Below are positions 1 through 64,000 of a stretch of DNA of 64,000 nt, one piece after another. Positions within the stretch are counted from its first letter, which is position 1. Every line of letters starts with the position of its first letter. A model generated the notes under the pieces. That model worked only from the letters and a program-made list of their open reading frames with translations. It had not been told where the DNA came from and searched no databases. Source of the DNA: Bdellovibrio sp. NC01 (GTDB lineage Bacteria > Bdellovibrionota > Bdellovibrionia > Bdellovibrionales > Bdellovibrionaceae); the NCBI RefSeq assembly GCF_006874625.1, contig NZ_CP030034.1, positions 248,001 to 312,000 of the forward strand, in the 5' to 3' direction. Made by a program: the position numbers and the translations under genes.

Positions 1-1
1 T

Positions 2-490
2 GCGATGTTCGCTGAAGGCGCAAGAGAGTTAGATTGGAGATTGGGTTTCGTAAATACCCTTGTTCTTATCTTCTCTTCTTTCACAATGGCTCTTTCGATC
101 CAATTGATCCAAAGAAATAAAACGAAGCAAGCGGCTCTTGCCTTGGCAACGACTGTTCTTTGCGGCGCGATTTTCATGGTGATCAAATACTTCGAGTGGA
201 CTCATAAATTCCATTTGGGTTTCTACCCAGGTCGTTTCTTAGACGTAGCTAAAACTCACGCTGAGCATGCGAACCTTGGTATGTACTTCGGATTCTACTA
301 CTGCATGACAGGTCTTCACGGTCTTCACGTATTGATCGGTATGGGCTTGATCGTATGGTTGTTGATCAGAACGATCCGCGGTGATTTCCACTCTCAATAC
401 TGGATCCCGGTAGAGGGCGTTGGTATCTTCTGGCATATCGTCGACTTGATCTGGATCTTCCTATTCCCTCTTCTTTATTTGGTGGGTTAA
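2..490 (+). CDS. ctaE: Cytochrome c oxidase subunit III (5' end cut by window)
   Basis: This is the C-terminal part of subunit III of an aa3-type haem-copper oxidase, an integral inner-membrane subunit of the terminal oxidase. The frame is open to the first base (an Ala codon precedes the ATG at 5), so the true start lies outside the window. About 162 residues are visible. Four or more hydrophobic helices are seen, with the family hallmarks GLHGLHVLIG and a C-terminal helix reading FWHIVDLIWIFLFP. The stop is 2 nt before the next gene, which encodes subunit IV, so the two are co-transcribed. The family assignment is secure. Confidence 0.93.
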   Translation, partial: AMFAEGARELDWRLGFVNTLVLIFSSFTMALSIQLIQRNKTKQAALALATTVLCGAIFMVIKYFEWTHKFHLGFYPGRFLDVAKTHAEHANLGMYFGFYYCMTGLHGLHVLIGMGLIVWLLIRTIRGDFHSQYWIPVEGVGIFWHIVDLIWIFLFPLLYLVG

Positions 491-492
491 AC

Positions 493-834
493 ATGGCAAG
501 CAATCATAACGAAAAAAACGATCTTAACGTTCTTCACCCGCACATCTCTCCAACTTCAATGTACTTGAAAGTTGCAGCAGCTTTGTTCGCGTTGACGATC
601 TTGACTGTCGTAGCTCACCAATTCCATGAAGCTTTGGGATCATTTGCTGGTCCAATCGCGTTTGCAATTGCAGCGGTAAAAGCGTGTCTTGTTCTTTTGT
701 ACTTCATGCACTTGAAGGACGATAACAACATGAACCGCGCGATCTTTGCTTCTGGTTTCTTCTTCCTAGTAGTTCTTCTCCTCTTTAGCGTGATCGATAT
801 CGCGACTCGCGTTCTTGAGGTTAGTCCTCTATAA
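493..834 (+). CDS. ctaF: Cytochrome c oxidase subunit IV (CtaF/CyoD-like)
   Basis: This small membrane subunit of the haem-copper oxidase has 113 residues and three hydrophobic helices (roughly residues 25-45, 52-75 and 84-105). The middle helix carries the AxKAxLVLLYFMHL signature of prokaryotic subunit IV. It starts 2 nt after subunit III, with a GGTGGG ribosome-binding sequence inside the end of that gene, and is followed almost directly by haem O synthase. It probably stabilises or helps assemble the oxidase. The length is normal for the family. Confidence 0.9.
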   Translation: MASNHNEKNDLNVLHPHISPTSMYLKVAAALFALTILTVVAHQFHEALGSFAGPIAFAIAAVKACLVLLYFMHLKDDNNMNRAIFASGFFFLVVLLLFSVIDIATRVLEVSPL

Positions 835-838
835 GACC

Positions 839-1717
839 GTGTTAAAAACATACGCGGATCTTACTAAGTTTGGCATAGTCGTTTTTTCAGTTCTGACGGG
901 ACTGGCCGGCTATGCCACTGGTTTTCAAATCGAACACTCCTTTGACTGGAAAATCTTTCTTGAAACCTTGCTTGGGATTTATTTCCTAAGCTCTGGTTCA
1001 TTGGCGTTGAACCAAGTTCAAGATTGGAAGCTTGATCAAAAGATGGCGCGCACTTCAAAGCGTCCCATTGCCTCTGGAAAAATCAAACCTGCTGCCGGTG
1101 GAATTCTTTCCGTTGCATTTATCTTTGTTGGTTTGCAGTTGTTGTTTGGTATCGAGCCTGTTGCGGGTTGGGTAGGACTTGTTTGCGTTGTGTTCTACAA
1201 CGGACCGTACACTCTTTATTTGAAAAAGAAATGGGCTTACGGAGCTGTTCCTGGTGCGTTCCCTGGTGCTTTGCCAGTGACGATCGGCTATGCGGCAGCG
1301 AATCCTGATATCTTTAATTCTGAATCGTTGTACTTGTTCTTAATCATGTTCTTGTGGCAAATGCCGCACTTCTGGGTTTTGGCGATTAAGTACAAAGACG
1401 ACTATGCAGCGGGTGGCATTCCTGTTTTGCCTGTGGCCAAAGGTTTGAAAGAAACTCTTTTCCAAATCAATTTGTACACGTTGGCATATGTCGGTGTTGC
1501 GGTGGCGGCGCCATTGTTCGTTCACGCAAGCTGGTTGTATGTGTTGTTAACGGTGCCGTTCGTATTCAAAGTCTTGCAAGAGGCTTATCGTTATACAAAA
1601 TCAAATGCGCAAGAGCGTTTCCTTGCGTTCTTCATGTGGTTGAACGTTTCGATGCTGGTGTTTTTAGTGATCCCAGTAATCGACAAATGGAACTTCCTCT
1701 TCATCGGTTCCAATTAA
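839..1717 (+). CDS. ctaB: Protohaem IX farnesyltransferase (haem O synthase)
   Basis: This UbiA-superfamily membrane prenyltransferase converts haem B to haem O for the upstream oxidase. The first Asp-rich motif, NQVQDWKLDQKMART, and the second, YKDDYAAGG, which bind the Mg-prenyl diphosphate, are both present. About nine hydrophobic helices are predicted. The GTG at 839 is chosen: it gives a normal N-terminus (MLKTYADLTKF) 4 nt after the subunit IV stop, with GAGG upstream. A TTG at 815 would also work but would overlap ctaF by 20 nt. The gene ends at a strong bidirectional terminator. The operon is oxidase subunits followed by haem biosynthesis. Confidence 0.93.
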   Translation: MLKTYADLTKFGIVVFSVLTGLAGYATGFQIEHSFDWKIFLETLLGIYFLSSGSLALNQVQDWKLDQKMARTSKRPIASGKIKPAAGGILSVAFIFVGLQLLFGIEPVAGWVGLVCVVFYNGPYTLYLKKKWAYGAVPGAFPGALPVTIGYAAANPDIFNSESLYLFLIMFLWQMPHFWVLAIKYKDDYAAGGIPVLPVAKGLKETLFQINLYTLAYVGVAVAAPLFVHASWLYVLLTVPFVFKVLQEAYRYTKSNAQERFLAFFMWLNVSMLVFLVIPVIDKWNFLFIGSN

Positions 1718-1723
1718 AAAAAA

Positions 1724-1748
1724 GGCGGTCTTGAAACCGCCTTTTTTT
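1724..1748. terminator. Bidirectional rho-independent terminator
   Basis: A GC-rich stem GGCGGT/ACCGCC with a 6-nt loop is preceded by a run of A and followed by seven T. It lies between the convergent ctaB and maiA-like genes. The T run overlaps the stop codon of the minus-strand gene, so the hairpin can serve both transcripts. Confidence 0.9.
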
Positions 1749-2406
1749 ATTTCGCGCGAAGCTCTTCGGGTGTGTCGATTTGTCGACTGAAGTGTGCCTT
1801 CATAAATTCCGGATGCTTGTGGCAATTGTCGTAGATTTTTCTGATCGTTGGATACGGAGTTAAATCCGTGTTGAAACGCTGACACGTAATGATCTGTGGA
1901 TACAGATAAATATCTGCCATTGTCAGTTGGTCGCCGATGCAGTACGTGCCTGACGTCTGTGACAACACTTTTTCCAATGCGACTAATCCCTCGCCAATCC
2001 AGCGTTGGAACCATTGATTCTTTTGTTCTTCACTTAGACCATAGTCCTTGATCAACGCTTTTGTGATCTTCAAATTTCCATAAGGATGCATCGAAGAATT
2101 TACGATTTCACAAATTTGGCGCATGCGTGCTTTTAGGTAAGCGTCTTTTGGTTGTAATGCGGGTTCTGGTTTTAGATCTTCCAAGTACCACAAGATTGCA
2201 GAGGAATCTGGGATCACCTTACCGTCATGAACTAATGTGGGAATACCGCCCATGGGATTAAGCGCTCTGTACTCTGCAGAATGCTGTTCATCCTTCAAAA
2301 GATTGATGGGTTTGTATTCGAAGGCGATGCCTTTAAGATTCAAAGCTACGCGCGCACGGAAGGAAGTCGAGCTTCGAAAGTAGTTGTAAAGTACAAAAGA
2401 GGACAT
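1747..2406 (-). CDS. maiA: Maleylacetoacetate isomerase / zeta-class glutathione S-transferase
   Basis: This is a 219-residue glutathione S-transferase of zeta type. It has an N-terminal thioredoxin-fold half with the SSTSFRARVALNLKG motif (zeta enzymes have SSxSxRVRIAL) and PIPTL-like GGIPTLV, then an all-helical C-terminal half with GDQLTMADIYLYPQ. Zeta GSTs isomerise maleylacetoacetate to fumarylacetoacetate in tyrosine/homogentisate breakdown. Fumarylacetoacetase (3823) and homogentisate dioxygenase (20217) in the same window support that role. AGGAG 9 nt upstream favours the ATG at 2406 over the GTG at 2412. Other GST roles cannot be excluded. Confidence 0.85.
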   Translation of the reverse strand: MSSFVLYNYFRSSTSFRARVALNLKGIAFEYKPINLLKDEQHSAEYRALNPMGGIPTLVHDGKVIPDSSAILWYLEDLKPEPALQPKDAYLKARMRQICEIVNSSMHPYGNLKITKALIKDYGLSEEQKNQWFQRWIGEGLVALEKVLSQTSGTYCIGDQLTMADIYLYPQIITCQRFNTDLTPYPTIRKIYDNCHKHPEFMKAHFSRQIDTPEELRAK

Positions 2407-2473
2407 ATACACTGACTCCTGTTGATCTGAGTCATTTCAGTCCCGTTTTCACTCTCAGTCAAAGGACTTTTCT

Positions 2474-3199
2474 ATGCCGAGTAGATTTATCTTTTCACTG
2501 CGCTTTTCAAGCAAAGTATTCGTAAAACTTTTGAAGCTGTCCATTGCCATGATTTTCTTCATGACTTTGTTCCGCATGAATTTGTTTTTCTTGAACGTTT
2601 ATTACGTTTTGCCGGATTTGAATTTTACCGAGATCATGCAGTCGTTCTTTGCGGGTTTGCGTTTTGATATTTTGATCTTCGGCTTCTTATTTATCCCGGT
2701 TTATTTCTTCATCATGTTGCAAGCGGTGTGGGAGAAGTGGCCTCAAAAGTTATTCTTGGTTTATAAAACTTATTTCGGCATCGCGTGGATTTTGATCTGC
2801 TGTCTGACGTTCATTGATTTCTTCTATTTCGTGCATCACGGAAAAAGAATGCGCTTCGCTGAATACTCTTCATGGACACCAGAAGTAACTTTAGAGCAGG
2901 CGAAGGCTTTGCAAATTAATCAGATCGTCGTGTTTACAATTATTTCGATCGTGCTTTTAGTGTTGGGTCACATGTTGATCAAATCATTGAAATTTGGCGA
3001 ATGGAAAGATGAGTACTCTCCGCATCCAGCCAAAAAGGGCGAGATGGCCTTACGTATCTTGGTGCCTCTAGTACTTATTGTTTTGGCTGCTCGTGGCACA
3101 GTGGAAGCGCATCACCTTGCGTTGGAACATAGCGAAGTCTCAAACAGCAAAGAGCTGAATGAAATGGCTCTTAATGCCGTGTGGTGTTTTGATAAATAA
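2474..3199 (+). CDS. Polytopic membrane protein resembling the N-terminal domain of LtaS-like sulfatases
   Basis: The 241 residues contain about five transmembrane helices and a C-terminal periplasmic tail. Features such as FRMNLFFLNVYYV, GLRFDILIFGFLFIP and the tail ARGT..AHHL..EHS..S....LNEMALNAVW match the membrane half and linker of LtaS/phosphoglycerol-transferase-type sulfatases. The protein stops where the linker would enter the catalytic alkaline-phosphatase-like domain, and the next 40 nt only lead to the next gene. It therefore has no catalytic domain. It may be a stand-alone membrane protein derived from that family, or a decayed gene. Its function is unknown. Confidence 0.6.
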   Translation: MPSRFIFSLRFSSKVFVKLLKLSIAMIFFMTLFRMNLFFLNVYYVLPDLNFTEIMQSFFAGLRFDILIFGFLFIPVYFFIMLQAVWEKWPQKLFLVYKTYFGIAWILICCLTFIDFFYFVHHGKRMRFAEYSSWTPEVTLEQAKALQINQIVVFTIISIVLLVLGHMLIKSLKFGEWKDEYSPHPAKKGEMALRILVPLVLIVLAARGTVEAHHLALEHSEVSNSKELNEMALNAVWCFDK

Positions 3200-3238
3200 G
3201 CAAAAATATGAAACTATGAATCCTTCAGGAGGATTTTT

Positions 3239-3814
3239 ATGAATAAGCTGATTCTTTCAGTTTTACTTGTTTTGGGATCTATTTCTTCTGTAGCAATGGC
3301 TGACGTTGATTACGGTCTTGAAGTAGGTATTCGTTCGCAGTCAGGTGATGCTGATGCAACGGGCTCTTCAACGACTTCACAAACAGCCATTCAATTCGGT
3401 GGCATTATTCACTATCCGATCTCAGGTGGCTGGCACATTCGTTCGGGTATGCTTTATACACAAAGACCGTTGATCGTTAAAACATCTGGTTCAACTGTTG
3501 AAAATAAAGTTTCAATGAACTACTTGGATGTACCAGTTGCGATCATGTACAAGTTCGAAGACTACGCGGGCATTTTCGGTGGCGTATCTCTGGGTATGAA
3601 CTTGGATAAATCTTGTGATGCTCCAAACTGTGTGGTGACGGATGTTAAAACTCCGATCTTGCCGTTTATCTTCGGTGCAAGCTTTAAGTTTGCTCCGCAA
3701 TTGGGTGCGACTATTTACTTTGAAAGCTATGGCGACACTGTCGCGAAATCACCACCAGACAACTTGAAAAATTACAGAGCTGTCGGTGCGAATTTGTTGA
3801 TTACTTTTAACTAG
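3239..3814 (+). CDS. Outer-membrane beta-barrel protein
   Basis: This 191-residue exported protein has a classic signal peptide, MNKLILSVLLVLGSISSVAMA, cut before DVDYG. The rest alternates aromatic/hydrophobic and polar residues with many Gly, as in small 8-stranded barrels (OmpA/OmpW-like, outer-membrane porin domain). Two Cys (in SCDAPNC) may form a disulfide in an extracellular loop. A perfect AGGAGG lies 5 nt before the ATG. The gene sits 8 nt before the fumarylacetoacetase gene, so the two may be co-transcribed, though no functional link is evident. Confidence 0.7.
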   Translation: MNKLILSVLLVLGSISSVAMADVDYGLEVGIRSQSGDADATGSSTTSQTAIQFGGIIHYPISGGWHIRSGMLYTQRPLIVKTSGSTVENKVSMNYLDVPVAIMYKFEDYAGIFGGVSLGMNLDKSCDAPNCVVTDVKTPILPFIFGASFKFAPQLGATIYFESYGDTVAKSPPDNLKNYRAVGANLLITFN

Positions 3815-3822
3815 GATTTTTC

Positions 3823-4806
3823 GTGAAACTTGGATCTTTGAAATCGAAAGAAAGCTTGGACGGCGTATTGTGCGTCGTTAGCCGTGATTTAAAAACAGCC
3901 GTGAAGGTTCCGCAGATTGCTGCGAATCTTCGCGAAGCAATGGAAAAATGGAGCGAAAACCAAGCTGCTCTAGAAAAAGTTTATTCTGATCTGAATGAAG
4001 GCAAAGCGGCTGGTTCTTTCGCAGTAAACGAACAAGATTTCCATTCAGCGTTGCCACGCACGTGGTTGTTCGCTGATGGTTCGGCGTTTATCTATCACAT
4101 CAAGCTTGTGCGTATGGCGCGCAAAGCTCCACTTCCAGAAACTTTGACGACTGTGCCTTTGATGTATCAAGGCGAGTGCGGTCAATTCTTGGCTCCGACG
4201 GAAGAGATTCCTCAGCGTGACGTTGCTCACGGTACGGACTTCGAAGGTGAAGTGGGAATCATCACTGATTTTGTTCCAATGGGTGTGACTCCTGATCAGG
4301 CATTGAAACACATCAAACTTTTTGTGTTGATCAATGACGTGTCTTTGCGCGGTTTGATTCCTGAAGAATTGGCAGGCGGTTTCGGCTTCTTCCAAAGTAA
4401 ACCAGCTTCTGCATTGTCACCATTTGCTGTGACGGCTGATGAATTGGGCGAAGCTTACAAAGAAGGTCGTGTTCATTTGCCATTAAACGTTGATTACAAC
4501 GGTAAGTTCTTTGGTAAAGCGAATGCAGGTGCGATGCATTTCCATTTCGGTCAGTTGATCGCTCACGCAGCGAAAACTAGAAACTTGGCAGCAGGCACAG
4601 TTATCGGCAGCGGTACGGTTTCAAACGATGATCACAGTACAGGTTCAAGTTGTTTGGCGGAAGTGCGCATGATCGAAACGATCGAGACAGGCGAAATCAA
4701 AACGCCGTTCATGAAAGCGGGCGACACTGTTGAAATGAAAATGTTCAACGAAAAGGGTGAAAACGTTTTCGGAAGAATCTTCCAAAAAGTAAAAGCTGTC
4801 CAATAG
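3823..4806 (+). CDS. fahA: Fumarylacetoacetate hydrolase family protein
   Basis: This 327-residue protein, with a GTG start, matches the bacterial fumarylacetoacetase type that opens with VVSRDL and continues PLPRTWLFADGSAFIYHI, MYQGE..FLAP, the metal-binding DFEGEVGII and LINDVSLRGL, and ends SGTVSNDDHSTGSSCLAE. These are the expected acidic metal ligands of the FAH fold. FAH cleaves fumarylacetoacetate to fumarate and acetoacetate, the last step of homogentisate catabolism. The presence of maiA-like and hmgA genes in the window supports this specific role. A bidirectional terminator follows. Confidence 0.88.
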   Translation: MKLGSLKSKESLDGVLCVVSRDLKTAVKVPQIAANLREAMEKWSENQAALEKVYSDLNEGKAAGSFAVNEQDFHSALPRTWLFADGSAFIYHIKLVRMARKAPLPETLTTVPLMYQGECGQFLAPTEEIPQRDVAHGTDFEGEVGIITDFVPMGVTPDQALKHIKLFVLINDVSLRGLIPEELAGGFGFFQSKPASALSPFAVTADELGEAYKEGRVHLPLNVDYNGKFFGKANAGAMHFHFGQLIAHAAKTRNLAAGTVIGSGTVSNDDHSTGSSCLAEVRMIETIETGEIKTPFMKAGDTVEMKMFNEKGENVFGRIFQKVKAVQ

Positions 4807-4831
4807 ACAGCTTCATCTAAAGTTAGAAATT

Positions 4832-4863
4832 AAAAAGCCCACTGTTGAAGTGGGCTTTTTTTT
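4832..4863. terminator. Bidirectional terminator between fahA and sodC
   Basis: The stem GCCCAC/GTGGGC with a 7-nt loop is flanked by AAAAA on one side and T8 on the other. It lies between convergent genes and works in both directions. Confidence 0.9.
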
Positions 4864-4864
4864 A

Positions 4865-5416
4865 TTACATCGCTTCGATCACGCCGCAAAGAACGCGTGG
4901 ACCAGAATTACCTGCTGGTTGCGATTTCAAATCATCTTTACCTTGGTGAACGATGATTGATTTACCAACGATACCGTTTGGACCTGGGCCCAAATCAATG
5001 CCTTCTACGTTGATAGTCACAGTTGCTTTACCTTTACGGTCAACCATGATGTTACCCATATCGCCAGCATGTGAGCCTGTACCAGGAGCACCGTGTTTTA
5101 CGCCAGTTGGATTGAAGTGACCACCTGCTGCAGAGAAATCTTTACCAGAGCAGTCGCCTTTTTCATGAATATGGAAACCATGAGGACCTGGTTTCAAACC
5201 TTCTACCATAACTTCCACTGTCATATGACCTGGAGTTGCTTCAGTAAGGTGAACCATGCCTTTTTGTTTTGTACCTTTAGCAGCTTTCAACACAGCTTGA
5301 GCTTTTGTTGGAGCTGGAGGAGGTGGTGGTGTTGCTGGAGCAACAGGCTCCACAGGTTTTTGTGCGCAAGCACCAAGTGCGAAAGTAAGAAGGACAGCAG
5401 ATGCGAATTGTTTCAT
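4865..5416 (-). CDS. sodC: Cu/Zn superoxide dismutase, lipoprotein
   Basis: This 183-residue periplasmic lipoprotein disproportionates superoxide. The lipobox LGAC places the lipidated Cys at 17, and a Pro/Ala-rich linker (about 20-36) precedes the SOD domain. The Cu ligands are H82, H84, H100 and H157; the Zn ligands are H100, H108, H116 and D119; C89-C177 is the expected disulfide and R174 the active-site Arg. All are present, so the enzyme should be active. AAGGAG precedes the ATG. It is probably protective against oxidative stress at the envelope. The linker suggests tethering to a membrane leaflet facing the periplasm. Confidence 0.95.
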   Translation of the reverse strand: MKQFASAVLLTFALGACAQKPVEPVAPATPPPPPAPTKAQAVLKAAKGTKQKGMVHLTEATPGHMTVEVMVEGLKPGPHGFHIHEKGDCSGKDFSAAGGHFNPTGVKHGAPGTGSHAGDMGNIMVDRKGKATVTINVEGIDLGPGPNGIVGKSIIVHQGKDDLKSQPAGNSGPRVLCGVIEAM

Positions 5417-5751
5417 GTATAACTCCTTGTTGTTTACATGAAATTTATCTTACAAGTCTGCGCTTCGCTGTCACTATTGATTTGTCATATGACGGATAAT
5501 CTCGACTGATAAAAAAGTAATAGTATAGAACCACAAGACCGCTCTACCGATTCTGATTTTCGAGGCCAGTATATTAGTATTTGACGTCATAGGTCCTCCT
5601 TAACTTTTTTTAGTATCTCACGGTCTTTTGCTATTGGGCCAATCGATATTATCTAACTCAACTATAGAATATTGTTATTGGGCACTCTGCCGAAGGTCTC
5701 ATTTTCAGCCTTCTAAAATCTCGATATGAAATAGTGTATGGGGAGGTAGGG
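5417..5751. other. Intergenic region between sodC and dps
   Basis: The stretch carries a possible 38-codon gene on the minus strand (5474-5590) and upstream regions for sodC, that small gene and dps. The AT-rich part at 5603-5730 has two ATTGGGC copies (5634 and 5675) that could be regulatory. I see no terminator or structured RNA here. Confidence 0.5.
5474..5590 (-). CDS. Possible 38-residue small membrane protein
   Basis: Reading the minus strand from 5590, AAGGAGG stands 4 nt before an ATG that opens a 38-codon frame ending in TAG at 5474. The N-terminal third is polar and basic (around SKIRIGR) and is followed by a hydrophobic stretch AVLWFYTITFLSVEII, long enough for one short membrane helix. 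The near-perfect ribosome-binding site and the membrane-like composition are the only support. I recognise no family. It may instead be chance, or a leader peptide. Confidence 0.4.
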   Translation of the reverse strand: MTSNTNILASKIRIGRAVLWFYTITFLSVEIIRHMTNQ

Positions 5752-6204
5752 ATGAATACTATTACGACGAATAAAACGGCGGTCGCTCTCAGCAAGACTT
5801 TAGCTGAGGAGTACGTCTTGTTATTGAAAACACAGAACTTTCACTGGAATGTCGATGGGCCACTTTTCTTTTCTTTACATAAGTTATTCGAGTCTCAATA
5901 CAAAGAGCTCTTAGAATATATCGACGACACTGCGGAAGTAATCCGAACTTTTAACGTAAAAACACCGGGCAGTTTCAGAGAATTTCAAAAAATCGCGCTT
6001 ATAGATGAGGCGCCAAATGACATGCTAACTGCACACCAAATGATAGAGATATTGAACAAAGATCACATGGCAATGTCCACACGTCTTAAAGAGCATCTCG
6101 AAGAAGCGGAACAATCGGAAGACACGTCGGCGGTCACACTCTATGAAGATTTAATTACATTCCATGATAAAGCAGCATGGATGATTCGTAGCCATAGAGC
6201 ATAA
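5752..6204 (+). CDS. dps: Dps family ferritin-like DNA-protection protein
   Basis: This 150-residue four-helix protein oxidises and stores iron and protects DNA from peroxide. The signature NFHWNVDGPLFFSLHKLFE is followed by YIDDTAEVIR. H31, H43, D58 and E62 occupy the Dps inter-subunit ferroxidase positions with exact family spacing. GGGAGG 5 nt upstream selects the ATG at 5752; a GTG at 5734 is less likely. The C-terminus WMIRSHRA lacks a long basic tail, so DNA binding may be weak. It lies between a superoxide dismutase and a large envelope operon and is transcribed alone as far as can be seen. Confidence 0.92.
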   Translation: MNTITTNKTAVALSKTLAEEYVLLLKTQNFHWNVDGPLFFSLHKLFESQYKELLEYIDDTAEVIRTFNVKTPGSFREFQKIALIDEAPNDMLTAHQMIEILNKDHMAMSTRLKEHLEEAEQSEDTSAVTLYEDLITFHDKAAWMIRSHRA

Positions 6205-6261
6205 ACAGATGACACCCTAACTTCACGGCGGGGAAGCTTATAGAGAACCAAGGAGTTTTTC

Positions 6262-9200
6262 GTGTTAAGCTTTCTCGCTTTTTCTTTGCTGTCTTTGTCG
6301 TTCGCTCAAGAGAAAAGTCAGATTAAAACTTTTTCTCCGCAGGGAACCGTTCGCACGGTTGAACAAGTGCGTGTCGAGTTTGCGAAACCTCAAGTAAAAT
6401 TCGGGGATTTAAACTTAACGCCACCAGCGCAAAGCTCTTGTTTTAAAGACGGTCAAGGTCGTTGGATTGATACCAAGAACTGGGTCTTCGATTTTAAAAC
6501 TCCGATCAAAGGTGGTCAGTCATGTGCGGTAAAAATTCAGGGCGAGACCTTTAGCTTTAATACGGGTGGACCACACGTCACGAATGTTTTCCCGATGACG
6601 TATCAACCGATTGATTCAGATCAGAATTTCATCTTAATGCTGGATGCTTCTTTCAAAAAAGAATCGGCAAAAGGTATCTACTTCACGATGGAAGGCTTAG
6701 GGGACGAGATTCCTGCAATGATCATCGAAGGATCTGAAGCGACAGAAATTCTTGAAGCCGCGAAGAAGCAGTATCAATACGAAAAAGAATCCTTCAAAGG
6801 CATTCCGGTTGTTCTTCGTGCCACAAGGAACTTTCCGCCTTCTGCAAAGGTGGTTTTGGTTTGGTCCAAAGAAGTCGAGTCTTTGTCGGGCATGAAATCC
6901 AAAGAAGACGAAACGTTTGAATTCACAGTGCAAGAAGATTTCAAAGCGCAATTCAATTGCGTTCGCGAAGGTGAAGGTAAGCCCTGTGTGCCGCTTTCGA
7001 ATATGCAAGTGTCTTTGACGTCACCAATTCAAGTGAAAGATATCAAGCGTTCGTATCTTGAAATGAAAGACGGTAAAAAAATTAAGCCTAATTTGAATGA
7101 TGCTGACGTCGATCAAGATTGGAAAAGTTATTTCGAATTTAAAGGACCGTTTCCTGAAAAAGCGCAGATGAAACTTTTCATTCCCACGGATGTTAAAGAT
7201 GACGGGGGAAGGTCGTTAGCTAATAAGGCTCAATTCCCGTTGAGCATTAAAACCGGCGATAATCCGGCCTTATTAAAATTTTCAGCGAACTTCGGTGTGG
7301 TGGAAGCGGAACCAAACGCTGCCGTTGCTGTGACAGTTCGTCGGGTGGAAAAAAATCTACAAACTAAGTTCATCGGTATCACAGGTGAGTGGAAAGCATC
7401 GAACTTTAAAGAGATCATCAACGCCTTAACAAGTATTGATCGTGAACCATACGGTGATAAGCCTTTTGCTAGCTGGGGCACAACACCGCAACAAAAGATC
7501 GTCGTCACTAAGCCCTTGTCCAGTGCGGAAACGGAAGTGGTTGGCGTTCCATTAAAGCAATCTGGTTTCTATGTTCTGGAAATGGCAAGCCCATTGCTGG
7601 GACAAAGTCTTTTAGACCGTAAGGCTAATTACTATGTAAGAACTGCCGCGCTCGTTACGAAGATGGCTGTGCACGTGAAGTACAACCAGAATCAAGCGTG
7701 GGCGTTGGTCACTGATTTAAAGTCCGCTAGTCCGATCGCATCTGCGAACGTGAATTTGTATGACATCCGTGGAGCTCGTCTTGGTTCAGCGACCACGGAT
7801 AAGAATGGTTTTGCTAAGGTTACCTTGTCTAAAGAGGTTGAAAAGCTTCCACGTATTGAAAATCAGTATGGTCCTTATTCTTCTGGATTCTTTGTGGTTG
7901 CTGAAAAAGGCGATGATTTTACATTTACACATTCTGACTGGAATCGCGGTATTGAAAGCTGGCGCTATCAAATGTCCTATCGCAGTACCGAGCCGACGAT
8001 TGGTCATGCGATTCTTGATCGCAGTTTGTTGAAGCCTGAAGAAACATTAGCGGCGAAATTGATTCTTCGTGATCTTGATGAAAAAGGCCTTAGCATTCCC
8101 AAAGCCAAGGATTGGCCTTCTACTTTGGTGGTGATGCACGATTCGGGATTGCAAACATTCAAAGTGCCGGTGCAATGGGATCGCCGTTCTGGCACGGCTG
8201 CGATTAAGTGGAATATTCCTGCCGGTGCGAAACTTGGGCGTTGGGTTTTGCAACTGGAACGCAAGAATCCCGATATGACTTTAGAAGTCGGTGATGTGCG
8301 CATTGAAAACTTCCGTGTGCCTTTGATGCAAGTTCAAGTGCAGGGTTCGCCAACGCCATTCGTTTTACAAAGTGATATTCCTGTTCACGTGACAGGCAAC
8401 TACTTTTCGGGCGGTCCTGCAACAGAGCTGCCGCTGAAAGTTCGCTGGAGTGTGGAACCAAGTTATTTCTCTGTTCAAGATGATGATTTGCAAGAATACG
8501 CTTTTGCAAATGGCGCAGTAAAAGAAGGTCTGTTCCGATCAGGTGAAGAAGAAACCGGTCGTCACGTTCCCCAAAGTGGTGTGAAGGAACTTAAACTTGA
8601 TAAAACTGGTTCTGGTAAGACGGAACTTGAAAAGATCAAATATTCTTCCGCGCCACAACGCTTGCGTGTCGAAGCGGAATACAAAGATCCCAATGGTGAA
8701 ATTCAAAGTGCCGTTCGATCATTCGATTTATGGAGTTCGAACGTCATTGTTGGTATTAAAGCCAAATCATGGTCTGCAACCAAAGATAAAGTAGAATTCA
8801 AGGTTGCTGCCTTAGATCTGCAACAACGCCCACTTAAAAACCAAGCCGTGTCAGTAGATTTGTACACAAGTCGCTATTTCTCGCACCGTAAGCGTTTGGT
8901 CGGTGGATTCTATTCTTACGATTCATTCGAGGAAGTAAAAAAGGTCGGATCGTTGTGCCAAGGTGTGACTGACAATAAAGGGGAGTTTAACTGTTCTGGT
9001 AAAACATCTTTTGCGGGATCGGTGGTTGCCGTCGCATCAACGAAAGATAGCCAGGGTCGTATCAGTCAGGCCAATACTCGCCAGTGGATTGTATCTTCGG
9101 AAGAACAACAATGGTTTGGTCCTGACGATAATGATCGTGCAGATCTAATCCCATTTAAAAAACATTACGAACCCGGTGAAACCGCTGAATTCCAACTGCG

Positions 9201-11715
9201 CACGCCATTTCCCGAAGCAAAGGTTTTGGTGACGGTCGAGCGTGAATCAGTTCTTTATTCTGAAGTGATTGATGTGAAGGGATCGAATCCAACAATTCGT
9301 ATTCCAATTAAACCTGAATATGCGCCGAACGTTGTAGTGTCAGCCTTCGCGATTCGTGGTCGCTTAGGAGAACCAAAACCAACGGCACTTGTGGATCTTG
9401 GTAAACCCGCGTTCAAATTGGGACTTAGTGAAATTAAAGTTGGATGGAAGCACAACACTTTGAAAGTTGCAGTGAAAACTGACAAGAAAGTGTTCAGCGC
9501 AAGACAGACGGCTAAGGTAGATATCAACGTCACGGATTTCAACGGCAAGCCCGCTCATAATGGTGAAGTCGTGATCGCTGCGGTTGATGAAGGATTGTTG
9601 GAACTTCGTGATAATAAAACCTGGGACGTGCTGACGGCGATGATGCAAATGCATCCGTATTTGATCCGTACTGCGACGGCTCAATCAATGGTCATCGGTA
9701 AACGTCACTTTGGACTGAAGGCATTGCCTATCGGTGGTGATGGCGGGCGTGGTTTACGTCGCGAGTTGTTCGATACTCTGCTTTATTGGAATCCATCCGT
9801 GAAGTTAGATAAAAATGGTCATGCCCAGGTCGAAGTGAAATTAAACGATTCCACGACAAGTTTCCGTATTGTGGCGGTGGCTTTACAAAACGCCGATCAA
9901 TTTGGAACGGGTTGGACATCGATTCAGTCGACGCAAGACTTGATGATTATGCCAGGCTTGGCAGCGGTGACTCGTCAGGGTGATAAATTCAATGCGGGCT
10001 TTACGGTTCGCAATACCACGGCCAAAGCGAAGGATGTGGTTCTGACTTTGAATACAACACCAGCGCAAGTGGGTTTGGCGCCTAAGAAAATTCATCTTGA
10101 AGCAAATTCGTCGCAAGAAGTTTTTTGGAAAGTTGCAGCTGGTTCAGAGGCAGAAATTCAATACGTGATGACTGCGAAAGAAGCCGACGGAAAATTCCTA
10201 GATGAAATTAAGAAAACGCAAAAGGTTTTGCCAGTTCGTCAGCCCCGCGTTTATCAAAGCGAATTTGGTCAATGGCCAAGTTTAAAAGAGATAGCATTAA
10301 AACAAGCCGCGGGAGCAGAGCCCGGTTCGTCGTCGGTCATCGTTGAAGCTTCTGCTTCAATTGGAAGTAACGACAGTGGCATCAAAGATTTCTGGAAGAA
10401 CTATCAATACAATTGCTTAGAACAGCAGATCTCTCGCGCGGTCAGTTTGAATGACAAAAATATGTGGAAGAAAATCGAAGCGCGCCTTTCGACATATATG
10501 GATGGGCAGGGACTTTTGACGTATTTCCCTTCTGGGACATATGGCAGTGTCGCTTTGACTTCTTATGTGTTGAGCATCGCAAATGAAGCGGGATTCGAGT
10601 TGAGCGATGAAAACGAACAAAAACTTTTGGGTGCGCTGTCAGCTTATAGCGAAGGTCGTTTGAAAGAAGCATTTACTTCAGGTCGCGTCGATGAAGTTCT
10701 AAAAAAGATTTCCGCGTTTGAAGCCTTATCTCGCTACCGTCGCTTGAATATTGATTTATTAAGCACCATCAATTTCCAAGGAACACAATGGCCGCTAGCA
10801 ACACTGGTCGAATGGTACGAGATTCATTTATGGGAAAAATCAATTCCAGGTCGCACGCAAAAAATCGCCGAACTTGAATCAATTCTGCGCAATAAGTTTT
10901 ATTTCACCGGTCGTCGCATGCTGATTCGCGAAGAGGGTGCCGATAACATGCCATGGATGATGCGCGATGCGGATTCAGCGTTGCTACGTTTGATTGACAC
11001 TGTCGCCAATGAACCTTCATGGAAGAACGACGTGCCACGCATGATGCAAGGATCGATCGCACGTCAGCACGGCGGTTCGTGGATGTTAACTAACGCGAAC
11101 GCCTGGGGACGCTTGGCGATGAACAAATTCGATCAGACGTTCCAAGGCGAAAAGGTAAGTGGTAATTTTAAAGCGACATTGGCAGGGTCTTCTAAAGAAG
11201 CGTCATGGGCGAAAGGTCCGATTACACTGGAGCTTCCGTGGAAAGACCAAGAAAGCAAACTGGCAGTTCAACAAATTGGAACTGGAAAGCCGTGGATTAC
11301 GGCATCAGCGAAAGCCGCGATTCCCGCGACTAAAGCGGTTTTTGCGGGGTTCAATGTGGAAAAAACTGTTGAAGCTGTGGAACAAAAGAAAAAAGGCCAA
11401 TGGAGTGTGGGTGATACTGCAAAGGTCACGTTGAAAATCAAATCGCCAGCAGTGCAAAGTTGGGTTGTAATTGAAGATCCAATCCCTGCGGGTTCGACGA
11501 TTTTGACTTCAAGTTATGCGACGGCGGTGGAAAGAAAATCAGAATTGATTCGCTTCTATCAAGAGTGGTTCGAACAAGGCGAACAGAAATTAGAATACAC
11601 TGTACGCTTTAACCAGGCTGGCGAATATCAGTTGCCGGTAACACGTGTTGAGGCGATGTACAGTCCTGACGTATTTGCGGAACTTCCAGAAGGTCAATGG
11701 CAGGTTGCAGAGTGA
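6262..11715 (+). CDS. Bacterial alpha-2-macroglobulin with thioester motif
   Basis: This 1817-residue periplasmic protease trap has a signal peptide, MLSFLAFSLLSLSFA, with no lipobox Cys. Successive beta-sandwich macroglobulin domains fill the N-terminal 1,100 residues. The A2M domain begins near residue 1150 (LFDTLLYWNPSVKLD). The thioester motif C1385-L-E-Q1388 follows in a helical complement-like domain, and a C-terminal receptor-like domain ends the protein. Proteases cleaving the bait region become covalently trapped. The GTG start has AGGAG 7 nt upstream. The stop overlaps the start of pbpC by 1 nt, reproducing the well-known YfhM-PBP1C pairing. Escherichia coli's copy is a lipoprotein, whereas this one looks soluble. 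Confidence 0.95.
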   Translation: MLSFLAFSLLSLSFAQEKSQIKTFSPQGTVRTVEQVRVEFAKPQVKFGDLNLTPPAQSSCFKDGQGRWIDTKNWVFDFKTPIKGGQSCAVKIQGETFSFNTGGPHVTNVFPMTYQPIDSDQNFILMLDASFKKESAKGIYFTMEGLGDEIPAMIIEGSEATEILEAAKKQYQYEKESFKGIPVVLRATRNFPPSAKVVLVWSKEVESLSGMKSKEDETFEFTVQEDFKAQFNCVREGEGKPCVPLSNMQVSLTSPIQVKDIKRSYLEMKDGKKIKPNLNDADVDQDWKSYFEFKGPFPEKAQMKLFIPTDVKDDGGRSLANKAQFPLSIKTGDNPALLKFSANFGVVEAEPNAAVAVTVRRVEKNLQTKFIGITGEWKASNFKEIINALTSIDREPYGDKPFASWGTTPQQKIVVTKPLSSAETEVVGVPLKQSGFYVLEMASPLLGQSLLDRKANYYVRTAALVTKMAVHVKYNQNQAWALVTDLKSASPIASANVNLYDIRGARLGSATTDKNGFAKVTLSKEVEKLPRIENQYGPYSSGFFVVAEKGDDFTFTHSDWNRGIESWRYQMSYRSTEPTIGHAILDRSLLKPEETLAAKLILRDLDEKGLSIPKAKDWPSTLVVMHDSGLQTFKVPVQWDRRSGTAAIKWNIPAGAKLGRWVLQLERKNPDMTLEVGDVRIENFRVPLMQVQVQGSPTPFVLQSDIPVHVTGNYFSGGPATELPLKVRWSVEPSYFSVQDDDLQEYAFANGAVKEGLFRSGEEETGRHVPQSGVKELKLDKTGSGKTELEKIKYSSAPQRLRVEAEYKDPNGEIQSAVRSFDLWSSNVIVGIKAKSWSATKDKVEFKVAALDLQQRPLKNQAVSVDLYTSRYFSHRKRLVGGFYSYDSFEEVKKVGSLCQGVTDNKGEFNCSGKTSFAGSVVAVASTKDSQGRISQANTRQWIVSSEEQQWFGPDDNDRADLIPFKKHYEPGETAEFQLRTPFPEAKVLVTVERESVLYSEVIDVKGSNPTIRIPIKPEYAPNVVVSAFAIRGRLGEPKPTALVDLGKPAFKLGLSEIKVGWKHNTLKVAVKTDKKVFSARQTAKVDINVTDFNGKPAHNGEVVIAAVDEGLLELRDNKTWDVLTAMMQMHPYLIRTATAQSMVIGKRHFGLKALPIGGDGGRGLRRELFDTLLYWNPSVKLDKNGHAQVEVKLNDSTTSFRIVAVALQNADQFGTGWTSIQSTQDLMIMPGLAAVTRQGDKFNAGFTVRNTTAKAKDVVLTLNTTPAQVGLAPKKIHLEANSSQEVFWKVAAGSEAEIQYVMTAKEADGKFLDEIKKTQKVLPVRQPRVYQSEFGQWPSLKEIALKQAAGAEPGSSSVIVEASASIGSNDSGIKDFWKNYQYNCLEQQISRAVSLNDKNMWKKIEARLSTYMDGQGLLTYFPSGTYGSVALTSYVLSIANEAGFELSDENEQKLLGALSAYSEGRLKEAFTSGRVDEVLKKISAFEALSRYRRLNIDLLSTINFQGTQWPLATLVEWYEIHLWEKSIPGRTQKIAELESILRNKFYFTGRRMLIREEGADNMPWMMRDADSALLRLIDTVANEPSWKNDVPRMMQGSIARQHGGSWMLTNANAWGRLAMNKFDQTFQGEKVSGNFKATLAGSSKEASWAKGPITLELPWKDQESKLAVQQIGTGKPWITASAKAAIPATKAVFAGFNVEKTVEAVEQKKKGQWSVGDTAKVTLKIKSPAVQSWVVIEDPIPAGSTILTSSYATAVERKSELIRFYQEWFEQGEQKLEYTVRFNQAGEYQLPVTRVEAMYSPDVFAELPEGQWQVAE

Positions 11716-13733
11716 TGAAAAAGATTGTTCTTCCGTTACTACTGACAAGCATTGTTGCAACGGGAATCTTTGTTAAATCATCAATTCCCGATGTGCCATC
11801 TTATGAGCTTGTTAAAAAGAATCATCAAAGTTCTGATCTGATGTTGCTGGATAATGAAGGACGATTATTGCACCAATGGCGTCAGGATCAAACTAAGCGC
11901 ACATTTGCATGGACGCCGTTAAAAGAGATTTCCATCGCCTTAGTTCCCGCACTTTTAAAATCCGAAGACAAACGTTTCTTCAAGCACAGTGGTGTGGATA
12001 TACAAGCGATGGCCGCTTCCGCTTACCAACGCATTCTAAAAAGCTCTTCGCGGGGGGCTAGTACAATTACGATGCAGGTCGTGAAACTTGCCAAACCCAG
12101 CACTGCTTGGAATGGCTGGATGGGCAAAATCAGGCAGGCCTTAGCTGCGTGGAGTTTAGAACGCTCGTGGACTAAAGAAGAAATTCTTGAAGCTTATTTA
12201 AATCTTGCTCCATTCCGTGGCGAGTATCGTGGTATCGCCGCAATTTCTTGGGCTTTGTATAATAAGGCACCATCCGCTTTAACTTCGAAGGAAGCGACGT
12301 TGCTTTCGGTGCTTTTGCGTTCACCCAACGCCAATGAAAAAGAGTGGGCCCAGCGCGCCTGCTGGCAAGAACCTTCGTCTTGTGGTGATTTTCCAAACTT
12401 AATCGCGAACTCGATGTTGAAGTCCGCGAATTTTCCAAAAGAAGGGCAACGCGCTTTGCATTTGGCGCAAAGACTTTCGCGTGAACAATACACAGGAACC
12501 TTAAAGACATTTATCAATTCGGAATTGCAAAGTTTTGTACAGCAGACGATTGAATCACAAATTCAAGCTTTGTTAGATCAAAATGTTCATGATGCCGCAG
12601 TCCTCGTCGTAGAAAATCAAACCGGTAAAGTTGTCGCTTACGTTGGTGGAAGTGGTGCTTTGTCTTCAGCAAATTATGTTGATGGCATTCTGTCGCAACG
12701 CCAGGCGGGCTCGACATTAAAACCGTTTTTGTATGCGACGGCGTTTGAAAAAAATGTCTTGAAACCAGATTCATGGTTGGAAGATTCGGCCGTGGATATT
12801 GTTTTTGATCGTGGAGTTTATAAGCCGCAAAACCATGATCACATGTTTTATGGGTGGGTGAAGGCAAAAGTAGCTTTAGCCTCGTCACTGAATGTGCCTG
12901 CGGTAAAAGTATTTAAACTTTTAAATGACAATTCATTCTGGGAAAAGCTGCAAAGCCTGCACTTCCGCGATTTACGTGATCCTGATTTTTATGGTCCTGC
13001 ATTGGCATTGGGCGTGGCTGATATCAATTTAGAAGACCTCACACAAGCCTACAGAACGTTTGCAAATGGTGGGCAGTGGAGTCCGCTCCTATTCACTGCG
13101 AGCGATGCAAGTTCGCACGAACGTGTTTTTACGGATGAAGCCAGTGAACAGATCACTGCGATCCTATCCGCGAAAGAAAATCGTGCGCTTGGTTTTGGTA
13201 TGGATTCAAACTTATCGTTATCTAGTGATGCCGCAGTTAAGACCGGTACCAGCAAAGATATGCGCGATAATTGGTGTGTAGGCTACAATTCTAAATTTAC
13301 CGTGGGCGTGTGGGTTGGAAACTTTAGTGGTCAGCCCATGTGGAACGTGATGGGTGTTACCGGTGCTGCTCCTATTTGGAATACGGTGATGTCTTATCTT
13401 CAGGATAAATATCCATCGCCTGGTTTTAAACTGACGCTTAATACGACTGCTACGGGAAAAGAAAAGAGTCCGCGTGTTTATCCAAAGGCGCGAATTTTAT
13501 ATCCACAAGATGGAATGATCTTGGCGGTTGATCCGGCGATTCCTTTGAAAAACCAAAAGATGCCATTGTTGGTTGAAGGACCACAGAAGAAAAATATTTC
13601 GTGGAGGATTAACGGCAAGAAAGTGGGATCGGCTGCTGAACCTTATTTGTGGACTCCGATTCCCGGTAAACACACCTTTGAACTTTTAAGTGGCAACACG
13701 GCCACTCAAAAAGTTCAGGTGATTGTAAAATAG
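11715..13733 (+). CDS. pbpC: Penicillin-binding protein 1C (bifunctional peptidoglycan synthase)
   Basis: This 672-residue class A PBP is anchored by a hydrophobic N-terminus. The glycosyltransferase domain (about 55-230) has the catalytic motif with E84 in SEDKRFFKHSG and RGASTITMQ. The transpeptidase domain has S333-T-L-K336, S391-L-N393 and K509-T-G-T. A C-terminal BiPBP-type domain (about 580-672) is typical of PBP1C. The ATG at 11715 overlaps the A2M stop; an in-frame ATG at 11697 is less likely because it would lengthen the cytosolic end. PBP1C may repair peptidoglycan while the partner A2M traps invading proteases. Confidence 0.95.
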   Translation: MKKIVLPLLLTSIVATGIFVKSSIPDVPSYELVKKNHQSSDLMLLDNEGRLLHQWRQDQTKRTFAWTPLKEISIALVPALLKSEDKRFFKHSGVDIQAMAASAYQRILKSSSRGASTITMQVVKLAKPSTAWNGWMGKIRQALAAWSLERSWTKEEILEAYLNLAPFRGEYRGIAAISWALYNKAPSALTSKEATLLSVLLRSPNANEKEWAQRACWQEPSSCGDFPNLIANSMLKSANFPKEGQRALHLAQRLSREQYTGTLKTFINSELQSFVQQTIESQIQALLDQNVHDAAVLVVENQTGKVVAYVGGSGALSSANYVDGILSQRQAGSTLKPFLYATAFEKNVLKPDSWLEDSAVDIVFDRGVYKPQNHDHMFYGWVKAKVALASSLNVPAVKVFKLLNDNSFWEKLQSLHFRDLRDPDFYGPALALGVADINLEDLTQAYRTFANGGQWSPLLFTASDASSHERVFTDEASEQITAILSAKENRALGFGMDSNLSLSSDAAVKTGTSKDMRDNWCVGYNSKFTVGVWVGNFSGQPMWNVMGVTGAAPIWNTVMSYLQDKYPSPGFKLTLNTTATGKEKSPRVYPKARILYPQDGMILAVDPAIPLKNQKMPLLVEGPQKKNISWRINGKKVGSAAEPYLWTPIPGKHTFELLSGNTATQKVQVIVK

Positions 13734-13734
13734 C

Positions 13735-14142
13735 TTACAGGTCGTAGTGGAATACAACTGGAACTTGAACGTCTGTGTGCAGGCTTTGTTTAATTGGGCA
13801 ACCCAATGCGAAGCCTTCAAGTTTTTTGCGATAGTCGTGCGGAACTGATTGCGGCAAGTGCATAACAATATTGATTTTAGAAATACGGCGTGGATTTGCA
13901 GCCATCTCTTTTTCAACATTCACACGTGAGCCTTTAATAACCACGCCTTCTTTTTCACAGTTAATAGCCATTGTCGTTAACATGCACGAACCCATTGCAA
14001 TGGCCACAAGGTCTGTTGGAGAGAACGCCTCACCACGGCCGGCATTGTCTTTTGGTGCGTCTGTGACGATTTTAGAACCAGATTGTTCGTGAAGAAGTTC
14101 GCAGTGTTTTTCACCTTGATAGACAGCAGACATTTTAACCAT
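13735..14142 (-). CDS. OsmC family peroxide-detoxification protein
   Basis: This 135-residue alpha/beta protein of the OsmC/Ohr superfamily (YhfA-like) reduces organic peroxides through two Cys. Both are present, in GSCMLTTM and GCPIKQS, along with the SPTDLVAIAMGSC helix. AAGGAGG precedes the ATG by 4 nt. Its stop is 1 nt from that of pbpC, convergent and without an obvious terminator, so some read-through antisense RNA is likely. The substrate is unknown; some YhfA-type members bind other small ligands. Confidence 0.88.
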   Translation of the reverse strand: MVKMSAVYQGEKHCELLHEQSGSKIVTDAPKDNAGRGEAFSPTDLVAIAMGSCMLTTMAINCEKEGVVIKGSRVNVEKEMAANPRRISKINIVMHLPQSVPHDYRKKLEGFALGCPIKQSLHTDVQVPVVFHYDL

Positions 14143-14236
14143 GAGGCCTCCTTAGAGCATTTCGTTCGAAAGCTCTAAAGTACCGCAAAAAATTTCGTGG
14201 TCAATTCTTGTCTGGTCTCCGACTGCGTCGGAGTAA

Positions 14237-14737
14237 TTAAGAGGACATGTCTTCGATGATTTTGCGAAGACGAAGCTCTGAAGATTTAGACATATCAGCG
14301 TAAAGCTTTTTTAGGTGATTTGAACGAACCGCATCGTTTTTAGATGCTTTCATCTCACGACCGATTTTCAGCGCAGAACACACGCTTTCGATCACCACTT
14401 TACGTTTGGAATCCTTAGTAATGAAGTCAAAGGCGCCAAGAGATAAGGCTTCCAGGGCGCGCGTATGATCGCCGTGTGCCGTTAAAACCACAAATGGCGT
14501 CATGTGACCTAGCGAGCGAACGTAAGCCAAAAATTTAAGGCCGTTCATCTGAGGCATTTCGATATCAGAAAGAATTGTGTCGAATTCTTGCGCCTTCACA
14601 TATTGAAGTGCCGCAGATCCGTTTTCTGCTTCTACGATTTCGTCAACGAACTCTTTCATGAAGTGCTTTAGCAATTCACGAATATCAGCATCGTCTTCGA
14701 CGATCAGTAGTCTGCTTTTTTCTTCCTGGGCCGCCAT
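14237..14737 (-). CDS. Single-domain response regulator with C-terminal helical tail
   Basis: This 166-residue protein has a CheY-like receiver domain (about 8-125) with acidic pocket EDD (14-16), phosphoacceptor D58 in LSDIEMPQMNG, the LTAHGD switch region and K108. About 40 residues of charged helix follow, with no DNA-binding or enzymatic domain. It is the third gene of an HPt - hybrid kinase - receiver operon, 12 nt after the kinase. It is probably the terminal output or a phosphate sink of that relay, acting by protein contact. Confidence 0.9.
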   Translation of the reverse strand: MAAQEEKSRLLIVEDDADIRELLKHFMKEFVDEIVEAENGSAALQYVKAQEFDTILSDIEMPQMNGLKFLAYVRSLGHMTPFVVLTAHGDHTRALEALSLGAFDFITKDSKRKVVIESVCSALKIGREMKASKNDAVRSNHLKKLYADMSKSSELRLRKIIEDMSS

Positions 14738-14749
14738 CAGGCCATCTCC

Positions 14750-17700
14750 TTAGTGCGAAAATCTATCAATCACGCCGAGCAAAGTATCTTTCTTAAAAGG
14801 TTTAGTGATGTGATCATCGCAACCCGCTTTTAAAGATTTATCTCGGTCATCAGAAAGGGCATGGGCTGTCAGTGCAATGATAGGAACGTGTCCATGATGT
14901 TCATGTTCTTCCCATTCACGTACTTGAGCAGTGGCTGCATAGCCATCCATCTCTGGCATTTGAACGTCCATAAAGACGATATCAAACTTATCCGACTTTA
15001 TCTTATTCAGAGCCTCAAGTCCATTTTCTGCTTCAACTATTTCATAAGGTCCATTTTTTAAATAGTGCGTGAATAAAATGCGATTGTCTTCCGTGTCATC
15101 GGCAACAAGAATACGTACGCGCTTATTTGGATCGCGAGGGACTGAAGGAGCAAAGTTCAATTGAGGCGTTTTCATCGGGACAGGCTTCATTGTGCCGACG
15201 TTATAAACTTGTTCACGCTGTGGTACGGTGAAGAAGAACGTCGTACCGACGCCTTCGCGACTTTTAAACCAGATTTGGCCACCCATTAACTCGACTAAGC
15301 TTTTTGAGATCGCCAAACCTAGACCTGTTCCACCGTATTTACGAGTGATGGAACTGTCAGCTTGTGAAAACTTCTGGAAAATCAAATGCTGCTTATTCGG
15401 TGCAATTCCGACACCAGAGTCGCTGACTGAAATCATCAAGCTGTCTTTTTTTGTTGGATTCTTCGTCACATTCAAACGAATTTGTCCACGCTCTGTAAAT
15501 TTCAAAGAGTTACTGACCAAGTTGATCAAGACTTGGCGAAGTTTATTGGGATCACCCATCAAATGAGGATTAATTCCTTTCGCGATCTCGAATGAAAAGC
15601 CAATGCCTTTTTCTAAAGCACGTGGCTTCATGATGTCTTCTAGATCGTTCATCAATTTTTTCAAATCGAACGGAATATTCTCAATCGAAACTTCACCGGC
15701 TTCGATTTTTGAAAGATCCAAGATGTCATTGATTAGTGCCATCAACACTTCGCCGGCTTTACAGAAAATGGTGACGTAATAATCTTGATCGGCACTTAAC
15801 TTTGTTTCACGCAGTAGCTCTGCCATACCCATGATTGCATTCATTGGGGTGCGAATTTCATGACTCATGTGTGCAAGAAATTCGGATTTAGCTTGTGAGG
15901 ATTTCAAAGCTTCGTCTTTGGCAGCGATCAAAGCGATTTCGGCGCGTTTCAGATTTGTGACGTCCTGAATGATGCCGGTGCTGCTGATGGGATTGCCATA
16001 GCGATCGTACTGAATTTCACCCACGGCACGAATCCAAATCACTTCATGGGTATCTGCCTGGCGAATTCGCACGTCCACCGTGTACGGCGCCATTTTCTTT
16101 TGTGCCTCGCTAAAGGCGCTGTCAACCAGATGCAAGTCATCCGCTACGACAAGAGATCTAAATAAATCCGAAGAGGGCCGAGCCGTTGTTTCAATTCCAA
16201 AGATATCATAAAGTTGTTCCGACCAAGCCATTTTGCCAGTGTCCATTTCCCAACGGAAGGAACCTGTTCTGGACATGCGCTGCGATTCTTTCAGCATAAC
16301 TTCTTGAGTCTTCAGTTCTTTTTCGATTTCTTTCTGGCGGCTGACGTCATTAGCAATCAACACAAAGCTGCCTAAAGAATGAGGCGCGGACTTCACGCGT
16401 GAAAGTGACAGGGTCATCGGCACTTTTTCGCCCGAAATCTTTTTCAACGTGCCTTCAATAGATTCCGTCATTGGTTCGTCATCAATAACACACTTCGTGA
16501 TGCGCGAATAATCTGTATCAATCCATAACTTCAAATCTGAAGAGATAATTGAGGATTCTGGTATGCCAATCAATAAGCTACCGGCTGCGTTTACTTGGCG
16601 AATCGCCCAGCGTGGCGCTTGTTCTTGATCCTGATAAATATCGACTACAAATAAAACTTCACGCAACGAATGCATGACGTTTTCTAAAATCTCTTTTGCT
16701 TCAGTGGTTTTTTCTAAAGTCTCTGCCAGTTGATTGTAATCTTTGAAAAGCTGCGAATATTCATCGTTATCCAAAGCGGGCAGACGGCGATCCCAGTGAT
16801 TCTGTCTAAGATCCGAAAACGCGTTTTCCAAAGTCTTCACTGGCGTTACTAGGCGACGCGATAGCATGAAGAAAATTAGTAACAACGCTGCCAATAATAA
16901 AAGACCTACGGCCGTGAACAACAGCATGTATGGAGTCAATGGGGCGCGGGCTTCATCGCGATTGATTTTTGCGATCAATAACCATTCGCCACCGCCTGGT
17001 AAATGCACTCGACCCACAGAAGCCAGAACTTTTTCATTCAGATAATCGTCAGTTTGCACGATGCTATCTTCGGCGCGGAAATAATGGCGAACACGTTCGA
17101 TAGGCAGACCCAGTTTTAAAGCCGTCGTCTTTGCCTGTTCGACCTGTTTGACGGTTTGTGAACTTGCTCCTGCACTTGAAAACTTTTTTAGGAACTCTGT
17201 TGGATTTTCAAAAAAAACGCGAGAGTTATTGCGTAACAGACCATCAGGTCCTATTGCCAAAACTTCTCCAGTTTCCTGCAGGCCTAATTTTTTCCATTGA
17301 TGATTGTCACTAAGAAGTAAATCGATACGTTCTAGATTAATTTGAAATACGACGGCACCAAGCAATTGCGATTTATCAAAGACAGGCGCGACAAGAAACG
17401 CTACTGGCGGTGTCATGCCATTGCTGTTTGAAAAATCGATGAATTTGTAAGTGCGAGGATTTGCATTCAACGACCAGCGATAAGCCTCGCCCAATGATGT
17501 GCTGCTGAAAACACCTGAATTCAGATTTGTTCCAAACGCCAAACCTTTTTGAAGAGTGTAAACAATCGTACCCGTGTTATCGATCAACATGATGTCATCG
17601 ATATTGAAACGTTCCGCATAATCGAAAAAGAACGGATGAATCGTTTCATGCAGTTTAAAGAAATTCATTTTCTCTAAGCCGCGAATGTTAACGATGGTAC

Positions 17701-18136
17701 GTGCTGGAACGTCATCATTGGTTGCTTGTTTCACGAACTGCGATTGTAAAAACAATGGCAGCTTGTGCAGGTGAGTAATGGCCTTGGCAACTTCAGGATT
17801 GCGATCCGCTTGGTAAGCAACACTAAGTTGCTCTTGCCACTCTTGCACATTTGGATTTTTATTCATCCAGTTAAACGTCTCGTACTCTGCTTGTAGAAAA
17901 CCGCGAAGCGCGGCGCGAGTGCGCATCAGTTCCGATGTCACTAGCAGAGTTTTGCCAACGTTTTCTAAATCATTTTTAAGGGCTTGAGCTTTTGCAGAGC
18001 GGGCTTGCAGCAGGCGATCGTTATAACTTCTTTCTAGAGAAGTGTTACCCATTTTATAACCGATGGTCCCAGCTGCCATTAGGGCGCCTACGAATAGGAC
18101 GATCGTCAATAAAAGCAGGCGAGCCCGAACTGTCAT
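14750..18136 (-). CDS. Membrane hybrid sensor histidine kinase with two PAS domains and a receiver
   Basis: This 1128-residue kinase is built in order as follows: TM1 (about 5-27), a large periplasmic Cache-like sensor of about 370 residues, TM2 (about 400-425), HAMP, PAS, a second PAS of PAS_3 type (MSRTGSFRWEM onward), HisKA with H759 in MSHEIRTP, HATPase with NLVSNSLKFT and GGTGLGLAISK, and a receiver with D1057 in MDVQMPEMDG. It should sense a periplasmic ligand, autophosphorylate and pass phosphate to its receiver, then to the HPt protein encoded upstream and the receiver encoded downstream. Gaps of 11-12 nt join the three genes. Confidence 0.93.
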   Translation of the reverse strand: MTVRARLLLLTIVLFVGALMAAGTIGYKMGNTSLERSYNDRLLQARSAKAQALKNDLENVGKTLLVTSELMRTRAALRGFLQAEYETFNWMNKNPNVQEWQEQLSVAYQADRNPEVAKAITHLHKLPLFLQSQFVKQATNDDVPARTIVNIRGLEKMNFFKLHETIHPFFFDYAERFNIDDIMLIDNTGTIVYTLQKGLAFGTNLNSGVFSSTSLGEAYRWSLNANPRTYKFIDFSNSNGMTPPVAFLVAPVFDKSQLLGAVVFQINLERIDLLLSDNHQWKKLGLQETGEVLAIGPDGLLRNNSRVFFENPTEFLKKFSSAGASSQTVKQVEQAKTTALKLGLPIERVRHYFRAEDSIVQTDDYLNEKVLASVGRVHLPGGGEWLLIAKINRDEARAPLTPYMLLFTAVGLLLLAALLLIFFMLSRRLVTPVKTLENAFSDLRQNHWDRRLPALDNDEYSQLFKDYNQLAETLEKTTEAKEILENVMHSLREVLFVVDIYQDQEQAPRWAIRQVNAAGSLLIGIPESSIISSDLKLWIDTDYSRITKCVIDDEPMTESIEGTLKKISGEKVPMTLSLSRVKSAPHSLGSFVLIANDVSRQKEIEKELKTQEVMLKESQRMSRTGSFRWEMDTGKMAWSEQLYDIFGIETTARPSSDLFRSLVVADDLHLVDSAFSEAQKKMAPYTVDVRIRQADTHEVIWIRAVGEIQYDRYGNPISSTGIIQDVTNLKRAEIALIAAKDEALKSSQAKSEFLAHMSHEIRTPMNAIMGMAELLRETKLSADQDYYVTIFCKAGEVLMALINDILDLSKIEAGEVSIENIPFDLKKLMNDLEDIMKPRALEKGIGFSFEIAKGINPHLMGDPNKLRQVLINLVSNSLKFTERGQIRLNVTKNPTKKDSLMISVSDSGVGIAPNKQHLIFQKFSQADSSITRKYGGTGLGLAISKSLVELMGGQIWFKSREGVGTTFFFTVPQREQVYNVGTMKPVPMKTPQLNFAPSVPRDPNKRVRILVADDTEDNRILFTHYLKNGPYEIVEAENGLEALNKIKSDKFDIVFMDVQMPEMDGYAATAQVREWEEHEHHGHVPIIALTAHALSDDRDKSLKAGCDDHITKPFKKDTLLGVIDRFSH

Positions 18137-18147
18137 GGTTTTTCTAC

Positions 18148-18459
18148 TTACATCGGTACAAAAGTGATTTCGATGTTCTCAAAATGGGTTTTCATGTTAT
18201 TTGCGATTCCAGAAAGGGGAGAACTGTCGTTGTTCTTCGCAGCCTTTTCCATTTCTGCAGCCATGGCGCTAAGATCGATAAAACCGTAACCTGCTGCGGC
18301 TCCCTTAATTTTATGAGCCAACTGCGCAATAGCAGTCAGGTCTTTTTGCGCTACTAGGGACTGCAAAGATTCGATATCTTTTTTGCGATTCTCTAGAAAC
18401 TGAGGAATTAGATCCTGAAGATCTTCATCGATTTCGACTTTAATTTTCGCCATTGCCAT
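18148..18459 (-). CDS. Histidine phosphotransfer (HPt) protein
   Basis: This 103-residue helical HPt protein has phosphoacceptor H49 in LAHKIKGAAAGYGF. An AAGGGGA ribosome-binding site selects the ATG at 18459 (MAMAKIK) rather than upstream in-frame codons. It is the first gene of the operon with the hybrid kinase and the receiver. Together they supply every step of a His-Asp-His-Asp phosphorelay, with this protein as the shuttle between the two receivers. Having the HPt first and fully separate is tidy but not unprecedented. Confidence 0.88.
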   Translation of the reverse strand: MAMAKIKVEIDEDLQDLIPQFLENRKKDIESLQSLVAQKDLTAIAQLAHKIKGAAAGYGFIDLSAMAAEMEKAAKNNDSSPLSGIANNMKTHFENIEITFVPM

Positions 18460-18579
18460 GGTCCCCTTATCTCGTAAAAACCCTTCAGGTTTCAATTCTT
18501 TTTAGTTTATCTCCCAGTTTATTGCATACATTTAATAACAGGAGTAGATTGAGTTGTTTTTTCTCTCGAAAGGCGCTTT

Positions 18580-19473
18580 GTGCTGAAGAAAATTTTCATC
18601 CTTTTTCTTTGTTTAGTTTCCATGGCTTGCACATCAAAAAAAGAGCTTGGAACAGAGGGTCGTCCCATTCAATTTGCACTCGTTCCAGGACAAGATTCTA
18701 CCGTTCTTATGGAGAATGGAAAAGTCCTAGAACAGTGGATTCATGCACAAACCGGCCTGTTCGTAAAAATGCAAGTTCCGACGAATTTTGTAGCGGTGGT
18801 GGAGGGTATGGGATCGCAGCGCGTAGATGTCGCGATTATGAATACTTTCGGTTACATCATGGCGCATGAAAAATATGGCGCAAACGCAAAACTGATTGGC
18901 GTGAATTTGGGCCGCTCGGAGTACTGGGGGCAGATCATTACCTCCGATCCTAAGATACAAAAAATTCAGGATTTGAATGGTAAAAAAATTGCCTTCGTCG
19001 ATCCGGCATCGACGTCAGGTTACTTGTTAGCTGCAAAACTTTTTAAAGATGAAAACATCAAGCCATCTGAAATTGTTTTCGCCGGCAAACACGACAGTGT
19101 TGTAACGATGGTGTATCAAGGGCGCATTGATGCAGGGGCTACGTATCACACGCCTGAAGAAAACGGTGTACCGCAAGATGCGCGACGTTTGGTGAAAGAA
19201 CAATTCCCAGATGTTTTCCAGAAAGTTCGCATCTTGAAATTAACAGGTCCGATCCCCAGTGATCCAGTTGTTTTCAGAAAAGATTTTCCGGCAGATTTAG
19301 AAAAGAAATTAACGTCGGCATTGAAGAGTTTCGGCTCAACTCCCGAGGGCGCTGTCGCCCTCAAGAAGTTGTATCACCTAACTGGTTTTAAAGACTGCGA
19401 TGACAAGGATTACGATTCTACTCGTAAAATCTTGCTTGATATGGGGAAAAACGTTCAAGACTTCGTGAAGTAG
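18580..19473 (+). CDS. PhnD-like substrate-binding lipoprotein
   Basis: This 297-residue periplasmic binding protein of the phosphate/phosphite/phosphonate type (PhnD-like) has a GTG start and the lipobox VSMAC (Cys 17). Family motifs include FALVPGQDS, VEGMGSQRVDVAIMNTFGYI, DLNGKKIAFVDPASTSGYLLAA and GRIDAGATYHT. The usual permease and ATPase genes are absent nearby. Instead it diverges, across about 120 nt, from the HPt/kinase/receiver operon whose kinase has a large periplasmic sensor. It may be a ligand-capturing partner of that kinase, or serve a transporter encoded elsewhere. Confidence 0.8.
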   Translation: MLKKIFILFLCLVSMACTSKKELGTEGRPIQFALVPGQDSTVLMENGKVLEQWIHAQTGLFVKMQVPTNFVAVVEGMGSQRVDVAIMNTFGYIMAHEKYGANAKLIGVNLGRSEYWGQIITSDPKIQKIQDLNGKKIAFVDPASTSGYLLAAKLFKDENIKPSEIVFAGKHDSVVTMVYQGRIDAGATYHTPEENGVPQDARRLVKEQFPDVFQKVRILKLTGPIPSDPVVFRKDFPADLEKKLTSALKSFGSTPEGAVALKKLYHLTGFKDCDDKDYDSTRKILLDMGKNVQDFVK

Positions 19474-19477
19474 CAGG

Positions 19478-20071
19478 CTAGTCACCGAAATTCATTGGGA
19501 AGCTGACACTAATCATGCCGACTTTGTTTTCCATTTTTTCGTCAAAGTCGGTGGCGACGGGGGCTTCTAATTTTGATTTGTCGTATTTGATCTGCATGTA
19601 TTCAACATTCAGACTGACAATAAAAATTTTAAAGCCAATACCTGCTTTCCAACCTTTACCTTCATCAAATTTGACATCGTAAGTGCCGTCTTGATCGGGA
19701 TCGAGCGTCGCATTGAAGACGTAACCACCCCAAGCACGCAAGCCAACAACGGGGAATTGAAAACCGAGAATACCCGCGTAAGCATTCGAAGTCGCATTGG
19801 CGCTATAGTCGTTTGACGAATCTTCGAATTTCACTTTGGACCACATGCCATCGGCCGCAAGGTAAAAAACACTTCCGAAGCTGACTCCTAGTTTTAAATC
19901 GATCCCACCACCATGCGTACTTCCTGTTGATGAAGAGAATGGAGAAGGCCATGTTGTTTCGTGGTCACCTTTTTCATAGAAGATACCTGGTTCAAGAAAA
20001 AGTCCCACTGCGTGTGACGGTGCTGCACAAAACAAAAAGCCTGCTGCGATAAGTAATTTAAGTTTGTTCAT
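19478..20071 (-). CDS. Outer-membrane beta-barrel protein
   Basis: This exported protein of about 197 residues has signal peptide MNKLKLLIAAGFLFCAAPSHA, then alternating amphipathic strands rich in Gly, Tyr and Phe, as in small outer-membrane barrels of the OmpA-like superfamily. GGAGGGAGGA sits directly before two consecutive ATG codons (20074 and 20071); the second gives the better spacing. It is convergent with the PhnD-like gene, with only 4 nt between the stops. No specific family is recognised. Confidence 0.65.
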   Translation of the reverse strand: MNKLKLLIAAGFLFCAAPSHAVGLFLEPGIFYEKGDHETTWPSPFSSSTGSTHGGGIDLKLGVSFGSVFYLAADGMWSKVKFEDSSNDYSANATSNAYAGILGFQFPVVGLRAWGGYVFNATLDPDQDGTYDVKFDEGKGWKAGIGFKIFIVSLNVEYMQIKYDKSKLEAPVATDFDEKMENKVGMISVSFPMNFGD

Positions 20072-20216
20072 CATTCCTCCCTCCCTGTGAAAGACATACT
20101 GCAAGTTTAAACCTCTACGACTTGGGAGGAGAGTGAAGCTCTGCAAAAGTGTTTATAATCATAATGGTAATTAGCGCCGTGTTGACTTTGGCCGAGCAAA
20201 CCGATTAGCTGCTTAT

Positions 20217-21503
20217 ATGGAAAAATTATATCAATCTGGCTTTGGAAATCATTTTTCGTCTGAATCTCGTCCTGGCACTTTGCCGTTGGACCAGAATTCT
20301 CCACAAAAAGCTCCGCACGGTCTTTATCCTGAACAGTTAAGCGGATCTGCTTTCACGGCTCCGCGTGCGCACAACTTATATGCGTGGTTGTATCGCCTGC
20401 GTCCTTCGGTCATGCATAAAGCATTTACGCCAATGAAAGATCTGACGGCGAAAACTTTCTTTAAGCCGCATTCGATTAATCCAAATCAAATGCGTTGGAA
20501 TCCACATCCAGAATTGAACGTGAAACAAAACTTCGTGCAAGGTATTCGTTGTGTTGTTGGGACTGGTAACAGCCACGAACAACGTGGTATTCAAGTGCAC
20601 TTGTATTCATTCACTGAAGGTATGGGCAAAACATATTTCATGAATGCGGATGGTGATTTCTTGTTTGTCGCACAAACTGGAAAATTAGAAATCAAAACAG
20701 AGCTTGGCATTCTAGAAGTTGAACCGGGTGAAATTGCCGTGGTTCCGCGCGGAATGAAATTTCAAGTCAATCCATTAAGCGGTGGCTGCAGTGGTTATAT
20801 CGGCGAAAACTTCGGTGCTCCTTTTCAGTTGCCAGAATTGGGACCGATCGGTGCGAACGGTCTTGCCCATCGCCGTCACTTCTTAGCACCAGTTGCTGCC
20901 TTTGAAGATCTTGAGGGTGATTTCGAATTAATCGGAAAATTTGCGGGAGAGTTGTGGCATGCTAAAATGGGTCACTCGCCACTTGATGTAGTTGCATGGC
21001 ATGGTAACTACGTACCGTACAAATATGATCTTCGTAAATTCAATACGATCAATACTGTTAGCTTCGATCATCCAGATCCTTCGATTTTCACTGTGTTGAC
21101 TTCACCAAGTGAAACTCCGGGAACTGCGAATGTTGATTTTGTGATTTTCCCACCACGTTGGATGGTTGCAGAACATACGTTCCGTCCTCCATATTTCCAT
21201 CGCAACTGCATGAGCGAATACATGGGCTTGATTTATGGCGTGTACGACGCAAAAACAAGCGGTGGCTTTATTCCTGGTGGTGGAAGCTTGCATAACTTCT
21301 ATGCGGCTCACGGTCCGGATTCAGACACGTTTGTCAAAGCAAGTGACGTTGAATTGAAGCCGCATAAGATCGATCAAACTATGGCGTTTATGTTCGAATC
21401 AAGAATGCCATATATGGTAACAGACTTCGCGATGTCGAAAGGATTTATCCAAGACGACTATCAAGACTGCTGGCAAAATTTTAAAAAGAATTTTAAGGCT
21501 TAA
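20217..21503 (+). CDS. hmgA: Homogentisate 1,2-dioxygenase
   Basis: This 428-residue non-haem Fe(II) dioxygenase opens the aromatic ring of homogentisate to give maleylacetoacetate. The N-terminus LYQSGFGNHFSSES, the cupin core and the metal-ligand region (FHRNCMSEYMG followed by FIPGGGSLHNFYAAHGPD) are those of the family, and the length is standard. Its product is the substrate of the GST at 1747, whose product is in turn hydrolysed by the FAH at 3823. Upstream there is no clear Shine-Dalgarno sequence. A strong UUCG-loop terminator follows. Confidence 0.96.
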   Translation: MEKLYQSGFGNHFSSESRPGTLPLDQNSPQKAPHGLYPEQLSGSAFTAPRAHNLYAWLYRLRPSVMHKAFTPMKDLTAKTFFKPHSINPNQMRWNPHPELNVKQNFVQGIRCVVGTGNSHEQRGIQVHLYSFTEGMGKTYFMNADGDFLFVAQTGKLEIKTELGILEVEPGEIAVVPRGMKFQVNPLSGGCSGYIGENFGAPFQLPELGPIGANGLAHRRHFLAPVAAFEDLEGDFELIGKFAGELWHAKMGHSPLDVVAWHGNYVPYKYDLRKFNTINTVSFDHPDPSIFTVLTSPSETPGTANVDFVIFPPRWMVAEHTFRPPYFHRNCMSEYMGLIYGVYDAKTSGGFIPGGGSLHNFYAAHGPDSDTFVKASDVELKPHKIDQTMAFMFESRMPYMVTDFAMSKGFIQDDYQDCWQNFKKNFKA

Positions 21504-21534
21504 AAAAAGGCTGTCTTCGGACAGCCTTTTTTTA
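21504..21534. terminator. Bidirectional terminator with UUCG tetraloop
   Basis: The stem AGGCTGTC/GACAGCCT (21508-21527) is closed by TTCG and flanked by A7 and T7. It lies between the convergent hmgA and ppx-like genes and can serve both strands. Confidence 0.93.
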
Positions 21535-21537
21535 TTT

Positions 21538-22530
21538 CTAGTGAAGATCTTTGTAAAGAAGGCCTTGGCCTAATGAGGCTTTTACCGTTTCCACTTCTTT
21601 AATGTCGAGAGCTTTCATATATCCCAAGACCAGGGCCAAATTTGTGACGTCAGTGATTTTATAATCACCTTGCAATTGTTGGTCGGTGAACTTTGCTTTT
21701 TCCGCTAAGGTGTTTGTCAAATCATCTTGAGAGAAGTGTTTTGCTTCTTTGTTGACTTGATTTTGCACGGATTCAGACAGAACTCCGCCGACACCGATCC
21801 AATAAGCTTTGGGTGCGTTAATTTTAAAATATGTGGGAACTTTGGTGTAAGCGTGATTTTTCGCTAACTGAACCGCAGCATCTTTGTTCGCACCCAGTGG
21901 ATTAGGCGACGGATTATTTTTTGGATCTTTGAATTGCAGTGTTTGCAAGACTTGGTTCTTGAATGTTACCGATGCCAGATCGCCTTTGTAGATTTCTGCT
22001 TTCTTTCCCGTCTGTGAATACATCTGCATTGAGCCACCGCCAATGTCCCACACAATCAGTTTTTTATCCTTTGCGGGATTGGCTTGGCTGATCGCTGAAA
22101 GGTAACCAAGTTCTGCTTCTTGGTTTTGTGTGATCACTATCACTGGGATCTTTAAAGACTTAGAAATTTCCTGTGCGACTTCTTGACCGTTCTTCGCAAC
22201 ACGGAACACCGATGTGGCAACCGCTTTAATCTTTGTGGGATGAAATTCATTCATCTTGCCGAGCATATTCTGCATTTGCGGAATTGCCGACCGAGTCATG
22301 TCAGCGGGAATAATTTGTTTGCCGGTTTTTTCCATGGCTTCATTGAACGCAAGCGGAAGGCGATTTTCAAACAGCACTTTTACGATTTTCTTTTGGCATA
22401 CGTCGACTTCGGCGACCAGACCTTTAGTGGTGCCTGATCCGATATCGATGCTCGCGCGATTTTCCTGACAGTTCTCTGCAAAAACAAAATGGAACGAGAA
22501 AAGAATTAAAAGTGACGTAATGATTTTCAT
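21538..22530 (-). CDS. Exported Ppx/GppA-type phosphatase
   Basis: This protein of the actin-like ATPase-fold Ppx/GppA family (exopolyphosphatase or pppGpp phosphohydrolase) is 330 residues from the ATG at 22530. The phosphate-binding motifs IDIGSGTTKG and WDIGGGSMQM are present, along with AVATSVFRVAKNG. Unusually, the N-terminus MKIITSLLILFSFHFVFA looks like a cleavable signal peptide with ENCQ after it, predicting a periplasmic enzyme; known family members are cytoplasmic. It lacks the C-terminal HD domain of long forms. The substrate could be extracellular or prey-derived polyphosphate, but that is inference. Confidence 0.82.
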   Translation of the reverse strand: MKIITSLLILFSFHFVFAENCQENRASIDIGSGTTKGLVAEVDVCQKKIVKVLFENRLPLAFNEAMEKTGKQIIPADMTRSAIPQMQNMLGKMNEFHPTKIKAVATSVFRVAKNGQEVAQEISKSLKIPVIVITQNQEAELGYLSAISQANPAKDKKLIVWDIGGGSMQMYSQTGKKAEIYKGDLASVTFKNQVLQTLQFKDPKNNPSPNPLGANKDAAVQLAKNHAYTKVPTYFKINAPKAYWIGVGGVLSESVQNQVNKEAKHFSQDDLTNTLAEKAKFTDQQLQGDYKITDVTNLALVLGYMKALDIKEVETVKASLGQGLLYKDLH

Positions 22531-22541
22531 CGTCCTAGAAT
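22512..22541 (+). promoter_or_regulatory. Candidate promoter giving a leaderless transcript
   Basis: GTGACG and TAGAAT are separated by 18 nt, and the ATG of the next gene lies 5 nt after the second box. Transcription from here would begin at or next to the start codon. That would explain why the gene lacks a ribosome-binding site. The site overlaps the signal-peptide codons of the divergent ppx-like gene. Confidence 0.3.
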
Positions 22542-22546
22542 AGGTT

Positions 22547-23233
22547 ATGAATTTAACGCCAGCAAGCACTCAACAACTCTTGGTCTTTGGATTGGTTCTT
22601 CTATGCGTCGTTGTTATGGTCTTGTCGGCTATCTATTATTCAAACCTTCGCCTGCTTGGCGATCCAAAAAAAGAAACGATTAAATCATTTGCGTTTATTG
22701 GAGTGTGGCTCGGTATCATCACTGTGCTTTCATTGACGGGTGCCATAAATCAATTGCCACAGTTGCTGTACCCTCTGGTGATGTTTTTTAGTTTTGTTAT
22801 TCCTATTTGGTTTGCGCTTTCCGATAAAGGCGCAAAAATTGCGCTGTCTGTTCCCCTGGCATTTCTTGTTGGATTTCACGTCTTTCGTTTGCCGATCAAC
22901 CTGATGCTGGATGTGTGGGTGGAAGATGGAATTCTTCCTAAAGCATATACATGGATCGGGATTAACTATGATGTGGTCACAGGTATGCTGGCGTTAATCT
23001 TTGCACCCTTGGCCAATCGTTATCGCTGGATTGCCTGGGGAATCAATATCGTGGGAATCGTTTTATTCTTTCATGTCCTTGGGATTGATTCAGTGTTGGG
23101 CATAACACAGATTAGCAAAGGTATGGATTCTCCATTTGTCTATCAATGGCCCTTCATTCTAGCAAACCCCATCGGAATCGGTGGGGTTGTTGCGGGTCAT
23201 ATTATTTTGACTCGAGCACTTCGTTATCATTGA
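22547..23233 (+). CDS. Polytopic membrane protein of unknown function
   Basis: The 228 residues carry about seven hydrophobic helices with few charges. The first helix begins near residue 10; short loops and conserved-looking polar spots (FRLPINLMLD, YQWPFILANPIG) fall between helices. I do not recognise a named family with confidence. No Shine-Dalgarno sequence is seen, and a promoter-like sequence ends 5 nt before the ATG. It overlaps the ends of the neighbouring minus-strand gene by 7 nt. Confidence 0.7.
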   Translation: MNLTPASTQQLLVFGLVLLCVVVMVLSAIYYSNLRLLGDPKKETIKSFAFIGVWLGIITVLSLTGAINQLPQLLYPLVMFFSFVIPIWFALSDKGAKIALSVPLAFLVGFHVFRLPINLMLDVWVEDGILPKAYTWIGINYDVVTGMLALIFAPLANRYRWIAWGINIVGIVLFFHVLGIDSVLGITQISKGMDSPFVYQWPFILANPIGIGGVVAGHIILTRALRYH

Positions 23234-23697
23234 AGTGACGTATTCGTACCCTTTAAGCACGCCACCTCAACTTGTGCCGGATCTATGAACAACATCACGT
23301 TGTGCGGATTGTGTCCTAAACTTACTAGGCTGATGCATTGATCAATGTGATCGTTAATTCTTTGTGCGTAAGCGGCTTGGCATTCAGCATCGGTTGGATT
23401 TGGGTTTCCGGGAATCACTTCTTTGCAAATTCTCCAGTTGGTAGTGCGCAATTCATCCGCGCGCGCTTTGATGGATTTTTGCAATGACTCTTTTTGTTTA
23501 TCAAGCTGACAGAGTTGTTTTGCGTAAGGTCTGATTTGACTATCTGGCCAGTCAACTACTTCGCGTAGCTTCGGAATATAAACGTTGTTAATCACAGAAT
23601 TTGTACAAGTTAGCATCGGCTGTGGCGATTCTGCTTTGGCGTGTTGGAAGGCAAGAACAATCATCGAAAAAAATAAGAAGAGTGCGAGGTTATTCAT
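23227..23697 (-). CDS. Small secreted Cys-containing protein, unknown
   Basis: This 156-residue exported protein has signal peptide MNNLALFLFFSMIVLAFQHAKA, and the mature part contains six Cys that could form disulfides (in MLTCTN, QLCQL, RICKEV, AECQAA, QCISL and VACLK). AAGGAG 6-7 nt upstream selects the ATG at 23697. The middle (about 60-90) is charged helix. No family is recognised. It overlaps the convergent membrane-protein gene by 7 nt at the stops. Confidence 0.65.
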   Translation of the reverse strand: MNNLALFLFFSMIVLAFQHAKAESPQPMLTCTNSVINNVYIPKLREVVDWPDSQIRPYAKQLCQLDKQKESLQKSIKARADELRTTNWRICKEVIPGNPNPTDAECQAAYAQRINDHIDQCISLVSLGHNPHNVMLFIDPAQVEVACLKGTNTSLQ

Positions 23698-23868
23698 GGG
23701 GAACTCCTTTACTTTATCGTGCGACAATCTGGGAAATTGTTAAGTCCAATTTATCAGATGTGGCTTAGCAGCGATTTGCTTGTTTGTTCGCAGAAGTCTT
23801 GTGCTGATTTGAACTTAGCCCGCAATTTACCTGATCCTAAATCTTGTTTAAGAACTTTGGAGGGATGC

Positions 23869-24663
23869 GTGGAAGAGGAATCAACGGAAAAGTTTGAGGT
23901 TTCCCGACGTGAAGCCTTAAAGATTGCAGCAACTGGGTTGCTTGCCAGTTTACCTATCGCGGGTATAGCAGAAAAAGCGGAAGCTGCGGTTACTAAATCA
24001 AAAGCAGCAACAACACCGACAAAGAAGCCAGTAAAAACCACTTACATATTTTTGAATAAACAAGAAGCGGCGTTCATTGAAGCTGCAACCGCAAGATTGA
24101 TTCCGGCTGATGAAAAATGGGGCGGAGCGATCGAAGCTGGAGTGCCAAACTACATCGACAAACAACTCGGTGGAAGTTGGGGCGCAGGTGAACGCCTTTA
24201 TCGTTCGGGGCCTTGGCAAGTAGGTACGAAAACTCAGGGTTATCAGTTGCCTTTTACTCCGGCAGAACTTTTCCGCACAGCTTTAAAGGCGCTCAATAAA
24301 CAAATGAAGACTCCGCTAAATAAAATGTCACCTGACCAACAAGATTCTTTTTTAAAGGAACTTGAAAAGGGCGGTGCCGATTTAGATGGAGTTCCGTCGG
24401 CAGTTTTCTTTTCGTCGTTGTTGCAACTAACGATGGAAGGATTTTTTTCTGATCCAGTCTATGGCGGTAACTACGACATGATTTCATGGCGCATGATTGG
24501 CTTTCCTGGAGCCTATGGAAGTTATTATGACGTCCTCGATAAACACGGAATCAAAATTGATCGTGCACCGATGAGTCTTGCTGAAGACTCTATGGGAAAA
24601 ATTCATCAACATTCCAATATTCCTGCAAGCCTTGGAACTGTGAAAGGTAAAGGTGGAAAATAA
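23869..24663 (+). CDS. Gluconate 2-dehydrogenase subunit 3 family protein, Tat-exported
   Basis: This small subunit of a membrane-associated flavin dehydrogenase has a twin-arginine signal, SRREALKIAATGLLASLP, after a short charged N-terminus. The rest matches the subunit-3 family (FLNKQEAAFIEAATARLIPADE, MEGFFSDPVYGGN..MISWRMIGFPG). The GTG at 23869 is chosen because GGAGG sits 5 nt upstream and it gives a normal Tat signal; the frame is open further upstream but lacks such a site. It overlaps the flavoprotein gene by 1 nt. Family knowledge implies the folded complex crosses the membrane using this signal. Confidence 0.87.
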   Translation: MEEESTEKFEVSRREALKIAATGLLASLPIAGIAEKAEAAVTKSKAATTPTKKPVKTTYIFLNKQEAAFIEAATARLIPADEKWGGAIEAGVPNYIDKQLGGSWGAGERLYRSGPWQVGTKTQGYQLPFTPAELFRTALKALNKQMKTPLNKMSPDQQDSFLKELEKGGADLDGVPSAVFFSSLLQLTMEGFFSDPVYGGNYDMISWRMIGFPGAYGSYYDVLDKHGIKIDRAPMSLAEDSMGKIHQHSNIPASLGTVKGKGGK

Positions 24664-26423
24664 TGGCCACGAAACTAAAACCCGTAGACGTTGTGACAAT
24701 TGGCGTGGGCATGACCGGCGGAATTCTTGGAAAGGAACTTGCGGCATTAGGCTTGAAAGTCGTGGGGCTTGAGCGTGGACCACACCTCGACACGGTTCCG
24801 GATTTTCAATCTCCAAATATGCATGATGAACTGCGCTTCGCCGTTCGCAAGGGCCTGATGCAGGACAATACCAAAGAGGCCATTACCGCGCGCAACTCTT
24901 TAGATCAAACGGCATTGCCGATTCGTCGCTGGGATAGCTTTCTTCCTGGCACGGGACTTGGCGGTGCGATGGTGCATTGGAATGGGCAGACGTATCGTTT
25001 TCAAGTCGCCGACTTCATTTATAAAAGTCATATTGAAAAACGTTATGGCAAAAACTTTTTAGATAAAGATTTGCAAATTCAAGATTGGGGTGTGACTTAC
25101 GATGAGCTTGAACCGCACTATGATCGTTTTGAATACCTGTGCGGTACAAGTGGTAAAGCTGGCAACATCAAAGGAAAAATTCAAGCAGGTGGTAATCCTT
25201 TTGAAGGGTGGCGCTCGCGTGAATATCCAACAGGGCCGATGAAAGAACACTATGCCGGTGCTTTATTCAGAAAAGCCACGAATGAGTTAGGCTTTCATCC
25301 TTTTCCACAGCCATCTTCCAATTTAAGTGCTCCGTATACAAATCCTGAAGGTTTGACGATGCAAACGTGTTCATTCTGTGGATTCTGTGAACGCTTTGGT
25401 TGCGAACACTTTGCGAAATCAAGTCCACAGACAATTATTTTGCCAGCGGCTTTGAAGATGTCGAATTATGAACTGCGTACCGGTTGCCAAGTTACGAAAA
25501 TTAACTTGGACAGTACCAAGAAGAAAGCGACAGGGGTTACCTACGTCGATGCTGCGGGAAGAGAGTTCGAGCAACCCGCAGATTTAGTTCTGTTGACTGC
25601 GTTTTCGTTAAACAACGTGCGTATGATGTTATTGTCAGGCATTGGTAAGCCGTACGATCCGAAAACGGGTGAAGGCGTTGTCGGTCGCAATTACGCGTAT
25701 CAAACGATGAGTGCAGGACAAATTTTCTATGATGAAAGCGTGAACATTAATCCTTTCATGGCTTCAGGATCGTCGGGAACTTTGATTGACGATTTCTCGG
25801 GTGATAATTTTGATCATGGTCCATTGAAGTTTATTGGTGGCGCTTATATTGGTGCGATCAATACCAACGGACGCCCGATTGAATATCGACCAACTCCGCC
25901 GGGTACACCGAAGTGGGGTGCGGATTGGAAGAAGGCAGTTGCGAAACATTATAATCACACCGTGAATTTAAATGGTCATGGCAGCTCGACAGCGTGTCGT
26001 CAGAATTATTTGGATTTAGATCCAACATACAAAGATGCCTGGGGTTTGCCATTATTGCGTATCACTTTTGATTTCCCAGATAATGATATTCGCATGGCTC
26101 AGCACATTGGTGCGCAGATGAAAAAAATCGGTGATGCCATGGGCGGCAAACAAGTGGCCGTGCAGCCTCGTCAAAAATCTTGGGACACGACAATTTATCA
26201 AACGACACATAACACGGGTGGCGCTGTCATGGGCACTGATCCAAATACAAGTGCCGTGAATCGCTATTTGCAAAGTTGGGATGTTTCAAATCTTTTCGTG
26301 GTTGGTGCATCAGCCTTCCCACAAAATGCTTGTTACAATCCGACCGGCACTGTCGGCGCATTAACTTATTGGGCTGCTGAAGCATTAAAAAAATATGTGA
26401 AGTCGCCTGGGGCGTTGGTGTAG
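24663..26423 (+). CDS. GMC family flavin dehydrogenase, large subunit
   Basis: This 586-residue FAD-dependent dehydrogenase is of the gluconate/2-keto-gluconate/sorbitol type. It has the N-terminal dinucleotide motif GVGMTGGILGKE, the substrate domain, HNTGGAVMG near the C-terminus with the likely catalytic His, and the closing NPTGTVGALTYWAAEAL. It has no export signal of its own, so it probably travels with the Tat-signal subunit encoded upstream. Electrons should pass to the dihaem cytochrome encoded 2 nt downstream. The true substrate (sugar, polyol or other alcohol) cannot be read from the sequence. The stop of the previous gene shares the A of its ATG. Confidence 0.92.
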   Translation: MATKLKPVDVVTIGVGMTGGILGKELAALGLKVVGLERGPHLDTVPDFQSPNMHDELRFAVRKGLMQDNTKEAITARNSLDQTALPIRRWDSFLPGTGLGGAMVHWNGQTYRFQVADFIYKSHIEKRYGKNFLDKDLQIQDWGVTYDELEPHYDRFEYLCGTSGKAGNIKGKIQAGGNPFEGWRSREYPTGPMKEHYAGALFRKATNELGFHPFPQPSSNLSAPYTNPEGLTMQTCSFCGFCERFGCEHFAKSSPQTIILPAALKMSNYELRTGCQVTKINLDSTKKKATGVTYVDAAGREFEQPADLVLLTAFSLNNVRMMLLSGIGKPYDPKTGEGVVGRNYAYQTMSAGQIFYDESVNINPFMASGSSGTLIDDFSGDNFDHGPLKFIGGAYIGAINTNGRPIEYRPTPPGTPKWGADWKKAVAKHYNHTVNLNGHGSSTACRQNYLDLDPTYKDAWGLPLLRITFDFPDNDIRMAQHIGAQMKKIGDAMGGKQVAVQPRQKSWDTTIYQTTHNTGGAVMGTDPNTSAVNRYLQSWDVSNLFVVGASAFPQNACYNPTGTVGALTYWAAEALKKYVKSPGALV

Positions 26424-26425
26424 TT

Positions 26426-27088
26426 ATGAAATTGATTATTAAATCTCTTATCATGATTTTATTTGCGGCAGGAGCTTACGCGGCTGATGAGCCTGATATG
26501 AAAGCGGGTGAAGACATTGCAATGAAAGGCACACCTGAAGGTGCGACGGCATGTTTTGCCTGTCATGGCACGCGCACTGAAGAAAATAAAACTGGATCGT
26601 TCCCAAGAATGGTCAATCAATCGCAGTATTATATTTTGCAACAGCTGAAAGATTATTCCAGCGGCGCACGCAATAACGCCGTGATGGGACCGATTGCAAA
26701 GGCATTAACGGATAAGGAAAAAGCAGATGTTGCTGCCTATTATGCAAAAATACTTTTTCCAACTCCAAAAGTAAAAAAGGCAGCAAGCGCAGTTCTTAAG
26801 CGTGGCGAAGAATTGGCGGTTGTCGGTGATCTAAAAATTCAGGTGCAAGCTTGCAACAACTGTCATGGACCCGGAGGAATGGGAATGGCGCCAGCGATTC
26901 CTGCAATAGCGGGACAACATGCAAATTATTTGGAAGCTCAGCTTAAAGCATGGAAAGATGGGCAACGCAAAAACAGCGCGGATCTGATGGGACCCATAGC
27001 AAAACGACTGTCAGATAAAGATATATCGGCGTTGGCTTTGTATTTTGAACAAGTGCAGATCAATGCGGGTAAAGCCGTAGCAAAATAG
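26426..27088 (+). CDS. Dihaem c-type cytochrome (cytochrome c4-like)
   Basis: This 220-residue periplasmic electron carrier has a signal peptide (about 1-20) and two class I cytochrome domains. The haem sites are C43-F-A-C46-H47 and C143-N-N-C146-H147. Each domain repeats a MGPIAKxLxDK segment that supplies the axial Met, showing internal duplication as in cytochrome c4. It lies 2 nt after the GMC subunit and is its likely electron acceptor, passing electrons towards a terminal oxidase such as the aa3 type at the start of the window (inference). Confidence 0.92.
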   Translation: MKLIIKSLIMILFAAGAYAADEPDMKAGEDIAMKGTPEGATACFACHGTRTEENKTGSFPRMVNQSQYYILQQLKDYSSGARNNAVMGPIAKALTDKEKADVAAYYAKILFPTPKVKKAASAVLKRGEELAVVGDLKIQVQACNNCHGPGGMGMAPAIPAIAGQHANYLEAQLKAWKDGQRKNSADLMGPIAKRLSDKDISALALYFEQVQINAGKAVAK

Positions 27089-27106
27089 AAACTGAAGGAG
27101 TGCATT

Positions 27107-27703
27107 ATGGGACAAATGAATCCACATAGACCAACTCAGAATCTTACGACGAACACACCACAAGCAGTGCCAGGTCTTTATGATGTTGATGAGATTAAGC
27201 AACAAGCAGCCTCTTCTATAATTGAAGGCGCAGTCACAAAAAATTATCCGCTTGATGTAAATCAAGCATGTGCACTTTTAAATGAAGCTTTGGCAACCGA
27301 GATAAATTGTGTGCTCCGTTATCGTCACCATCAAATCATTGCCAAAGGAATCAATTTCCTCGATATTTCAAAAGAGTTCGAGGAGCACGCCGAAAACGAA
27401 CAGAGGCACATGATGATGCTTGCTGAACGAATCAATCAATTAGGCGGAAATCCTGATTTCAATCCTCTCAGTGTCGCTGGCAAGGCGGTTACTGATTATG
27501 GTCAATCTCATGATTTGCGCGCGATGATTCGTGAAGATCTCGTTGCTGAAAGAATCGTTATCGACGTTTATCGCAAAATGATTTCTTGGTTCGGGCTGGG
27601 TGATCCTACGACTCGTGTCATGCTTGAAAAAATAATGGCAGATGAAGAAGAGCACGCAAATGATTTGGCGGATCTTCTTGCCGTTAGTGAAAAGCATAAC
27701 TAA
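27107..27703 (+). CDS. Ferritin-like / bacterioferritin-type diiron protein
   Basis: This 198-residue four-helix protein has an N-terminal extension of about 50 polar residues. The diiron ligands follow the bacterioferritin pattern: E65 in ATEINCVLRYRHH, E98 and H101 in EHAENEQRHMMM, E148 in EDLVAERI, and E181 and H183 in ADEEEHANDL. It probably stores or oxidises iron in the cytosol. GAAGGAG precedes the ATG, 18 nt after the cytochrome gene, so it belongs to the dehydrogenase operon. No haem-binding Met was identified with confidence. Confidence 0.85.
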   Translation: MGQMNPHRPTQNLTTNTPQAVPGLYDVDEIKQQAASSIIEGAVTKNYPLDVNQACALLNEALATEINCVLRYRHHQIIAKGINFLDISKEFEEHAENEQRHMMMLAERINQLGGNPDFNPLSVAGKAVTDYGQSHDLRAMIREDLVAERIVIDVYRKMISWFGLGDPTTRVMLEKIMADEEEHANDLADLLAVSEKHN

Positions 27704-27730
27704 CAGAGGAGCTTTTTATTTATCCTCTGT
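27703..27730 (+). other. Hairpin in leader of the MFS gene
   Basis: ACAGAGGA pairs with TCCTCTGT across a 12-nt AT-rich loop. No T run follows, so it is not a typical terminator. It sits directly before the GGGAGGA ribosome-binding site of the transporter gene and could affect mRNA stability or translation. Confidence 0.4.
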
Positions 27731-27742
27731 GGGAGGATTGCA

Positions 27743-29164
27743 GTGAAAAGCTCTGTGAACGAACCAGTTTCAAAAAATATTCTTCTATGGTTGGTGGCAG
27801 TCGGGTTTTTCATGGAAACTCTCGATGCCACCATCGTTAATACCGCATTACCAAGCATGGCAAAAAGTTTGGGCGAAAGTCCTTTGCTTATGCAGTCGGT
27901 GATCATCGCATATTCATTAACAATTGCCGTTGTGATTCCAGCGTCAGGTTGGATTGCTGATCGCTTCGGAACGAAGCGTGTGTTCTTTTCTGCGATCTTT
28001 ATGTTTAGCATTGGTTCGCTATTGTGCGCGTTTTCGCAAACGCTTCCGCAATTGGTGATCTCGCGTGTGATTCAAGGGATGGGTGGCGCGATGATGATGC
28101 CAGTGGGACGCTTAGCTGTTCTGCGTGCGTTTCCTGCAAATGAATTCTTACGTGCGATTAGCTTCGTTACCATTCCGGCGTTGGTAGGGCCGCTCATAGG
28201 TCCCACATTAGGTGGTTGGCTGGTTGAATTCGCTTCGTGGCACTGGATTTTCTTAATCAATATTCCCGTTGGTATTCTAGGTTGTATTTTTACTTACACC
28301 CACATGCCTGATATTCGCGGGGAGCCACGCCGGTTTGATATTCCTGGCTTCGTCATGCTTTCAGTCAGCATGGTCTTTATTTCATTCGCACTTGATGGCT
28401 TGTCGGAACTGGGATTTCCTCACGCGACGGTATTGGTGCTTTTGATTTTCGGTCTAGCAAGTTTGAGTTCTTATTGGCTTCATGCTTCGCGCACGAAAGA
28501 TCCTCTTTTTTCTTTGCACTTATTTAAATCGCAAACGTACAGCATCGGATTGATGGGCAACTTGTTCGCGCGTATCGGCAGCAGCAGTATGCCATTTTTG
28601 ATTCCATTGCTGTTGCAAGTAAGTTTGAAGTATTCGCCGTTTGAAGCGGGGATGACAATGATTCCGGTCGCGTTAGCGGGGATCTTTGCGAAACGTTTGG
28701 CGACTCCGTTGATCGTGAAGATGGGTTATAAAAATGTTTTGGTTGGTAATACGATTCTTGTTGGTCTTGCAATGGCAAGCTTTGCGCTGTTCAATCCCAA
28801 TCATCCAATCTGGTTACGAATCATTCAGTTGATCTTCTTCGGTACCGTGAATTCCGTGCAGTTCACAGCGATGAATACACTGACGTTGAAAGACTTGGGC
28901 GCCAAATATGCAAGCAGTGGAAATAGTTTATTTTCAATGATTCAGATGTTGGCCATGAGTTTTGCGGTGGCTGCGGCAGGAGCTTTGCTATCAACATTTG
29001 CAAAACACTTTGGTACCTACGAAGACGGAGTCTATGCAATTCAAGCGTTCCGTTGGACTTTTGTTTGTATGGGTGTGATTACTTGCAGTTCGGCATGGAT
29101 CTTTTGGCAATTGCCGGCATCGTTGAAAGACGCTTCAACCGCAGAACCGGTAGAGGCCGTATAA
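27743..29164 (+). CDS. MFS drug exporter, DHA2 (EmrB/MdtD-like) family
   Basis: This 473-residue inner-membrane proton antiporter has about 14 predicted helices. Signatures include METLDATIVNTALPSMAKSL in helix 1, GWIADRFGTKRVF (motif A), RVIQGMGGAMMMPVGRL, and GPLIGPTLGGWL (motif C). It most resembles the MdtD type. The GTG start has GGGAGGA 5 nt upstream. A hairpin separates it from the ferritin-like gene, so it may be the last, partly uncoupled, gene of that transcript. The substrate is unknown. Confidence 0.92.
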   Translation: MKSSVNEPVSKNILLWLVAVGFFMETLDATIVNTALPSMAKSLGESPLLMQSVIIAYSLTIAVVIPASGWIADRFGTKRVFFSAIFMFSIGSLLCAFSQTLPQLVISRVIQGMGGAMMMPVGRLAVLRAFPANEFLRAISFVTIPALVGPLIGPTLGGWLVEFASWHWIFLINIPVGILGCIFTYTHMPDIRGEPRRFDIPGFVMLSVSMVFISFALDGLSELGFPHATVLVLLIFGLASLSSYWLHASRTKDPLFSLHLFKSQTYSIGLMGNLFARIGSSSMPFLIPLLLQVSLKYSPFEAGMTMIPVALAGIFAKRLATPLIVKMGYKNVLVGNTILVGLAMASFALFNPNHPIWLRIIQLIFFGTVNSVQFTAMNTLTLKDLGAKYASSGNSLFSMIQMLAMSFAVAAAGALLSTFAKHFGTYEDGVYAIQAFRWTFVCMGVITCSSAWIFWQLPASLKDASTAEPVEAV

Positions 29165-29196
29165 AAAAATAACGGAGTATTGTGGACTCCGTTATT
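29161..29196 (-). terminator. Terminator for the M14 peptidase gene
   Basis: The 10-bp stem ATAACGGAGT/ACTCCGTTAT has a 7-nt loop. On the minus strand the stem is followed by a run of seven T; on the plus strand the tail is poor, so it mainly serves the minus-strand gene. Confidence 0.75.
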
Positions 29197-29226
29197 AGGT
29201 GATCGAACTAGGATTTAATTTTCAAA

Positions 29227-30099
29227 CTATTCTAGGTGAGTTCTTTGTAGTGCGCGAGTGTAATCACATTTGCCCGTGAACTCGTGATTTGCGGCACGTT
29301 CTTTCGGAGCATTTTCGATAAAGCGACGAAGACCCGGAACATTTGTCGCTACCATTTGGTTCATCGCACTTTGTGATGGATTGTGCGAGTTACCCATTTC
29401 AAACAACAATGACCAAACACCGTGTTTCCAGAAAGCGTAATCTTCAAAGGCACCGTCTGCCGCGTAAAGAAGCTCTTTAGAGTTTCCTACAGCGTATCCG
29501 CTTTCAACCACGGCTGCTTTTGCCAGGTTGATGAACGTGGATTCGTAAGAAGTCGTCACGTCATTTGTGGAAAAGCCCCAAGGATAAAGAACTGCTGGCC
29601 AGTAAGTGTGTAGAGTTGCAGAGCTTACGATATTCTTTTCAGCGATGAAATCAGCAAGAGCTTTTGTTGATTTCGAGCGGAAAGATTTCGTTGTTACACA
29701 AGGTCCTGGGTAGTCGCGGTTTTGATCAAGGCTTCCGCTTGGAAGTCTTTCATAACGGTTGCGGTTGTTGTAACCGTTGATGTTCAAAACTGGAATAACG
29801 TAAACTGTGTGGCCTACGATTGGATTTTTTGCGAACGACTCTGCTGCGCCAACCGCAACTGCCGTCGAACCGTATTCGTTACCATGGTGAGTGGCAACAA
29901 TAAGGTCTGCTGTTTCACCGTTACCGATTTTCAAACCATTGATTTGCTCACCAGCATCTGAAGTACCGATGCTGATTAGTTCAGTGGTAGTTGGATTCTC
30001 TTGCGCAATTCTTTTAAGATTGTCTTGCACCGTTGAATAGTTGGTAGAAGCCGCTGGGGCATGCATCGAAATTAAAAGTGAAAAAATAATATGTAGCAT
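29227..30099 (-). CDS. Exported M14 family zinc carboxypeptidase
   Basis: This peptidase has 290 residues from the ATG at 30099, which has GGAG 9 nt upstream. The N-terminus MLHIIFSLLISMHAPAAS is a signal peptide. Zinc ligands are H72 and E75 in HHGNEYGS and H164 in LHTYW; the NRD substrate-binding motif is at 127-129; the catalytic Glu is E234 in FEMGNS. All active-site residues are present. It probably trims peptides or peptidoglycan stem peptides (MpaA/gamma-D-glutamyl-diamino-acid type) in the periplasm or in prey. MpaA itself is cytosolic, so this is only a relative. Confidence 0.87.
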   Translation of the reverse strand: MLHIIFSLLISMHAPAASTNYSTVQDNLKRIAQENPTTTELISIGTSDAGEQINGLKIGNGETADLIVATHHGNEYGSTAVAVGAAESFAKNPIVGHTVYVIPVLNINGYNNRNRYERLPSGSLDQNRDYPGPCVTTKSFRSKSTKALADFIAEKNIVSSATLHTYWPAVLYPWGFSTNDVTTSYESTFINLAKAAVVESGYAVGNSKELLYAADGAFEDYAFWKHGVWSLLFEMGNSHNPSQSAMNQMVATNVPGLRRFIENAPKERAANHEFTGKCDYTRALQRTHLE

Positions 30100-30214
30100 G
30101 TTTAAAGGCTCCATTGACAATTGTTATGCTGTCAAAGAGGTCGATCGCGTCCTAGAATAAACTAGATCTTGGTCTCAAGATGTTTTTGAATGGAAACATA
30201 GAAAGAAGGTGCGC

Positions 30215-31195
30215 ATGAAGTTCATTAACATATCTCAATTCGGTGGCCCTGAAGTTCTTGTGCAACAAGAAACAGAAACTCCGAAAGCCGCTGCTGGAGA
30301 GGTTTTGATCGAAGTACATGCAGCGGGAATTAATCGCCCTGACGTTTTTCAGCGCCAAGGAACATATCCTCCACCGCCAGGAGCTTCTGTAATTCCAGGT
30401 CTTGAAGTGGCTGGTGTCGTTGTTTCGTGCGGCGAAGGAGTTCAGCGTTGGAAAAAGGGCGATCAAGTGTGCGCACTTGTAAGTGGTGGTGGTTATGCAG
30501 AGTACGTCAATGTGCCCGAAGGACAGTGTCTTCCGATTCCTCACGGCTTTGATTTTATTCACGCGGCTGCACTGCCTGAGACCTTCTTTACAGTTTGGAC
30601 AAATCTTTTCGAAGATGGCCGTTTAATCGCGAATGAGACAGCATTAATTCATGGCGGAGCCGGTGGCATCGGTACAACTGCTATTCAAATGGCGAAAGCA
30701 CTTGGTGCAAAAGTTTTAACAACAGCGGGGAAGAAAGAATCTGTCGCAATTTTACAAGAGCTCGGTGCGGATCGTGTGATCCTTTATAAAGAAGAAGACT
30801 TCGTGAAGGTTGCAAAGGAATTTACGCACGATAAAGGTGTAAATGTCATTCTTGATATGGTGGGTGGCGATTACTTCGTCAGAAATTTAGATGCATTGGC
30901 ATATCAAGGCCGTCTTGTGCAAATCGCAAGCTTACACGGAGCCAAGGTCGAACTAGATATCAGCAAAATGATGATGAAACGTCTAATGATCACAGGATCA
31001 ACTCTTCGTCCACGCAACGTCACAGAAAAGTCACGCATCGCTCGCGCACTCGAAGAAAAGATCTGGCCACTCTTAAATCAGGGCAAAATGAAGCCCCACA
31101 TCTTCAAAGTTTTGCCTCTAGAGCAAGCCTCGGAAGGTCATCGTCTGATGGAAGAAAGCCAACACACCGGCAAAATTATTTTAAAAGTAAAATAA
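30215..31195 (+). CDS. NAD(P)H quinone oxidoreductase, zinc-independent MDR (PIG3-like)
   Basis: This 326-residue medium-chain dehydrogenase/reductase has an N-terminal GroES-like domain with AAGINRPDVFQRQG and PPPPGASVIPGLEVAG, and a Rossmann domain with the NADPH motif GGAGGIGTTAIQ. It lacks zinc ligands, as in quinone oxidoreductases of the TP53I3/QorA type. AGAAGG 5-6 nt upstream selects the ATG at 30215 rather than the GTG at 30209. It probably reduces quinones or enals in the cytosol. A very long hairpin follows the gene. Confidence 0.92.
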   Translation: MKFINISQFGGPEVLVQQETETPKAAAGEVLIEVHAAGINRPDVFQRQGTYPPPPGASVIPGLEVAGVVVSCGEGVQRWKKGDQVCALVSGGGYAEYVNVPEGQCLPIPHGFDFIHAAALPETFFTVWTNLFEDGRLIANETALIHGGAGGIGTTAIQMAKALGAKVLTTAGKKESVAILQELGADRVILYKEEDFVKVAKEFTHDKGVNVILDMVGGDYFVRNLDALAYQGRLVQIASLHGAKVELDISKMMMKRLMITGSTLRPRNVTEKSRIARALEEKIWPLLNQGKMKPHIFKVLPLEQASEGHRLMEESQHTGKIILKVK

Positions 31196-31270
31196 CAACA
31201 ATCCGCCACACGGCTAAACCTATCTATCAGATATCACTCAACTCTATCTGAACAAACTAACGCACCGTAG

Positions 31271-31324
31271 ACCCAAAAAAGTGCCTGCCATTTTTTCGGA
31301 AAAATAGGCAGGCACCTTTTGGGT
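31271..31324. terminator. Very long perfect-type hairpin, shared terminator or repeat element
   Basis: Three nested complementary blocks pair: ACCCAAAA with TTTTGGGT, GTGCCTGCC with GGCAGGCAC, and TTTTT with AAAAA around a small TCGG loop, giving over 20 bp of near-continuous stem. It fills the gap between convergent genes and overlaps the stop codon of the minus-strand regulator. The length exceeds an ordinary terminator. Confidence 0.75.
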
Positions 31325-32043
31325 TAGGGGTCTAAGACGCCTTTTGGGGTTGTTGCTAGAAGGATGGTTGCGGTTTTTAGGGTGTTTTTGGGTTGGGTCA
31401 GTTCTTCGCGTTGGGATTCTTGGATTGTTTCGTCTATCAGGTTTGAGATTCTTTTTTTGAATTCGTTGTAAGTATCATCGCTAAGTTTTACTGCGATTAA
31501 GCGATGGAGATTCTTTGAATCTTTTTGTAAAGACCTTTGTAGCGTCAGTTCCGACCATTCGCGATTGAGTTGAATAGCTAACCTTGAATCATCAGCCCAT
31601 TTGAATTTTTCGGGGTGGCGTGATTTGTAACGGCCTTTTGAGTAAGACAATAAATCTAAGCTCACTAAGCGATCCAATAATTTTTTAAGCTCTGCCTTTG
31701 AAATTTTTTGCAGAGTTTCGATTTCACTGAGTTCGTGATGTTCAATCGCCAAACGCCAGTACACTGCGAGTAAGCTACGATTTTTCAGTAAGGCATCTTG
31801 TTGAGCATTCGTCAGAGTTATTTCTGCAATCGCTGATTTTTCTGAAAGACTAAAAAGTTGTCCCGGAAGAATGTTTAAGACTTCGCAGATTTGTAAGACG
31901 CGGCGAAAGGAAATGTCTTTTGCATTCAACATTTTCTTTACGCCGGATTCGGTCATCTTTAATTCCGACGCAAGCTCAGCGTAATTTACGTCTTTGGCTT
32001 TTAGCGCTTTCTTCAGTCCGGCTAGGTAGATCGAGTGTTCCAC
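31324..32043 (-). CDS. XRE-type HTH regulator with TIGR02147-like C-terminal region
   Basis: The 239 residues begin with a helix-turn-helix domain (about 15-65: YAELASELKMTESGVKKMLNA). A helical region follows, with a winged-helix-like segment (LLDRLVSLDLLSYSKGRYKSRH) and the arginine/glutamate-rich end, as in TIGR02147/DUF4423 proteins, which are abundant in predatory deltaproteobacteria. It probably acts as a transcription regulator in the cytosol. Its target is unknown. It is divergent from aminopeptidase P across about 90 nt. Confidence 0.75.
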   Translation of the reverse strand: MEHSIYLAGLKKALKAKDVNYAELASELKMTESGVKKMLNAKDISFRRVLQICEVLNILPGQLFSLSEKSAIAEITLTNAQQDALLKNRSLLAVYWRLAIEHHELSEIETLQKISKAELKKLLDRLVSLDLLSYSKGRYKSRHPEKFKWADDSRLAIQLNREWSELTLQRSLQKDSKNLHRLIAVKLSDDTYNEFKKRISNLIDETIQESQREELTQPKNTLKTATILLATTPKGVLDP

Positions 32044-32134
32044 TTTAGTCTCCGCAAAGTGATTAAAAGTACCAATATTTGGAACTATTTAATCATCATG
32101 ACACATTTTGGGTGACTGGCGGTACTCTTTAAGT

Positions 32135-33415
32135 ATGAAAGCACAGACTTATATCCAAAGAAGAAAACAGTTGGCCGCTAAATACTCTCGTACATTGTTT
32201 GTGATCTATTCGGGTGATGAAAAAATGCGATCGCACTCAGTCGCCCATCGCTTTAAGGTCGCTTCGGATTTTTATTATCTGACGGGGTTAGAATTGTCAG
32301 GCGCGTATCTTGTTCTTGCTAGCGACACATCGTATTTATTGTCGAAGGCGTTTTCACACGAAGCCGCGGTTTGGGATGATGAAGCGATTTTAAATTCTGA
32401 AGAGCAAGAGTTCGTTCAAGATGTGCAAAAAGAAAGCGTGGATAAACTTGCGGATATCGTGCAATCACATCTTGCGCAATTTGATCGTTTAGCATTTGCA
32501 CTGGGACGTAATGCACAAGCCGACGATGAGCTATTGAACAGTATCGCTTTCGAAAAACGTTATCGTGGCAGAAAATTGGCGACACCACTTGCTATAACGG
32601 ATTCACGTACCTTAGTCGGCACTTTGCGTTTGAAAAAAGACGACGATGAAATTGCGAATATGCGTGAAGCAGGACGCAGAAGTTCTTTGGTGCATCATGA
32701 ACTTATGAAATTAAAGATCGTCGGGAAAACTGAGCGCCAAGTGGCAAATTGGATTGAAGCGCAGTTCATGCTGCAAGACATGTCATGGACGGCCTATCAA
32801 ACCATCGTCGGTTCGGGAGAGCGCACTGTTTTGTTGCATGCGCGAGCTACAGATAAAGTGATTAAAGATAACGAACTTGTTCTTATAGATGCCGGTGCGG
32901 AATGGAAAGGCTACTGTGCTGATATTACTCGCACAATCACAGCGGGAAGTAAGTTCACTCAGGCACAGAGGGAACTCTACGATATAGTTTTGAAAGCTCA
33001 TAAAGATGTTATTTCTGAAGTGAAGGAAGGACTGACACTTACGCAGTTGCATGAACACACTCTGCAGGTTTTGAGTGAAGGGCTTGCACGTCATGGTTAC
33101 AATAAGGATGAAGTAAAAAATGAGGTAAGCTCACTGATGGCGCATTCGACTTCGCACTGGATTGGTTTAGATGTGCACGATCCATCTGCATATTTTGACG
33201 ATCTGGGGCAAGCGATCAAATTGGAGCAAGGCATGACGTTTACTGTAGAGCCTGGATTGTACTTCAGAAGCGGCTTTGACAAGATTTCGAAATTCAAAAA
33301 CATGGGCGTGCGCATTGAAGACGACATACTTGTCACTGCAAAAGGACACGAGTCCTTTACGAAAGTCGCAAAAGAAATTGAAGAGATCGAGACCTTACGA
33401 AGTCAGCAAGCTTGA
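32135..33415 (+). CDS. pepP: Xaa-Pro aminopeptidase (aminopeptidase P)
   Basis: This 426-residue M24B metallopeptidase removes N-terminal residues preceding proline. The N-terminal AMP_N domain (about 1-130) is followed by the pita-bread domain with its five metal ligands: DAGAEWKGYCADITR (two Asp), the His of HSTSHWIGLDVHD, the Glu of TVEPGLYF and the Glu of GVRIEDD. No signal peptide is present, so it is cytosolic. The ATG at 32135 is chosen; a TTG at 32108 in the same frame is less likely. No strong ribosome-binding site is visible. Confidence 0.93.
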   Translation: MKAQTYIQRRKQLAAKYSRTLFVIYSGDEKMRSHSVAHRFKVASDFYYLTGLELSGAYLVLASDTSYLLSKAFSHEAAVWDDEAILNSEEQEFVQDVQKESVDKLADIVQSHLAQFDRLAFALGRNAQADDELLNSIAFEKRYRGRKLATPLAITDSRTLVGTLRLKKDDDEIANMREAGRRSSLVHHELMKLKIVGKTERQVANWIEAQFMLQDMSWTAYQTIVGSGERTVLLHARATDKVIKDNELVLIDAGAEWKGYCADITRTITAGSKFTQAQRELYDIVLKAHKDVISEVKEGLTLTQLHEHTLQVLSEGLARHGYNKDEVKNEVSSLMAHSTSHWIGLDVHDPSAYFDDLGQAIKLEQGMTFTVEPGLYFRSGFDKISKFKNMGVRIEDDILVTAKGHESFTKVAKEIEEIETLRSQQA

Positions 33416-33446
33416 TCATTCGTGAAAGACTGCGTTTAATAAAGAA

Positions 33447-33716
33447 ATGAGCTTAGATGTTTTCTTTCGCGAGTTGATCGACAAAGTAGAGTCGTCTGAA
33501 ATTTCAAATGCAGGAAAAGATGCAGAGGGATTTTATAAACCGGTACGCACGATTCTTCTTCGTCATTTGAATTTACTAAAGGATTTGCATGCGAAGCCTT
33601 TAGCAAAACCGATGTTAAAAGCTTCGTGGAAGTATGTGACGGAACATGTTCCACCAGAGTGGTTGGTTCCCGATGATTCTGTCGATAAAGCTCAGCTTAA
33701 GAAAATTCTAGAATAA
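33447..33716 (+). CDS. Small conserved-looking protein of unknown function
   Basis: This 89-residue, mainly helical, soluble protein has a basic middle and an acidic C-terminus (WLVPDDSVDKAQLKKILE). It starts 31 nt after pepP and ends 29 nt before the DUF1398-like gene, so it may be co-transcribed with either. There is no signal peptide, Cys or recognisable motif. Codon use matches the neighbours, which supports it being a real gene. Confidence 0.6.
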   Translation: MSLDVFFRELIDKVESSEISNAGKDAEGFYKPVRTILLRHLNLLKDLHAKPLAKPMLKASWKYVTEHVPPEWLVPDDSVDKAQLKKILE

Positions 33717-33745
33717 AGAATTTATTTGAAGAGAGTGAGGATTTC

Positions 33746-34138
33746 ATGGAACCAGAGATTCTCCGCACCGCCACCGATCAAACACTGAGCAATCAAATCA
33801 GTTTTGAAGATATGTGTGACAAGTTTCTTCGCGCCGGCATCGAATCAGCACATGTCGATCTATTTGCAAAGCGCATTACATTTCATACCCCTGAAGCACA
33901 TGTGTACGAAGAGTCGTTCTATTTCGAAGGACCCCGTGTTGCCGACATTTTTTCTGAAGAGAAAATCATTCTCGATTTCAAATCATTGTTATTACGCAAA
34001 TTATCCCTGCATGAGTTTTTCAACTTTATTATGCTTGCGGGAGTAACGGGATTTACCATCTATTTGTTGGGTAAAAAGGTCCTCTTTTTTGGAAGACGTG
34101 GTGAATATCACCTCGAATATTTGCATCGCGAAAAATAA
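33746..34138 (+). CDS. DUF1398 (YbcV)-like protein
   Basis: The 130 residues resemble the DUF1398 family, whose members have two related halves of the form F..(F/C)....AG(V/I)..(hydrophobic)...(K/R)..(Y/F). Here the halves read ISFEDMCDKFLRAGIESAHVD and LHEFFNFIMLAGVTGFTIYL, each followed by a strand pair ending in Glu (KRITFH..., KKVLFFG...YHLEYL). GTGAGGA precedes the ATG. Its function is unknown, and family members are stray bacterial and phage-linked proteins. Assignment is by eye and moderate. Confidence 0.5.
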   Translation: MEPEILRTATDQTLSNQISFEDMCDKFLRAGIESAHVDLFAKRITFHTPEAHVYEESFYFEGPRVADIFSEEKIILDFKSLLLRKLSLHEFFNFIMLAGVTGFTIYLLGKKVLFFGRRGEYHLEYLHREK

Positions 34139-34253
34139 TTCTACCCCATTCGCGGGGAGAAATTCCCCCTCATTCATGTGAGATCGAAATAAATCCATTT
34201 TCAGTCTTGGCACCTCATGTGCAACCTTAGTCTTGCGAACTCAAGGAGAACAC

Positions 34254-34466
34254 ATGACTAATCTACAATTATCGAAAGAGAGTTGGAAAAGTCTCAAGAT
34301 CGATTTGCAAAAAGAGTGGGATTTCATCACGACAGATGAGTGGGATCGTACAAAAGGTAGCTTGAAAGCCATCTTTGGTTTGATCGAGACAAAATCGGGA
34401 CTTCATCAAGAAGAAGTGAAATCAAAACTAGTAAAGCTTTTAAAAAAATACACAAAAATATTTTAA
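34254..34466 (+). CDS. CsbD-like general stress protein
   Basis: This 70-residue, charged helical protein matches the CsbD/YjbJ pattern: W..LK..L..EW..ITTDEW....G....I.G.I..K.G...EEV...L. Family members are small, abundant proteins induced by general stress, with no known biochemical activity. AAGGAG 5-6 nt upstream chooses the ATG at 34254 over upstream in-frame codons. A GC-rich hairpin follows. Confidence 0.75.
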   Translation: MTNLQLSKESWKSLKIDLQKEWDFITTDEWDRTKGSLKAIFGLIETKSGLHQEEVKSKLVKLLKKYTKIF

Positions 34467-34497
34467 GTAGGTAGTCATCCCTTGCTACCGCTTATTG

Positions 34498-34532
34498 GGC
34501 CGCCCTGTAAATTGCATCCTTATGGGGCGGCC
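34498..34532 (+). other. GC-rich hairpin after the CsbD-like gene
   Basis: GGCCGCCC pairs with GGGCGGCC across a 19-nt loop. No T run follows, so it is more likely a processing or stability hairpin than a standard terminator. It also lies in the leader of the next gene. Confidence 0.45.
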
Positions 34533-34578
34533 TGCGTTTCCTCAAAAAATTTGCATCAACTACTAAGGAGAATACAGC

Positions 34579-35082
34579 ATGAAAAAACTGATTATCATCT
34601 TTGCAGGAATTCTTATGTCGGGCGCAGTACATGCTCAGTCTGTAGAAGGCATTAAAGAGGGATCAAACACTGTTCGTTTGCTATTGGGCGCATCTCAATC
34701 AGCATTCAGCGGCGGTGTTGCATATGAAAGAAGAAGCGGCACATTCGGTGTTGGCGGTTTCTTACTCTCATCAACTAAAGATTCAGATGCAAACAAACCT
34801 GAAACTCTCACATTCGGCTTGGATGTGACTTCTCACCTTATCGATAAAAATGATTTAGACGTTTATATCTCGCCAGGTATCGCAGTGACGAATTCAGATG
34901 CTGCGACTTCAGCTGGCGATGACGACACATTGTTTGGACCAACTTTAAAAATTGGAACGGTTTATTCTTTAAACCACGGCTGGGGCGTTGGTTTAGAGTA
35001 CCTGCGAGTGTTCAACTGGTTTAGCGAAAAATCTCCTGCACAAATTGACTTCGCTAATTTGGTTGTCTCTTATTCCTTCTAG
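34579..35082 (+). CDS. Small outer-membrane beta-barrel protein
   Basis: This 167-residue exported protein has signal peptide MKKLIIIFAGILMSGAVHA and then eight or so alternating strands (VRLLLGASQ, SGGVAYERRS, FGVGGFLLS, and so on). It ends with VVSYSF, whose terminal Phe is the usual outer-membrane barrel signal for BAM-dependent insertion. AAGGAG lies before the ATG. The gene ends at a clear terminator. No specific function is evident. Confidence 0.72.
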   Translation: MKKLIIIFAGILMSGAVHAQSVEGIKEGSNTVRLLLGASQSAFSGGVAYERRSGTFGVGGFLLSSTKDSDANKPETLTFGLDVTSHLIDKNDLDVYISPGIAVTNSDAATSAGDDDTLFGPTLKIGTVYSLNHGWGVGLEYLRVFNWFSEKSPAQIDFANLVVSYSF

Positions 35083-35106
35083 AACAGGAATAAAGAGATG
35101 GGACAG

Positions 35107-35145
35107 GGGGCTGGTTTGGATTCAAACCGGTCCCCTTTCTTTTTT
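35107..35145 (+). terminator. Rho-independent terminator after the beta-barrel gene
   Basis: A 12-bp stem with one bulge (GGGGCTGGTTTG with CAAACCGGTCCCC, GATT loop) is followed by TTTCTTTTTT. Confidence 0.88.
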
Positions 35146-35158
35146 CATCTTAGTGCGG

Positions 35159-35314
35159 GGATTTCGCCGGAGGGTTAGAGCTATGCTCTCGCTACTTCGG
35201 CACGCCATCCGGGCTCAATCGTCGCCGATGGGCTGTGCCCATCGGTTCGCGCCATCGTGGCGCCGACGAAGGCCTCATCCGCAAGAGCATAGCTCTAACC
35301 CTCCAGCGAAATTC
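35159..35314. repeat. Large palindromic element with internal hairpins
   Basis: Two 31-nt arms (35159-35189 and 35284-35314) are inverted copies with only about two mismatches. Inside them lie a 5-bp closing stem (220-224 with 264-268 of the 35 kb block) and two further perfect hairpins: CCGATGGGC/GCCCATCGG at 35225-35245 and GCGCCA/TGGCGC at 35249-35263. The element is more GC-rich than its surroundings. It could be a MITE-like mobile repeat, a cruciform or a structured RNA. No protein is encoded; the frames crossing it are chance. Confidence 0.7.
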
Positions 35315-35330
35315 GTCTTCGATGGAAATA

Positions 35331-35358
35331 AAAAAGGGATGATCTTTCATCCCTTTTA
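35331..35358 (-). terminator. Terminator for rsmG
   Basis: An 11-bp stem AAAAGGGATGA/TCATCCCTTTT has a short loop. On the minus strand it is followed by a T run, matching the end of rsmG, 24 nt before it. Confidence 0.82.
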
Positions 35359-35381
35359 TCGTGTTGGTTTTGAATTCTTTA

Positions 35382-35993
35382 TTAGATCAGTACTAGGTGG
35401 CGTTCTACTTCCATCACTGGGGATTTTAGAACTTCTACTTTTGCTTCTAGCTTTTTAAATTTTTTGCGGGCTAGTTGCATTTCTTCTTCGATTTTTTCCA
35501 TACGTCCTTTTAGTAGGAAGTACTTGCCGCCTTTGTTGTAGTAAGTGCGGCTGATGTCGAGGATGACGTCGATGGGCTTGAAGGCTCTTGCTGTTACGAC
35601 GTCAATGTCTTTTAAGTCTTGTGGGATTTCGCCGTGGACTTGCAGGTTGGGGGCGATTTTTTTGCAGCGGTTTAGGAATTCTTGTTTTTTCGGGCTCTTC
35701 TCATACAAGTGATACGCGACGTTTGGAAATTGGATTGCGTAGAGTACTCCTGGTAAGCCGCCGCCCGAGCCGAAGTCTGCTGCTGCTTTGATGTTTTTTG
35801 GGAATTGCTTTAATGGCAGAAGGCAATCGATCAAGTGATTGTCGATTAATTCTTCAAACTTCATTTGGCGGCTGAAGAGGTTCAGTTCTTCGTTGGCTGC
35901 CCAAAGAAGATCGATATAGGCCTGAAGTTGTGGCAGAGCTTCTTCGCGGAAGCCGAGTTCAAGGATTAAAGGAATTCTGTTATCAAACTGCAT
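35382..35993 (-). CDS. rsmG: 16S rRNA (guanine527-N7)-methyltransferase
   Basis: This 203-residue SAM-dependent methyltransferase modifies G527 of 16S rRNA. Its N-terminal helical part ends in NLFSRQMKFEELIDNHLIDCL. The SAM-binding motif I is ADFGSGGGLPGV, and the family-specific TARAFKPID follows. An AAGGGGA ribosome-binding site precedes the ATG. It is not next to a gidA/parAB cluster in this window, unlike in many bacteria. Loss of this enzyme is known to give low-level streptomycin resistance in other species. Confidence 0.93.
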   Translation of the reverse strand: MQFDNRIPLILELGFREEALPQLQAYIDLLWAANEELNLFSRQMKFEELIDNHLIDCLLPLKQFPKNIKAAADFGSGGGLPGVLYAIQFPNVAYHLYEKSPKKQEFLNRCKKIAPNLQVHGEIPQDLKDIDVVTARAFKPIDVILDISRTYYNKGGKYFLLKGRMEKIEEEMQLARKKFKKLEAKVEVLKSPVMEVERHLVLI

Positions 35994-36037
35994 GTTCCCC
36001 TTATACGGTTTTATGCGTTAAAGGGGAAGGGAATTCC

Positions 36038-37273
36038 CTAGTGGGACACGATTGGAGCATCGTTTGGATCTGCGATGACTTTATTATCGATTCTACGGTT
36101 GCCCCAGAACAAAATAATCAACGAGACCACTGAAGCGCCGATAAAAATTCCAGAGATTGGCAATAACTGTTGGGCATCGAACACACCCACGCATACAGAA
36201 GCCAACGAACCAACCGCCATTTGCAAAGAGCCCATCAAAGCAGAAGCGCTGCCTGCGTTTCTTGAAAACGGCGCCATCGCTAAGGCAGATGCATTGGGAT
36301 TGGCAAGGCCCACCATTGCAAGCAACATGAAGAAGATTGCAATGATTGTCGGTAAACTCAACCAGCCTTGCCAAGCCCCTGCGAAAAACACCAAGCTAAT
36401 AACCGCGAAAGCATACATCGCGGATTTCAAAATCTTTTCGTTGTGGAACAATCGCAGGAAGAAAATATTCAACTGGCTTGAACCAATAAAGCCCATGGCT
36501 AGAAAACTAAAAATCCAACCGTATTCTTTTTCACTGACTTTGAAGATCTCCATAAAAATAACCGGAGAAGCCGCAAGATAAACGAACAAACCAGAGAAGA
36601 TCACGGCGCCCGCAAGAGTGAACGTGTGGAACTGAGTATTTTTGAAAATCTCGAAATAGTTTTTCAAAATAGGTCCCGGCATCAGTGATTGAGTTTTATC
36701 AGGCTCATGTCCTTCGGGAAGGAAGAAGAAAACAAGAAGCAAGATCGCAAAGCCGATGGCTGCAAGAACGGCAAAGATGGATTGCCATCCCAATGACGCC
36801 GCTAAATAGCCACCAGCTGTTGGCGCAAGTAATGGCGATACACCTAAAATCAAAATCAGGAGTGAGAAAACTTTCGCGCTGTCTTTAGGTGAAAAGAAAT
36901 CACGCACCATCGCAATCGCCGCAACGTTAGCAACACAGCCACCTAAAGCTTGAATTACGCGCAAAACAATCAATGCTTCGATGGAATGAACAGACAAACA
37001 CGCAAGTGTCGCCAGCAAATAAATCCCCAAACCAAAATACAGCGGACGCTTTCTGCCGAAACGATCTAACAGTGGTCCATAAAACAACTGACCAATTGCA
37101 AGTCCGATAAAGAAACTTGAAAGCGACAAAGAAACTTGCGCGACGTTGGAATGAAAGTCCTCTGCCATCTTCGGAAATGCAGGCAAGTACATGTCGATAG
37201 AAAAAGGGCAAAGAGCAGTCAGTGCCCCAAGAATGAGGATCAGCGAAAAGTTACTAATTTTACGGGAGGACAT
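36038..37273 (-). CDS. MFS multidrug exporter, Bcr/CflA family
   Basis: This 411-residue, 12-helix proton antiporter has the family hallmark PFSIDMYLPAFPKMAEDF in helix 1, GQLFYGPLLDRFGRKRPLYFG (motif A), RVIQALGGCVANVAAIAMVRDFF, and LAPTAGGYLA. Bcr/CflA pumps export bicyclomycin, sulfonamides or other small molecules; the substrate here is unknown. The stop lies 44 nt upstream of the rsmG start, so the two may be co-transcribed on the minus strand. Confidence 0.92.
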   Translation of the reverse strand: MSSRKISNFSLILILGALTALCPFSIDMYLPAFPKMAEDFHSNVAQVSLSLSSFFIGLAIGQLFYGPLLDRFGRKRPLYFGLGIYLLATLACLSVHSIEALIVLRVIQALGGCVANVAAIAMVRDFFSPKDSAKVFSLLILILGVSPLLAPTAGGYLAASLGWQSIFAVLAAIGFAILLLVFFFLPEGHEPDKTQSLMPGPILKNYFEIFKNTQFHTFTLAGAVIFSGLFVYLAASPVIFMEIFKVSEKEYGWIFSFLAMGFIGSSQLNIFFLRLFHNEKILKSAMYAFAVISLVFFAGAWQGWLSLPTIIAIFFMLLAMVGLANPNASALAMAPFSRNAGSASALMGSLQMAVGSLASVCVGVFDAQQLLPISGIFIGASVVSLIILFWGNRRIDNKVIADPNDAPIVSH

Positions 37274-37516
37274 GAGGGGGCCTTTCGAGTTCTTTAATAG
37301 TAACTATCACTGGCACATTAAAGGGTCAATGAAATACTTTGGACAACGGCCTTCCTCACATTTGCCTCTTTGACTAAACAGCTAAGCAGTGAATTTTGCG
37401 TCGTATTTGCGAAAAAGCGCACTTGTTTTAGACGCTTTCGCCAGAGGTGTTGAAAAATATTTCGACAGGAAATCGAAGACTAAAGGCCTGGAAAAAACCG
37501 CCCGATGGGTTGTGTA

Positions 37517-38263
37517 ATGAAAACACTAAACGCAACAATCATTTTATTGGCTGGATTATTAATCTCTTACTCTCACAGTGCATCTGCGATGGGTATTCGT
37601 CTTCCAGGTACAGGCAGTAGTAGTTCGTCTTCAGGTTCTTCGTCTTCTTCTGGTTCGAATTCTTCTTCAGGATCTTCTTCATCATCGGGTTCAAGCAGCT
37701 CTGGCTCATCATCTTCAACAATTGAAGTGACACCTTTGTGGGAAGCAAAAGTTTCTGGTTCAAAAGCTTGGACAGAACATTTGAATAGTTCTCTTGATAC
37801 TTTGGGGCAAGATCTGCTGGATACAGAGGTTGCTGATGGCGCAACATTCTGCCCGAAATATGCATCATTGTCTTATGCGCAAAGAAAACAATTCTGGATC
37901 TTCATGATGTCAGCAATGACTAAATACGAAAGTGCCTTCAACACAAATTCAAAATACACAGAAAGCTTCAGCGATAGCTCGGGCAATAATGTGATCAGCC
38001 GTGGTCTTTTGCAAATTTCTATCGAAAGCGGTAATGCCTACGGTTGCGCATTCAAATCAACTTCGGATTTGCATGATCCTCTTCAAAACTTGGATTGTGG
38101 TGTGAGAATTTTGAATCGTTGGATTGGTCGTGATGCTCGTATGGCTGGTAAAGTCAGTGGCTCGTGGAAGGGTGGAGCTCGTTATTGGTCAGTGCTTCGC
38201 ACATCTTCGGGTTCTTATAGCAACATCGTCAGTCTTACGAAAAACATCTCTATCTGTAAATAA
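37517..38263 (+). CDS. Secreted lysozyme/SLT-like protein with Ser-Gly linker
   Basis: This 248-residue exported protein has a signal peptide (about 1-24) and a Ser/Gly low-complexity linker (about 33-67, almost only Ser and Gly). Its C-terminal domain resembles the soluble lytic transglycosylase/lysozyme fold: the putative catalytic Glu is E138 in MTKYESAFN, with SRGLLQIS at 161-168 and LDCGVRILNRWI. Four Cys (112, 177, 194, 247) may form disulfides. It probably cleaves glycan strands of peptidoglycan outside the cytosol. An ATG at 37505 is an alternative start. The fold call is by motif only. Confidence 0.68.
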   Translation: MKTLNATIILLAGLLISYSHSASAMGIRLPGTGSSSSSSGSSSSSGSNSSSGSSSSSGSSSSGSSSSTIEVTPLWEAKVSGSKAWTEHLNSSLDTLGQDLLDTEVADGATFCPKYASLSYAQRKQFWIFMMSAMTKYESAFNTNSKYTESFSDSSGNNVISRGLLQISIESGNAYGCAFKSTSDLHDPLQNLDCGVRILNRWIGRDARMAGKVSGSWKGGARYWSVLRTSSGSYSNIVSLTKNISICK

Positions 38264-38343
38264 ATACAAATCTTAGGGTGGGAGAAGGATCTTCTGCCCT
38301 ATTCCATTGTCATTTCGAAGCGTTGTGGTACACCTAGCGCCCT

Positions 38344-39648
38344 ATGAAAACGCAAAGCTCGACACTGCATCACAATCGCTTTCAAGACATGAATCTTGCG
38401 CCGGAACTTCTAACGGCTTTAAGCAAGATGAACATCTCTAAGCCCACACAAATTCAAAGCCAGGCCATCCCCGTTGCGATGGAAGGTCATGATTTAATCG
38501 CGATTGCTCAAACGGGCAGTGGTAAGACTCTTGCGTATGCCCTTGCGACTTTGACTCGTTTAAAAAATAAACCTGAAGCGCGTGCGTTGGTTTTATCACC
38601 AAGTCGCGAAATGGCTCAGCAGGTTTATAAAGTTTTGATCGAGCTGGTGAAAGAGCTTCCCATGTCAGTGGCATTGGTCGTCGGTGGTGCCGCAGGTTCA
38701 AAACAAGACAATCAATTAAAGAAAAATCCCAAGATCATCGTCGCGACTCCGGGTCGTATGATCGATCATCTGACGGGTAATAAACTTCTTCTTCAAGGAG
38801 TCGAAACAGTTATCATCGACGAAGCTGATCGCATGCTAGACATGGGCTTCGCCCCACAATTGCGCGCTATTCAAAACACTATGCGTGGAGAAATCCAAAC
38901 ACTGATGTTTTCTGCAAGCTTTGGCAAAAACGTTGAAGAGATTGCACAAGTCTTCATTAAGTATAAACCGTTCATGATTAAAACGTCTGAAGCGGAAGCA
39001 CCAGTTTCGGCATTAAAACAAAAAGTTTTGTTCATGGATCGCAGCATGAAAAACGATCGCATCCTTGACGACTTAAATGCCACTCGTGGTGGTGTCATTG
39101 TTTTCACTGGTAACCAAGAAAGCTGCGAAGCGCTTGGTAATTATTTAAAAGAATATGGTTACGCGACGGATTTGATTCACGGTGGACTTTCACAAGGTCA
39201 ACGCAATCGTGTCGTTCGTGATTTCAGAAGTGGTGAATTGCGTGTTGTTGTTGCCACTGATTTGTTAGCGCGTGGTCTTGACGTGCCACACGTGGATCAC
39301 GTGATTAATTTCGATTTGCCATTCCAAGCGGAAGATTTCCTTCACCGTATCGGTCGAACGGCGCGCGCAGGTCGTGGCGGCGAAGCCTTAACCTACGTCA
39401 CACCGTCAGACACGCGTATGTACCACAAGATTAAAACTTATCTTGTCGGCGCCGAAGAAATCAAAATCGATCCGATGTTTAAGTTCATTGATCGTTCCCG
39501 CAAATTTGGTCATAAGAAAAAAGCTTTGAGTGATCAAAGAGCCGCAAGCGCTCCGCAAGGGCGTTCATTAAAGGGTGGAAAACCAAGCCACAGCGGTGGC
39601 GGAAGGCCCCAAGCAGGAAAATCAAAATCAGGATTTAAAAAGAAATAA
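38344..39648 (+). CDS. DEAD-box RNA helicase (RhlE-like)
   Basis: This 434-residue ATP-dependent RNA helicase has an F-x-x-M-N-L Q motif region, Walker A TGSGKTLAY, PSREMAQQ, TPGRMIDHL, the DEAD box in IDEADRMLDMGF, and HRIGRTARAGRGGEA. Motif III reads SAS instead of the usual SAT. The C-terminal tail (about 385-434) is basic and Gly/Ser-rich, fit for RNA binding. It may act in rRNA assembly or mRNA turnover. No clear ribosome-binding site is seen. A terminator follows. Confidence 0.93.
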   Translation: MKTQSSTLHHNRFQDMNLAPELLTALSKMNISKPTQIQSQAIPVAMEGHDLIAIAQTGSGKTLAYALATLTRLKNKPEARALVLSPSREMAQQVYKVLIELVKELPMSVALVVGGAAGSKQDNQLKKNPKIIVATPGRMIDHLTGNKLLLQGVETVIIDEADRMLDMGFAPQLRAIQNTMRGEIQTLMFSASFGKNVEEIAQVFIKYKPFMIKTSEAEAPVSALKQKVLFMDRSMKNDRILDDLNATRGGVIVFTGNQESCEALGNYLKEYGYATDLIHGGLSQGQRNRVVRDFRSGELRVVVATDLLARGLDVPHVDHVINFDLPFQAEDFLHRIGRTARAGRGGEALTYVTPSDTRMYHKIKTYLVGAEEIKIDPMFKFIDRSRKFGHKKKALSDQRAASAPQGRSLKGGKPSHSGGGRPQAGKSKSGFKKK

Positions 39649-39684
39649 AAAAGCCCGGTTGTTGAGACCGGGCTTTTTATTTTT
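39648..39684. terminator. Bidirectional terminator between helicase and asnS
   Basis: The stem AGCCCGGT/ACCGGGCT with a 7-nt loop is flanked by an A run and TTTTT, between convergent genes. Confidence 0.92.
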
Positions 39685-39689
39685 TAAGA

Positions 39690-41081
39690 CTAGAACAAAG
39701 CGTTGTTCGGAGTACGTGGGAACGGAATCACATCGCGGATGTTTGTCATACCAGTGACGTACATCAACATACGTTCAAAGCCCAAGCCGAAGCCTGCGTG
39801 CGGGAAGCTGCCGTAACGGCGAAGATCCAAGTAGAACGAGTAGTCTTCAGGGTGAAGGCCAACTTGCTTCATACGAGTTTCCAACTTCTCTAAATCATCT
39901 TCCCTTTGAGAGCCACCGATGATTTCACCAATGCCCGGAGCCAGCAAGTCCATCGCGCGAACTGTTTTGCCGTCTTCGTTCATTTTCATGTAGAACGCTT
40001 TGATATCTTTTGGATAATCGGTCACGAACACAGGCTTCTTGAAGTGTTCTTCAGCCAAAAATCTTTCGTGTTCAGATTGCATATCGATACCCCATTCAAC
40101 TGGGTATTCGAATTTCTTACCAGACTTAGTCAAGATGTTGATCGCTTCAGTGTAAGTTACGCGTGCGAATTCATTGTTCAAAACGTTGTTCAATTTATCG
40201 AACAAACCTTTTTCGATGAATTGGTTAAAGAATTCCATCTCTTCTGGGCATTGTTCCATCACGTAGCGGATGATGTATTTGATCATCGCTTCGCCCAATT
40301 CCATATTCGCTGACAAGTCCGCGAATGCGATTTCAGGTTCGATCATCCAGAACTCAGCAGCGTGGCGAGAAGTGTTTGAGTTCTCTGCGCGGAAAGTGGG
40401 ACCGAAAGTGTAGATGTTACGGAAAGCCGCACAGAACGTTTCACCGTTCAACTGACCCGATACAGTCAGGTTCGTCTCTTTACCGAAGAAATCTTTTGTC
40501 GCGTCGATTTTGCCATCAGCAGTGCGTGGCGGGTTGTCCAATTTCAAAGTTGTTACGCGGAACATTTCGCCAGCACCTTCAGCATCAGAGCCAGTGATGA
40601 TTGGCGTGTTCACGTATACAAAGTTTTGCTCTTGGAAGAATTTGTGAATCGCATAAGCCAAAACTGAACGCACACGGAATACTGCAGAGAACGTGTTACC
40701 ACGCGGACGGATGTGAGCGATCTCGCGCAAGAATTCAAACGAGTGACGTTTATTTTGCAAAGGATATTCAGCCGATGCTTTTTGTACGATCTCTACTTTG
40801 TTCGCAAGAACTTCAAAAGTTTGACCCGCACCTTGTGATTTCACAACTTTACCATGAACGATGATAGAGCTTGAGATAGAAAGCTTTGCGATCTCTTCGA
40901 AATTAGAAAGTTTCTCGTCGAATACTACTTGAAGTCCTTTAAAGAAACTTCCGTCATTCAATTCAATAAAGCCGAAGCTTTTTTGATCGCGAATTTTACG
41001 TACCCAACCAGACAACAGAACTTCTTTATCTAAGAATTTTTCTGTCTCTCTAAAAATCGATTTAACCAATGTTGTTTCCAT
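39690..41081 (-). CDS. asnS: Asparaginyl-tRNA synthetase
   Basis: This 463-residue class IIb synthetase charges tRNA-Asn. The N-terminal OB-fold anticodon-binding domain (about 1-110: [23 protein letters not shown]) is followed by motif 1 ([21 protein letters not shown]), motif 2 ([20 protein letters not shown]) and motif 3 ([15 protein letters not shown]). AAAGGG upstream selects the ATG at 41081; a TTG 15 nt upstream is not needed. Presence of this enzyme means Asn-tRNA can be made directly, without relying only on GatCAB. Confidence 0.96.
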
Positions 41082-41132
41082 CCAGGACCCTTTCAACAGT
41101 GCGATTAATTTAGCTTTTTTTAAACCTGTTGT

Positions 41133-41253
41133 CTAATCCTGACGCCCGATATTTTGCTACGAAAATGCAATGACTCAGCATATCTGGACCTCTTGGCCGC
41201 TAAAAGGGCGCTCGTCTTGATTTGAGGCGGGGTCTGAATGTTTGCAGGATTAG
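41133..41253. promoter_or_regulatory. Inverted repeat pair upstream of the AraC gene
   Basis: CTAATCCTG at 41133-41141 and its exact reverse complement CAGGATTAG at 41245-41253 lie about 100 nt apart in the gap between asnS and the AraC regulator. Paired distant sites are typical of looping AraC-type control. No consensus promoter was identified with confidence. Confidence 0.3.
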
Positions 41254-41323
41254 GCAAATATGTTGCACGATCCGTCTAACCCCTGTTGTGCTTAAAGAGC
41301 TATTCTTATGAAAGAGGTTAGAC

Positions 41324-42283
41324 ATGAAAAGCAAAGTACCTAGCAAAACCGCTCCAGGAATCCGTAAAGAGATCCTGCAAGTCGCAAAGAGAATCGGGCA
41401 AAAAGACGGGGTTACGCCAACAAGCGTTTCTTATCTTTCGATCATCCGTTCCGAAACTCCGACGACTTTGAACCACGGTATCTTGCAGCCCTCTTTTTGT
41501 ATCGTCGTCCAAGGTGCGAAGAAGATTCATATCGGCCAGGACATCTTTAAATACGGCGTCGGCAGTTTTGTCGTATCGGCAATTGATTTACCAACATCAG
41601 GGCAAATTATCGAAGCCAGTAAAGCAGCCCCTTATTTGGGTTTGAAAGTCGAATTTGATCCGAAAGAAATTGCAGCCATCGTCATGGAAGCAAAATTAAA
41701 TTTGTCTGACGATATAAAACGGACCGGTCCCGCGGCCTTCGTGGGACAAGCCGATGAATCTTTGCAAGATGCAGTCGTGCGTTTAGTAAAACTTGTCGAT
41801 CAACCTGAAGATGCCGCTTTTTTGGCAGACAATCTTAAACGCGAAATCTTGTATCGCATTTTAAGAAGCGAGTACGGGAAAAATATTTATCGCAATCTTA
41901 TTCAAGACCAACGCGAAGTGGGTGTTGGCAGAGCCATCACGTGGTTGAAGAACAACTACAATCAGCCCTTGAAGATGGAAGACTTAGCAAAAGCTTCCAA
42001 TATGAGTGTCTCGAGTTTGCATCACAAGTTCAAAGCGGTGACGGCGATGGGACCATTGCAATATCAAAAACAATTACGCCTGCAAGAAGCTCGAAGACTT
42101 ATCTTCAGTGGAAAAATGGATGCAGGATCAGCGGCATTTGAAGTGGGCTATGAAAGTCAGTCGCAATTTACGCGCGAATATCGACGACTTTTTGGCGCGC
42201 CTCCTTTGCAGGACATTAAAAAACTTAAAAGCCATCCCGAAGTGGACGAGCTTAGCGAACCTCAAGAAAGGATCGTCAGATGA
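41324..42283 (+). CDS. AraC family transcription regulator
   Basis: The 319 residues have an N-terminal cupin-like AraC_N domain (about 40-190: LNHGILQPSFCIVVQGAKKI, YLGLKVEFDP). A C-terminal double helix-turn-helix follows (MEDLAKASNMSVSSLHHKFKAV and AAFEVGYESQSQFTREYRRLFG). GAGG precedes the ATG. The stop overlaps the start of the aldehyde dehydrogenase gene by 4 nt (ATGA), so the regulator and enzyme are translationally coupled. It probably controls its own operon in response to the substrate aldehyde or its precursor. Confidence 0.92.
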   Translation: MKSKVPSKTAPGIRKEILQVAKRIGQKDGVTPTSVSYLSIIRSETPTTLNHGILQPSFCIVVQGAKKIHIGQDIFKYGVGSFVVSAIDLPTSGQIIEASKAAPYLGLKVEFDPKEIAAIVMEAKLNLSDDIKRTGPAAFVGQADESLQDAVVRLVKLVDQPEDAAFLADNLKREILYRILRSEYGKNIYRNLIQDQREVGVGRAITWLKNNYNQPLKMEDLAKASNMSVSSLHHKFKAVTAMGPLQYQKQLRLQEARRLIFSGKMDAGSAAFEVGYESQSQFTREYRRLFGAPPLQDIKKLKSHPEVDELSEPQERIVR

Positions 42284-43698
42284 AACAGGTCGAACAAATC
42301 TACATTAACGGGAAATTTGTAAAGCCTCACGGTACGGAAGTGATGGATCTTATTAGTCCCATCAATAAAGAAGTCATCGGGCGCGTGACATTAGGAAATG
42401 CGCAAGACGTTGAAGACGCCGTTGCGGCAGCGAAAGCCGCTTACAAAAAATATTCAAAATCTTCACTGCAAGAACGTGCAGACTATTTGGAGCGCTTACA
42501 TAAGGCTGTGAAAGCTCGTGCCTCTGAATTAGTTGAAACTATGATTGCAGAGTATGGTGGTACAAGAACGATGGCCGAGGGCACTGTGAATCGCGCCATC
42601 AATTCATTCTTGCTGGCGAAAGATACGATGTTGAATTTTGAATTCACTCGAAAGATTGGCGAAGCTAAAATCGTTTTAGAACCGTTTGGCGTCGTCGGTC
42701 TTATCACTCCGTGGAATGCCAACTACAGCTTTATCTGCGGAAAACTTGCGACGGCCTTAGCATCGGGCAGTACGGCCGTGATTAAACCAAGCGAACTTAG
42801 TTCTTTGCAAACGCAGTTGTTACTTGAATGCTTCCATGAGGCAGGATTGCCCCCAGGATTATATAACGTCGTCAGCGGTCGTGGGGATGTGGTTGGTAAT
42901 GCGATCACTCAACATCGTGATATTGCAAAGATCTCGTTTACGGGTTCAACAGTTGTAGGTAAGGCGATTGCTCGTGGCGCGGTTGATACGATGAAGCGCG
43001 TGACTTTGGAATTGGGCGGAAAATCACCGAACATTCTTTTGGATGATGCTGATTTTGAAAAAGCAATTCCTCTGGCAGTGATGATGGCGTTCATGAATAG
43101 CGGCCAGGCATGTATTGCGGGAACTCGTCTCTTAGTTCCAGAGCATCGTTTGGAAGAAGTGAAACGCTTGGTTGTGAAAGCTATTGCGAACGTAAAAGTG
43201 GGGGACCCTCACGGTAAAGACGTGCAAGTAGGTCCGATGGTCACAGAAAAACAATACGAACGCGTGCAAAGCTATATTCGCGAGGGGATTGCTGAAGGTG
43301 CGGAACTACTTATTGGTGGTGAAGGACATCCGCAAGGTTTGGAAAACGGAAACTTTGTAAGACCCACTGCTTTTGCAAACGTAAAACCAGATATGAAGAT
43401 CGCTAAAGAAGAAATCTTTGGCCCAGTTTTGTCGATTCTTACTTATAAAACAGAAGACGAAGCCATCGAAATGGCTAACGACACGGACTATGGCCTTCAC
43501 GCTTATATATCAGGAGATCAAAAACGTGCTGAAAAAATGGCTTCACAAATTGTCGCAGGTCGCGTGTTCATCAATGGAATGTACGAAGAACCACGAGCTC
43601 CATTCGGAGGTTTCAAACAATCGGGTATCGGTCGTGAATTTGGAACTTTTGGGTTAGAGGCTTATCTCGAGCCAAAAACAATTATGGGTCACGCTTAA
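42280..43698 (+). CDS. Aldehyde dehydrogenase family protein
   Basis: This 472-residue NAD(P)-dependent enzyme oxidises aldehydes to acids. It has TPWNANYS, FTGSTVVGKAI (nucleotide binding), the catalytic general base E244 in LELGGKSPN, the nucleophile C278 in NSGQACIAG, and EEIFGPVLSI and PFGGFKQSGIGRE near the end. All catalytic residues are intact. It is coupled to the upstream AraC regulator. The substrate cannot be read from sequence. Confidence 0.93.
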   Translation: MKQVEQIYINGKFVKPHGTEVMDLISPINKEVIGRVTLGNAQDVEDAVAAAKAAYKKYSKSSLQERADYLERLHKAVKARASELVETMIAEYGGTRTMAEGTVNRAINSFLLAKDTMLNFEFTRKIGEAKIVLEPFGVVGLITPWNANYSFICGKLATALASGSTAVIKPSELSSLQTQLLLECFHEAGLPPGLYNVVSGRGDVVGNAITQHRDIAKISFTGSTVVGKAIARGAVDTMKRVTLELGGKSPNILLDDADFEKAIPLAVMMAFMNSGQACIAGTRLLVPEHRLEEVKRLVVKAIANVKVGDPHGKDVQVGPMVTEKQYERVQSYIREGIAEGAELLIGGEGHPQGLENGNFVRPTAFANVKPDMKIAKEEIFGPVLSILTYKTEDEAIEMANDTDYGLHAYISGDQKRAEKMASQIVAGRVFINGMYEEPRAPFGGFKQSGIGREFGTFGLEAYLEPKTIMGHA

Positions 43699-43708
43699 AA
43701 CTTTCAAG

Positions 43709-43739
43709 GTGGCGGTTACTTCTTAACGGTATCCGCCAC
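43709..43739. terminator. Hairpin between convergent genes
   Basis: GTGGCGGTTAC and GTATCCGCCAC pair with one internal mismatch and a 9-nt loop. It overlaps the 3' end of the TIGR02147 gene. No good T run follows on either strand, so termination is uncertain. Confidence 0.4.
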
Positions 43740-44525
43740 TGTGAACATGCTGCATGAGGAGTACACAATCGAAGTGGGACTTTTCGATTTCTTCCCTAAG
43801 GCTTCGGCTTTGTCGTGAAAATCAGAAAACAATTTGAATAATTCTTTACGAGAAGCTTCGTCCACTGCATACGTCATGTTGAAGTAACGAATTGGACGAT
43901 AGGTAGCGGGTTCACCAAAAGCTTCAGAAGCAAGTTTGAGTCCCACACGACCACGGGCAAAGGACTCTTCGGTCGTCGCAGCCGTTTCGACATGTCCTTC
44001 AGGAACGTCACTGTCTTTTAAAGTCTTTAAAGACTTCGCAACATCCGCTTTGGAAATATTCTGATTGCGTAGTTGCGCTTGAATCCATTCGGGATCTTTC
44101 TGGTATCCTTCAAGCTGACTCATCGTTTGCACGATGGTGTTTAAAGAATTATTAAACACGGCTTCATCCACTTTGATTTGATCCGCAGAAGGAAAGCTTG
44201 CGCCCTTTTGGCCCGAAATAATTTTTAAAAGTGTGTCGAAGAAATAAGTCATGTCCTTATCATCGACGGTATTTTTGCAGGCAAGGAAGACGAAATAGTT
44301 CTTTTCATCTTTGCCCATGCGAAACGCTTTCGCCGCGCCAGAAAGTTTATCAAGCGACAGATGGCGTTCTTGATCCATCACCATTTTAAAAAAAGACTTA
44401 GAAATGCCGATCTCTTCCGCAATGAGTTGCAAAGTGATGTTCTTATGAGTCTGTTTTAAGTCCTCAAATTTATCGCGCAATAATTCTCTGTAGTCTTGAT
44501 AGTGATAAAAACTCTTTTGGCTCAT
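43716..44525 (-). CDS. TIGR02147 family regulator
   Basis: This 269-residue cytosolic protein starts with the family opening FYHYQDYRELLRDKFED and an HTH (LIAEEIGISKSFFKMVMDQERHLS). It then has KAFRMGKDEKNYFVFLAC and the C-terminal DUF4423-like part ending in a conserved hydrophobic strand (IVYSSCSMFTV). Such proteins are numerous in Bdellovibrio-type genomes and are presumed regulators. The target is unknown. It is convergent with the aldehyde dehydrogenase gene and not evidently in an operon. Confidence 0.8.
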   Translation of the reverse strand: MSQKSFYHYQDYRELLRDKFEDLKQTHKNITLQLIAEEIGISKSFFKMVMDQERHLSLDKLSGAAKAFRMGKDEKNYFVFLACKNTVDDKDMTYFFDTLLKIISGQKGASFPSADQIKVDEAVFNNSLNTIVQTMSQLEGYQKDPEWIQAQLRNQNISKADVAKSLKTLKDSDVPEGHVETAATTEESFARGRVGLKLASEAFGEPATYRPIRYFNMTYAVDEASRKELFKLFSDFHDKAEALGKKSKSPTSIVYSSCSMFTVADTVKK

Positions 44526-44594
44526 GCGTAAATGTTAGAAGACCCCATAAAACCACGCAACAACCTTGGCAGGGGAGGTCTGGTTTTAAGGCCT

Positions 44595-45161
44595 TTATTT
44601 TTTCGGAACGTAATTTAAAAACACAAAACCATTTTTAAAAACACGTGAATTCGTCAATTGCAGATTCAGTCTTTTCTTCATGCCAGAAAATTGGGAGCGG
44701 CCTTCGCCAAGAGCCACGGGTACGATCATGACTTGATATTCGTCGATAAGGCCCGCGTCACTTAATTGGGCGACAAGACTGCCGCTGCCAAGAATGGCGA
44801 TGTCAGATGAGGCGGATTCTTTGAGTTTGCGAACTTCGGTAACAAGGTCACCTTTGATGAGTTTAGAATTTTCCCAAGTCACTTGATTAAGCGATTTAGA
44901 AAAAACGATTTTCTGCATGCCATTCATACCGGCGGCGACTTCGGGCATACTTTGTTTCGCTTGTTCGGTGGGCCAGAAGGATTCCATCAGTTGATAGGTC
45001 TTTCGCCCAAACAGAAGAATTCCGCCGCTGCTCGCGTTGTTTTTAACGAAATCAAGAAAGTCTTGATCGCCTTCATTACTGTGCGCCCACTCGACGCCAT
45101 CGTTTTTATCGCAGAAATAACCATCCAGTGAAATTGAATTAAACACTAAGATTTTGCGCAT
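44595..45161 (-). CDS. Dihydrofolate reductase-like (RibD C-terminal domain) protein
   Basis: This 188-residue protein has the DHFR/RibD_C fold: it opens VFNSISLDGYFCDKNDGVEW, then has GGILLFGRKTYQLMESFWP and the NADPH-binding region IAILGSGSLVAQLSDAGLIDEYQVMIVPVALGEG. It is a probable NADPH-dependent reductase (YwjB/YyaP-like) of unknown substrate. It is not true FolA. A second, divergent copy is at 56673 in the window. Confidence 0.87.
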   Translation of the reverse strand: MRKILVFNSISLDGYFCDKNDGVEWAHSNEGDQDFLDFVKNNASSGGILLFGRKTYQLMESFWPTEQAKQSMPEVAAGMNGMQKIVFSKSLNQVTWENSKLIKGDLVTEVRKLKESASSDIAILGSGSLVAQLSDAGLIDEYQVMIVPVALGEGRSQFSGMKKRLNLQLTNSRVFKNGFVFLNYVPKK

Positions 45162-45248
45162 GGGTCCCCCGAACCAATTATCGTAAGAACATAAACTGCT
45201 TGTCTAGTTACGACTGTTGAGGTGCAATCAAAGTAAGGAGATACATCT

Positions 45249-45650
45249 ATGAAAGCTAAATTGCCTTTGATCGCGCGCATTCTTCTTGGTTTCGTTTTCT
45301 TTGCATCCGGTTTGTTTGGTTTGATTCAATGGTTTCAAGGTTCGCCTATGCCAGAAGGATTGCCAGAATCGTTGGTGACTTTTAACAAGGGTCTTGAAGC
45401 GACAATCTACTTCATGCCGTTCTTGAAAATTACAGAGACTCTTTGTGGTTTGATGTTGTTGGCGGGAATGTGGGTGCCACTTGCTCTTGTTGTACTAGCG
45501 CCGATCTTGTTGAACATTTTGTTTGTTCACGCTTTCCTAGCTCCAAGTGGTTTGCCATTGGCGATCATCTTAGGTCTTTTGGAAGTGTACTTGGCGTTCT
45601 TCTCTGCTCCGTATTCACCGACTGTGAAACAGCTATTTAAGCGCAAGTAA
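45249..45650 (+). CDS. DoxX family membrane protein
   Basis: This 133-residue inner-membrane protein has four helices and the DoxX pattern LPLIARILLGFVFFASGLFGLI, FLKITETLCGLMLLAG and LEVYLAFF. Family members associate with redox or sulfur metabolism and detoxification, often without defined activity. AAGGAG precedes the ATG. Its 3' end overlaps the convergent DUF2938 gene by 18 nt. Confidence 0.85.
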   Translation: MKAKLPLIARILLGFVFFASGLFGLIQWFQGSPMPEGLPESLVTFNKGLEATIYFMPFLKITETLCGLMLLAGMWVPLALVVLAPILLNILFVHAFLAPSGLPLAIILGLLEVYLAFFSAPYSPTVKQLFKRK

Positions 45651-46139
45651 TAACAGCTTAGCCCCGATACCCAGAGCAACACCGAATCCCAAGTGATTTA
45701 AAAAACTACTGCGAAGAAGAGTGTTGTTCTGTGGTCCTTTGCTACCAAGCACGCCAAAGCCAAATGCTGGAAACATCCAGAACCACGGCAGCACATTCGT
45801 GAAAATCCCAAACGCTATTGCCCACAACATATTATCCAGCGGCATGTCCATCGCTACGCTTGTCACATAATACAAAAAGCTTAAACCAATCCCGATACCA
45901 TAATGAGCAAAGCAACCAATCGCCTTTTCGTGACGAAGGGGAGCAGCCTGTAAAATATTTTGATAACGGAACTGCCCGTGAAAGAAGCCACCGATCCAAC
46001 GACCAATTAAGGCGTAGCTTCCACCATTATGAATTCTCAATTTTTTGCCAAGAATGTTGCATAGATCCATGAAGGCCGTAGAGAAAATACCAAGAGCGAT
46101 GCACATTAAAACAACTTTAAAAACCAGCGAAATCTGCAT
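45633..46139 (-). CDS. DUF2938 family membrane protein
   Basis: This 168-residue inner-membrane protein has about four helices. It matches the DUF2938 pattern: STAFMDLCNIL, YALIGRWIGGFFHGQF, E..IG.FAHYGIGIGLSFLYYV, NVLPWFWMFPAFGFGVLGSKGP, LRSSFLNHLGFGVALG. The function of the family is unknown. It is transcribed from the region shared with the HTH/V4R-like regulator. Confidence 0.8.
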   Translation of the reverse strand: MQISLVFKVVLMCIALGIFSTAFMDLCNILGKKLRIHNGGSYALIGRWIGGFFHGQFRYQNILQAAPLRHEKAIGCFAHYGIGIGLSFLYYVTSVAMDMPLDNMLWAIAFGIFTNVLPWFWMFPAFGFGVLGSKGPQNNTLLRSSFLNHLGFGVALGIGAKLLLLALK

Positions 46140-46221
46140 ATAAAAATACTAAGTAAACACGAACTTGTTGTCAATGGAACATACAACCCGGAGTTTATTT
46201 CATTACTATTGGATAATATAG

Positions 46222-46264
46222 GGCCCCAATAAAACAAATAACTTTCGGTTGGGTCCGTTTTTGT
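46222..46264 (+). promoter_or_regulatory. Possible attenuator in the leader of the HTH/V4R-like gene
   Basis: GGCCCCAA and TTGGGTCC (one bulge) can pair across an A/T-rich loop and are followed by GTTTTTG, like a weak intrinsic terminator placed before the AAGGG ribosome-binding site. A GATAAT box lies about 10 nt upstream of the stem. Confidence 0.35.
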
Positions 46265-46282
46265 ATAAAAAGGGCAACATCA

Positions 46283-47188
46283 ATGAACGGATTAAAAAAA
46301 GACTTCCATCAGTCGAATTACGCGATCTCTCCAGAGACCCTGGAAAGACTGCGCCTTACCAGCCACCTCAATGAGAGTGACTGGCAAGATCTATTGGGCG
46401 TGGGCTGGTGGGATTATAAAATGATTCGCTCGGGCCAAAGAAAATTGCCCGAAACTTCATTGATCAAACTTTCTGATCACTTTCAATACGATCCGCAATC
46501 ACTGATTTCGGGAAATATCGATTTCCATGACATTCAGATCAAAAACGAAATCAATCATTGGACGATGCCAGAAAGCTATTCTTATGCAGCCTATGGTCGC
46601 CGCCGTACAACAATCACAACATTTGAATATCTAGAGAAGTATCATGGCTGGCAGTTGCGCTATGATCTTTTAAAGCATTTGAATTTGAGTGAGTCGGTGA
46701 TGCGCGATCCATTTGCACCGATCAGTATGCGTATCATTACTGACGCCGCCGCTTACTTGGCGCAACGTCATTTCGGTCCTAAAGATTTTTTCGCAATGGG
46801 TATGTATTCGTTCGTTGGTAACGTAAATACAATTCTTGGCAAATTCTATGCGGGCTTAAGCAGTCCTAAAGAAATCCTTGAACACATGTGGGGCGATTGT
46901 TTGAAGTTCTATGAAAAGAACTGCATCTATCGTTTCTTGCGCTTGGATGACCAAGGTGGATTGCTTGAAGTGATTTCTGAACCATTGGTGGCAGAGGAAA
47001 TGCGTGTTGCCCATTTGGGGAACGAACACATCTGCCAACTCAAAGCAGGCATGATGGCATCCGCACCAATGTACTTGGGTCATTCGCAAGCACAAGTGAA
47101 AGAAAAGTGCTGCGTGCACAAAGGCGCGCCTTCGTGCATCTTTGAAATCACTTTTGCGCCGGCTCCAGATCTAGGCCGCCTTACGTAA
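46283..47188 (+). CDS. HTH regulator with V4R-like ligand-sensing domain
   Basis: The 301 residues begin with an XRE-like helix-turn-helix (about 25-75: WQDLLGVGWWDYKMIRSGQRKLPETSLIKLSDHF). A C-terminal domain of about 180 residues follows, whose closing segment CCVHKGAPSCIFEITF matches the C...G..C.F.I ending of V4R small-molecule-binding domains. The middle (LQRHFGPKDFFAMGMYSF-like region around 170-190) also fits that fold. It is probably a ligand-responsive regulator. It faces the GNAT-like gene tail to tail with an 18-nt overlap. The V4R call is by motif only. Confidence 0.6.
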   Translation: MNGLKKDFHQSNYAISPETLERLRLTSHLNESDWQDLLGVGWWDYKMIRSGQRKLPETSLIKLSDHFQYDPQSLISGNIDFHDIQIKNEINHWTMPESYSYAAYGRRRTTITTFEYLEKYHGWQLRYDLLKHLNLSESVMRDPFAPISMRIITDAAAYLAQRHFGPKDFFAMGMYSFVGNVNTILGKFYAGLSSPKEILEHMWGDCLKFYEKNCIYRFLRLDDQGGLLEVISEPLVAEEMRVAHLGNEHICQLKAGMMASAPMYLGHSQAQVKEKCCVHKGAPSCIFEITFAPAPDLGRLT

Positions 47189-47923
47189 TCTTTTAATATC
47201 TGTTTTTTCTACTAACGCACGACGATCCCACACGCTTTGCCATTTGCGTTCGGCAAGTGAAATCACGTTTTTATCGAATGACGAGTGCATGACCAGCACA
47301 GGCTCCTTCACTAAATGAGCAACTTCAATATTAGGCAAGACCTCGCCGTTAAGACTTAAAGGTTTATGGCCAATTTCTGCAAACAGCTTTTCCGTTTTAA
47401 AACGTAAAGTGCCGCCGATCACAATATCAGTCACATTTTGTTCGCGGTAAAGCAGGTGATAGAAAGCGACAAATGCATCTTTCAAATTGATGTGCGTGAG
47501 TGGACCTTTTTTAAAGGCTGGATCAGCGGTCCATGAACCTAGGTAAGCAAGTTTGCCACCCTCACGTTCACACTTACCGATAATGGTTTTTACAACTTCA
47601 GTGTGCTGTGGGGCTTTCGCATTTTGCACTAAGCTGAGCCCCGGAAAATTTTGATTGAACTGTTTGCATTGATCAAGAGTGATCGTTTTATAACCCATCA
47701 CCGGTTGCAGTTCGCCACTTTGATCAGGCAAACACAGCAACACATGAGTCGCAAAAAAGTCGCTCGTGTCGACAGGTAAAACACCTTTTGAATAACATGA
47801 ACCGTAACCGATTTTTTTAAGTTCTACCATTTTAGCAAAGGCATTTTGCACAGAAGGCTCGGCCCAATTCTCAAATGGAGATTCTAAAATCAAAAGCTGA
47901 AACTGATCTAAAACGTTCCCCAC
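47171..47923 (-). CDS. Possible GNAT/acyl-homoserine-lactone-synthase-fold protein
   Basis: The 250 residues have no signal peptide or membrane helix. Features such as FAKMVELKKIGYG..Y..G..PVDTSDFFATHVLLC, a strand-rich PVMGYKTITLDQC, and IVIGGTLRFKTEKLFAEIG loosely resemble the D..D...H.ll pattern and beta-sheet of LuxI-like/N-acyl amino acid synthases. I do not claim an enzyme activity. The GTG at 47923 has GAGGAG 9 nt upstream. The gene is divergent from the E1-like gene (141 nt apart), pointing to shared regulation. It may be a hypothetical protein unrelated to GNATs. Confidence 0.45.
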   Translation of the reverse strand: MGNVLDQFQLLILESPFENWAEPSVQNAFAKMVELKKIGYGSCYSKGVLPVDTSDFFATHVLLCLPDQSGELQPVMGYKTITLDQCKQFNQNFPGLSLVQNAKAPQHTEVVKTIIGKCEREGGKLAYLGSWTADPAFKKGPLTHINLKDAFVAFYHLLYREQNVTDIVIGGTLRFKTEKLFAEIGHKPLSLNGEVLPNIEVAHLVKEPVLVMHSSFDKNVISLAERKWQSVWDRRALVEKTDIKRLRKAA

Positions 47924-48064
47924 TGCTTAAACTCCTCGTTGATGTCTTCAATTGAAACAACCCAATTAAATTTCTTAGAATTCTTCGCGTTTATAGGCAG
48001 AATAATTTTTACCTAAGTATGGTGGATTTTGTTTAGGTTCAAAAGAAAAAAATGGAGTACGTAT

Positions 48065-48907
48065 ATGGATGAGTCATACCGCGAACGGTTCCTTCGCAGC
48101 ATTGGGATATTCTCTGAAGAGCAGCTTCATAAATTCAAATCAACAAAGATTGCCGTCGGCGGTTTAGGACTGGGCGGATCGATTTTTATTAACTTAGTGC
48201 GAATGGGATTTGAAAATTTCCACATCGCCGATCCAGACACGTTTGAAAGAACGAACATCAATCGTCAGCGTATGGCGAAAGAAACAACGATCGGAATGCG
48301 TAAGGATGAATGCTCTTTAGCGGAAGCAAAAGCAATCAATCCCGCAGTGAAGATTAAAACTTTCCCTGATGGCGTGAAGCCAGAAAATCTAAATGAATTT
48401 CTTGATGGCGTTGATTGGGTGGTCGACGTTGTCGATTTATTTGCGATGAATGACAAGCTGGCGCTGAATGTGGAAGCGCACAAGCGTGGCATCCCGGTGG
48501 CGTCATGTGCAACGCTTGGTTTTTCAGGATGCTGTGTTGTCTTTAATAAAAATACACCTTCATTTGCGCAGCTTACGGGGATTTCTCCGGAGCTTCCTTA
48601 TGAAGAAAATCTGTCGCGCTTCTTGCGCTTCATTTGTCCTGAAGTCCCTTCGTATATGTGGGGGCAATTGATTCATGCTATGGATCGTTCGGGTTACATT
48701 CCGTTTGTAACTCCGGGTGGTGAAAGTGCCGCGGCCACATGCGCTTCCGAGATCGCAAAAAATATCGTGGGACTTGGTAAACCAATCCATGCGCCACAAG
48801 GTATCTTTGTGGATCTTGCCAATGCGAAGACCGTAGTGTTCGAGGCTTCTTACAAAGCTCGACAATTAAATATCCCGGATCATTTAAGAAAGAAAAAAGC
48901 AGCATGA
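48065..48907 (+). CDS. E1-like ThiF/MoeB/HesA adenylating enzyme
   Basis: The 280 residues belong to the ubiquitin-activating-like superfamily. The nucleotide motif is GGLGLGGS (32-39), the ribose Asp D56 lies in IADPDTF, the NINRQR motif (64-69) supplies the active-site Arg, and D124 lies in VVDVVD. It lacks the CxxC pairs that bind structural zinc in MoeB/ThiF. Enzymes of this type adenylate the C-terminal carboxylate of a small protein or peptide. GGAG 7 nt upstream selects the ATG at 48065. Its stop overlaps the next gene (ATGA). No ubiquitin-like protein gene is visible nearby, so the substrate is unknown. Confidence 0.85.
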   Translation: MDESYRERFLRSIGIFSEEQLHKFKSTKIAVGGLGLGGSIFINLVRMGFENFHIADPDTFERTNINRQRMAKETTIGMRKDECSLAEAKAINPAVKIKTFPDGVKPENLNEFLDGVDWVVDVVDLFAMNDKLALNVEAHKRGIPVASCATLGFSGCCVVFNKNTPSFAQLTGISPELPYEENLSRFLRFICPEVPSYMWGQLIHAMDRSGYIPFVTPGGESAAATCASEIAKNIVGLGKPIHAPQGIFVDLANAKTVVFEASYKARQLNIPDHLRKKKAA

Positions 48908-49755
48908 ATTTACGACCACGCATCGTAGAAATCATAGATCCCATTTTGCAGTTAAAAGCAGGCAATCGGATTTTCACTTCTCTTGAGGGTGAAAATCCGG
49001 GTGGCTCTATGAAAGATCATATGGTGCGTGGTGAAATCGAAGAGCTGTTAAACACGGGCCGCTTACAAAAAGGCGGCGGTGTTGCTGAGGTCAGTGCTGG
49101 CAGTACGGCGGTGTCGCTTGCGCACTATTGTCAGCGTAATGATTTGCAGTGTGTGCTTTTTGTGCCGAACGGAATTTCGCCCGAGATCGTTGCGAACTTA
49201 CGACGCCAAGGGGCTACGGTTTATCAAGAAGAACTCGCGCAAATTTATCAGGTCTTCGATGTCTTTATGAAAAGTCATCCCGAACTCATTGCCTTTAATC
49301 AACTTTACGATGTTTCAAAGCGCCGTCATTACAACTCGTTTGGTTCACTTATTCAAAATGAGATTGGACCATTGGCAGCCGTCATCGGTGGAGTGGGCAC
49401 CGGGCATTCGTTATTAGGAATTTCAGAAGGCTGTGGCGCAGGTGTTCAAGCGATCAGCGCGGAGCCTGCCTCGTTTAAGGTATCGGGGGTTCGTAATGTG
49501 GCCATCGACCGATATGGTGATCAAGATTCATTAAATGCGCAAAGTTTCGATCAGAGATTCTTAATTACACCTGAAGAATTGACCGCGACTGAAAGTATCC
49601 TCACGTCCGTGGGTGAAATCCAAATTGGGGCCTCTTTTTCTCTCGTTTTGGCTGCTGCCAGAGCGTATTTTAAGGGAAAGACCCATCAAAAAATCTTTGC
49701 AATTAGCGCCTCTGGCAAGCTATTAGCGGCTGGCAGATCTCAAAAGGCTGCCTAG
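48904..49755 (+). CDS. Cysteine-synthase-like PLP-dependent enzyme
   Basis: This 283-residue fold-type II PLP enzyme is coupled to the E1-like gene by a 4-nt overlap. K37 in NPGGSMKDHM is the PLP Lys. EVSAGSTAVSLA (62-73) replaces the usual T-S-G-N-T-G substrate loop, so the asparagine loop of true cysteine synthases is altered to Ser-Ala-Gly-Ser-Thr. GGVGTGHSLLG binds the cofactor phosphate. The enzyme may make cysteine from a sulfur donor other than sulfide, or act on another amino acid. It is slightly shorter than CysK (about 310 residues). Confidence 0.82.
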   Translation: MNLRPRIVEIIDPILQLKAGNRIFTSLEGENPGGSMKDHMVRGEIEELLNTGRLQKGGGVAEVSAGSTAVSLAHYCQRNDLQCVLFVPNGISPEIVANLRRQGATVYQEELAQIYQVFDVFMKSHPELIAFNQLYDVSKRRHYNSFGSLIQNEIGPLAAVIGGVGTGHSLLGISEGCGAGVQAISAEPASFKVSGVRNVAIDRYGDQDSLNAQSFDQRFLITPEELTATESILTSVGEIQIGASFSLVLAAARAYFKGKTHQKIFAISASGKLLAAGRSQKAA

Positions 49756-49865
49756 AGTCGTTTCTAGGTACGTCTTACAGAAGTATAAAAATTCTATAAC
49801 CAATTAATTGTTTGAGAGCCCTTGGAAAACTATAGTAAAAAGCTCGTATAAATCTAAGGATGTCG

Positions 49866-51956
49866 ATGTCGGATGTAAAGCAGGCCTCATGCAGTCATGA
49901 TGAGATTTGGAAGGTAGCTTTTTTAAGCTCACCTCAGGCTATGCTTATAACGACTTCCGATGAACGCCTTGTCGATCTGAACCAAGCGGCCAAAGAACTT
50001 CTTAATCTTGAAAGTTACGATGCTTCAGCGCAAAAGCTGCAATGTATTCTGGCGCGCTTGCATGTGAACTTGCGTAAGGCGATTCGCTTGCAAAGAACTT
50101 CTGTAAAACTTGATGGCGGCGATTTCTTGGTGTTTCATCTACAGGACACGCGCGATCAAGTTTATTCACAACGTCTGCTTTCTTTTTTCGCGACAACTTT
50201 AAAAGCTCTAGATCATCTTGATGTCGAAACAAGTTGTGCGGATATCCTTGAACAATCAGCTCGTATTGCTCTGACGGATATTTGTGACTGGTGTCGTATT
50301 GATCTTCGCTCTGATTTGAATTTAGGTCGCGGTACTTACGCGCACAAAACGGCAGCGCTAGAAAATCTATTAGGCGAATTGCACGCATTGGAATTTGAAA
50401 ATGCGGATGCCTCTTTAAGTCCGGTGAAGGTCATTCGTTCTGGTATTTCTGTTTTTAAAGAAAATGTTTCTGAAGAATTACTGCAAGTATTGGCAAGTTC
50501 GCCGCGCACATTCGCATTGTTGCAACACGTTGGTTTAAGCTCTTACATTTGCGTGCCCGTTAAAAAGGGTAATGACACTGTCGGCAGTATGACCTTCGCT
50601 CGCATCACGGGTTCGCAAGACTTTGATGCGATTGATTTGATGATGGCTGAAGAGTTCGCAGGTAAAGTGGCCGTTAGCATTGAACGTGCGCTGCTTTATA
50701 AAAACTTGGCCGAGATGAAAAATGCTGCAGAGTCAGCGAATCGTGCGAAAACAAATTTCTTAGCGAACGTCAGCCATGAAATTCGCACACCACTTGGTGC
50801 GATCCTTGGCTTTTCTGAATTGCTGGCATCGGCTTCGCCTTCTTTGAAGGATCGTACCGATTGGGGCAACAAGATTCGCAACAACAGCGGTCATCTTTCC
50901 CGCATCATCAACGATATCTTGGATCTTTCAAAGGTCGAAGTCGGTCGTTTAGATCTTGAAGTGAAGAAGATCGATTTTAGAAATCTTCTGAATGATATTT
51001 ACGGATTTGCTCGTAGCCGTGTCGGTGATAAAAACATTGATTTGCAATTCATTGTTGAAGGTCGCTTACCGCGCTTCATTCACACAGATGAAACGCGTTT
51101 GTCGCAAGTTCTTTCGAATATCATCGGCAACGCGATTAAATTTACGAATCAAGGCTATGTCCGAGTGAAAATTGGCAACCTTGATTATGTAAATGCTTCT
51201 GACAGAAAATTCTTTACGCATGAGCAGCGCATTTTCTTTGAAGTGACTGACTCGGGAATCGGTGTTGGTAAAGCGGAAGCTTCACTTTTATTCCAACCGT
51301 TCAGTCAGGCGGATTCATCGCACACTCGTCAATTCGGGGGCACGGGCTTAGGCTTAGCACTTTCGCGCAATCTTGCGCGCGGTTTGGGCGGCGATATTGT
51401 GTTGAAAGAATCAGAAGTTGGCAAAGGTTCGACATTCTTGATTACGATCAATGCGGGGGACGTCAGCGAATTTGCGACGTTTAACGAAATCATCGCCACG
51501 GATGTTGAAGTAACACCAGTGCAACCGGAAGAAGACCAAACTCTTGTTCTAAATGGCAGACGTGTGCTGTTAGTTGAAGACTCTGTCGATATCAGCTTGT
51601 TAGTAAAACGTTTCCTTGAAGGGGCCGGCGCTTCGGTGGCTCTTGCTGATAATGGTGATGAAGGCGTCAAGGCTGCGCAGGCAGGAAGTTATGATGTTGT
51701 CCTGATGGACGTGCAGATGCCTGTGAAAGATGGTATCGAAGCGGCCCGAGAACTTCGTGATGGTGGCTATACAGGCTTGATCGTGGCCCTTACTGCCAAC
51801 GCCATGAAAGAGGAACGCGAACGCTGTCTTGAGGCGGGTTACGACGCTCATTTGAGCAAACCAATGCGACGTTATGATCTTATTCGCAACCTCTCAGATC
51901 TTATTAATCAAGCAGCGGGGCGCACTTCGCATTCGGGGTACTCTACGGTCAAGTAA
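49866..51956 (+). CDS. Soluble hybrid histidine kinase with GAF and receiver domains
   Basis: This kinase of about 696 residues has no membrane helix. A short PAS-like N-terminus (about 10-70) is followed by a GAF-type domain (about 110-270: LAEEFAGKVAVSIERALLYKNLAEM marks its end). Next come HisKA with H304 in NVSHEIRTPLG, HATPase with IIGNAIKFTNQG and GGTGLGLALSRN, and a receiver with D615 in MDVQMPVKDG. Numbering is from the ATG at 49866, chosen for AAGGA spacing; the ATG at 49860 is possible. It senses a cytosolic signal. The output regulator is unknown. It lies about 110 nt after the E1/PLP gene pair. Confidence 0.9.
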   Translation: MSDVKQASCSHDEIWKVAFLSSPQAMLITTSDERLVDLNQAAKELLNLESYDASAQKLQCILARLHVNLRKAIRLQRTSVKLDGGDFLVFHLQDTRDQVYSQRLLSFFATTLKALDHLDVETSCADILEQSARIALTDICDWCRIDLRSDLNLGRGTYAHKTAALENLLGELHALEFENADASLSPVKVIRSGISVFKENVSEELLQVLASSPRTFALLQHVGLSSYICVPVKKGNDTVGSMTFARITGSQDFDAIDLMMAEEFAGKVAVSIERALLYKNLAEMKNAAESANRAKTNFLANVSHEIRTPLGAILGFSELLASASPSLKDRTDWGNKIRNNSGHLSRIINDILDLSKVEVGRLDLEVKKIDFRNLLNDIYGFARSRVGDKNIDLQFIVEGRLPRFIHTDETRLSQVLSNIIGNAIKFTNQGYVRVKIGNLDYVNASDRKFFTHEQRIFFEVTDSGIGVGKAEASLLFQPFSQADSSHTRQFGGTGLGLALSRNLARGLGGDIVLKESEVGKGSTFLITINAGDVSEFATFNEIIATDVEVTPVQPEEDQTLVLNGRRVLLVEDSVDISLLVKRFLEGAGASVALADNGDEGVKAAQAGSYDVVLMDVQMPVKDGIEAARELRDGGYTGLIVALTANAMKEERERCLEAGYDAHLSKPMRRYDLIRNLSDLINQAAGRTSHSGYSTVK

Positions 51957-52037
51957 ACTTCACAATCGACTGGCGAAGGGGATCTTGGCGTGGTAGATAC
52001 TAGCACCCTTGATTCCCATCCATTGTGAGGTTTCCCC

Positions 52038-53276
52038 GTGAAATTCGAGAAATTCCATCTATCTGAAGACCTGCTTCGTAACCTTAATGACAATGGGTTC
52101 TTTCGCACAACAGACATTCAATACAAAGCCATTCCTTCGATCCTAAAAGGCGAAGACGTGCTTGCGATTGCGCAAACGGGAACAGGTAAGACCGCGGCCT
52201 TTGCGATTCCAATCATCAACATGATTCATTCAAGCAAAAGCAGCAAGCGTTCAGTCGGTATCCAGTGCCTGGTGATGGTGCCAACACGTGAACTTGCGCA
52301 ACAAATCGGTGAAGTCTTCAATAAACTTGCAAAACACACTAAAGCGAAAGCCTTCGCGTTGTACGGTGGTGTTGAACAAGATGCCCAGATCAAAAAACTT
52401 CAAGACGGTATCGACATTTTGATTTCGACTCCAGGGCGTATGTTCGATTTGATCAGCCAGGGTTTTGTGAACATCAGCCAAATTGAAACTTTGGTTTTGG
52501 ATGAGGCCGATCACATGTTGGATTTGGGTTTCATTGAAGATATCGAATCTATTAAGCGCAAACTGACTCGTCGTCATCAAACGTTGTTTTTCTCTGCAAC
52601 CATTAATCCGGAAATTAAGAAGCTTGCGTTTTCACAAGTGCGTAGCTCTGCAATTCGCATTCAGATTTCTCCTGATGATCCGGTTTCTAAAAACGTCCAG
52701 CACTTTGTGATGTTTGTAGAGATGGATGATAAACGTTTCTTCTTGGCTGAATATCTTCGTCAGCATCCTGAAGGAAAGTTCATCGTCTTTGTTAGAACTC
52801 GCGTGCGCGCAGAGCGTGTTGCAAAAGCGATGGAACGTGCAGAGATTTCTTCGCTGACTTTGCATGGTGAAAAAGATCAATCAAATCGTAACGAAGTGAT
52901 GACTGCTTTCCGTAAAGGCGAGTGCAAGCTTTTGATCGCGACAGACATCACAGCTCGCGGTATCGATATTCCTGACGTTACACATGTTATTAATTACGAT
53001 CTTCCGGAAAAACCAGAAAACTATGTTCACCGCATTGGTCGTACGGGCCGTGGCTTCAACAAAGGTATCGCTGTTTCATTCTGTGCCGCTGAAGAAAAGC
53101 CGTTGCTTGAAGATATCGAAGCATTGCTGACGAAAAAAATCGAAGTTATCAAAGTCAGCAAACAGGATTATCAAATCATTGCGTCTCAACCTGAAAGTGG
53201 TCTTGGGATGGATCTTGAAGCTCTTCTTGCCAGCGAAGATTTGTATAAATCAAAGGGCAAAAAGAAGAAAAAATAA
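52038..53276 (+). CDS. DEAD-box RNA helicase
   Basis: This 412-residue RNA helicase has TGTGKTAAF, PTRELAQQIG, TPGRMFDL, DEADHMLDLGF, the canonical FSAT motif III, and HRIGRTGRG. Its C-terminus ends in a Lys-rich tail (KSKGKKKKK). The GTG start has GAGG upstream. It is a second, more canonical helicase than the one at 38344. It probably functions in ribosome assembly or RNA turnover. Confidence 0.93.
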   Translation: MKFEKFHLSEDLLRNLNDNGFFRTTDIQYKAIPSILKGEDVLAIAQTGTGKTAAFAIPIINMIHSSKSSKRSVGIQCLVMVPTRELAQQIGEVFNKLAKHTKAKAFALYGGVEQDAQIKKLQDGIDILISTPGRMFDLISQGFVNISQIETLVLDEADHMLDLGFIEDIESIKRKLTRRHQTLFFSATINPEIKKLAFSQVRSSAIRIQISPDDPVSKNVQHFVMFVEMDDKRFFLAEYLRQHPEGKFIVFVRTRVRAERVAKAMERAEISSLTLHGEKDQSNRNEVMTAFRKGECKLLIATDITARGIDIPDVTHVINYDLPEKPENYVHRIGRTGRGFNKGIAVSFCAAEEKPLLEDIEALLTKKIEVIKVSKQDYQIIASQPESGLGMDLEALLASEDLYKSKGKKKKK

Positions 53277-53324
53277 GCTAGCCTCAGGACCTAAAAGGCC
53301 TTTTGTGTGACTTATTCGTCAGAA

Positions 53325-53348
53325 GTGTGTTGCTAGAAAGCAGCACAC
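53325..53348 (+). other. Hairpin in leader of the DegT gene
   Basis: GTGTGTTGCT and AGCAGCACAC form a 10-bp stem (one G-T) with an AGAA loop. No T run follows directly. It lies in the 170-nt gap before the aminotransferase gene and could be an mRNA stability or leader element. Confidence 0.45.
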
Positions 53349-53446
53349 TCGACGACGCACTCGCCAGAGTGTCCAGCAGAGTTGCAATTTCTCTGTTCCT
53401 ATTGGAAAATCTCTTCATCAGTTTAAATCCTAACCGAGAGAGATTT

Positions 53447-54571
53447 ATGAGCATTTCACAAGTCCCATTTATTACATTGAATCGTTTTGAGCCTGGCTTC
53501 CGTGATGAGTTCTTGAACGGTGTTGCTTCCCTTTTCGATAAAACTCAATTCGTTGGCGGTCCGATCGTTGGCGAAATGGAAGCAAATCTTGCGGCATATA
53601 CAAACTCAAAACATGCAATCGGTTGCGCAAACGGTACAGATGCAATTCAAATTGCGCTTCGTGCAGTTGGTGTTGAAAAGAACGATAAAGTTCTCGTTCC
53701 AGATATGACTTTCTGGGCAACTTTTGAAGCAGTAGTTAACGTGGGTGCAAACCCTGTGACTGTTGACGTGAACAAAGAGACTTGCCATTGGGATCTTGCG
53801 ACTTTCAAAAAAGCAGTGACTGAGTTCAAACCTAAAGCTGCTATCATGGTTCACCTTTACGGTTGGGTGACTCCTGATACTTTGGAAATCAGAAAATTCG
53901 CAAAAGAAAATAACGTTCTTTTGATTGAAGACGGCGCGCAATGCTTCGGTACTGAAATCGAAGGTCAATCAGTTCTTGGAACAGCATTGATCTCTACAAC
54001 AAGCTTCTACCCAGCAAAAGTTTTGGGTGCTTCTGGTGATGCGGGTGCGATCTTCACAGCGAATGATGAATACGCGAAGAACTGCCGCACATTGATCAAC
54101 CACGGTCGTACTGATCACTATTCTCACGGTATGATTGGTTGGAATTCTCGTATCGGTGCTTATGAGTCATTGTTCTTGAACATGTCTTTGAAACACATCG
54201 ATGCGCGTATCGAAAGCCGTATGAAAGCGGTTAAGTTTTACGAAGAGGCCTTGAAAGGTCTTCCACTAAAACCATACAGAGCAAGTTCAAAAGTAAAAGA
54301 AAACGGTTACTGCGCGGTTGCGATGATCGAACCTTCATTGCGTCCTGCTTTGATCGAGACTTTGAAAAAAGCAAACATCGGTCACGGCACAATCTATCCG
54401 GGCGCGATGAGCTTGCAATCAGGTGCGAAAGATCACTTGGCTGGTAAGATCGATAACGGCAATGCTCACTATGTTTCTCAAGCAGTTTTGAATCTTCCAT
54501 GTTTTGCATACATCACTCAGGAAGAACTTCAGTACGTTGTTGATACAGTTAAAAAGCATTTCAACGGCTAG
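53447..54571 (+). CDS. DegT/DnrJ/EryC1/StrS-type sugar aminotransferase
   Basis: This 374-residue PLP aminotransferase forms amino sugars on nucleotide-linked keto sugars. It has FVGGPIVGEMEANLA, GCANGTDAIQIALRA, DMTFWATFEAVVNVGANPVTVD, LIEDGAQCFG, the PLP Lys region TTSFYPAKVLGASGDAGAI, and HGRTDHYSHGMIGWNSRIG. The ATG at 53447 gives the standard family start; the frame remains open to 53303 but begins elsewhere. No other sugar-modifying genes are adjacent, so its product (for cell-surface polysaccharide or lipid A) is unknown. Confidence 0.9.
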   Translation: MSISQVPFITLNRFEPGFRDEFLNGVASLFDKTQFVGGPIVGEMEANLAAYTNSKHAIGCANGTDAIQIALRAVGVEKNDKVLVPDMTFWATFEAVVNVGANPVTVDVNKETCHWDLATFKKAVTEFKPKAAIMVHLYGWVTPDTLEIRKFAKENNVLLIEDGAQCFGTEIEGQSVLGTALISTTSFYPAKVLGASGDAGAIFTANDEYAKNCRTLINHGRTDHYSHGMIGWNSRIGAYESLFLNMSLKHIDARIESRMKAVKFYEEALKGLPLKPYRASSKVKENGYCAVAMIEPSLRPALIETLKKANIGHGTIYPGAMSLQSGAKDHLAGKIDNGNAHYVSQAVLNLPCFAYITQEELQYVVDTVKKHFNG

Positions 54572-54603
54572 TTCGATTTTAAAATTCAAATTGAATGCAC
54601 ATG

Positions 54604-54640
54604 AAGGAGTCTTCTTTGCGGAAGACTCCTTTTCTTTTTT
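54604..54640 (+). terminator. Terminator after the aminotransferase gene
   Basis: The stem GGAGTCTTC/GAAGACTCC (extended by two A-T pairs) has a 6-nt TTTGCG loop and is followed by TTTTCTTTTTT. Confidence 0.92.
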
Positions 54641-54654
54641 AAGCGTCGCCCTTT

Positions 54655-54702
54655 CGGCAGCTGCCGGGTTGGCGGCAGTCTGGTCTGCCGGAAATTCGGC
54701 AG
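54655..54702 (+). promoter_or_regulatory. Chain of alternating CGGCAG/CTGCCG hairpins
   Basis: Five complementary hexamers start at 54655, 54661, 54673, 54685 and 54697, alternating CGGCAG and CTGCCG. From the second on, each is separated by exactly 6 nt, so each can pair with either neighbour to make a 6-bp stem with a 6-nt loop. These are mutually exclusive hairpins, the logic of attenuators or riboswitches. The element lies 136 nt upstream of the large secreted-protein gene and just after a terminator. Confidence 0.55.
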
Positions 54703-54837
54703 AAAAACCTTGTAATATCAATAATTTACGCAATAGCGTTGGCACAACCTCTGCAATTGAAAGAGTCAGTGAGTTTAACAAACTGATTCAAAACAATAAT
54801 CTACTCCGGCGCAGTCGGAGAGTAGACAGGGGAAGTT

Positions 54838-56610
54838 ATGTACGCAACGATCGATTTCAAAAAGCAATTGAAAGCATTTGCGATGTCAGCGGTATTGATC
54901 GCAAATCCAATTTTGGTGGCGAACGCCGAAACGAAACGCAGCACTCGTCCTTTAAATGTATCGGGTGTTGTGGTCGCTTCTAATCCAATCGTAAATGCAC
55001 TGGTGCGAGTGTATGACGACCATGGAAATCTTTTGGCAACGTCTAATAAAGTCACTGATAAAGACGGTTACTTTGAAGTGACAGTGCCAACCGAAACTTT
55101 GGGCGCGGGTTCAAGCCTGGTGTTTCAATCTGCGGGCGGCAAAAACGGCACCGAAAAATTCGACGGCAATTTATTAAGTACGGTGCCAGTGCAAGCGACG
55201 ACAGAGGTTGTACATTTGAACTCTGTTACGACGCTTGGTTCTTTGTATCAAGGTTATCGTCGCGATGTGAATGCAGTCCAGACAGAAGCTCGTCTTCGTA
55301 ACTTCTTACAAATCCCTTCCGTAGTAAGTCTAGGTTACGGTGTCGAGAATCCTCATTTAACTGTCTTCAGTGCGGTTGAGATGGAAAAAGCTGCGAAGGC
55401 AAATGGTGGCTTCAATTCTTATGCTAAGAACCTTGCGCGTGAAATGGCGGCAGATAATAAAACAATTCATCCATTTGTATCTCCTAAAAACAAAGAGCTG
55501 CTAACGGCCTCTCCCTCTGAATGGTTAGCGGAAAAATTGTTGGCGGGTGTTGCTGGAAAAATCGGTGCTGATATTTTCTCGGGCTTCATGGCGGGAATTG
55601 GTTTCCCGGATAGCAATAAGCAGATCATTGATCTTCTAAATCAAGTCTTAGCGCGAATCGCGGCGATTGAAGCCTCACTTCATAGAATTGAAGTGGCCAT
55701 TGGTCAGGAAGAGTACAACTTGCGTGCCGGGGATCTTTGGAAGAAATACGGTCACTATGCTGCGATTGTTGATCAAATGAAAGCGACTGATTTGATCGCA
55801 AAGAAACATCCAGGTGATGAAAAAGTTAAACAAGACGTGATCAAAGCGGGTCAAGACTATGTAAGACAAATCAATGCTATGGGTATGACTTTCGTAACTG
55901 AAGTGCACAGTGAATTTGTGACTGAAGGATCGATCACTCCATTGCAAAAGATCTTTTCGCAAAATCAATACTTGCAAAGACAATTGGTGAATAAAGAATA
56001 TCTAGAGATCGTAAATACGCAGTTGGAAAAGTACATGTCTTTGCAAGCGGTGGCGGCTTCTTTGTATGCCTCTGCGTTGCGCGAAACAAATCCGACTCAA
56101 GCCGATTCAGTGATCGCAGTCGCAAAAGAGTATATGTCTGAACAAGCGGTGGTATTGCCTGAAGCGAAAATCTTTTCTTCGAAGGATGATATGGAAGCCA
56201 TCGCGAAGGGAACGAGATTTTACGAGCGTGAAACGAACTTGGTTTGGGATGCAAGTTACCAAACGTTCAAAGGTTGCAACGACATGCACACAGCAAAACG
56301 TGAATTCCGTGTGCCTCAGTACGACGAAATGGTGAACATGCTAAATCGCACGGGCCAACTGGGTAAACGTTTTGAGGAAGCTGTTAAAAATATCGGTTTC
56401 TCTAAACAAGATGCTGAAGGTGTGAAAATGATCGTGTTCGGTTGCCGTGAAACGAAATATGTTAAAGACAATTCGATTAACTGGTTCGGTAACGATCAAC
56501 GTGGTCCTTGGGATCAATACTACGACAGCTTGGATCAATTCAGATCTGTCGCGAATATGAAAGGTGTGAGCTCTCAGTTCCACACAATGAAAGTGAAACC
56601 TTTAAATTAA
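54838..56610 (+). CDS. Large secreted protein of unknown function
   Basis: This 590-residue exported protein has a signal peptide of about 30 residues, ending near VANA. A beta-sandwich, carboxypeptidase-regulatory/Ig-like segment (about 38-125: VSGVVVASNPIVNALVRVYD) is followed by an all-helical middle containing a glycine-rich amphipathic stretch (GKIGADIFSGFMAGIGF) and a heptad-like coil (LLNQVLARIAAIEASLHRIEVAIG). The C-terminus has a few Cys. This arrangement recalls helical pore-forming toxins or scaffold proteins but no family is assigned. AGGGGAAG precedes the ATG. Confidence 0.72.
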   Translation: MYATIDFKKQLKAFAMSAVLIANPILVANAETKRSTRPLNVSGVVVASNPIVNALVRVYDDHGNLLATSNKVTDKDGYFEVTVPTETLGAGSSLVFQSAGGKNGTEKFDGNLLSTVPVQATTEVVHLNSVTTLGSLYQGYRRDVNAVQTEARLRNFLQIPSVVSLGYGVENPHLTVFSAVEMEKAAKANGGFNSYAKNLAREMAADNKTIHPFVSPKNKELLTASPSEWLAEKLLAGVAGKIGADIFSGFMAGIGFPDSNKQIIDLLNQVLARIAAIEASLHRIEVAIGQEEYNLRAGDLWKKYGHYAAIVDQMKATDLIAKKHPGDEKVKQDVIKAGQDYVRQINAMGMTFVTEVHSEFVTEGSITPLQKIFSQNQYLQRQLVNKEYLEIVNTQLEKYMSLQAVAASLYASALRETNPTQADSVIAVAKEYMSEQAVVLPEAKIFSSKDDMEAIAKGTRFYERETNLVWDASYQTFKGCNDMHTAKREFRVPQYDEMVNMLNRTGQLGKRFEEAVKNIGFSKQDAEGVKMIVFGCRETKYVKDNSINWFGNDQRGPWDQYYDSLDQFRSVANMKGVSSQFHTMKVKPLN

Positions 56611-56626
56611 GTTAACTAAAAAAATG

Positions 56627-56656
56627 AAAACCGGGTCTGTGAAGATCCGGTTTTTT
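56627..56656 (+). terminator. Terminator after the large secreted-protein gene
   Basis: The 11-bp stem AAAACCGGGTC/GATCCGGTTTT (one G-T) has a 6-nt loop and is followed by a T run. Confidence 0.9.
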
Positions 56657-56672
56657 GTTTTAGAATCGGCGC

Positions 56673-57224
56673 ATGGCTAAAACGATTTATTATAGCGCAA
56701 CAAGTTTGAATGGATTCATCGCCGATAAGAACAATTCACTGGATTGGCTTTTTCAGTTCGGTGGGGGTGATGAGGTCGCTGAAATTTCGTCGTATAAAGA
56801 GTTGATTGCAAACACGGGCGCTATTTGTATGGGCTCAACCACTTATCAGTGGATGCTCGACAATCACATGGCGCAAGGAAATGCGTGGCCGTATCAAGTG
56901 CCGACATGGGTTTTTACCACACGAAAATTAAAAGGTATTGACGGTGTTGATATTCGTTTTGTTCAAGGTGATGTCACGCCAATTCATGCGGAAATGATAA
57001 AGGCAGCCGCTGGAAAAAATATTTGGATCGTCGGCGGGGGAGAACTCGCAGCTAAATTTTACGATGCCAAATTATTGAATGAGGTTGTCTGGCAAATGGC
57101 GCCGCTCACGTTAGATGGTGGGGCGCCATTGTTTCCTCGAAGAATTCATCCACCAATGAAGCTATTGAAGACAGACATCATTGGTGGAACGATGGTCGAA
57201 GTTAAATACGAAGTTCGCTATTAG
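56673..57224 (+). CDS. Dihydrofolate reductase-like (RibD C-terminal domain) protein
   Basis: This 183-residue relative of the gene at 44595 has the start IYYSATSLNGFIADKNNSLDWL, the substrate/NADPH region GAICMGSTTYQWML, and IWIVGGGELAAKFYDAKLLNEV. The glycine-rich GGGE replaces the GSGS of the paralogue. It is a probable NADPH-dependent reductase of unknown substrate. Its stop overlaps the 3' end of the truncated minus-strand gene by 4 nt. Confidence 0.87.
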   Translation: MAKTIYYSATSLNGFIADKNNSLDWLFQFGGGDEVAEISSYKELIANTGAICMGSTTYQWMLDNHMAQGNAWPYQVPTWVFTTRKLKGIDGVDIRFVQGDVTPIHAEMIKAAAGKNIWIVGGGELAAKFYDAKLLNEVVWQMAPLTLDGGAPLFPRRIHPPMKLLKTDIIGGTMVEVKYEVRY

Positions 57225-57757
57225 TAAAGTTGCAGAGTTGCAGAACCTGGAGGCGTATTGAACGCGCCAGGAAGGCCTGGATCTGGCGCACCGATTGTCA
57301 GAACAGTCCCGTCGTAAGTTGCGATATTTTCAACGTTCTTATTCCCACTATTCGGGAAGTCCATGTTCAGGCATGACATCATGTATGATGATTTCGCAAC
57401 ACCATTCGCACCGGTGCTTGTGCCTGAGCTGTACGGACTTGTACCACCACAATCGCTATTGAATGCTGATTGAACTGTCACGGAACCCGCCATCACGTAA
57501 GAACTATTTACGACAAAGGAAATCTGTTTCGCGCTTCCTGAAATCGTGTTGCCTACATTGTAAGTGCCCGAAGTTCCGTACACGACTGTGATCGGCAAAC
57601 CTGAACAACTACCGCCGGTATACCATTCGATGCTCGAGTTGTAGTTTCCACCACTATTGAAAGTTATATTTACTTTGTAGTGATTTCCGCCAGTCACTGT
57701 GTCACTGCCTGAAAGGCAACCACTCGACCAAGCTTTGACGATTCCATCAGTTCCCGT
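57221..57757 (-). pseudogene. 5'-truncated remnant of a secreted-protein gene
   Basis: The frame codes 158 residues from a GTG at 57697 but continues open for 20 codons upstream (to 57757) before an in-frame TGA, with no start codon in between. Those 20 codons (including IVKAWSSG and a Cys) read like coding sequence. The visible part is Gly/Ser/Thr-rich with strands such as HYKVNITFNSGGNY and VVNSSYVMAGSVTVQ and Cys in a secreted-domain pattern, but has no signal peptide. It is probably the C-terminal remnant of a secreted or surface protein gene. Confidence 0.55.
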
Positions 57758-58039
57758 TCATTCAGATTAGCGAGCTAAATTCATTTAACAAAATTTAGTG
57801 ATATATGTGTTCCAAACTTAGAATTACGTCGAGAAACGGGTCAAAAGTGTCTCAGAATTGATCGCGAATATAAAAAATCGGCAAAGATACGAAAGCGAAG
57901 CTGGATCTTAGTCCTAGGATTTTTCAAGCAGCGACTTCAAGCTGTTAAGGTTCGCCTAAACGACATAGATGTCGTTCTCGAAATTTGTTTATGAGCCTTC
58001 TGTTGACGTTCGTAGTCGCGCATCCTTATCGTTGTGAAT
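57758..58039. other. Gap between the remnant gene and prolyl aminopeptidase
   Basis: This AT-rich stretch holds no convincing gene. A possible promoter for the next gene is TTGACG near 58003 and TATCGT about 18 nt later. A 22-codon frame at 57968 has no ribosome-binding site and is probably chance. Confidence 0.4.
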
Positions 58040-58978
58040 ATGTTTGCAGGAATCGAACCTTATACATCTGGATTTTTGTCAGTCGGCGAGGGCAATGAAA
58101 TTTATTGGGAAGTTTCTGGCAATCCTAAAGGAAAACCCGCGCTGTATTTGCATGGTGGTCCTGGTGGGGGAATCAGTGGTGGCTATCGCAAACACTTTGA
58201 TCCCGCGAAATTTATGATCGTATCGTTCGAACAAAGAGGCTGCGGTCGCAGTCGTCCTGGCGTTGGTGATGCTGATTTTGATTTATCCACGAACACAACT
58301 CAACACTTGATCGCAGATATAGAAAAGTTGCGTGAGCATTTAGGTGTAAAAGATTGGTTGCTCTATGGTGCTTCGTGGGGAACGACGTTGGCATTAGCTT
58401 ATGCGATTGCTCATCCTGATCGCGTGCGCGGAATTATTCTGGCGGCCGTGACGACGACAAGTGCAGAAGATGTAAAATGGCTTGTTGAAGATATGGGACG
58501 TATTTTTCCGGAAGCGTGGGAAAAGTTTGCGCAAGCATCTGGAGCGCAAACGGGTGAACGAATTATCGATGCTTATTATCGCAAACTGATTTCCTTCGAT
58601 AAAGCTGTTCGAGATCAAGCGGCCCTTGATTGGTGTGCGTGGGAAGACGTGCACATTTCCTTAAAACCCGATTATCAGCCTGATCCGATGTTCAAAGATT
58701 TAAAATTCGCGGTGCCTTTTGCGACCTTAGTGGTTCATTACTGGCGAAGTGCCGCATTCTTAGGTGATAGTATCCGAAAAGATTTAGGGCGTATCACTCA
58801 TATACCTGCAGTTCTTATTCACGGTCGTCGCGATATCAGCTCGCCGATGTCGACACCTTATCAACTTCACAAGGCTTGGCCCGGAAGTAAGTTTGTTGTC
58901 ATCGAAGAAGAAGGACATGGCGGCAAGATTATGGGAAATGAGATTTCCAAAGCGGTTACTTTATTAACTATCAATTGA
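58040..58978 (+). CDS. pip: Proline iminopeptidase (prolyl aminopeptidase)
   Basis: This 312-residue S33 alpha/beta hydrolase removes N-terminal proline. The start (EPYTSGFLSVGEGNEIYWEVSGNP), the oxyanion motif LHGGPGGG, EQRGCGRS, the nucleophile S112 in GASWGTTLALA, the HGRRD region with the acid Asp, and the catalytic His in EEGHGG are as in the family. GASWG in place of the usual GGSWG is a minor variant. The ATG at 58040 is preferred over the GTG at 58034. No signal peptide; cytosolic. It would release proline from peptides. Confidence 0.9.
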   Translation: MFAGIEPYTSGFLSVGEGNEIYWEVSGNPKGKPALYLHGGPGGGISGGYRKHFDPAKFMIVSFEQRGCGRSRPGVGDADFDLSTNTTQHLIADIEKLREHLGVKDWLLYGASWGTTLALAYAIAHPDRVRGIILAAVTTTSAEDVKWLVEDMGRIFPEAWEKFAQASGAQTGERIIDAYYRKLISFDKAVRDQAALDWCAWEDVHISLKPDYQPDPMFKDLKFAVPFATLVVHYWRSAAFLGDSIRKDLGRITHIPAVLIHGRRDISSPMSTPYQLHKAWPGSKFVVIEEEGHGGKIMGNEISKAVTLLTIN

Positions 58979-59011
58979 AAAAAATCATTGAAATGAGATG
59001 GGGCTAAATAA

Positions 59012-60001
59012 ATGCCAATGGATCCAAATCGGTTTAATAAATCTGATAAAGAAACTCTTGAGAAAAGAGCAGCTTCGGTCTGTAGCAATCCATTCTGTGG
59101 AAAAATTACTTCAGGGCCACATTCAGACGAAGATGATTCTATAAATATCGGTGAGGCTTCTCACATTAGAGGCGCGAATCCCGGTAGTGCACGATATGAT
59201 GAATTAATGTCTCCACTCGAGCGCGCTAGTATAACTAATGGTATTTGGCTTTGCAGAACTTGTGGGAAATTAATCGATTCTGATGAGAAAAAATTTACGG
59301 TAGAGCTTCTTTATTCATGGAAAAGAAACCATGAAAGAAAGATCTTAGAGCAGATTAATGGCTTGGAGAGCAAGATCATCGACAATGAAATACGTGCTTT
59401 TGAAAATGAATCTCCATTAGCGAAGCAGATTGTCATCGATAAACCAAAGCATTGGCACTTACTTCTTACGATCGAATTAATAAGATCGAAAATGATGCAT
59501 ATAAAGACAGAGTATGACGACTTGAGGCGTGGGCTTGTTTATCGCCCAACCAAAATTTTGGATGGACGTAAAGTCCCTGAATGGTTTCAGCTGAAAATTG
59601 ACGACCTACAAACAGTGCTTCATTTTTTAAATGTGTTAATAAACGAAGAGTTGCAAAAAGGATGGGCCCCACCCGGAGTTCCGAGTGACATGGTATTAAT
59701 TAAAAGGTCAGCTGATAAGTTAGTTGAAGTTTGTCTTGGAATGCTCGAGTGGGAAAAGGATTTAAGATTCACCAAATTTCCGGACGAATATCTAAAAGTT
59801 AAAGATGGTATGCTTGGTTGGACGAAAGAAATTTTTGACCAAGTGGATAGGATTTGGGCTGATTTGCGAGGAATTGTAGAAAATGGAACGCCTGGTGAAT
59901 ATGAAATTAAACTTTCCTTGGTTCCACCAGATAACCTTCAACAGGTGGGAGAGCATTTAAAAAAGGGAGTTAATGAATTTTTGAGAAATAGTAGAAGCTA
60001 A
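59012..60001 (+). CDS. HNH nuclease-like protein of unknown function
   Basis: The 329 residues have an N-terminal HNH-type segment (about 10-110): C24 and C29, H51 in GEASHIRGANPGSARYDELM, N76 in TNGIWLC, and C81 and C84 in CRTCGKLID. The Cys/His pattern fits a zinc-bound HNH with the second His pair changed. A helical C-terminal domain of about 220 residues has no recognised family. The gene is AT-richer than its neighbours, alone and not in an operon, which suggests recent acquisition. Similar HNH proteins often sit in phage-defence loci; defence is a guess here. Start by ATG at 59012; 59018 is possible. Confidence 0.65.
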   Translation: MPMDPNRFNKSDKETLEKRAASVCSNPFCGKITSGPHSDEDDSINIGEASHIRGANPGSARYDELMSPLERASITNGIWLCRTCGKLIDSDEKKFTVELLYSWKRNHERKILEQINGLESKIIDNEIRAFENESPLAKQIVIDKPKHWHLLLTIELIRSKMMHIKTEYDDLRRGLVYRPTKILDGRKVPEWFQLKIDDLQTVLHFLNVLINEELQKGWAPPGVPSDMVLIKRSADKLVEVCLGMLEWEKDLRFTKFPDEYLKVKDGMLGWTKEIFDQVDRIWADLRGIVENGTPGEYEIKLSLVPPDNLQQVGEHLKKGVNEFLRNSRS

Positions 60002-60023
60002 TTGAAAATATTTATCTGGAAGC

Positions 60024-60054
60024 AAAAAAGCCGGAGGGGACTCCGGCTTTTTTG
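60024..60054. terminator. Bidirectional terminator between the HNH gene and the S9 peptidase gene
   Basis: The stem GCCGGAG/CTCCGGC with a GGGA loop is flanked by an A run and a T run. It lies between convergent genes. Confidence 0.93.
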
Positions 60055-60057
60055 TTT

Positions 60058-62034
60058 TTACTGCGGTTGAGTGATGAACTGTGCAGTTGAATCTTTAACT
60101 TGGCTTCCGAATGGCTGCACGCGGCCTTTCAAGTATTTGCCAAGGAAGTCTTCGATGATGGCGTTAGAGGCCATGTTATTCGAAGCTTTAGCGAAACCGT
60201 GTCCTTCATCTGGGAACAACACATACTCAACAGGAATTTTTTTAGTAACCATCGAGTTATAGATTTGATCGGCTTCGGCTTTTTTCACGCGTGGATCATT
60301 TGCACCTTGCAAGATCAGTAACGGTGTTTTGATTTTATCCGCAAAGTGCAATGGCGAAGCGTTGTACAGGATCTTACGACCTTGCTCTGTTCTTGGGTCG
60401 CCAACACGTTTGTAAAGTGTCGTTCTAAAACTTTCCCAATAAGGCGGAACTGACTTCAAAAGAGTTTCTAAGTTTGAAGGACCGACGATGTCAACGGATG
60501 CAGCAAAGACATCAGGTGTGAATGTGACTGCTGCAAGAGCCGAGTAACCACCGTAAGAGCCACCGACGATCGCTACTTTTTTAGAGTCTGCGTAACCTTG
60601 CGCTATGGCCCAGTTAACGGCATCGATCAAGTCATTGTGCATGTTGCGACCCCATTGCAAATCGCCCGCATTCAAGAATTTCTTACCGAAGCCAGTCGAT
60701 GCGCGGAAGTTCACACTCAAGACGTTGTAGCCTCGATCTGCAAACCACTGGTGCATTGAATTGTATCCGTAGGAATCGCGCCCCCAAGGACCACCGTGCA
60801 CAAGAAGCACAAAAGACTTATCCACAGGCTTTTTCGCAAGTGTCAGATAAGAAACCAAAGTCAAACCATCACGCGATTTGATTTCTACCGGAGTCATGGG
60901 GCTTAAACGATCCGCATAGGCTTGTAGTGACTTACGACCAACCATAGGTTCGCCAAGTTTCTTTGCTTTGGCGTCGTAGAAATAGAACGTGACCGGTTTA
61001 TCTGGAGCCGTTGAAGTCACAACCCATTGGTCACCCTCAAAACTCATGGACGTTACGGAAATGTCTTCACCTAATTGTTTCTTCAACGATTCAAAGTTCT
61101 GTTGGAAATCCATATCAAAGAACTGAAGTTCTTTTTTCAAATACGTTGCAGAAGCGACTAATAAGGCTCCAGTTTTAGGATGCAAGAACAAGTTATCAAT
61201 GTCGGCTCTGTTATTTGTCGCAAGAACTTTTTGTTTGTTCGTTTTCAAATTCCATTCGATCAATGCGGCTTTGTCTCTTTTACGGCTATCGACAAGATAG
61301 ACTTTGCTGCCATCAAATGAAATGTCGGCCACAGCCGTGCTCATGCTGTCTTCAAATGGCACCACGAATTTCTTTTTGAAAGAGCGAGATTTTTTATCCC
61401 ACAAGAAATACGTTGATGTGCCGTCGCCATTTGCTTTCGAGGCAATAACGGGATTGTACTGCTTATCGAAGGCGATGCTTGCGAAGTTATCTTTGTTCGT
61501 AAATAGGTCTTCAGTCTTTTTAGTCGTTAAATTGAGGATTTGATAATCGAAGTACTGGGGGTTGCGTGCATTGGTCATGATCACAACTTCGTTCGGACGT
61601 TGGAAGCTAACTTCGGCGACGTCCGTTTTCGCTTTACCAGGTTTTGTGATTTCTTTGGTTTCACCTGTAATGACGTTTACAGTGAAAAGCCCGTCATTTT
61701 CATCGCCGCTAACGTCTTGGGTGAAGATGATTGTGCCTGCTGTGTACGTCCAATTGTAATTAAAGACGCCTCTTTTAGAATCGTTTGTTACAGGTTTTGA
61801 AGTTTCAGGTTTGCCGAACTCTTGTGACCAAACGTTCAAGACGCCATTGTGTTCTTTAAGGAAGGCAACGTATTTGCCGTCTGGGCTGATTTTGATTCCC
61901 GCGATGTCGGGATTACTAAATAGAACCTCGCGCGGAATATAGTCGGGATTTACTTTCGTCGTTTTAGTCGCCGTTTGACAGCCAGTTGCTACGATCAGGG
62001 CCGTTACCAGCGCGGGAAGAATCATTTTCTTCAT
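60058..62034 (-). CDS. S9 family serine peptidase, lipoprotein
   Basis: This peptidase has 658 residues from the ATG at 62034, chosen because GGAGAA lies 5-8 nt upstream and it opens a lipoprotein signal (MKKMILPALVTALIVATGC, lipid Cys 19). An N-terminal beta-propeller (about 40-390) precedes the alpha/beta hydrolase domain with S493 in GGSYGGYSAL, D580 in QGANDPRV and H612 in DEGHGFAK, the complete triad. It resembles acylaminoacyl/dipeptidyl peptidases of the S9C group. It probably digests oligopeptides at the cell surface or in the periplasm, a plausible role in prey protein use. Confidence 0.93.
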   Translation of the reverse strand: MKKMILPALVTALIVATGCQTATKTTKVNPDYIPREVLFSNPDIAGIKISPDGKYVAFLKEHNGVLNVWSQEFGKPETSKPVTNDSKRGVFNYNWTYTAGTIIFTQDVSGDENDGLFTVNVITGETKEITKPGKAKTDVAEVSFQRPNEVVIMTNARNPQYFDYQILNLTTKKTEDLFTNKDNFASIAFDKQYNPVIASKANGDGTSTYFLWDKKSRSFKKKFVVPFEDSMSTAVADISFDGSKVYLVDSRKRDKAALIEWNLKTNKQKVLATNNRADIDNLFLHPKTGALLVASATYLKKELQFFDMDFQQNFESLKKQLGEDISVTSMSFEGDQWVVTSTAPDKPVTFYFYDAKAKKLGEPMVGRKSLQAYADRLSPMTPVEIKSRDGLTLVSYLTLAKKPVDKSFVLLVHGGPWGRDSYGYNSMHQWFADRGYNVLSVNFRASTGFGKKFLNAGDLQWGRNMHNDLIDAVNWAIAQGYADSKKVAIVGGSYGGYSALAAVTFTPDVFAASVDIVGPSNLETLLKSVPPYWESFRTTLYKRVGDPRTEQGRKILYNASPLHFADKIKTPLLILQGANDPRVKKAEADQIYNSMVTKKIPVEYVLFPDEGHGFAKASNNMASNAIIEDFLGKYLKGRVQPFGSQVKDSTAQFITQPQ

Positions 62035-62053
62035 TATGTTTTCTCCAGTTGTC

Positions 62054-62401
62054 TTAGAAGTCTCTGCCGTTGATTTCTTGGATTTTAAGTTTTGAAAGAT
62101 CAACATTGTCTAGACAGCGCAGATTGATTGCGGCCATGACTTTGCCATCCGGTGATTTGCCCTTTGCGAAGGCTTGCACTCCGCAATGTTTGCAGAATGA
62201 ATGATCGATGACTTTTTTATTAAAATGATAGTGAGTAAGATCTTGTTCACCGGAAAGAAGTTTGAAGTTTTCTTCTGGCACGAAATCAAGCAAAGTGCCT
62301 TTCTTCATGCAAATCGAACAATTGCAGCTAATTGCATTTGCAACGTTGATATCAACTTCATATCGAACTTTGCCGCAATGGCAGCCACCTGTGTGCTTCA
62401 T
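62054..62401 (-). CDS. GFA / CENP-V type zinc protein
   Basis: This 115-residue protein has the GFA fold with GGCHCGKVRYEV near the start, SCNCSICMKKG, and HSFCKHCGVQ, supplying the zinc Cys. Family members bind glutathione or a thiol adduct; the best-known is glutathione-dependent formaldehyde-activating enzyme, but many have unknown roles. It is 19 nt upstream of the S9 peptidase start on the same strand, so the two are probably co-transcribed. Confidence 0.85.
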   Translation of the reverse strand: MKHTGGCHCGKVRYEVDINVANAISCNCSICMKKGTLLDFVPEENFKLLSGEQDLTHYHFNKKVIDHSFCKHCGVQAFAKGKSPDGKVMAAINLRCLDNVDLSKLKIQEINGRDF

Positions 62402-62556
62402 AAGATCCTCTTTTGTTGGTTGAGGGTTTATTGTGCAGGTGGTGCATGTTAATGAGCAATATTTTTGTAGATCTAACTAGACACTCAATCATGATTGATA
62501 GCAGATGACCGAATCAAAACAGGTAATAATGTATATTTTGATTATCTTTAATAGTT

Positions 62557-63516
62557 ATGGGCGGAGTCCTTTTTAAAGCTCGTTATTTAATGCCGTGCTT
62601 CTGTTTCTTGATCGCGTTTTTACAAATGAACGCAGGTCACGCTTTGCTTCGCAGCCAAGACGACGCAAGCAAACAAGCGAACGCGGTCTTAGCGTTGATG
62701 TCTTATTCCGCGATTCCGGATTTGGCTTCGAGTTCTCTTTCCATCAGCAATGCGAATACCGGAAACCCGCAGATCGCGATGTCACAGATCGGTGGGGGAG
62801 CCACTATGAGCACAGACTTTCCAATTTATTTGGAAGGCGCGGTGGCGTACAGCCGATATGATCCGGTCTTTATTGCCAGCAATGGTACTGATGAAAGAAA
62901 AATTCCAGTGAAATGGACATCAGGAACTTTGCAGGCCGGTATCGGTTATGACTTTATGATTGCGGAACATTGGGCGATCCGTCCGATTTTTAATATGGCA
63001 GCTGGTGTAGTGACAAGTGATATGAAAATCGCTTCTGCATTAGTTGGAGCCTATTTAGGTAGAGAAATCGAGTTTCTTGATGGTGGTTCAATGACGGTCG
63101 GTGGCTTGGGTGGATCGTTAATGCTTGATTATGAATTTCACGCACCTGATGCACATGATATCGATTTTGAAGCCCGATATTCTTATATTCATTTACAAAC
63201 GATGGGTGGAAGTACCTCGGTGAAAGGTTATTCCGATTCTAGTACCGGCAGTCTTTATTATCGTTATCGCGCACCGATTGATGAGTGGAAGGTTTTGCAG
63301 AAACCATTTCGCTACGTACTTGAAGGATCACTTTCGCATTATATGGGCGATCAAGCCGGCGTACTTGGTTTTGATTATTTGACGTCGGTGGGTTTGGGCG
63401 TCGAGTTGGATTCGAGTGCTTATAAGGTCTGGGTGACACGCACACGTTTAGTGGCTCGTTATATGTTTGGTGTTGATGTAACCGGATACTCTTTTGGTTT
63501 AGCTTGTTCATTCTAA
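62557..63516 (+). CDS. Large outer-membrane beta-barrel protein
   Basis: This 319-residue exported protein has a hydrophobic N-terminus (about 10-29) ending near HA. A linker of about 70 residues leads into a barrel-like domain with strands such as YLEGAVAYSRYDP, TLQAGIGYDFMIAEHWAIRPIF and SYIHLQTMG, ending in FGLACSF with a terminal Phe. This resembles autotransporter-type barrels (OMP family). The start ATG at 62557 has no clear ribosome-binding site; an ATG at 62590 is an alternative. Function unknown. Confidence 0.68.
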   Translation: MGGVLFKARYLMPCFCFLIAFLQMNAGHALLRSQDDASKQANAVLALMSYSAIPDLASSSLSISNANTGNPQIAMSQIGGGATMSTDFPIYLEGAVAYSRYDPVFIASNGTDERKIPVKWTSGTLQAGIGYDFMIAEHWAIRPIFNMAAGVVTSDMKIASALVGAYLGREIEFLDGGSMTVGGLGGSLMLDYEFHAPDAHDIDFEARYSYIHLQTMGGSTSVKGYSDSSTGSLYYRYRAPIDEWKVLQKPFRYVLEGSLSHYMGDQAGVLGFDYLTSVGLGVELDSSAYKVWVTRTRLVARYMFGVDVTGYSFGLACSF

Positions 63517-63542
63517 ATTCATAAAAATAAAAAGGATCGACT

Positions 63543-64000
63543 ATGAAAAAAATGGTTCTGACTTTGTTGGTAACATTGTTCGCGCATTCCGTTTACGCAA
63601 TCGATGTTCCTAAAGGATTTAAGCAAGAAAAGATTCAAATCAATGGATTTAAAATGAACGTCTATAAAGGCGGAACGGGCACTCCCGTCGTCTTGATTCA
63701 TGGAATGGGAGAAACCGCCTTGTGGTGGGAACCAGCGATGAAAGCTCTTTCTGCAAATTACACTGTCATTGTGCCGGATCTGCGCGGTGGTGGTTTAAGT
63801 GAAGTCACTGAATCAGGTTATACAAAAGTTGAAATGGCAGCGGATATTAAAGCGTTACTTGATCACTATGATATCGCAAAGGCTGATATCGTGGGGCACG
63901 ATATTGGTTTGATGGTCGCTTATGCTTTTGCTGCAAAATATCCTGCTGCAACTTCCAAGCTTGCAGTTCTTGATGCTTTCGTTCCTGGTGTTGGACCCGG
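63543..64000 (+). CDS. Exported alpha/beta hydrolase, epoxide-hydrolase-like (3' end cut by window)
   Basis: Visible codons encode a signal peptide (about 1-19, MKKMVLTLLVTLFAHSVYA) and an alpha/beta hydrolase: HGMGETALWW (oxyanion), PDLRGGGLSE, and the nucleophile elbow GHDIG with D120. An Asp nucleophile points to epoxide hydrolase or dehalogenase type rather than esterase. The rest, including the catalytic His, is beyond the window. AAAGGATC lies before the ATG. Distal residues must be seen before assigning a reaction. Confidence 0.82.
   Translation, partial: MKKMVLTLLVTLFAHSVYAIDVPKGFKQEKIQINGFKMNVYKGGTGTPVVLIHGMGETALWWEPAMKALSANYTVIVPDLRGGGLSEVTESGYTKVEMAADIKALLDHYDIAKADIVGHDIGLMVAYAFAAKYPAATSKLAVLDAFVPGVGP

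Follow-up and report, generated by a model that had tools for sequence, protein, structure and literature searches.

A block of five genes in Bdellovibrio sp. NC01 is probably a make-and-sense module for a small molecule, comparable to luxI/luxR but built from other protein families. The block lies in a window of 64,000 nucleotides (the whole stretch of DNA analysed) and encodes a regulator (REG), a predicted acyltransferase (GNAT), an E1/ThiF-like adenylyltransferase (E1), a CysK-like PLP-dependent enzyme and a soluble hybrid histidine kinase (HK). That the molecule serves as a signal is what we infer from these parts. The GNAT-REG gene pair was previously unnamed, and no published description of the module was found in our literature search. 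Predators related to Bdellovibrio carry this pair together with interchangeable enzymes that would finish the molecule, and the combination points to a bacterial signalling system of a new kind. No quorum-sensing system of the predator's own was found in the literature searched, where the work on Bdellovibrio quorum sensing concerned prey signals. The gene pair, together with natural strains that carry the receptor only or an empty site, makes predator-to-predator signalling directly testable. If this reading is true, the module would also place E1-type lipid chemistry in a regulatory setting, and the V4R/H-NOX fold would become a candidate receptor for acyl signals.

All five open reading frames described in an earlier note on this DNA were found at or near the same positions (Table 1), including a GAF-containing kinase after the PLP enzyme. 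The overlaps were also confirmed: the 3' ends of REG and GNAT share 18 bp, and E1 and the PLP enzyme share 4 bp. Intergenic gaps measure 141, 104 and 143 bp, and no open reading frame for a ubiquitin-like carrier fits into them, in agreement with the absence noted before. The E1 start is likely the ATG, which we preferred over the upstream TTG because of the homologues and an upstream stop in one relative (G014).

Table 1. Features of the block and its neighbour, in window coordinates
Feature	Coordinates	Strand	Description or proposed role	Basis
DUF2938 membrane protein	45633..46139	-	divergent from REG, doubtful block member	Pfam DUF2938 6.9e-26
REG	46283..47188	+	HTH/V4R regulator, proposed receptor	Pfam, structure model
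GNAT	47171..47923	-	proposed signal synthase, AHL-synthase/FeeM-fold acyltransferase	structure model, profile match
E1/ThiF-like adenylyltransferase	48065..48907 (ORF open from TTG 48029)	+		Pfam, NCBIfam, residues, tree
CysK-like PLP-dependent enzyme	48904..49755	+	accessory, altered substrate loop	Pfam, alignment
HK, soluble PAS-GAF hybrid histidine kinase with receiver	49860..51956	+	proposed second sensor/output	Pfam

The arrangement of these genes is far beyond chance, because the same order (REG, GNAT, E1, PLP enzyme, kinase) is common to four species with differing flanks and the REG family has only 0–2 full-length copies per genome. Synteny is not broken in relatives: the order is identical in three other Bdellovibrio genomes, with the kinase in unchanged position, and a reduced version occurs in two further genera. 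Comparison of three intergenic regions across species revealed no shared operator or repeated palindrome, which counts against the module.

To our structure model of GNAT (pLDDT 85.7, pTM 0.85), the closest PDB entries were RpaI (Z 16.0; 3.2 Å over 194 residues), BjaI (15.7), FeeM (14.7), LasI (14.2) and MesI (14.0). The top eight entries were all autoinducer synthases or FeeM, with 175–194 residues aligned, and GCN5-type GNATs scored lower (Z 12.6). Thus the predicted fold is that of the AHL synthases and FeeM, which bears out the likeness to a LuxI/GNAT-fold synthase proposed earlier and does not place GNAT in a housekeeping family. Such a fold is no proof of function. Ordinary acetyltransferases also lie near the model (Z up to 13.9), which is compatible with an intracellular metabolic sensor. 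In such a sensor GNAT would acetylate an amine or an amino acid, the pool would be sensed by REG together with the GAF kinase, and the substrate of E1, for example a peptide or tRNA, would be unrelated. We consider this sensor improbable; the AHL synthases and FeeM outrank the acetyltransferases, and the E1 results below speak against it.

At the level of sequence, GNAT had no convincing Pfam or NCBIfam match, and a PDB search with its profile returned nothing significant. D55 is nevertheless invariant in 70 of 70 homologues. The LuxI family (PF00765) did not match the window GNAT or 12 aligned homologues, and no match over the cut-off was found in the 60 relatives searched. Similarly, the FeeM family (PF21926) did not match the window GNAT and reached its cut-off in no case, with matches to 2 of 13 homologues at a best E of 0.076. 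Comparison with the FeeM profile gave a weak link (hhalign probability 59.5, E 9e-5, a single comparison). GNAT therefore resembles the FeeM N-acyl amino acid synthases, a group considered here along with the stieleriacine and thalassotalic acid clusters, in fold and by this weak link, but stays below the family cut-off. The same phylum also has true FeeM homologues, which carry a PilZ-like domain and occur separately.

REG consists of an N-terminal HTH (about residues 15–70) and a C-terminal V4R/H-NOX-fold domain (about 103–295). The ligand domain of the predicted structure (pLDDT 77) matched H-NOX (Z 13.8), VirS (11.6), TRAPP Bet3 (10.4) and PoxR (10.0), and homology between V4R and Bet3 has been published (PMC2253512). 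Pfam V4R was below its cut-off on the window protein (E 0.009) and matched 7 of 12 homologues (best 2.4e-5), so that homologues and predicted fold agree on the V4R-like ligand-binding end noted before. A PDB sequence search with the REG profile gave nothing significant. Across the family Pfam found V4R with HTH_19, HTH_31 or HTH_3, and did not find the LuxR autoinducer-binding or GerE-type HTH domains. The H-NOX-like fold raised the possibility of a heme/NO sensor, which we rejected because the heme motif YxSxR is present in just 3 of 108 REG sequences. REG thus shares its ligand-domain fold with the V4R sensor regulators (PoxR/DmpR, MsvR) and with H-NOX and TRAPP Bet3, but differs from them in its XRE-like HTH, in mostly lacking the heme motif and in its near-constant GNAT partner.

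We then consider which genes form the core of the module. The GNAT family was present in 88 of 369 sampled genomes of the phylum, and 19 of 24 Bdellovibrio genomes had no GNAT of the window family, which counts against the module. In 69 Bdellovibrionota loci with 70 GNATs, REG was nearby for 65; GNAT was convergent with the nearest REG in 55 cases, at most 60 bp apart in 51 and overlapping in 42. Among 60 relatives, a full-length REG was found in 11 of 11 genomes with GNAT versus 2 of 49 without it (p 2e-10), one of these two being a contig-end fragment. The two proteins also co-diverged (Mantel r 0.80, null maximum 0.20). These results indicate that the GNAT-REG pair is the constant core of the module. 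No GNAT relatives were found in viral contigs or plasmids. When 84,980 species genomes were scanned with two peptide patterns, GNAT matches occurred in Bdellovibrionota only, which does not establish absence elsewhere since both patterns are specific to the window type.

The tailoring genes, in contrast to REG, are exchangeable. Across the 69 loci, 31 had only E1, 30 only a methyltransferase, one had both and seven neither, and the PLP enzyme was present at 7 loci, each time with E1 as its neighbour. The core of the unit is therefore not E1 plus the PLP enzyme, which modifies the earlier reading. There were at least five switches between E1 and methyltransferase on the GNAT tree; the number of independent events behind the exclusion is small (about five; sign test p 0.125). 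A single carboxylate could be the target of either enzyme.

E1 matched Pfam ThiF (PF00899, 2.7e-33) and, among NCBIfam models, PRK08223 (8.1e-50) and PRK14851 (4.2e-38), far better than MoeB/ThiF. Its adenylation site is retained (R23, GxGxxG, D68, N76, R79, Q80, K92, D136), and 40 homologues show little or no variation at these residues. The claimed lack of zinc cysteines was correct, as no CxxC pair was found in the window E1 or in the GNAT-linked E1s. A modifier system for proteins or peptides, driven by E1, would suit the E1 fold and the intact adenylation site. However, the missing carrier frame and the replacement of E1 by a methyltransferase at about half of the loci led us to reject it, and the absent CxxC pairs point the same way; we regard it as very improbable, and the modifier part of the earlier note is unsupported.

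E1 enzymes have varied substrates, which would leave room for an unrelated role in the metabolic sensor described above. Against that sensor, 33 of 70 GNATs have E1 in their locus, the recruitment of E1 apparently happened more than once, and the TcdA and MoeB/ThiF profiles are far below PRK08223 on this protein.

The PLP enzyme matched Pfam PALP (PF00291, 1.6e-21) and reached no NCBIfam equivalog cut-off (at most 62 bits, versus cut-offs of at least 344 for CysK/CysM). The substrate loop of CysK is TSGNTG; here it reads SAGSTA, so the reported change of this loop was confirmed. The PLP lysine is retained (K37, in SMKD), and both loop and lysine are conserved in five homologues. HK contains PAS_8, GAF, HisKA, HATPase_c and Response_reg domains. 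A kinase is adjacent at 30 of 69 GNAT loci, to which we give little weight because kinases are common.

Within the genus, one chromosomal site between an FKBP gene and an outer-membrane-protein-like gene was found in three states. The complete block is present there in G022 and G011. In G021 only REG and HK remain, both as open frames, and GNAT, E1 and the PLP enzyme are cleanly missing. In G010 the site is empty and the flanking genes are 9 bp apart. HK gave a dN/dS of 0.05 between G021 and G022; no value is given for REG because its synonymous sites are saturated. The loss of the biosynthetic genes with retention of REG and HK fits a unit that makes and senses a product. This part of the earlier proposal is supported, also by the folds and the conserved block, but its modified-peptide product is unsupported.

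By analogy, the nearest chemistry to the block is the tyz/oxz acyl-oxazolone pathway. An acyltransferase and a ThiF-type enzyme yield acyl-oxazolones (PMC10404671; PMC12856293), and N-acyl dehydrotyrosines occur together with related clusters (PMC12479983). The role of oxazolones and E1-type lipid chemistry in Mycobacterium tuberculosis and others is unsolved (PMC12856293). Like tyzACB, trzAS and oxzAB of M. tuberculosis and Pseudoalteromonas, the block would combine an amino-acid N-acyltransferase with a ThiF-type cyclase, for which it has adjacent candidate genes, and in the tree its E1 clade adjoins the E1s linked to FeeM and flavin oxidases. Unlike those pathways, it has a paired V4R regulator and a kinase and uses another acyltransferase family; a profile for the nitroreductase-type flavin oxidase of tyz/oxz found none in the block or in any GNAT-REG locus tested.

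The product is thus more likely an N-acyl amino acid than a modified peptide or protein, probably one with an E1-activated and possibly cyclised carboxylate. In the mechanism that we propose, GNAT, judged by its predicted fold, would acylate an amino acid at its amino group, with a thioester as the acyl donor. As in tyzB, oxzB and trzS, E1 with ATP would adenylate the free carboxylate, which may then close on itself (oxazolone or lactone) or be captured by a nucleophile. The PLP enzyme may supply or alter the amino-acid part. REG would bind the product in its V4R/H-NOX-type pocket and control transcription, with the PAS-GAF hybrid kinase as a possible second input or output. GNAT and REG would be the core dyad, and E1, methyltransferase, hydrolase and PLP enzyme interchangeable tailoring parts.

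The same enzymes could instead form a natural-product or lipid pathway, in which an N-acyl amino acid or acyl-oxazolone has an antimicrobial, surfactant or membrane-lipid role. REG, which could be an ordinary pathway regulator, would then only tune its own cluster, with no signal between cells. Such pathways include the nearest characterised chemistry, that of tyz, trz, oxz and the stieleriacines, and the acyl-CoA dehydrogenase, methyltransferase and hydrolase among the neighbours of GNAT loci suit a biosynthetic cluster. We nevertheless find this pathway rather unlikely. REG tracks GNAT more closely than any of the tailoring enzymes, the neighbour families include no recurrent dedicated exporter, and open REG and kinase frames in G021, where the biosynthetic genes are gone, would be odd if the regulator served only its own cluster.

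Returning to the make-and-sense module, the block is like the luxI/luxR pairs (RpaI, BjaI, MesI, LasI, TofI, EsaI) in synthase fold (Z 16.0–12.8) and in the adjacency of synthase and receptor genes, and its receptor-only relative recalls LuxR solos (PMC10134790). It is unlike them in that GNAT lacks PF00765, REG has a V4R/H-NOX fold rather than that of LuxR, and additional tailoring enzymes are present. We infer that the product acts between cells. Tentatively, and with less confidence than for the module as such, there may be a separate class of autoinducers in Bdellovibrionota: N-acyl amino acids whose carboxylate is capped by E1 cyclisation or by methylation, made by a non-LuxI enzyme of AHL-synthase fold, received by a V4R/H-NOX receptor and overheard by receptor-only listeners.

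As for the divergent DUF2938 gene upstream of REG, relatives were found at 3 of 69 GNAT loci, and in L098 and L101 homologues lie no more than 5 kb from GNAT.

All five open reading frames of the make-and-sense unit proposed in an earlier note were confirmed as real in the window (C1:248001-312000 of the complete 3.98 Mb genome). The regulator (REG) and the GNAT-like protein (GNAT) are encoded convergently with an 18 bp overlap, the ThiF-like adenylyltransferase (E1) and PLP enzyme genes overlap by 4 bp, and a 141-bp gap separates the divergent GNAT and E1.

Coordinates of the block genes in the window
Gene	Position	Strand	Remark
REG	46283-47188	+	regulator
GNAT	47171-47923	-	
E1	48065-48907	+	
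PLP enzyme	48904-49755	+	
HK	49860-51956	+	hybrid kinase

The window genes were mapped on relatives within the Bdellovibrionota. Three genomes (G022, G011 and G014; loci L040, L041 and L042) carry REG-GNAT-E1-PLP-HK in the order and orientation of the window, and 0/9 other window genes tested travelled with the block there. One locus lacks the PLP enzyme (L043 in G024) and another lacks HK (L044 in G025). Of 60 sampled genomes, six carry the window-type GNAT, and exactly those six carry the close E1. Since the gene order is kept and GNAT and E1 occur in the same genomes, the broken synteny that would have refuted the earlier note was not seen. Named relatives of the block carry the labels Bdellovibrionaceae, Bdellovibrio, Bacteriovorax and Bdellovibrionia. 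Sequences and structural models give good support to the block being a functional unit. A DUF2938-type membrane protein, possibly a target or transporter, is encoded close to REG in three window-type loci (window:45633-46139, L098:10260-10727 and L101), divergently from REG in the window and L098.

GNAT has no Pfam or NCBIfam match, and only 2 of 13 homologues gave even a marginal match to Pfam FeeM (E 0.076). The model built from six natural sequences was confident (pLDDT 85.7, pTM 0.85). In a second-look comparison its top eight structural matches were RpaI, four BjaI entries, FeeM, LasI and MesI (Z 16.0-14.0); TofI came after these at 13.9, the same score as two ordinary GNATs, and GCN5-type GNATs were at about 12.6. 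The plain Foldseek ranking discriminated less well: FeeM stood at rank 6, and the AHL synthases were mixed with generic GNATs. Profile-profile comparison of 70 homologues with same-phylum FeeM proteins gave a probability of 59.5 (E 9e-5). The best-conserved polar residues are K36, D52, D55 and H60, D55 being present in 70/70 homologues, and we take the D-x-x-D spacing to be reminiscent of LuxI. The predicted fold is like that of AHL synthases and FeeM, in agreement with the LuxI/GNAT-fold synthase suspected before, and an acyl-synthase-type GNAT is well supported by sequence and model.

Pfam V4R was found in 7 of 12 REG homologues and HTH_19 in three. The REG model (pLDDT 77.4) has a helical HTH at the N-terminus and a C-terminal domain, which matched H-NOX proteins (Z about 13), VirS (11.6), palmitate-bound TRAPP Bet3 (10.4) and PoxR (10.0). 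The predicted fold agrees with the V4R resemblance described in the earlier note. This fold is shared with H-NOX proteins, but their heme motif is missing from REG; V4R and Bet3 are homologous (PMC2253512). REG is a predicted one-component sensor, and because of the fold, the absent heme motif and this homology, it would plausibly have a pocket that takes an acyl or aromatic ligand.

A profile built from the GNATs of the window and related loci detected the family in 88 of 369 Bdellovibrionota genomes. Across 69 neighbourhoods, 65 of 70 GNATs had a REG-family gene in their neighbourhood; 55 of these pairs are convergent (51 at most 60 bp apart, 42 overlapping), and many loci have two tandem REGs. 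Among 60 relatives (0-2 full-length REG copies per genome), the REG family was present in 11/11 GNAT genomes versus 2/49 others (p 2e-10). The GNAT and REG trees agree, with a Mantel r of 0.80 overall (null maximum 0.20) and 0.67 within the window-type clade (null maximum 0.30); part of the agreement comes from shared descent. One genome has two diverged pairs (L061), each akin to its own type. REG as the constant partner of GNAT is well supported by sequences and models, and the pair forms the core of a family that extends well beyond the window type. No earlier description of it was found in the literature searched, which covers few subscription papers. At L061:1-8155 (MAG Bdellovibrio sp. 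LF-bin-439) the two different-type pairs adjoin, with one E1, kinase and hydrolase. A REG-family fragment is truncated at a contig end (L178:1-541; G007:C206); no GNAT was detected in that genome, where the gene paired with the fragment may be on a different contig.

The block of G022 and G011 is flanked by an FKBP gene on one side and an outer-membrane-protein-like gene on the other. This site is empty in G010, where the two genes are 9 bp apart (C4:683107-684399), and in G021 only REG and HK lie between the same flanks (L177:7684-10773). The alignment of G021 with L040 skips from the REG end to just beyond the PLP end, so GNAT, E1 and PLP are absent together. Both REG (293 aa) and HK of G021 are open frames, and HK dN/dS between G021 and G022 is 0.05. 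By this pattern the block falls into two sets of genes, GNAT, E1 and PLP as the proposed making unit and REG and HK as the proposed sensing unit. Loss of GNAT-E1-PLP in G021 is the natural reading, and a two-step gain of the block is the alternative. The receptor-only locus is similar to a LuxR solo (PMC10134790), and G021 and G010 are useful natural test strains. The single explanation that best accounts for the co-diverging, convergent pair and for this receptor-only relative is a product that would act as a cell-to-cell signal; the main rival is a regulated lipid or antibiotic pathway.

E1 occurs at 32 loci, whereas 31 have a class I methyltransferase (Pfam Methyltransf_25, 8e-24); both are together at one locus only. 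At least five switches between them are required by the GNAT tree, and the exclusion had the expected direction in nearly all independent pairs, the events being too few for significance. Alpha/beta hydrolases of two families are present with both types. A parsimonious reading would have E1 and the methyltransferase act on one and the same carboxylate, that of an N-acyl amino acid: E1 would activate it for ring closure and the methyltransferase would methylate it, either cap giving a neutral molecule. Three E1 lineages were seen, and the window E1 is nearest those adjoining FeeM-type acyltransferases or flavin oxidases. By precedent, the product is likely an N-acyl amino acid activated by E1. 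The flavin oxidase that belongs to the tyz and oxz acyl-oxazolone pathways was looked for in GNAT-REG loci and not found there. The methyltransferase variant is seen at L062, L063, L106, L109, L112 and 26 further loci, mostly of phylum family f12, and one acyl-CoA dehydrogenase family lies near four such loci (L062, L105, L106 and L145).

The PLP enzyme is an accessory, found at 7 of 69 loci and adjacent to E1 in every case. It keeps the PLP lysine, has SAGSTA as substrate loop and reaches none of the curated CysK cut-offs, as expected of the altered cysteine synthase noticed earlier. Most likely it produces or modifies the amino-acid component. The M. tuberculosis tyz genes are likewise flanked by cysK1 and cysE (PMC10404671), and a CysK-type gene beside both tyz and the window E1 may be coincidence.

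The source genome has a second E1 (G000:C1:3385412-3388380; L057:9412-12380) beside a 367-aa GNAT (PF00583) and a nitroreductase-like protein with no Pfam match. The arrangement is similar to tyzBC-tyzA and REG is absent, making this a candidate acyl-oxazolone cluster without REG. In relatives within the phylum, FeeM-type acyltransferases with a PilZ-like C-terminal domain adjoin E1 (L047:328-1713 and L048:8170-9492), with a weak nitroreductase match at L047.
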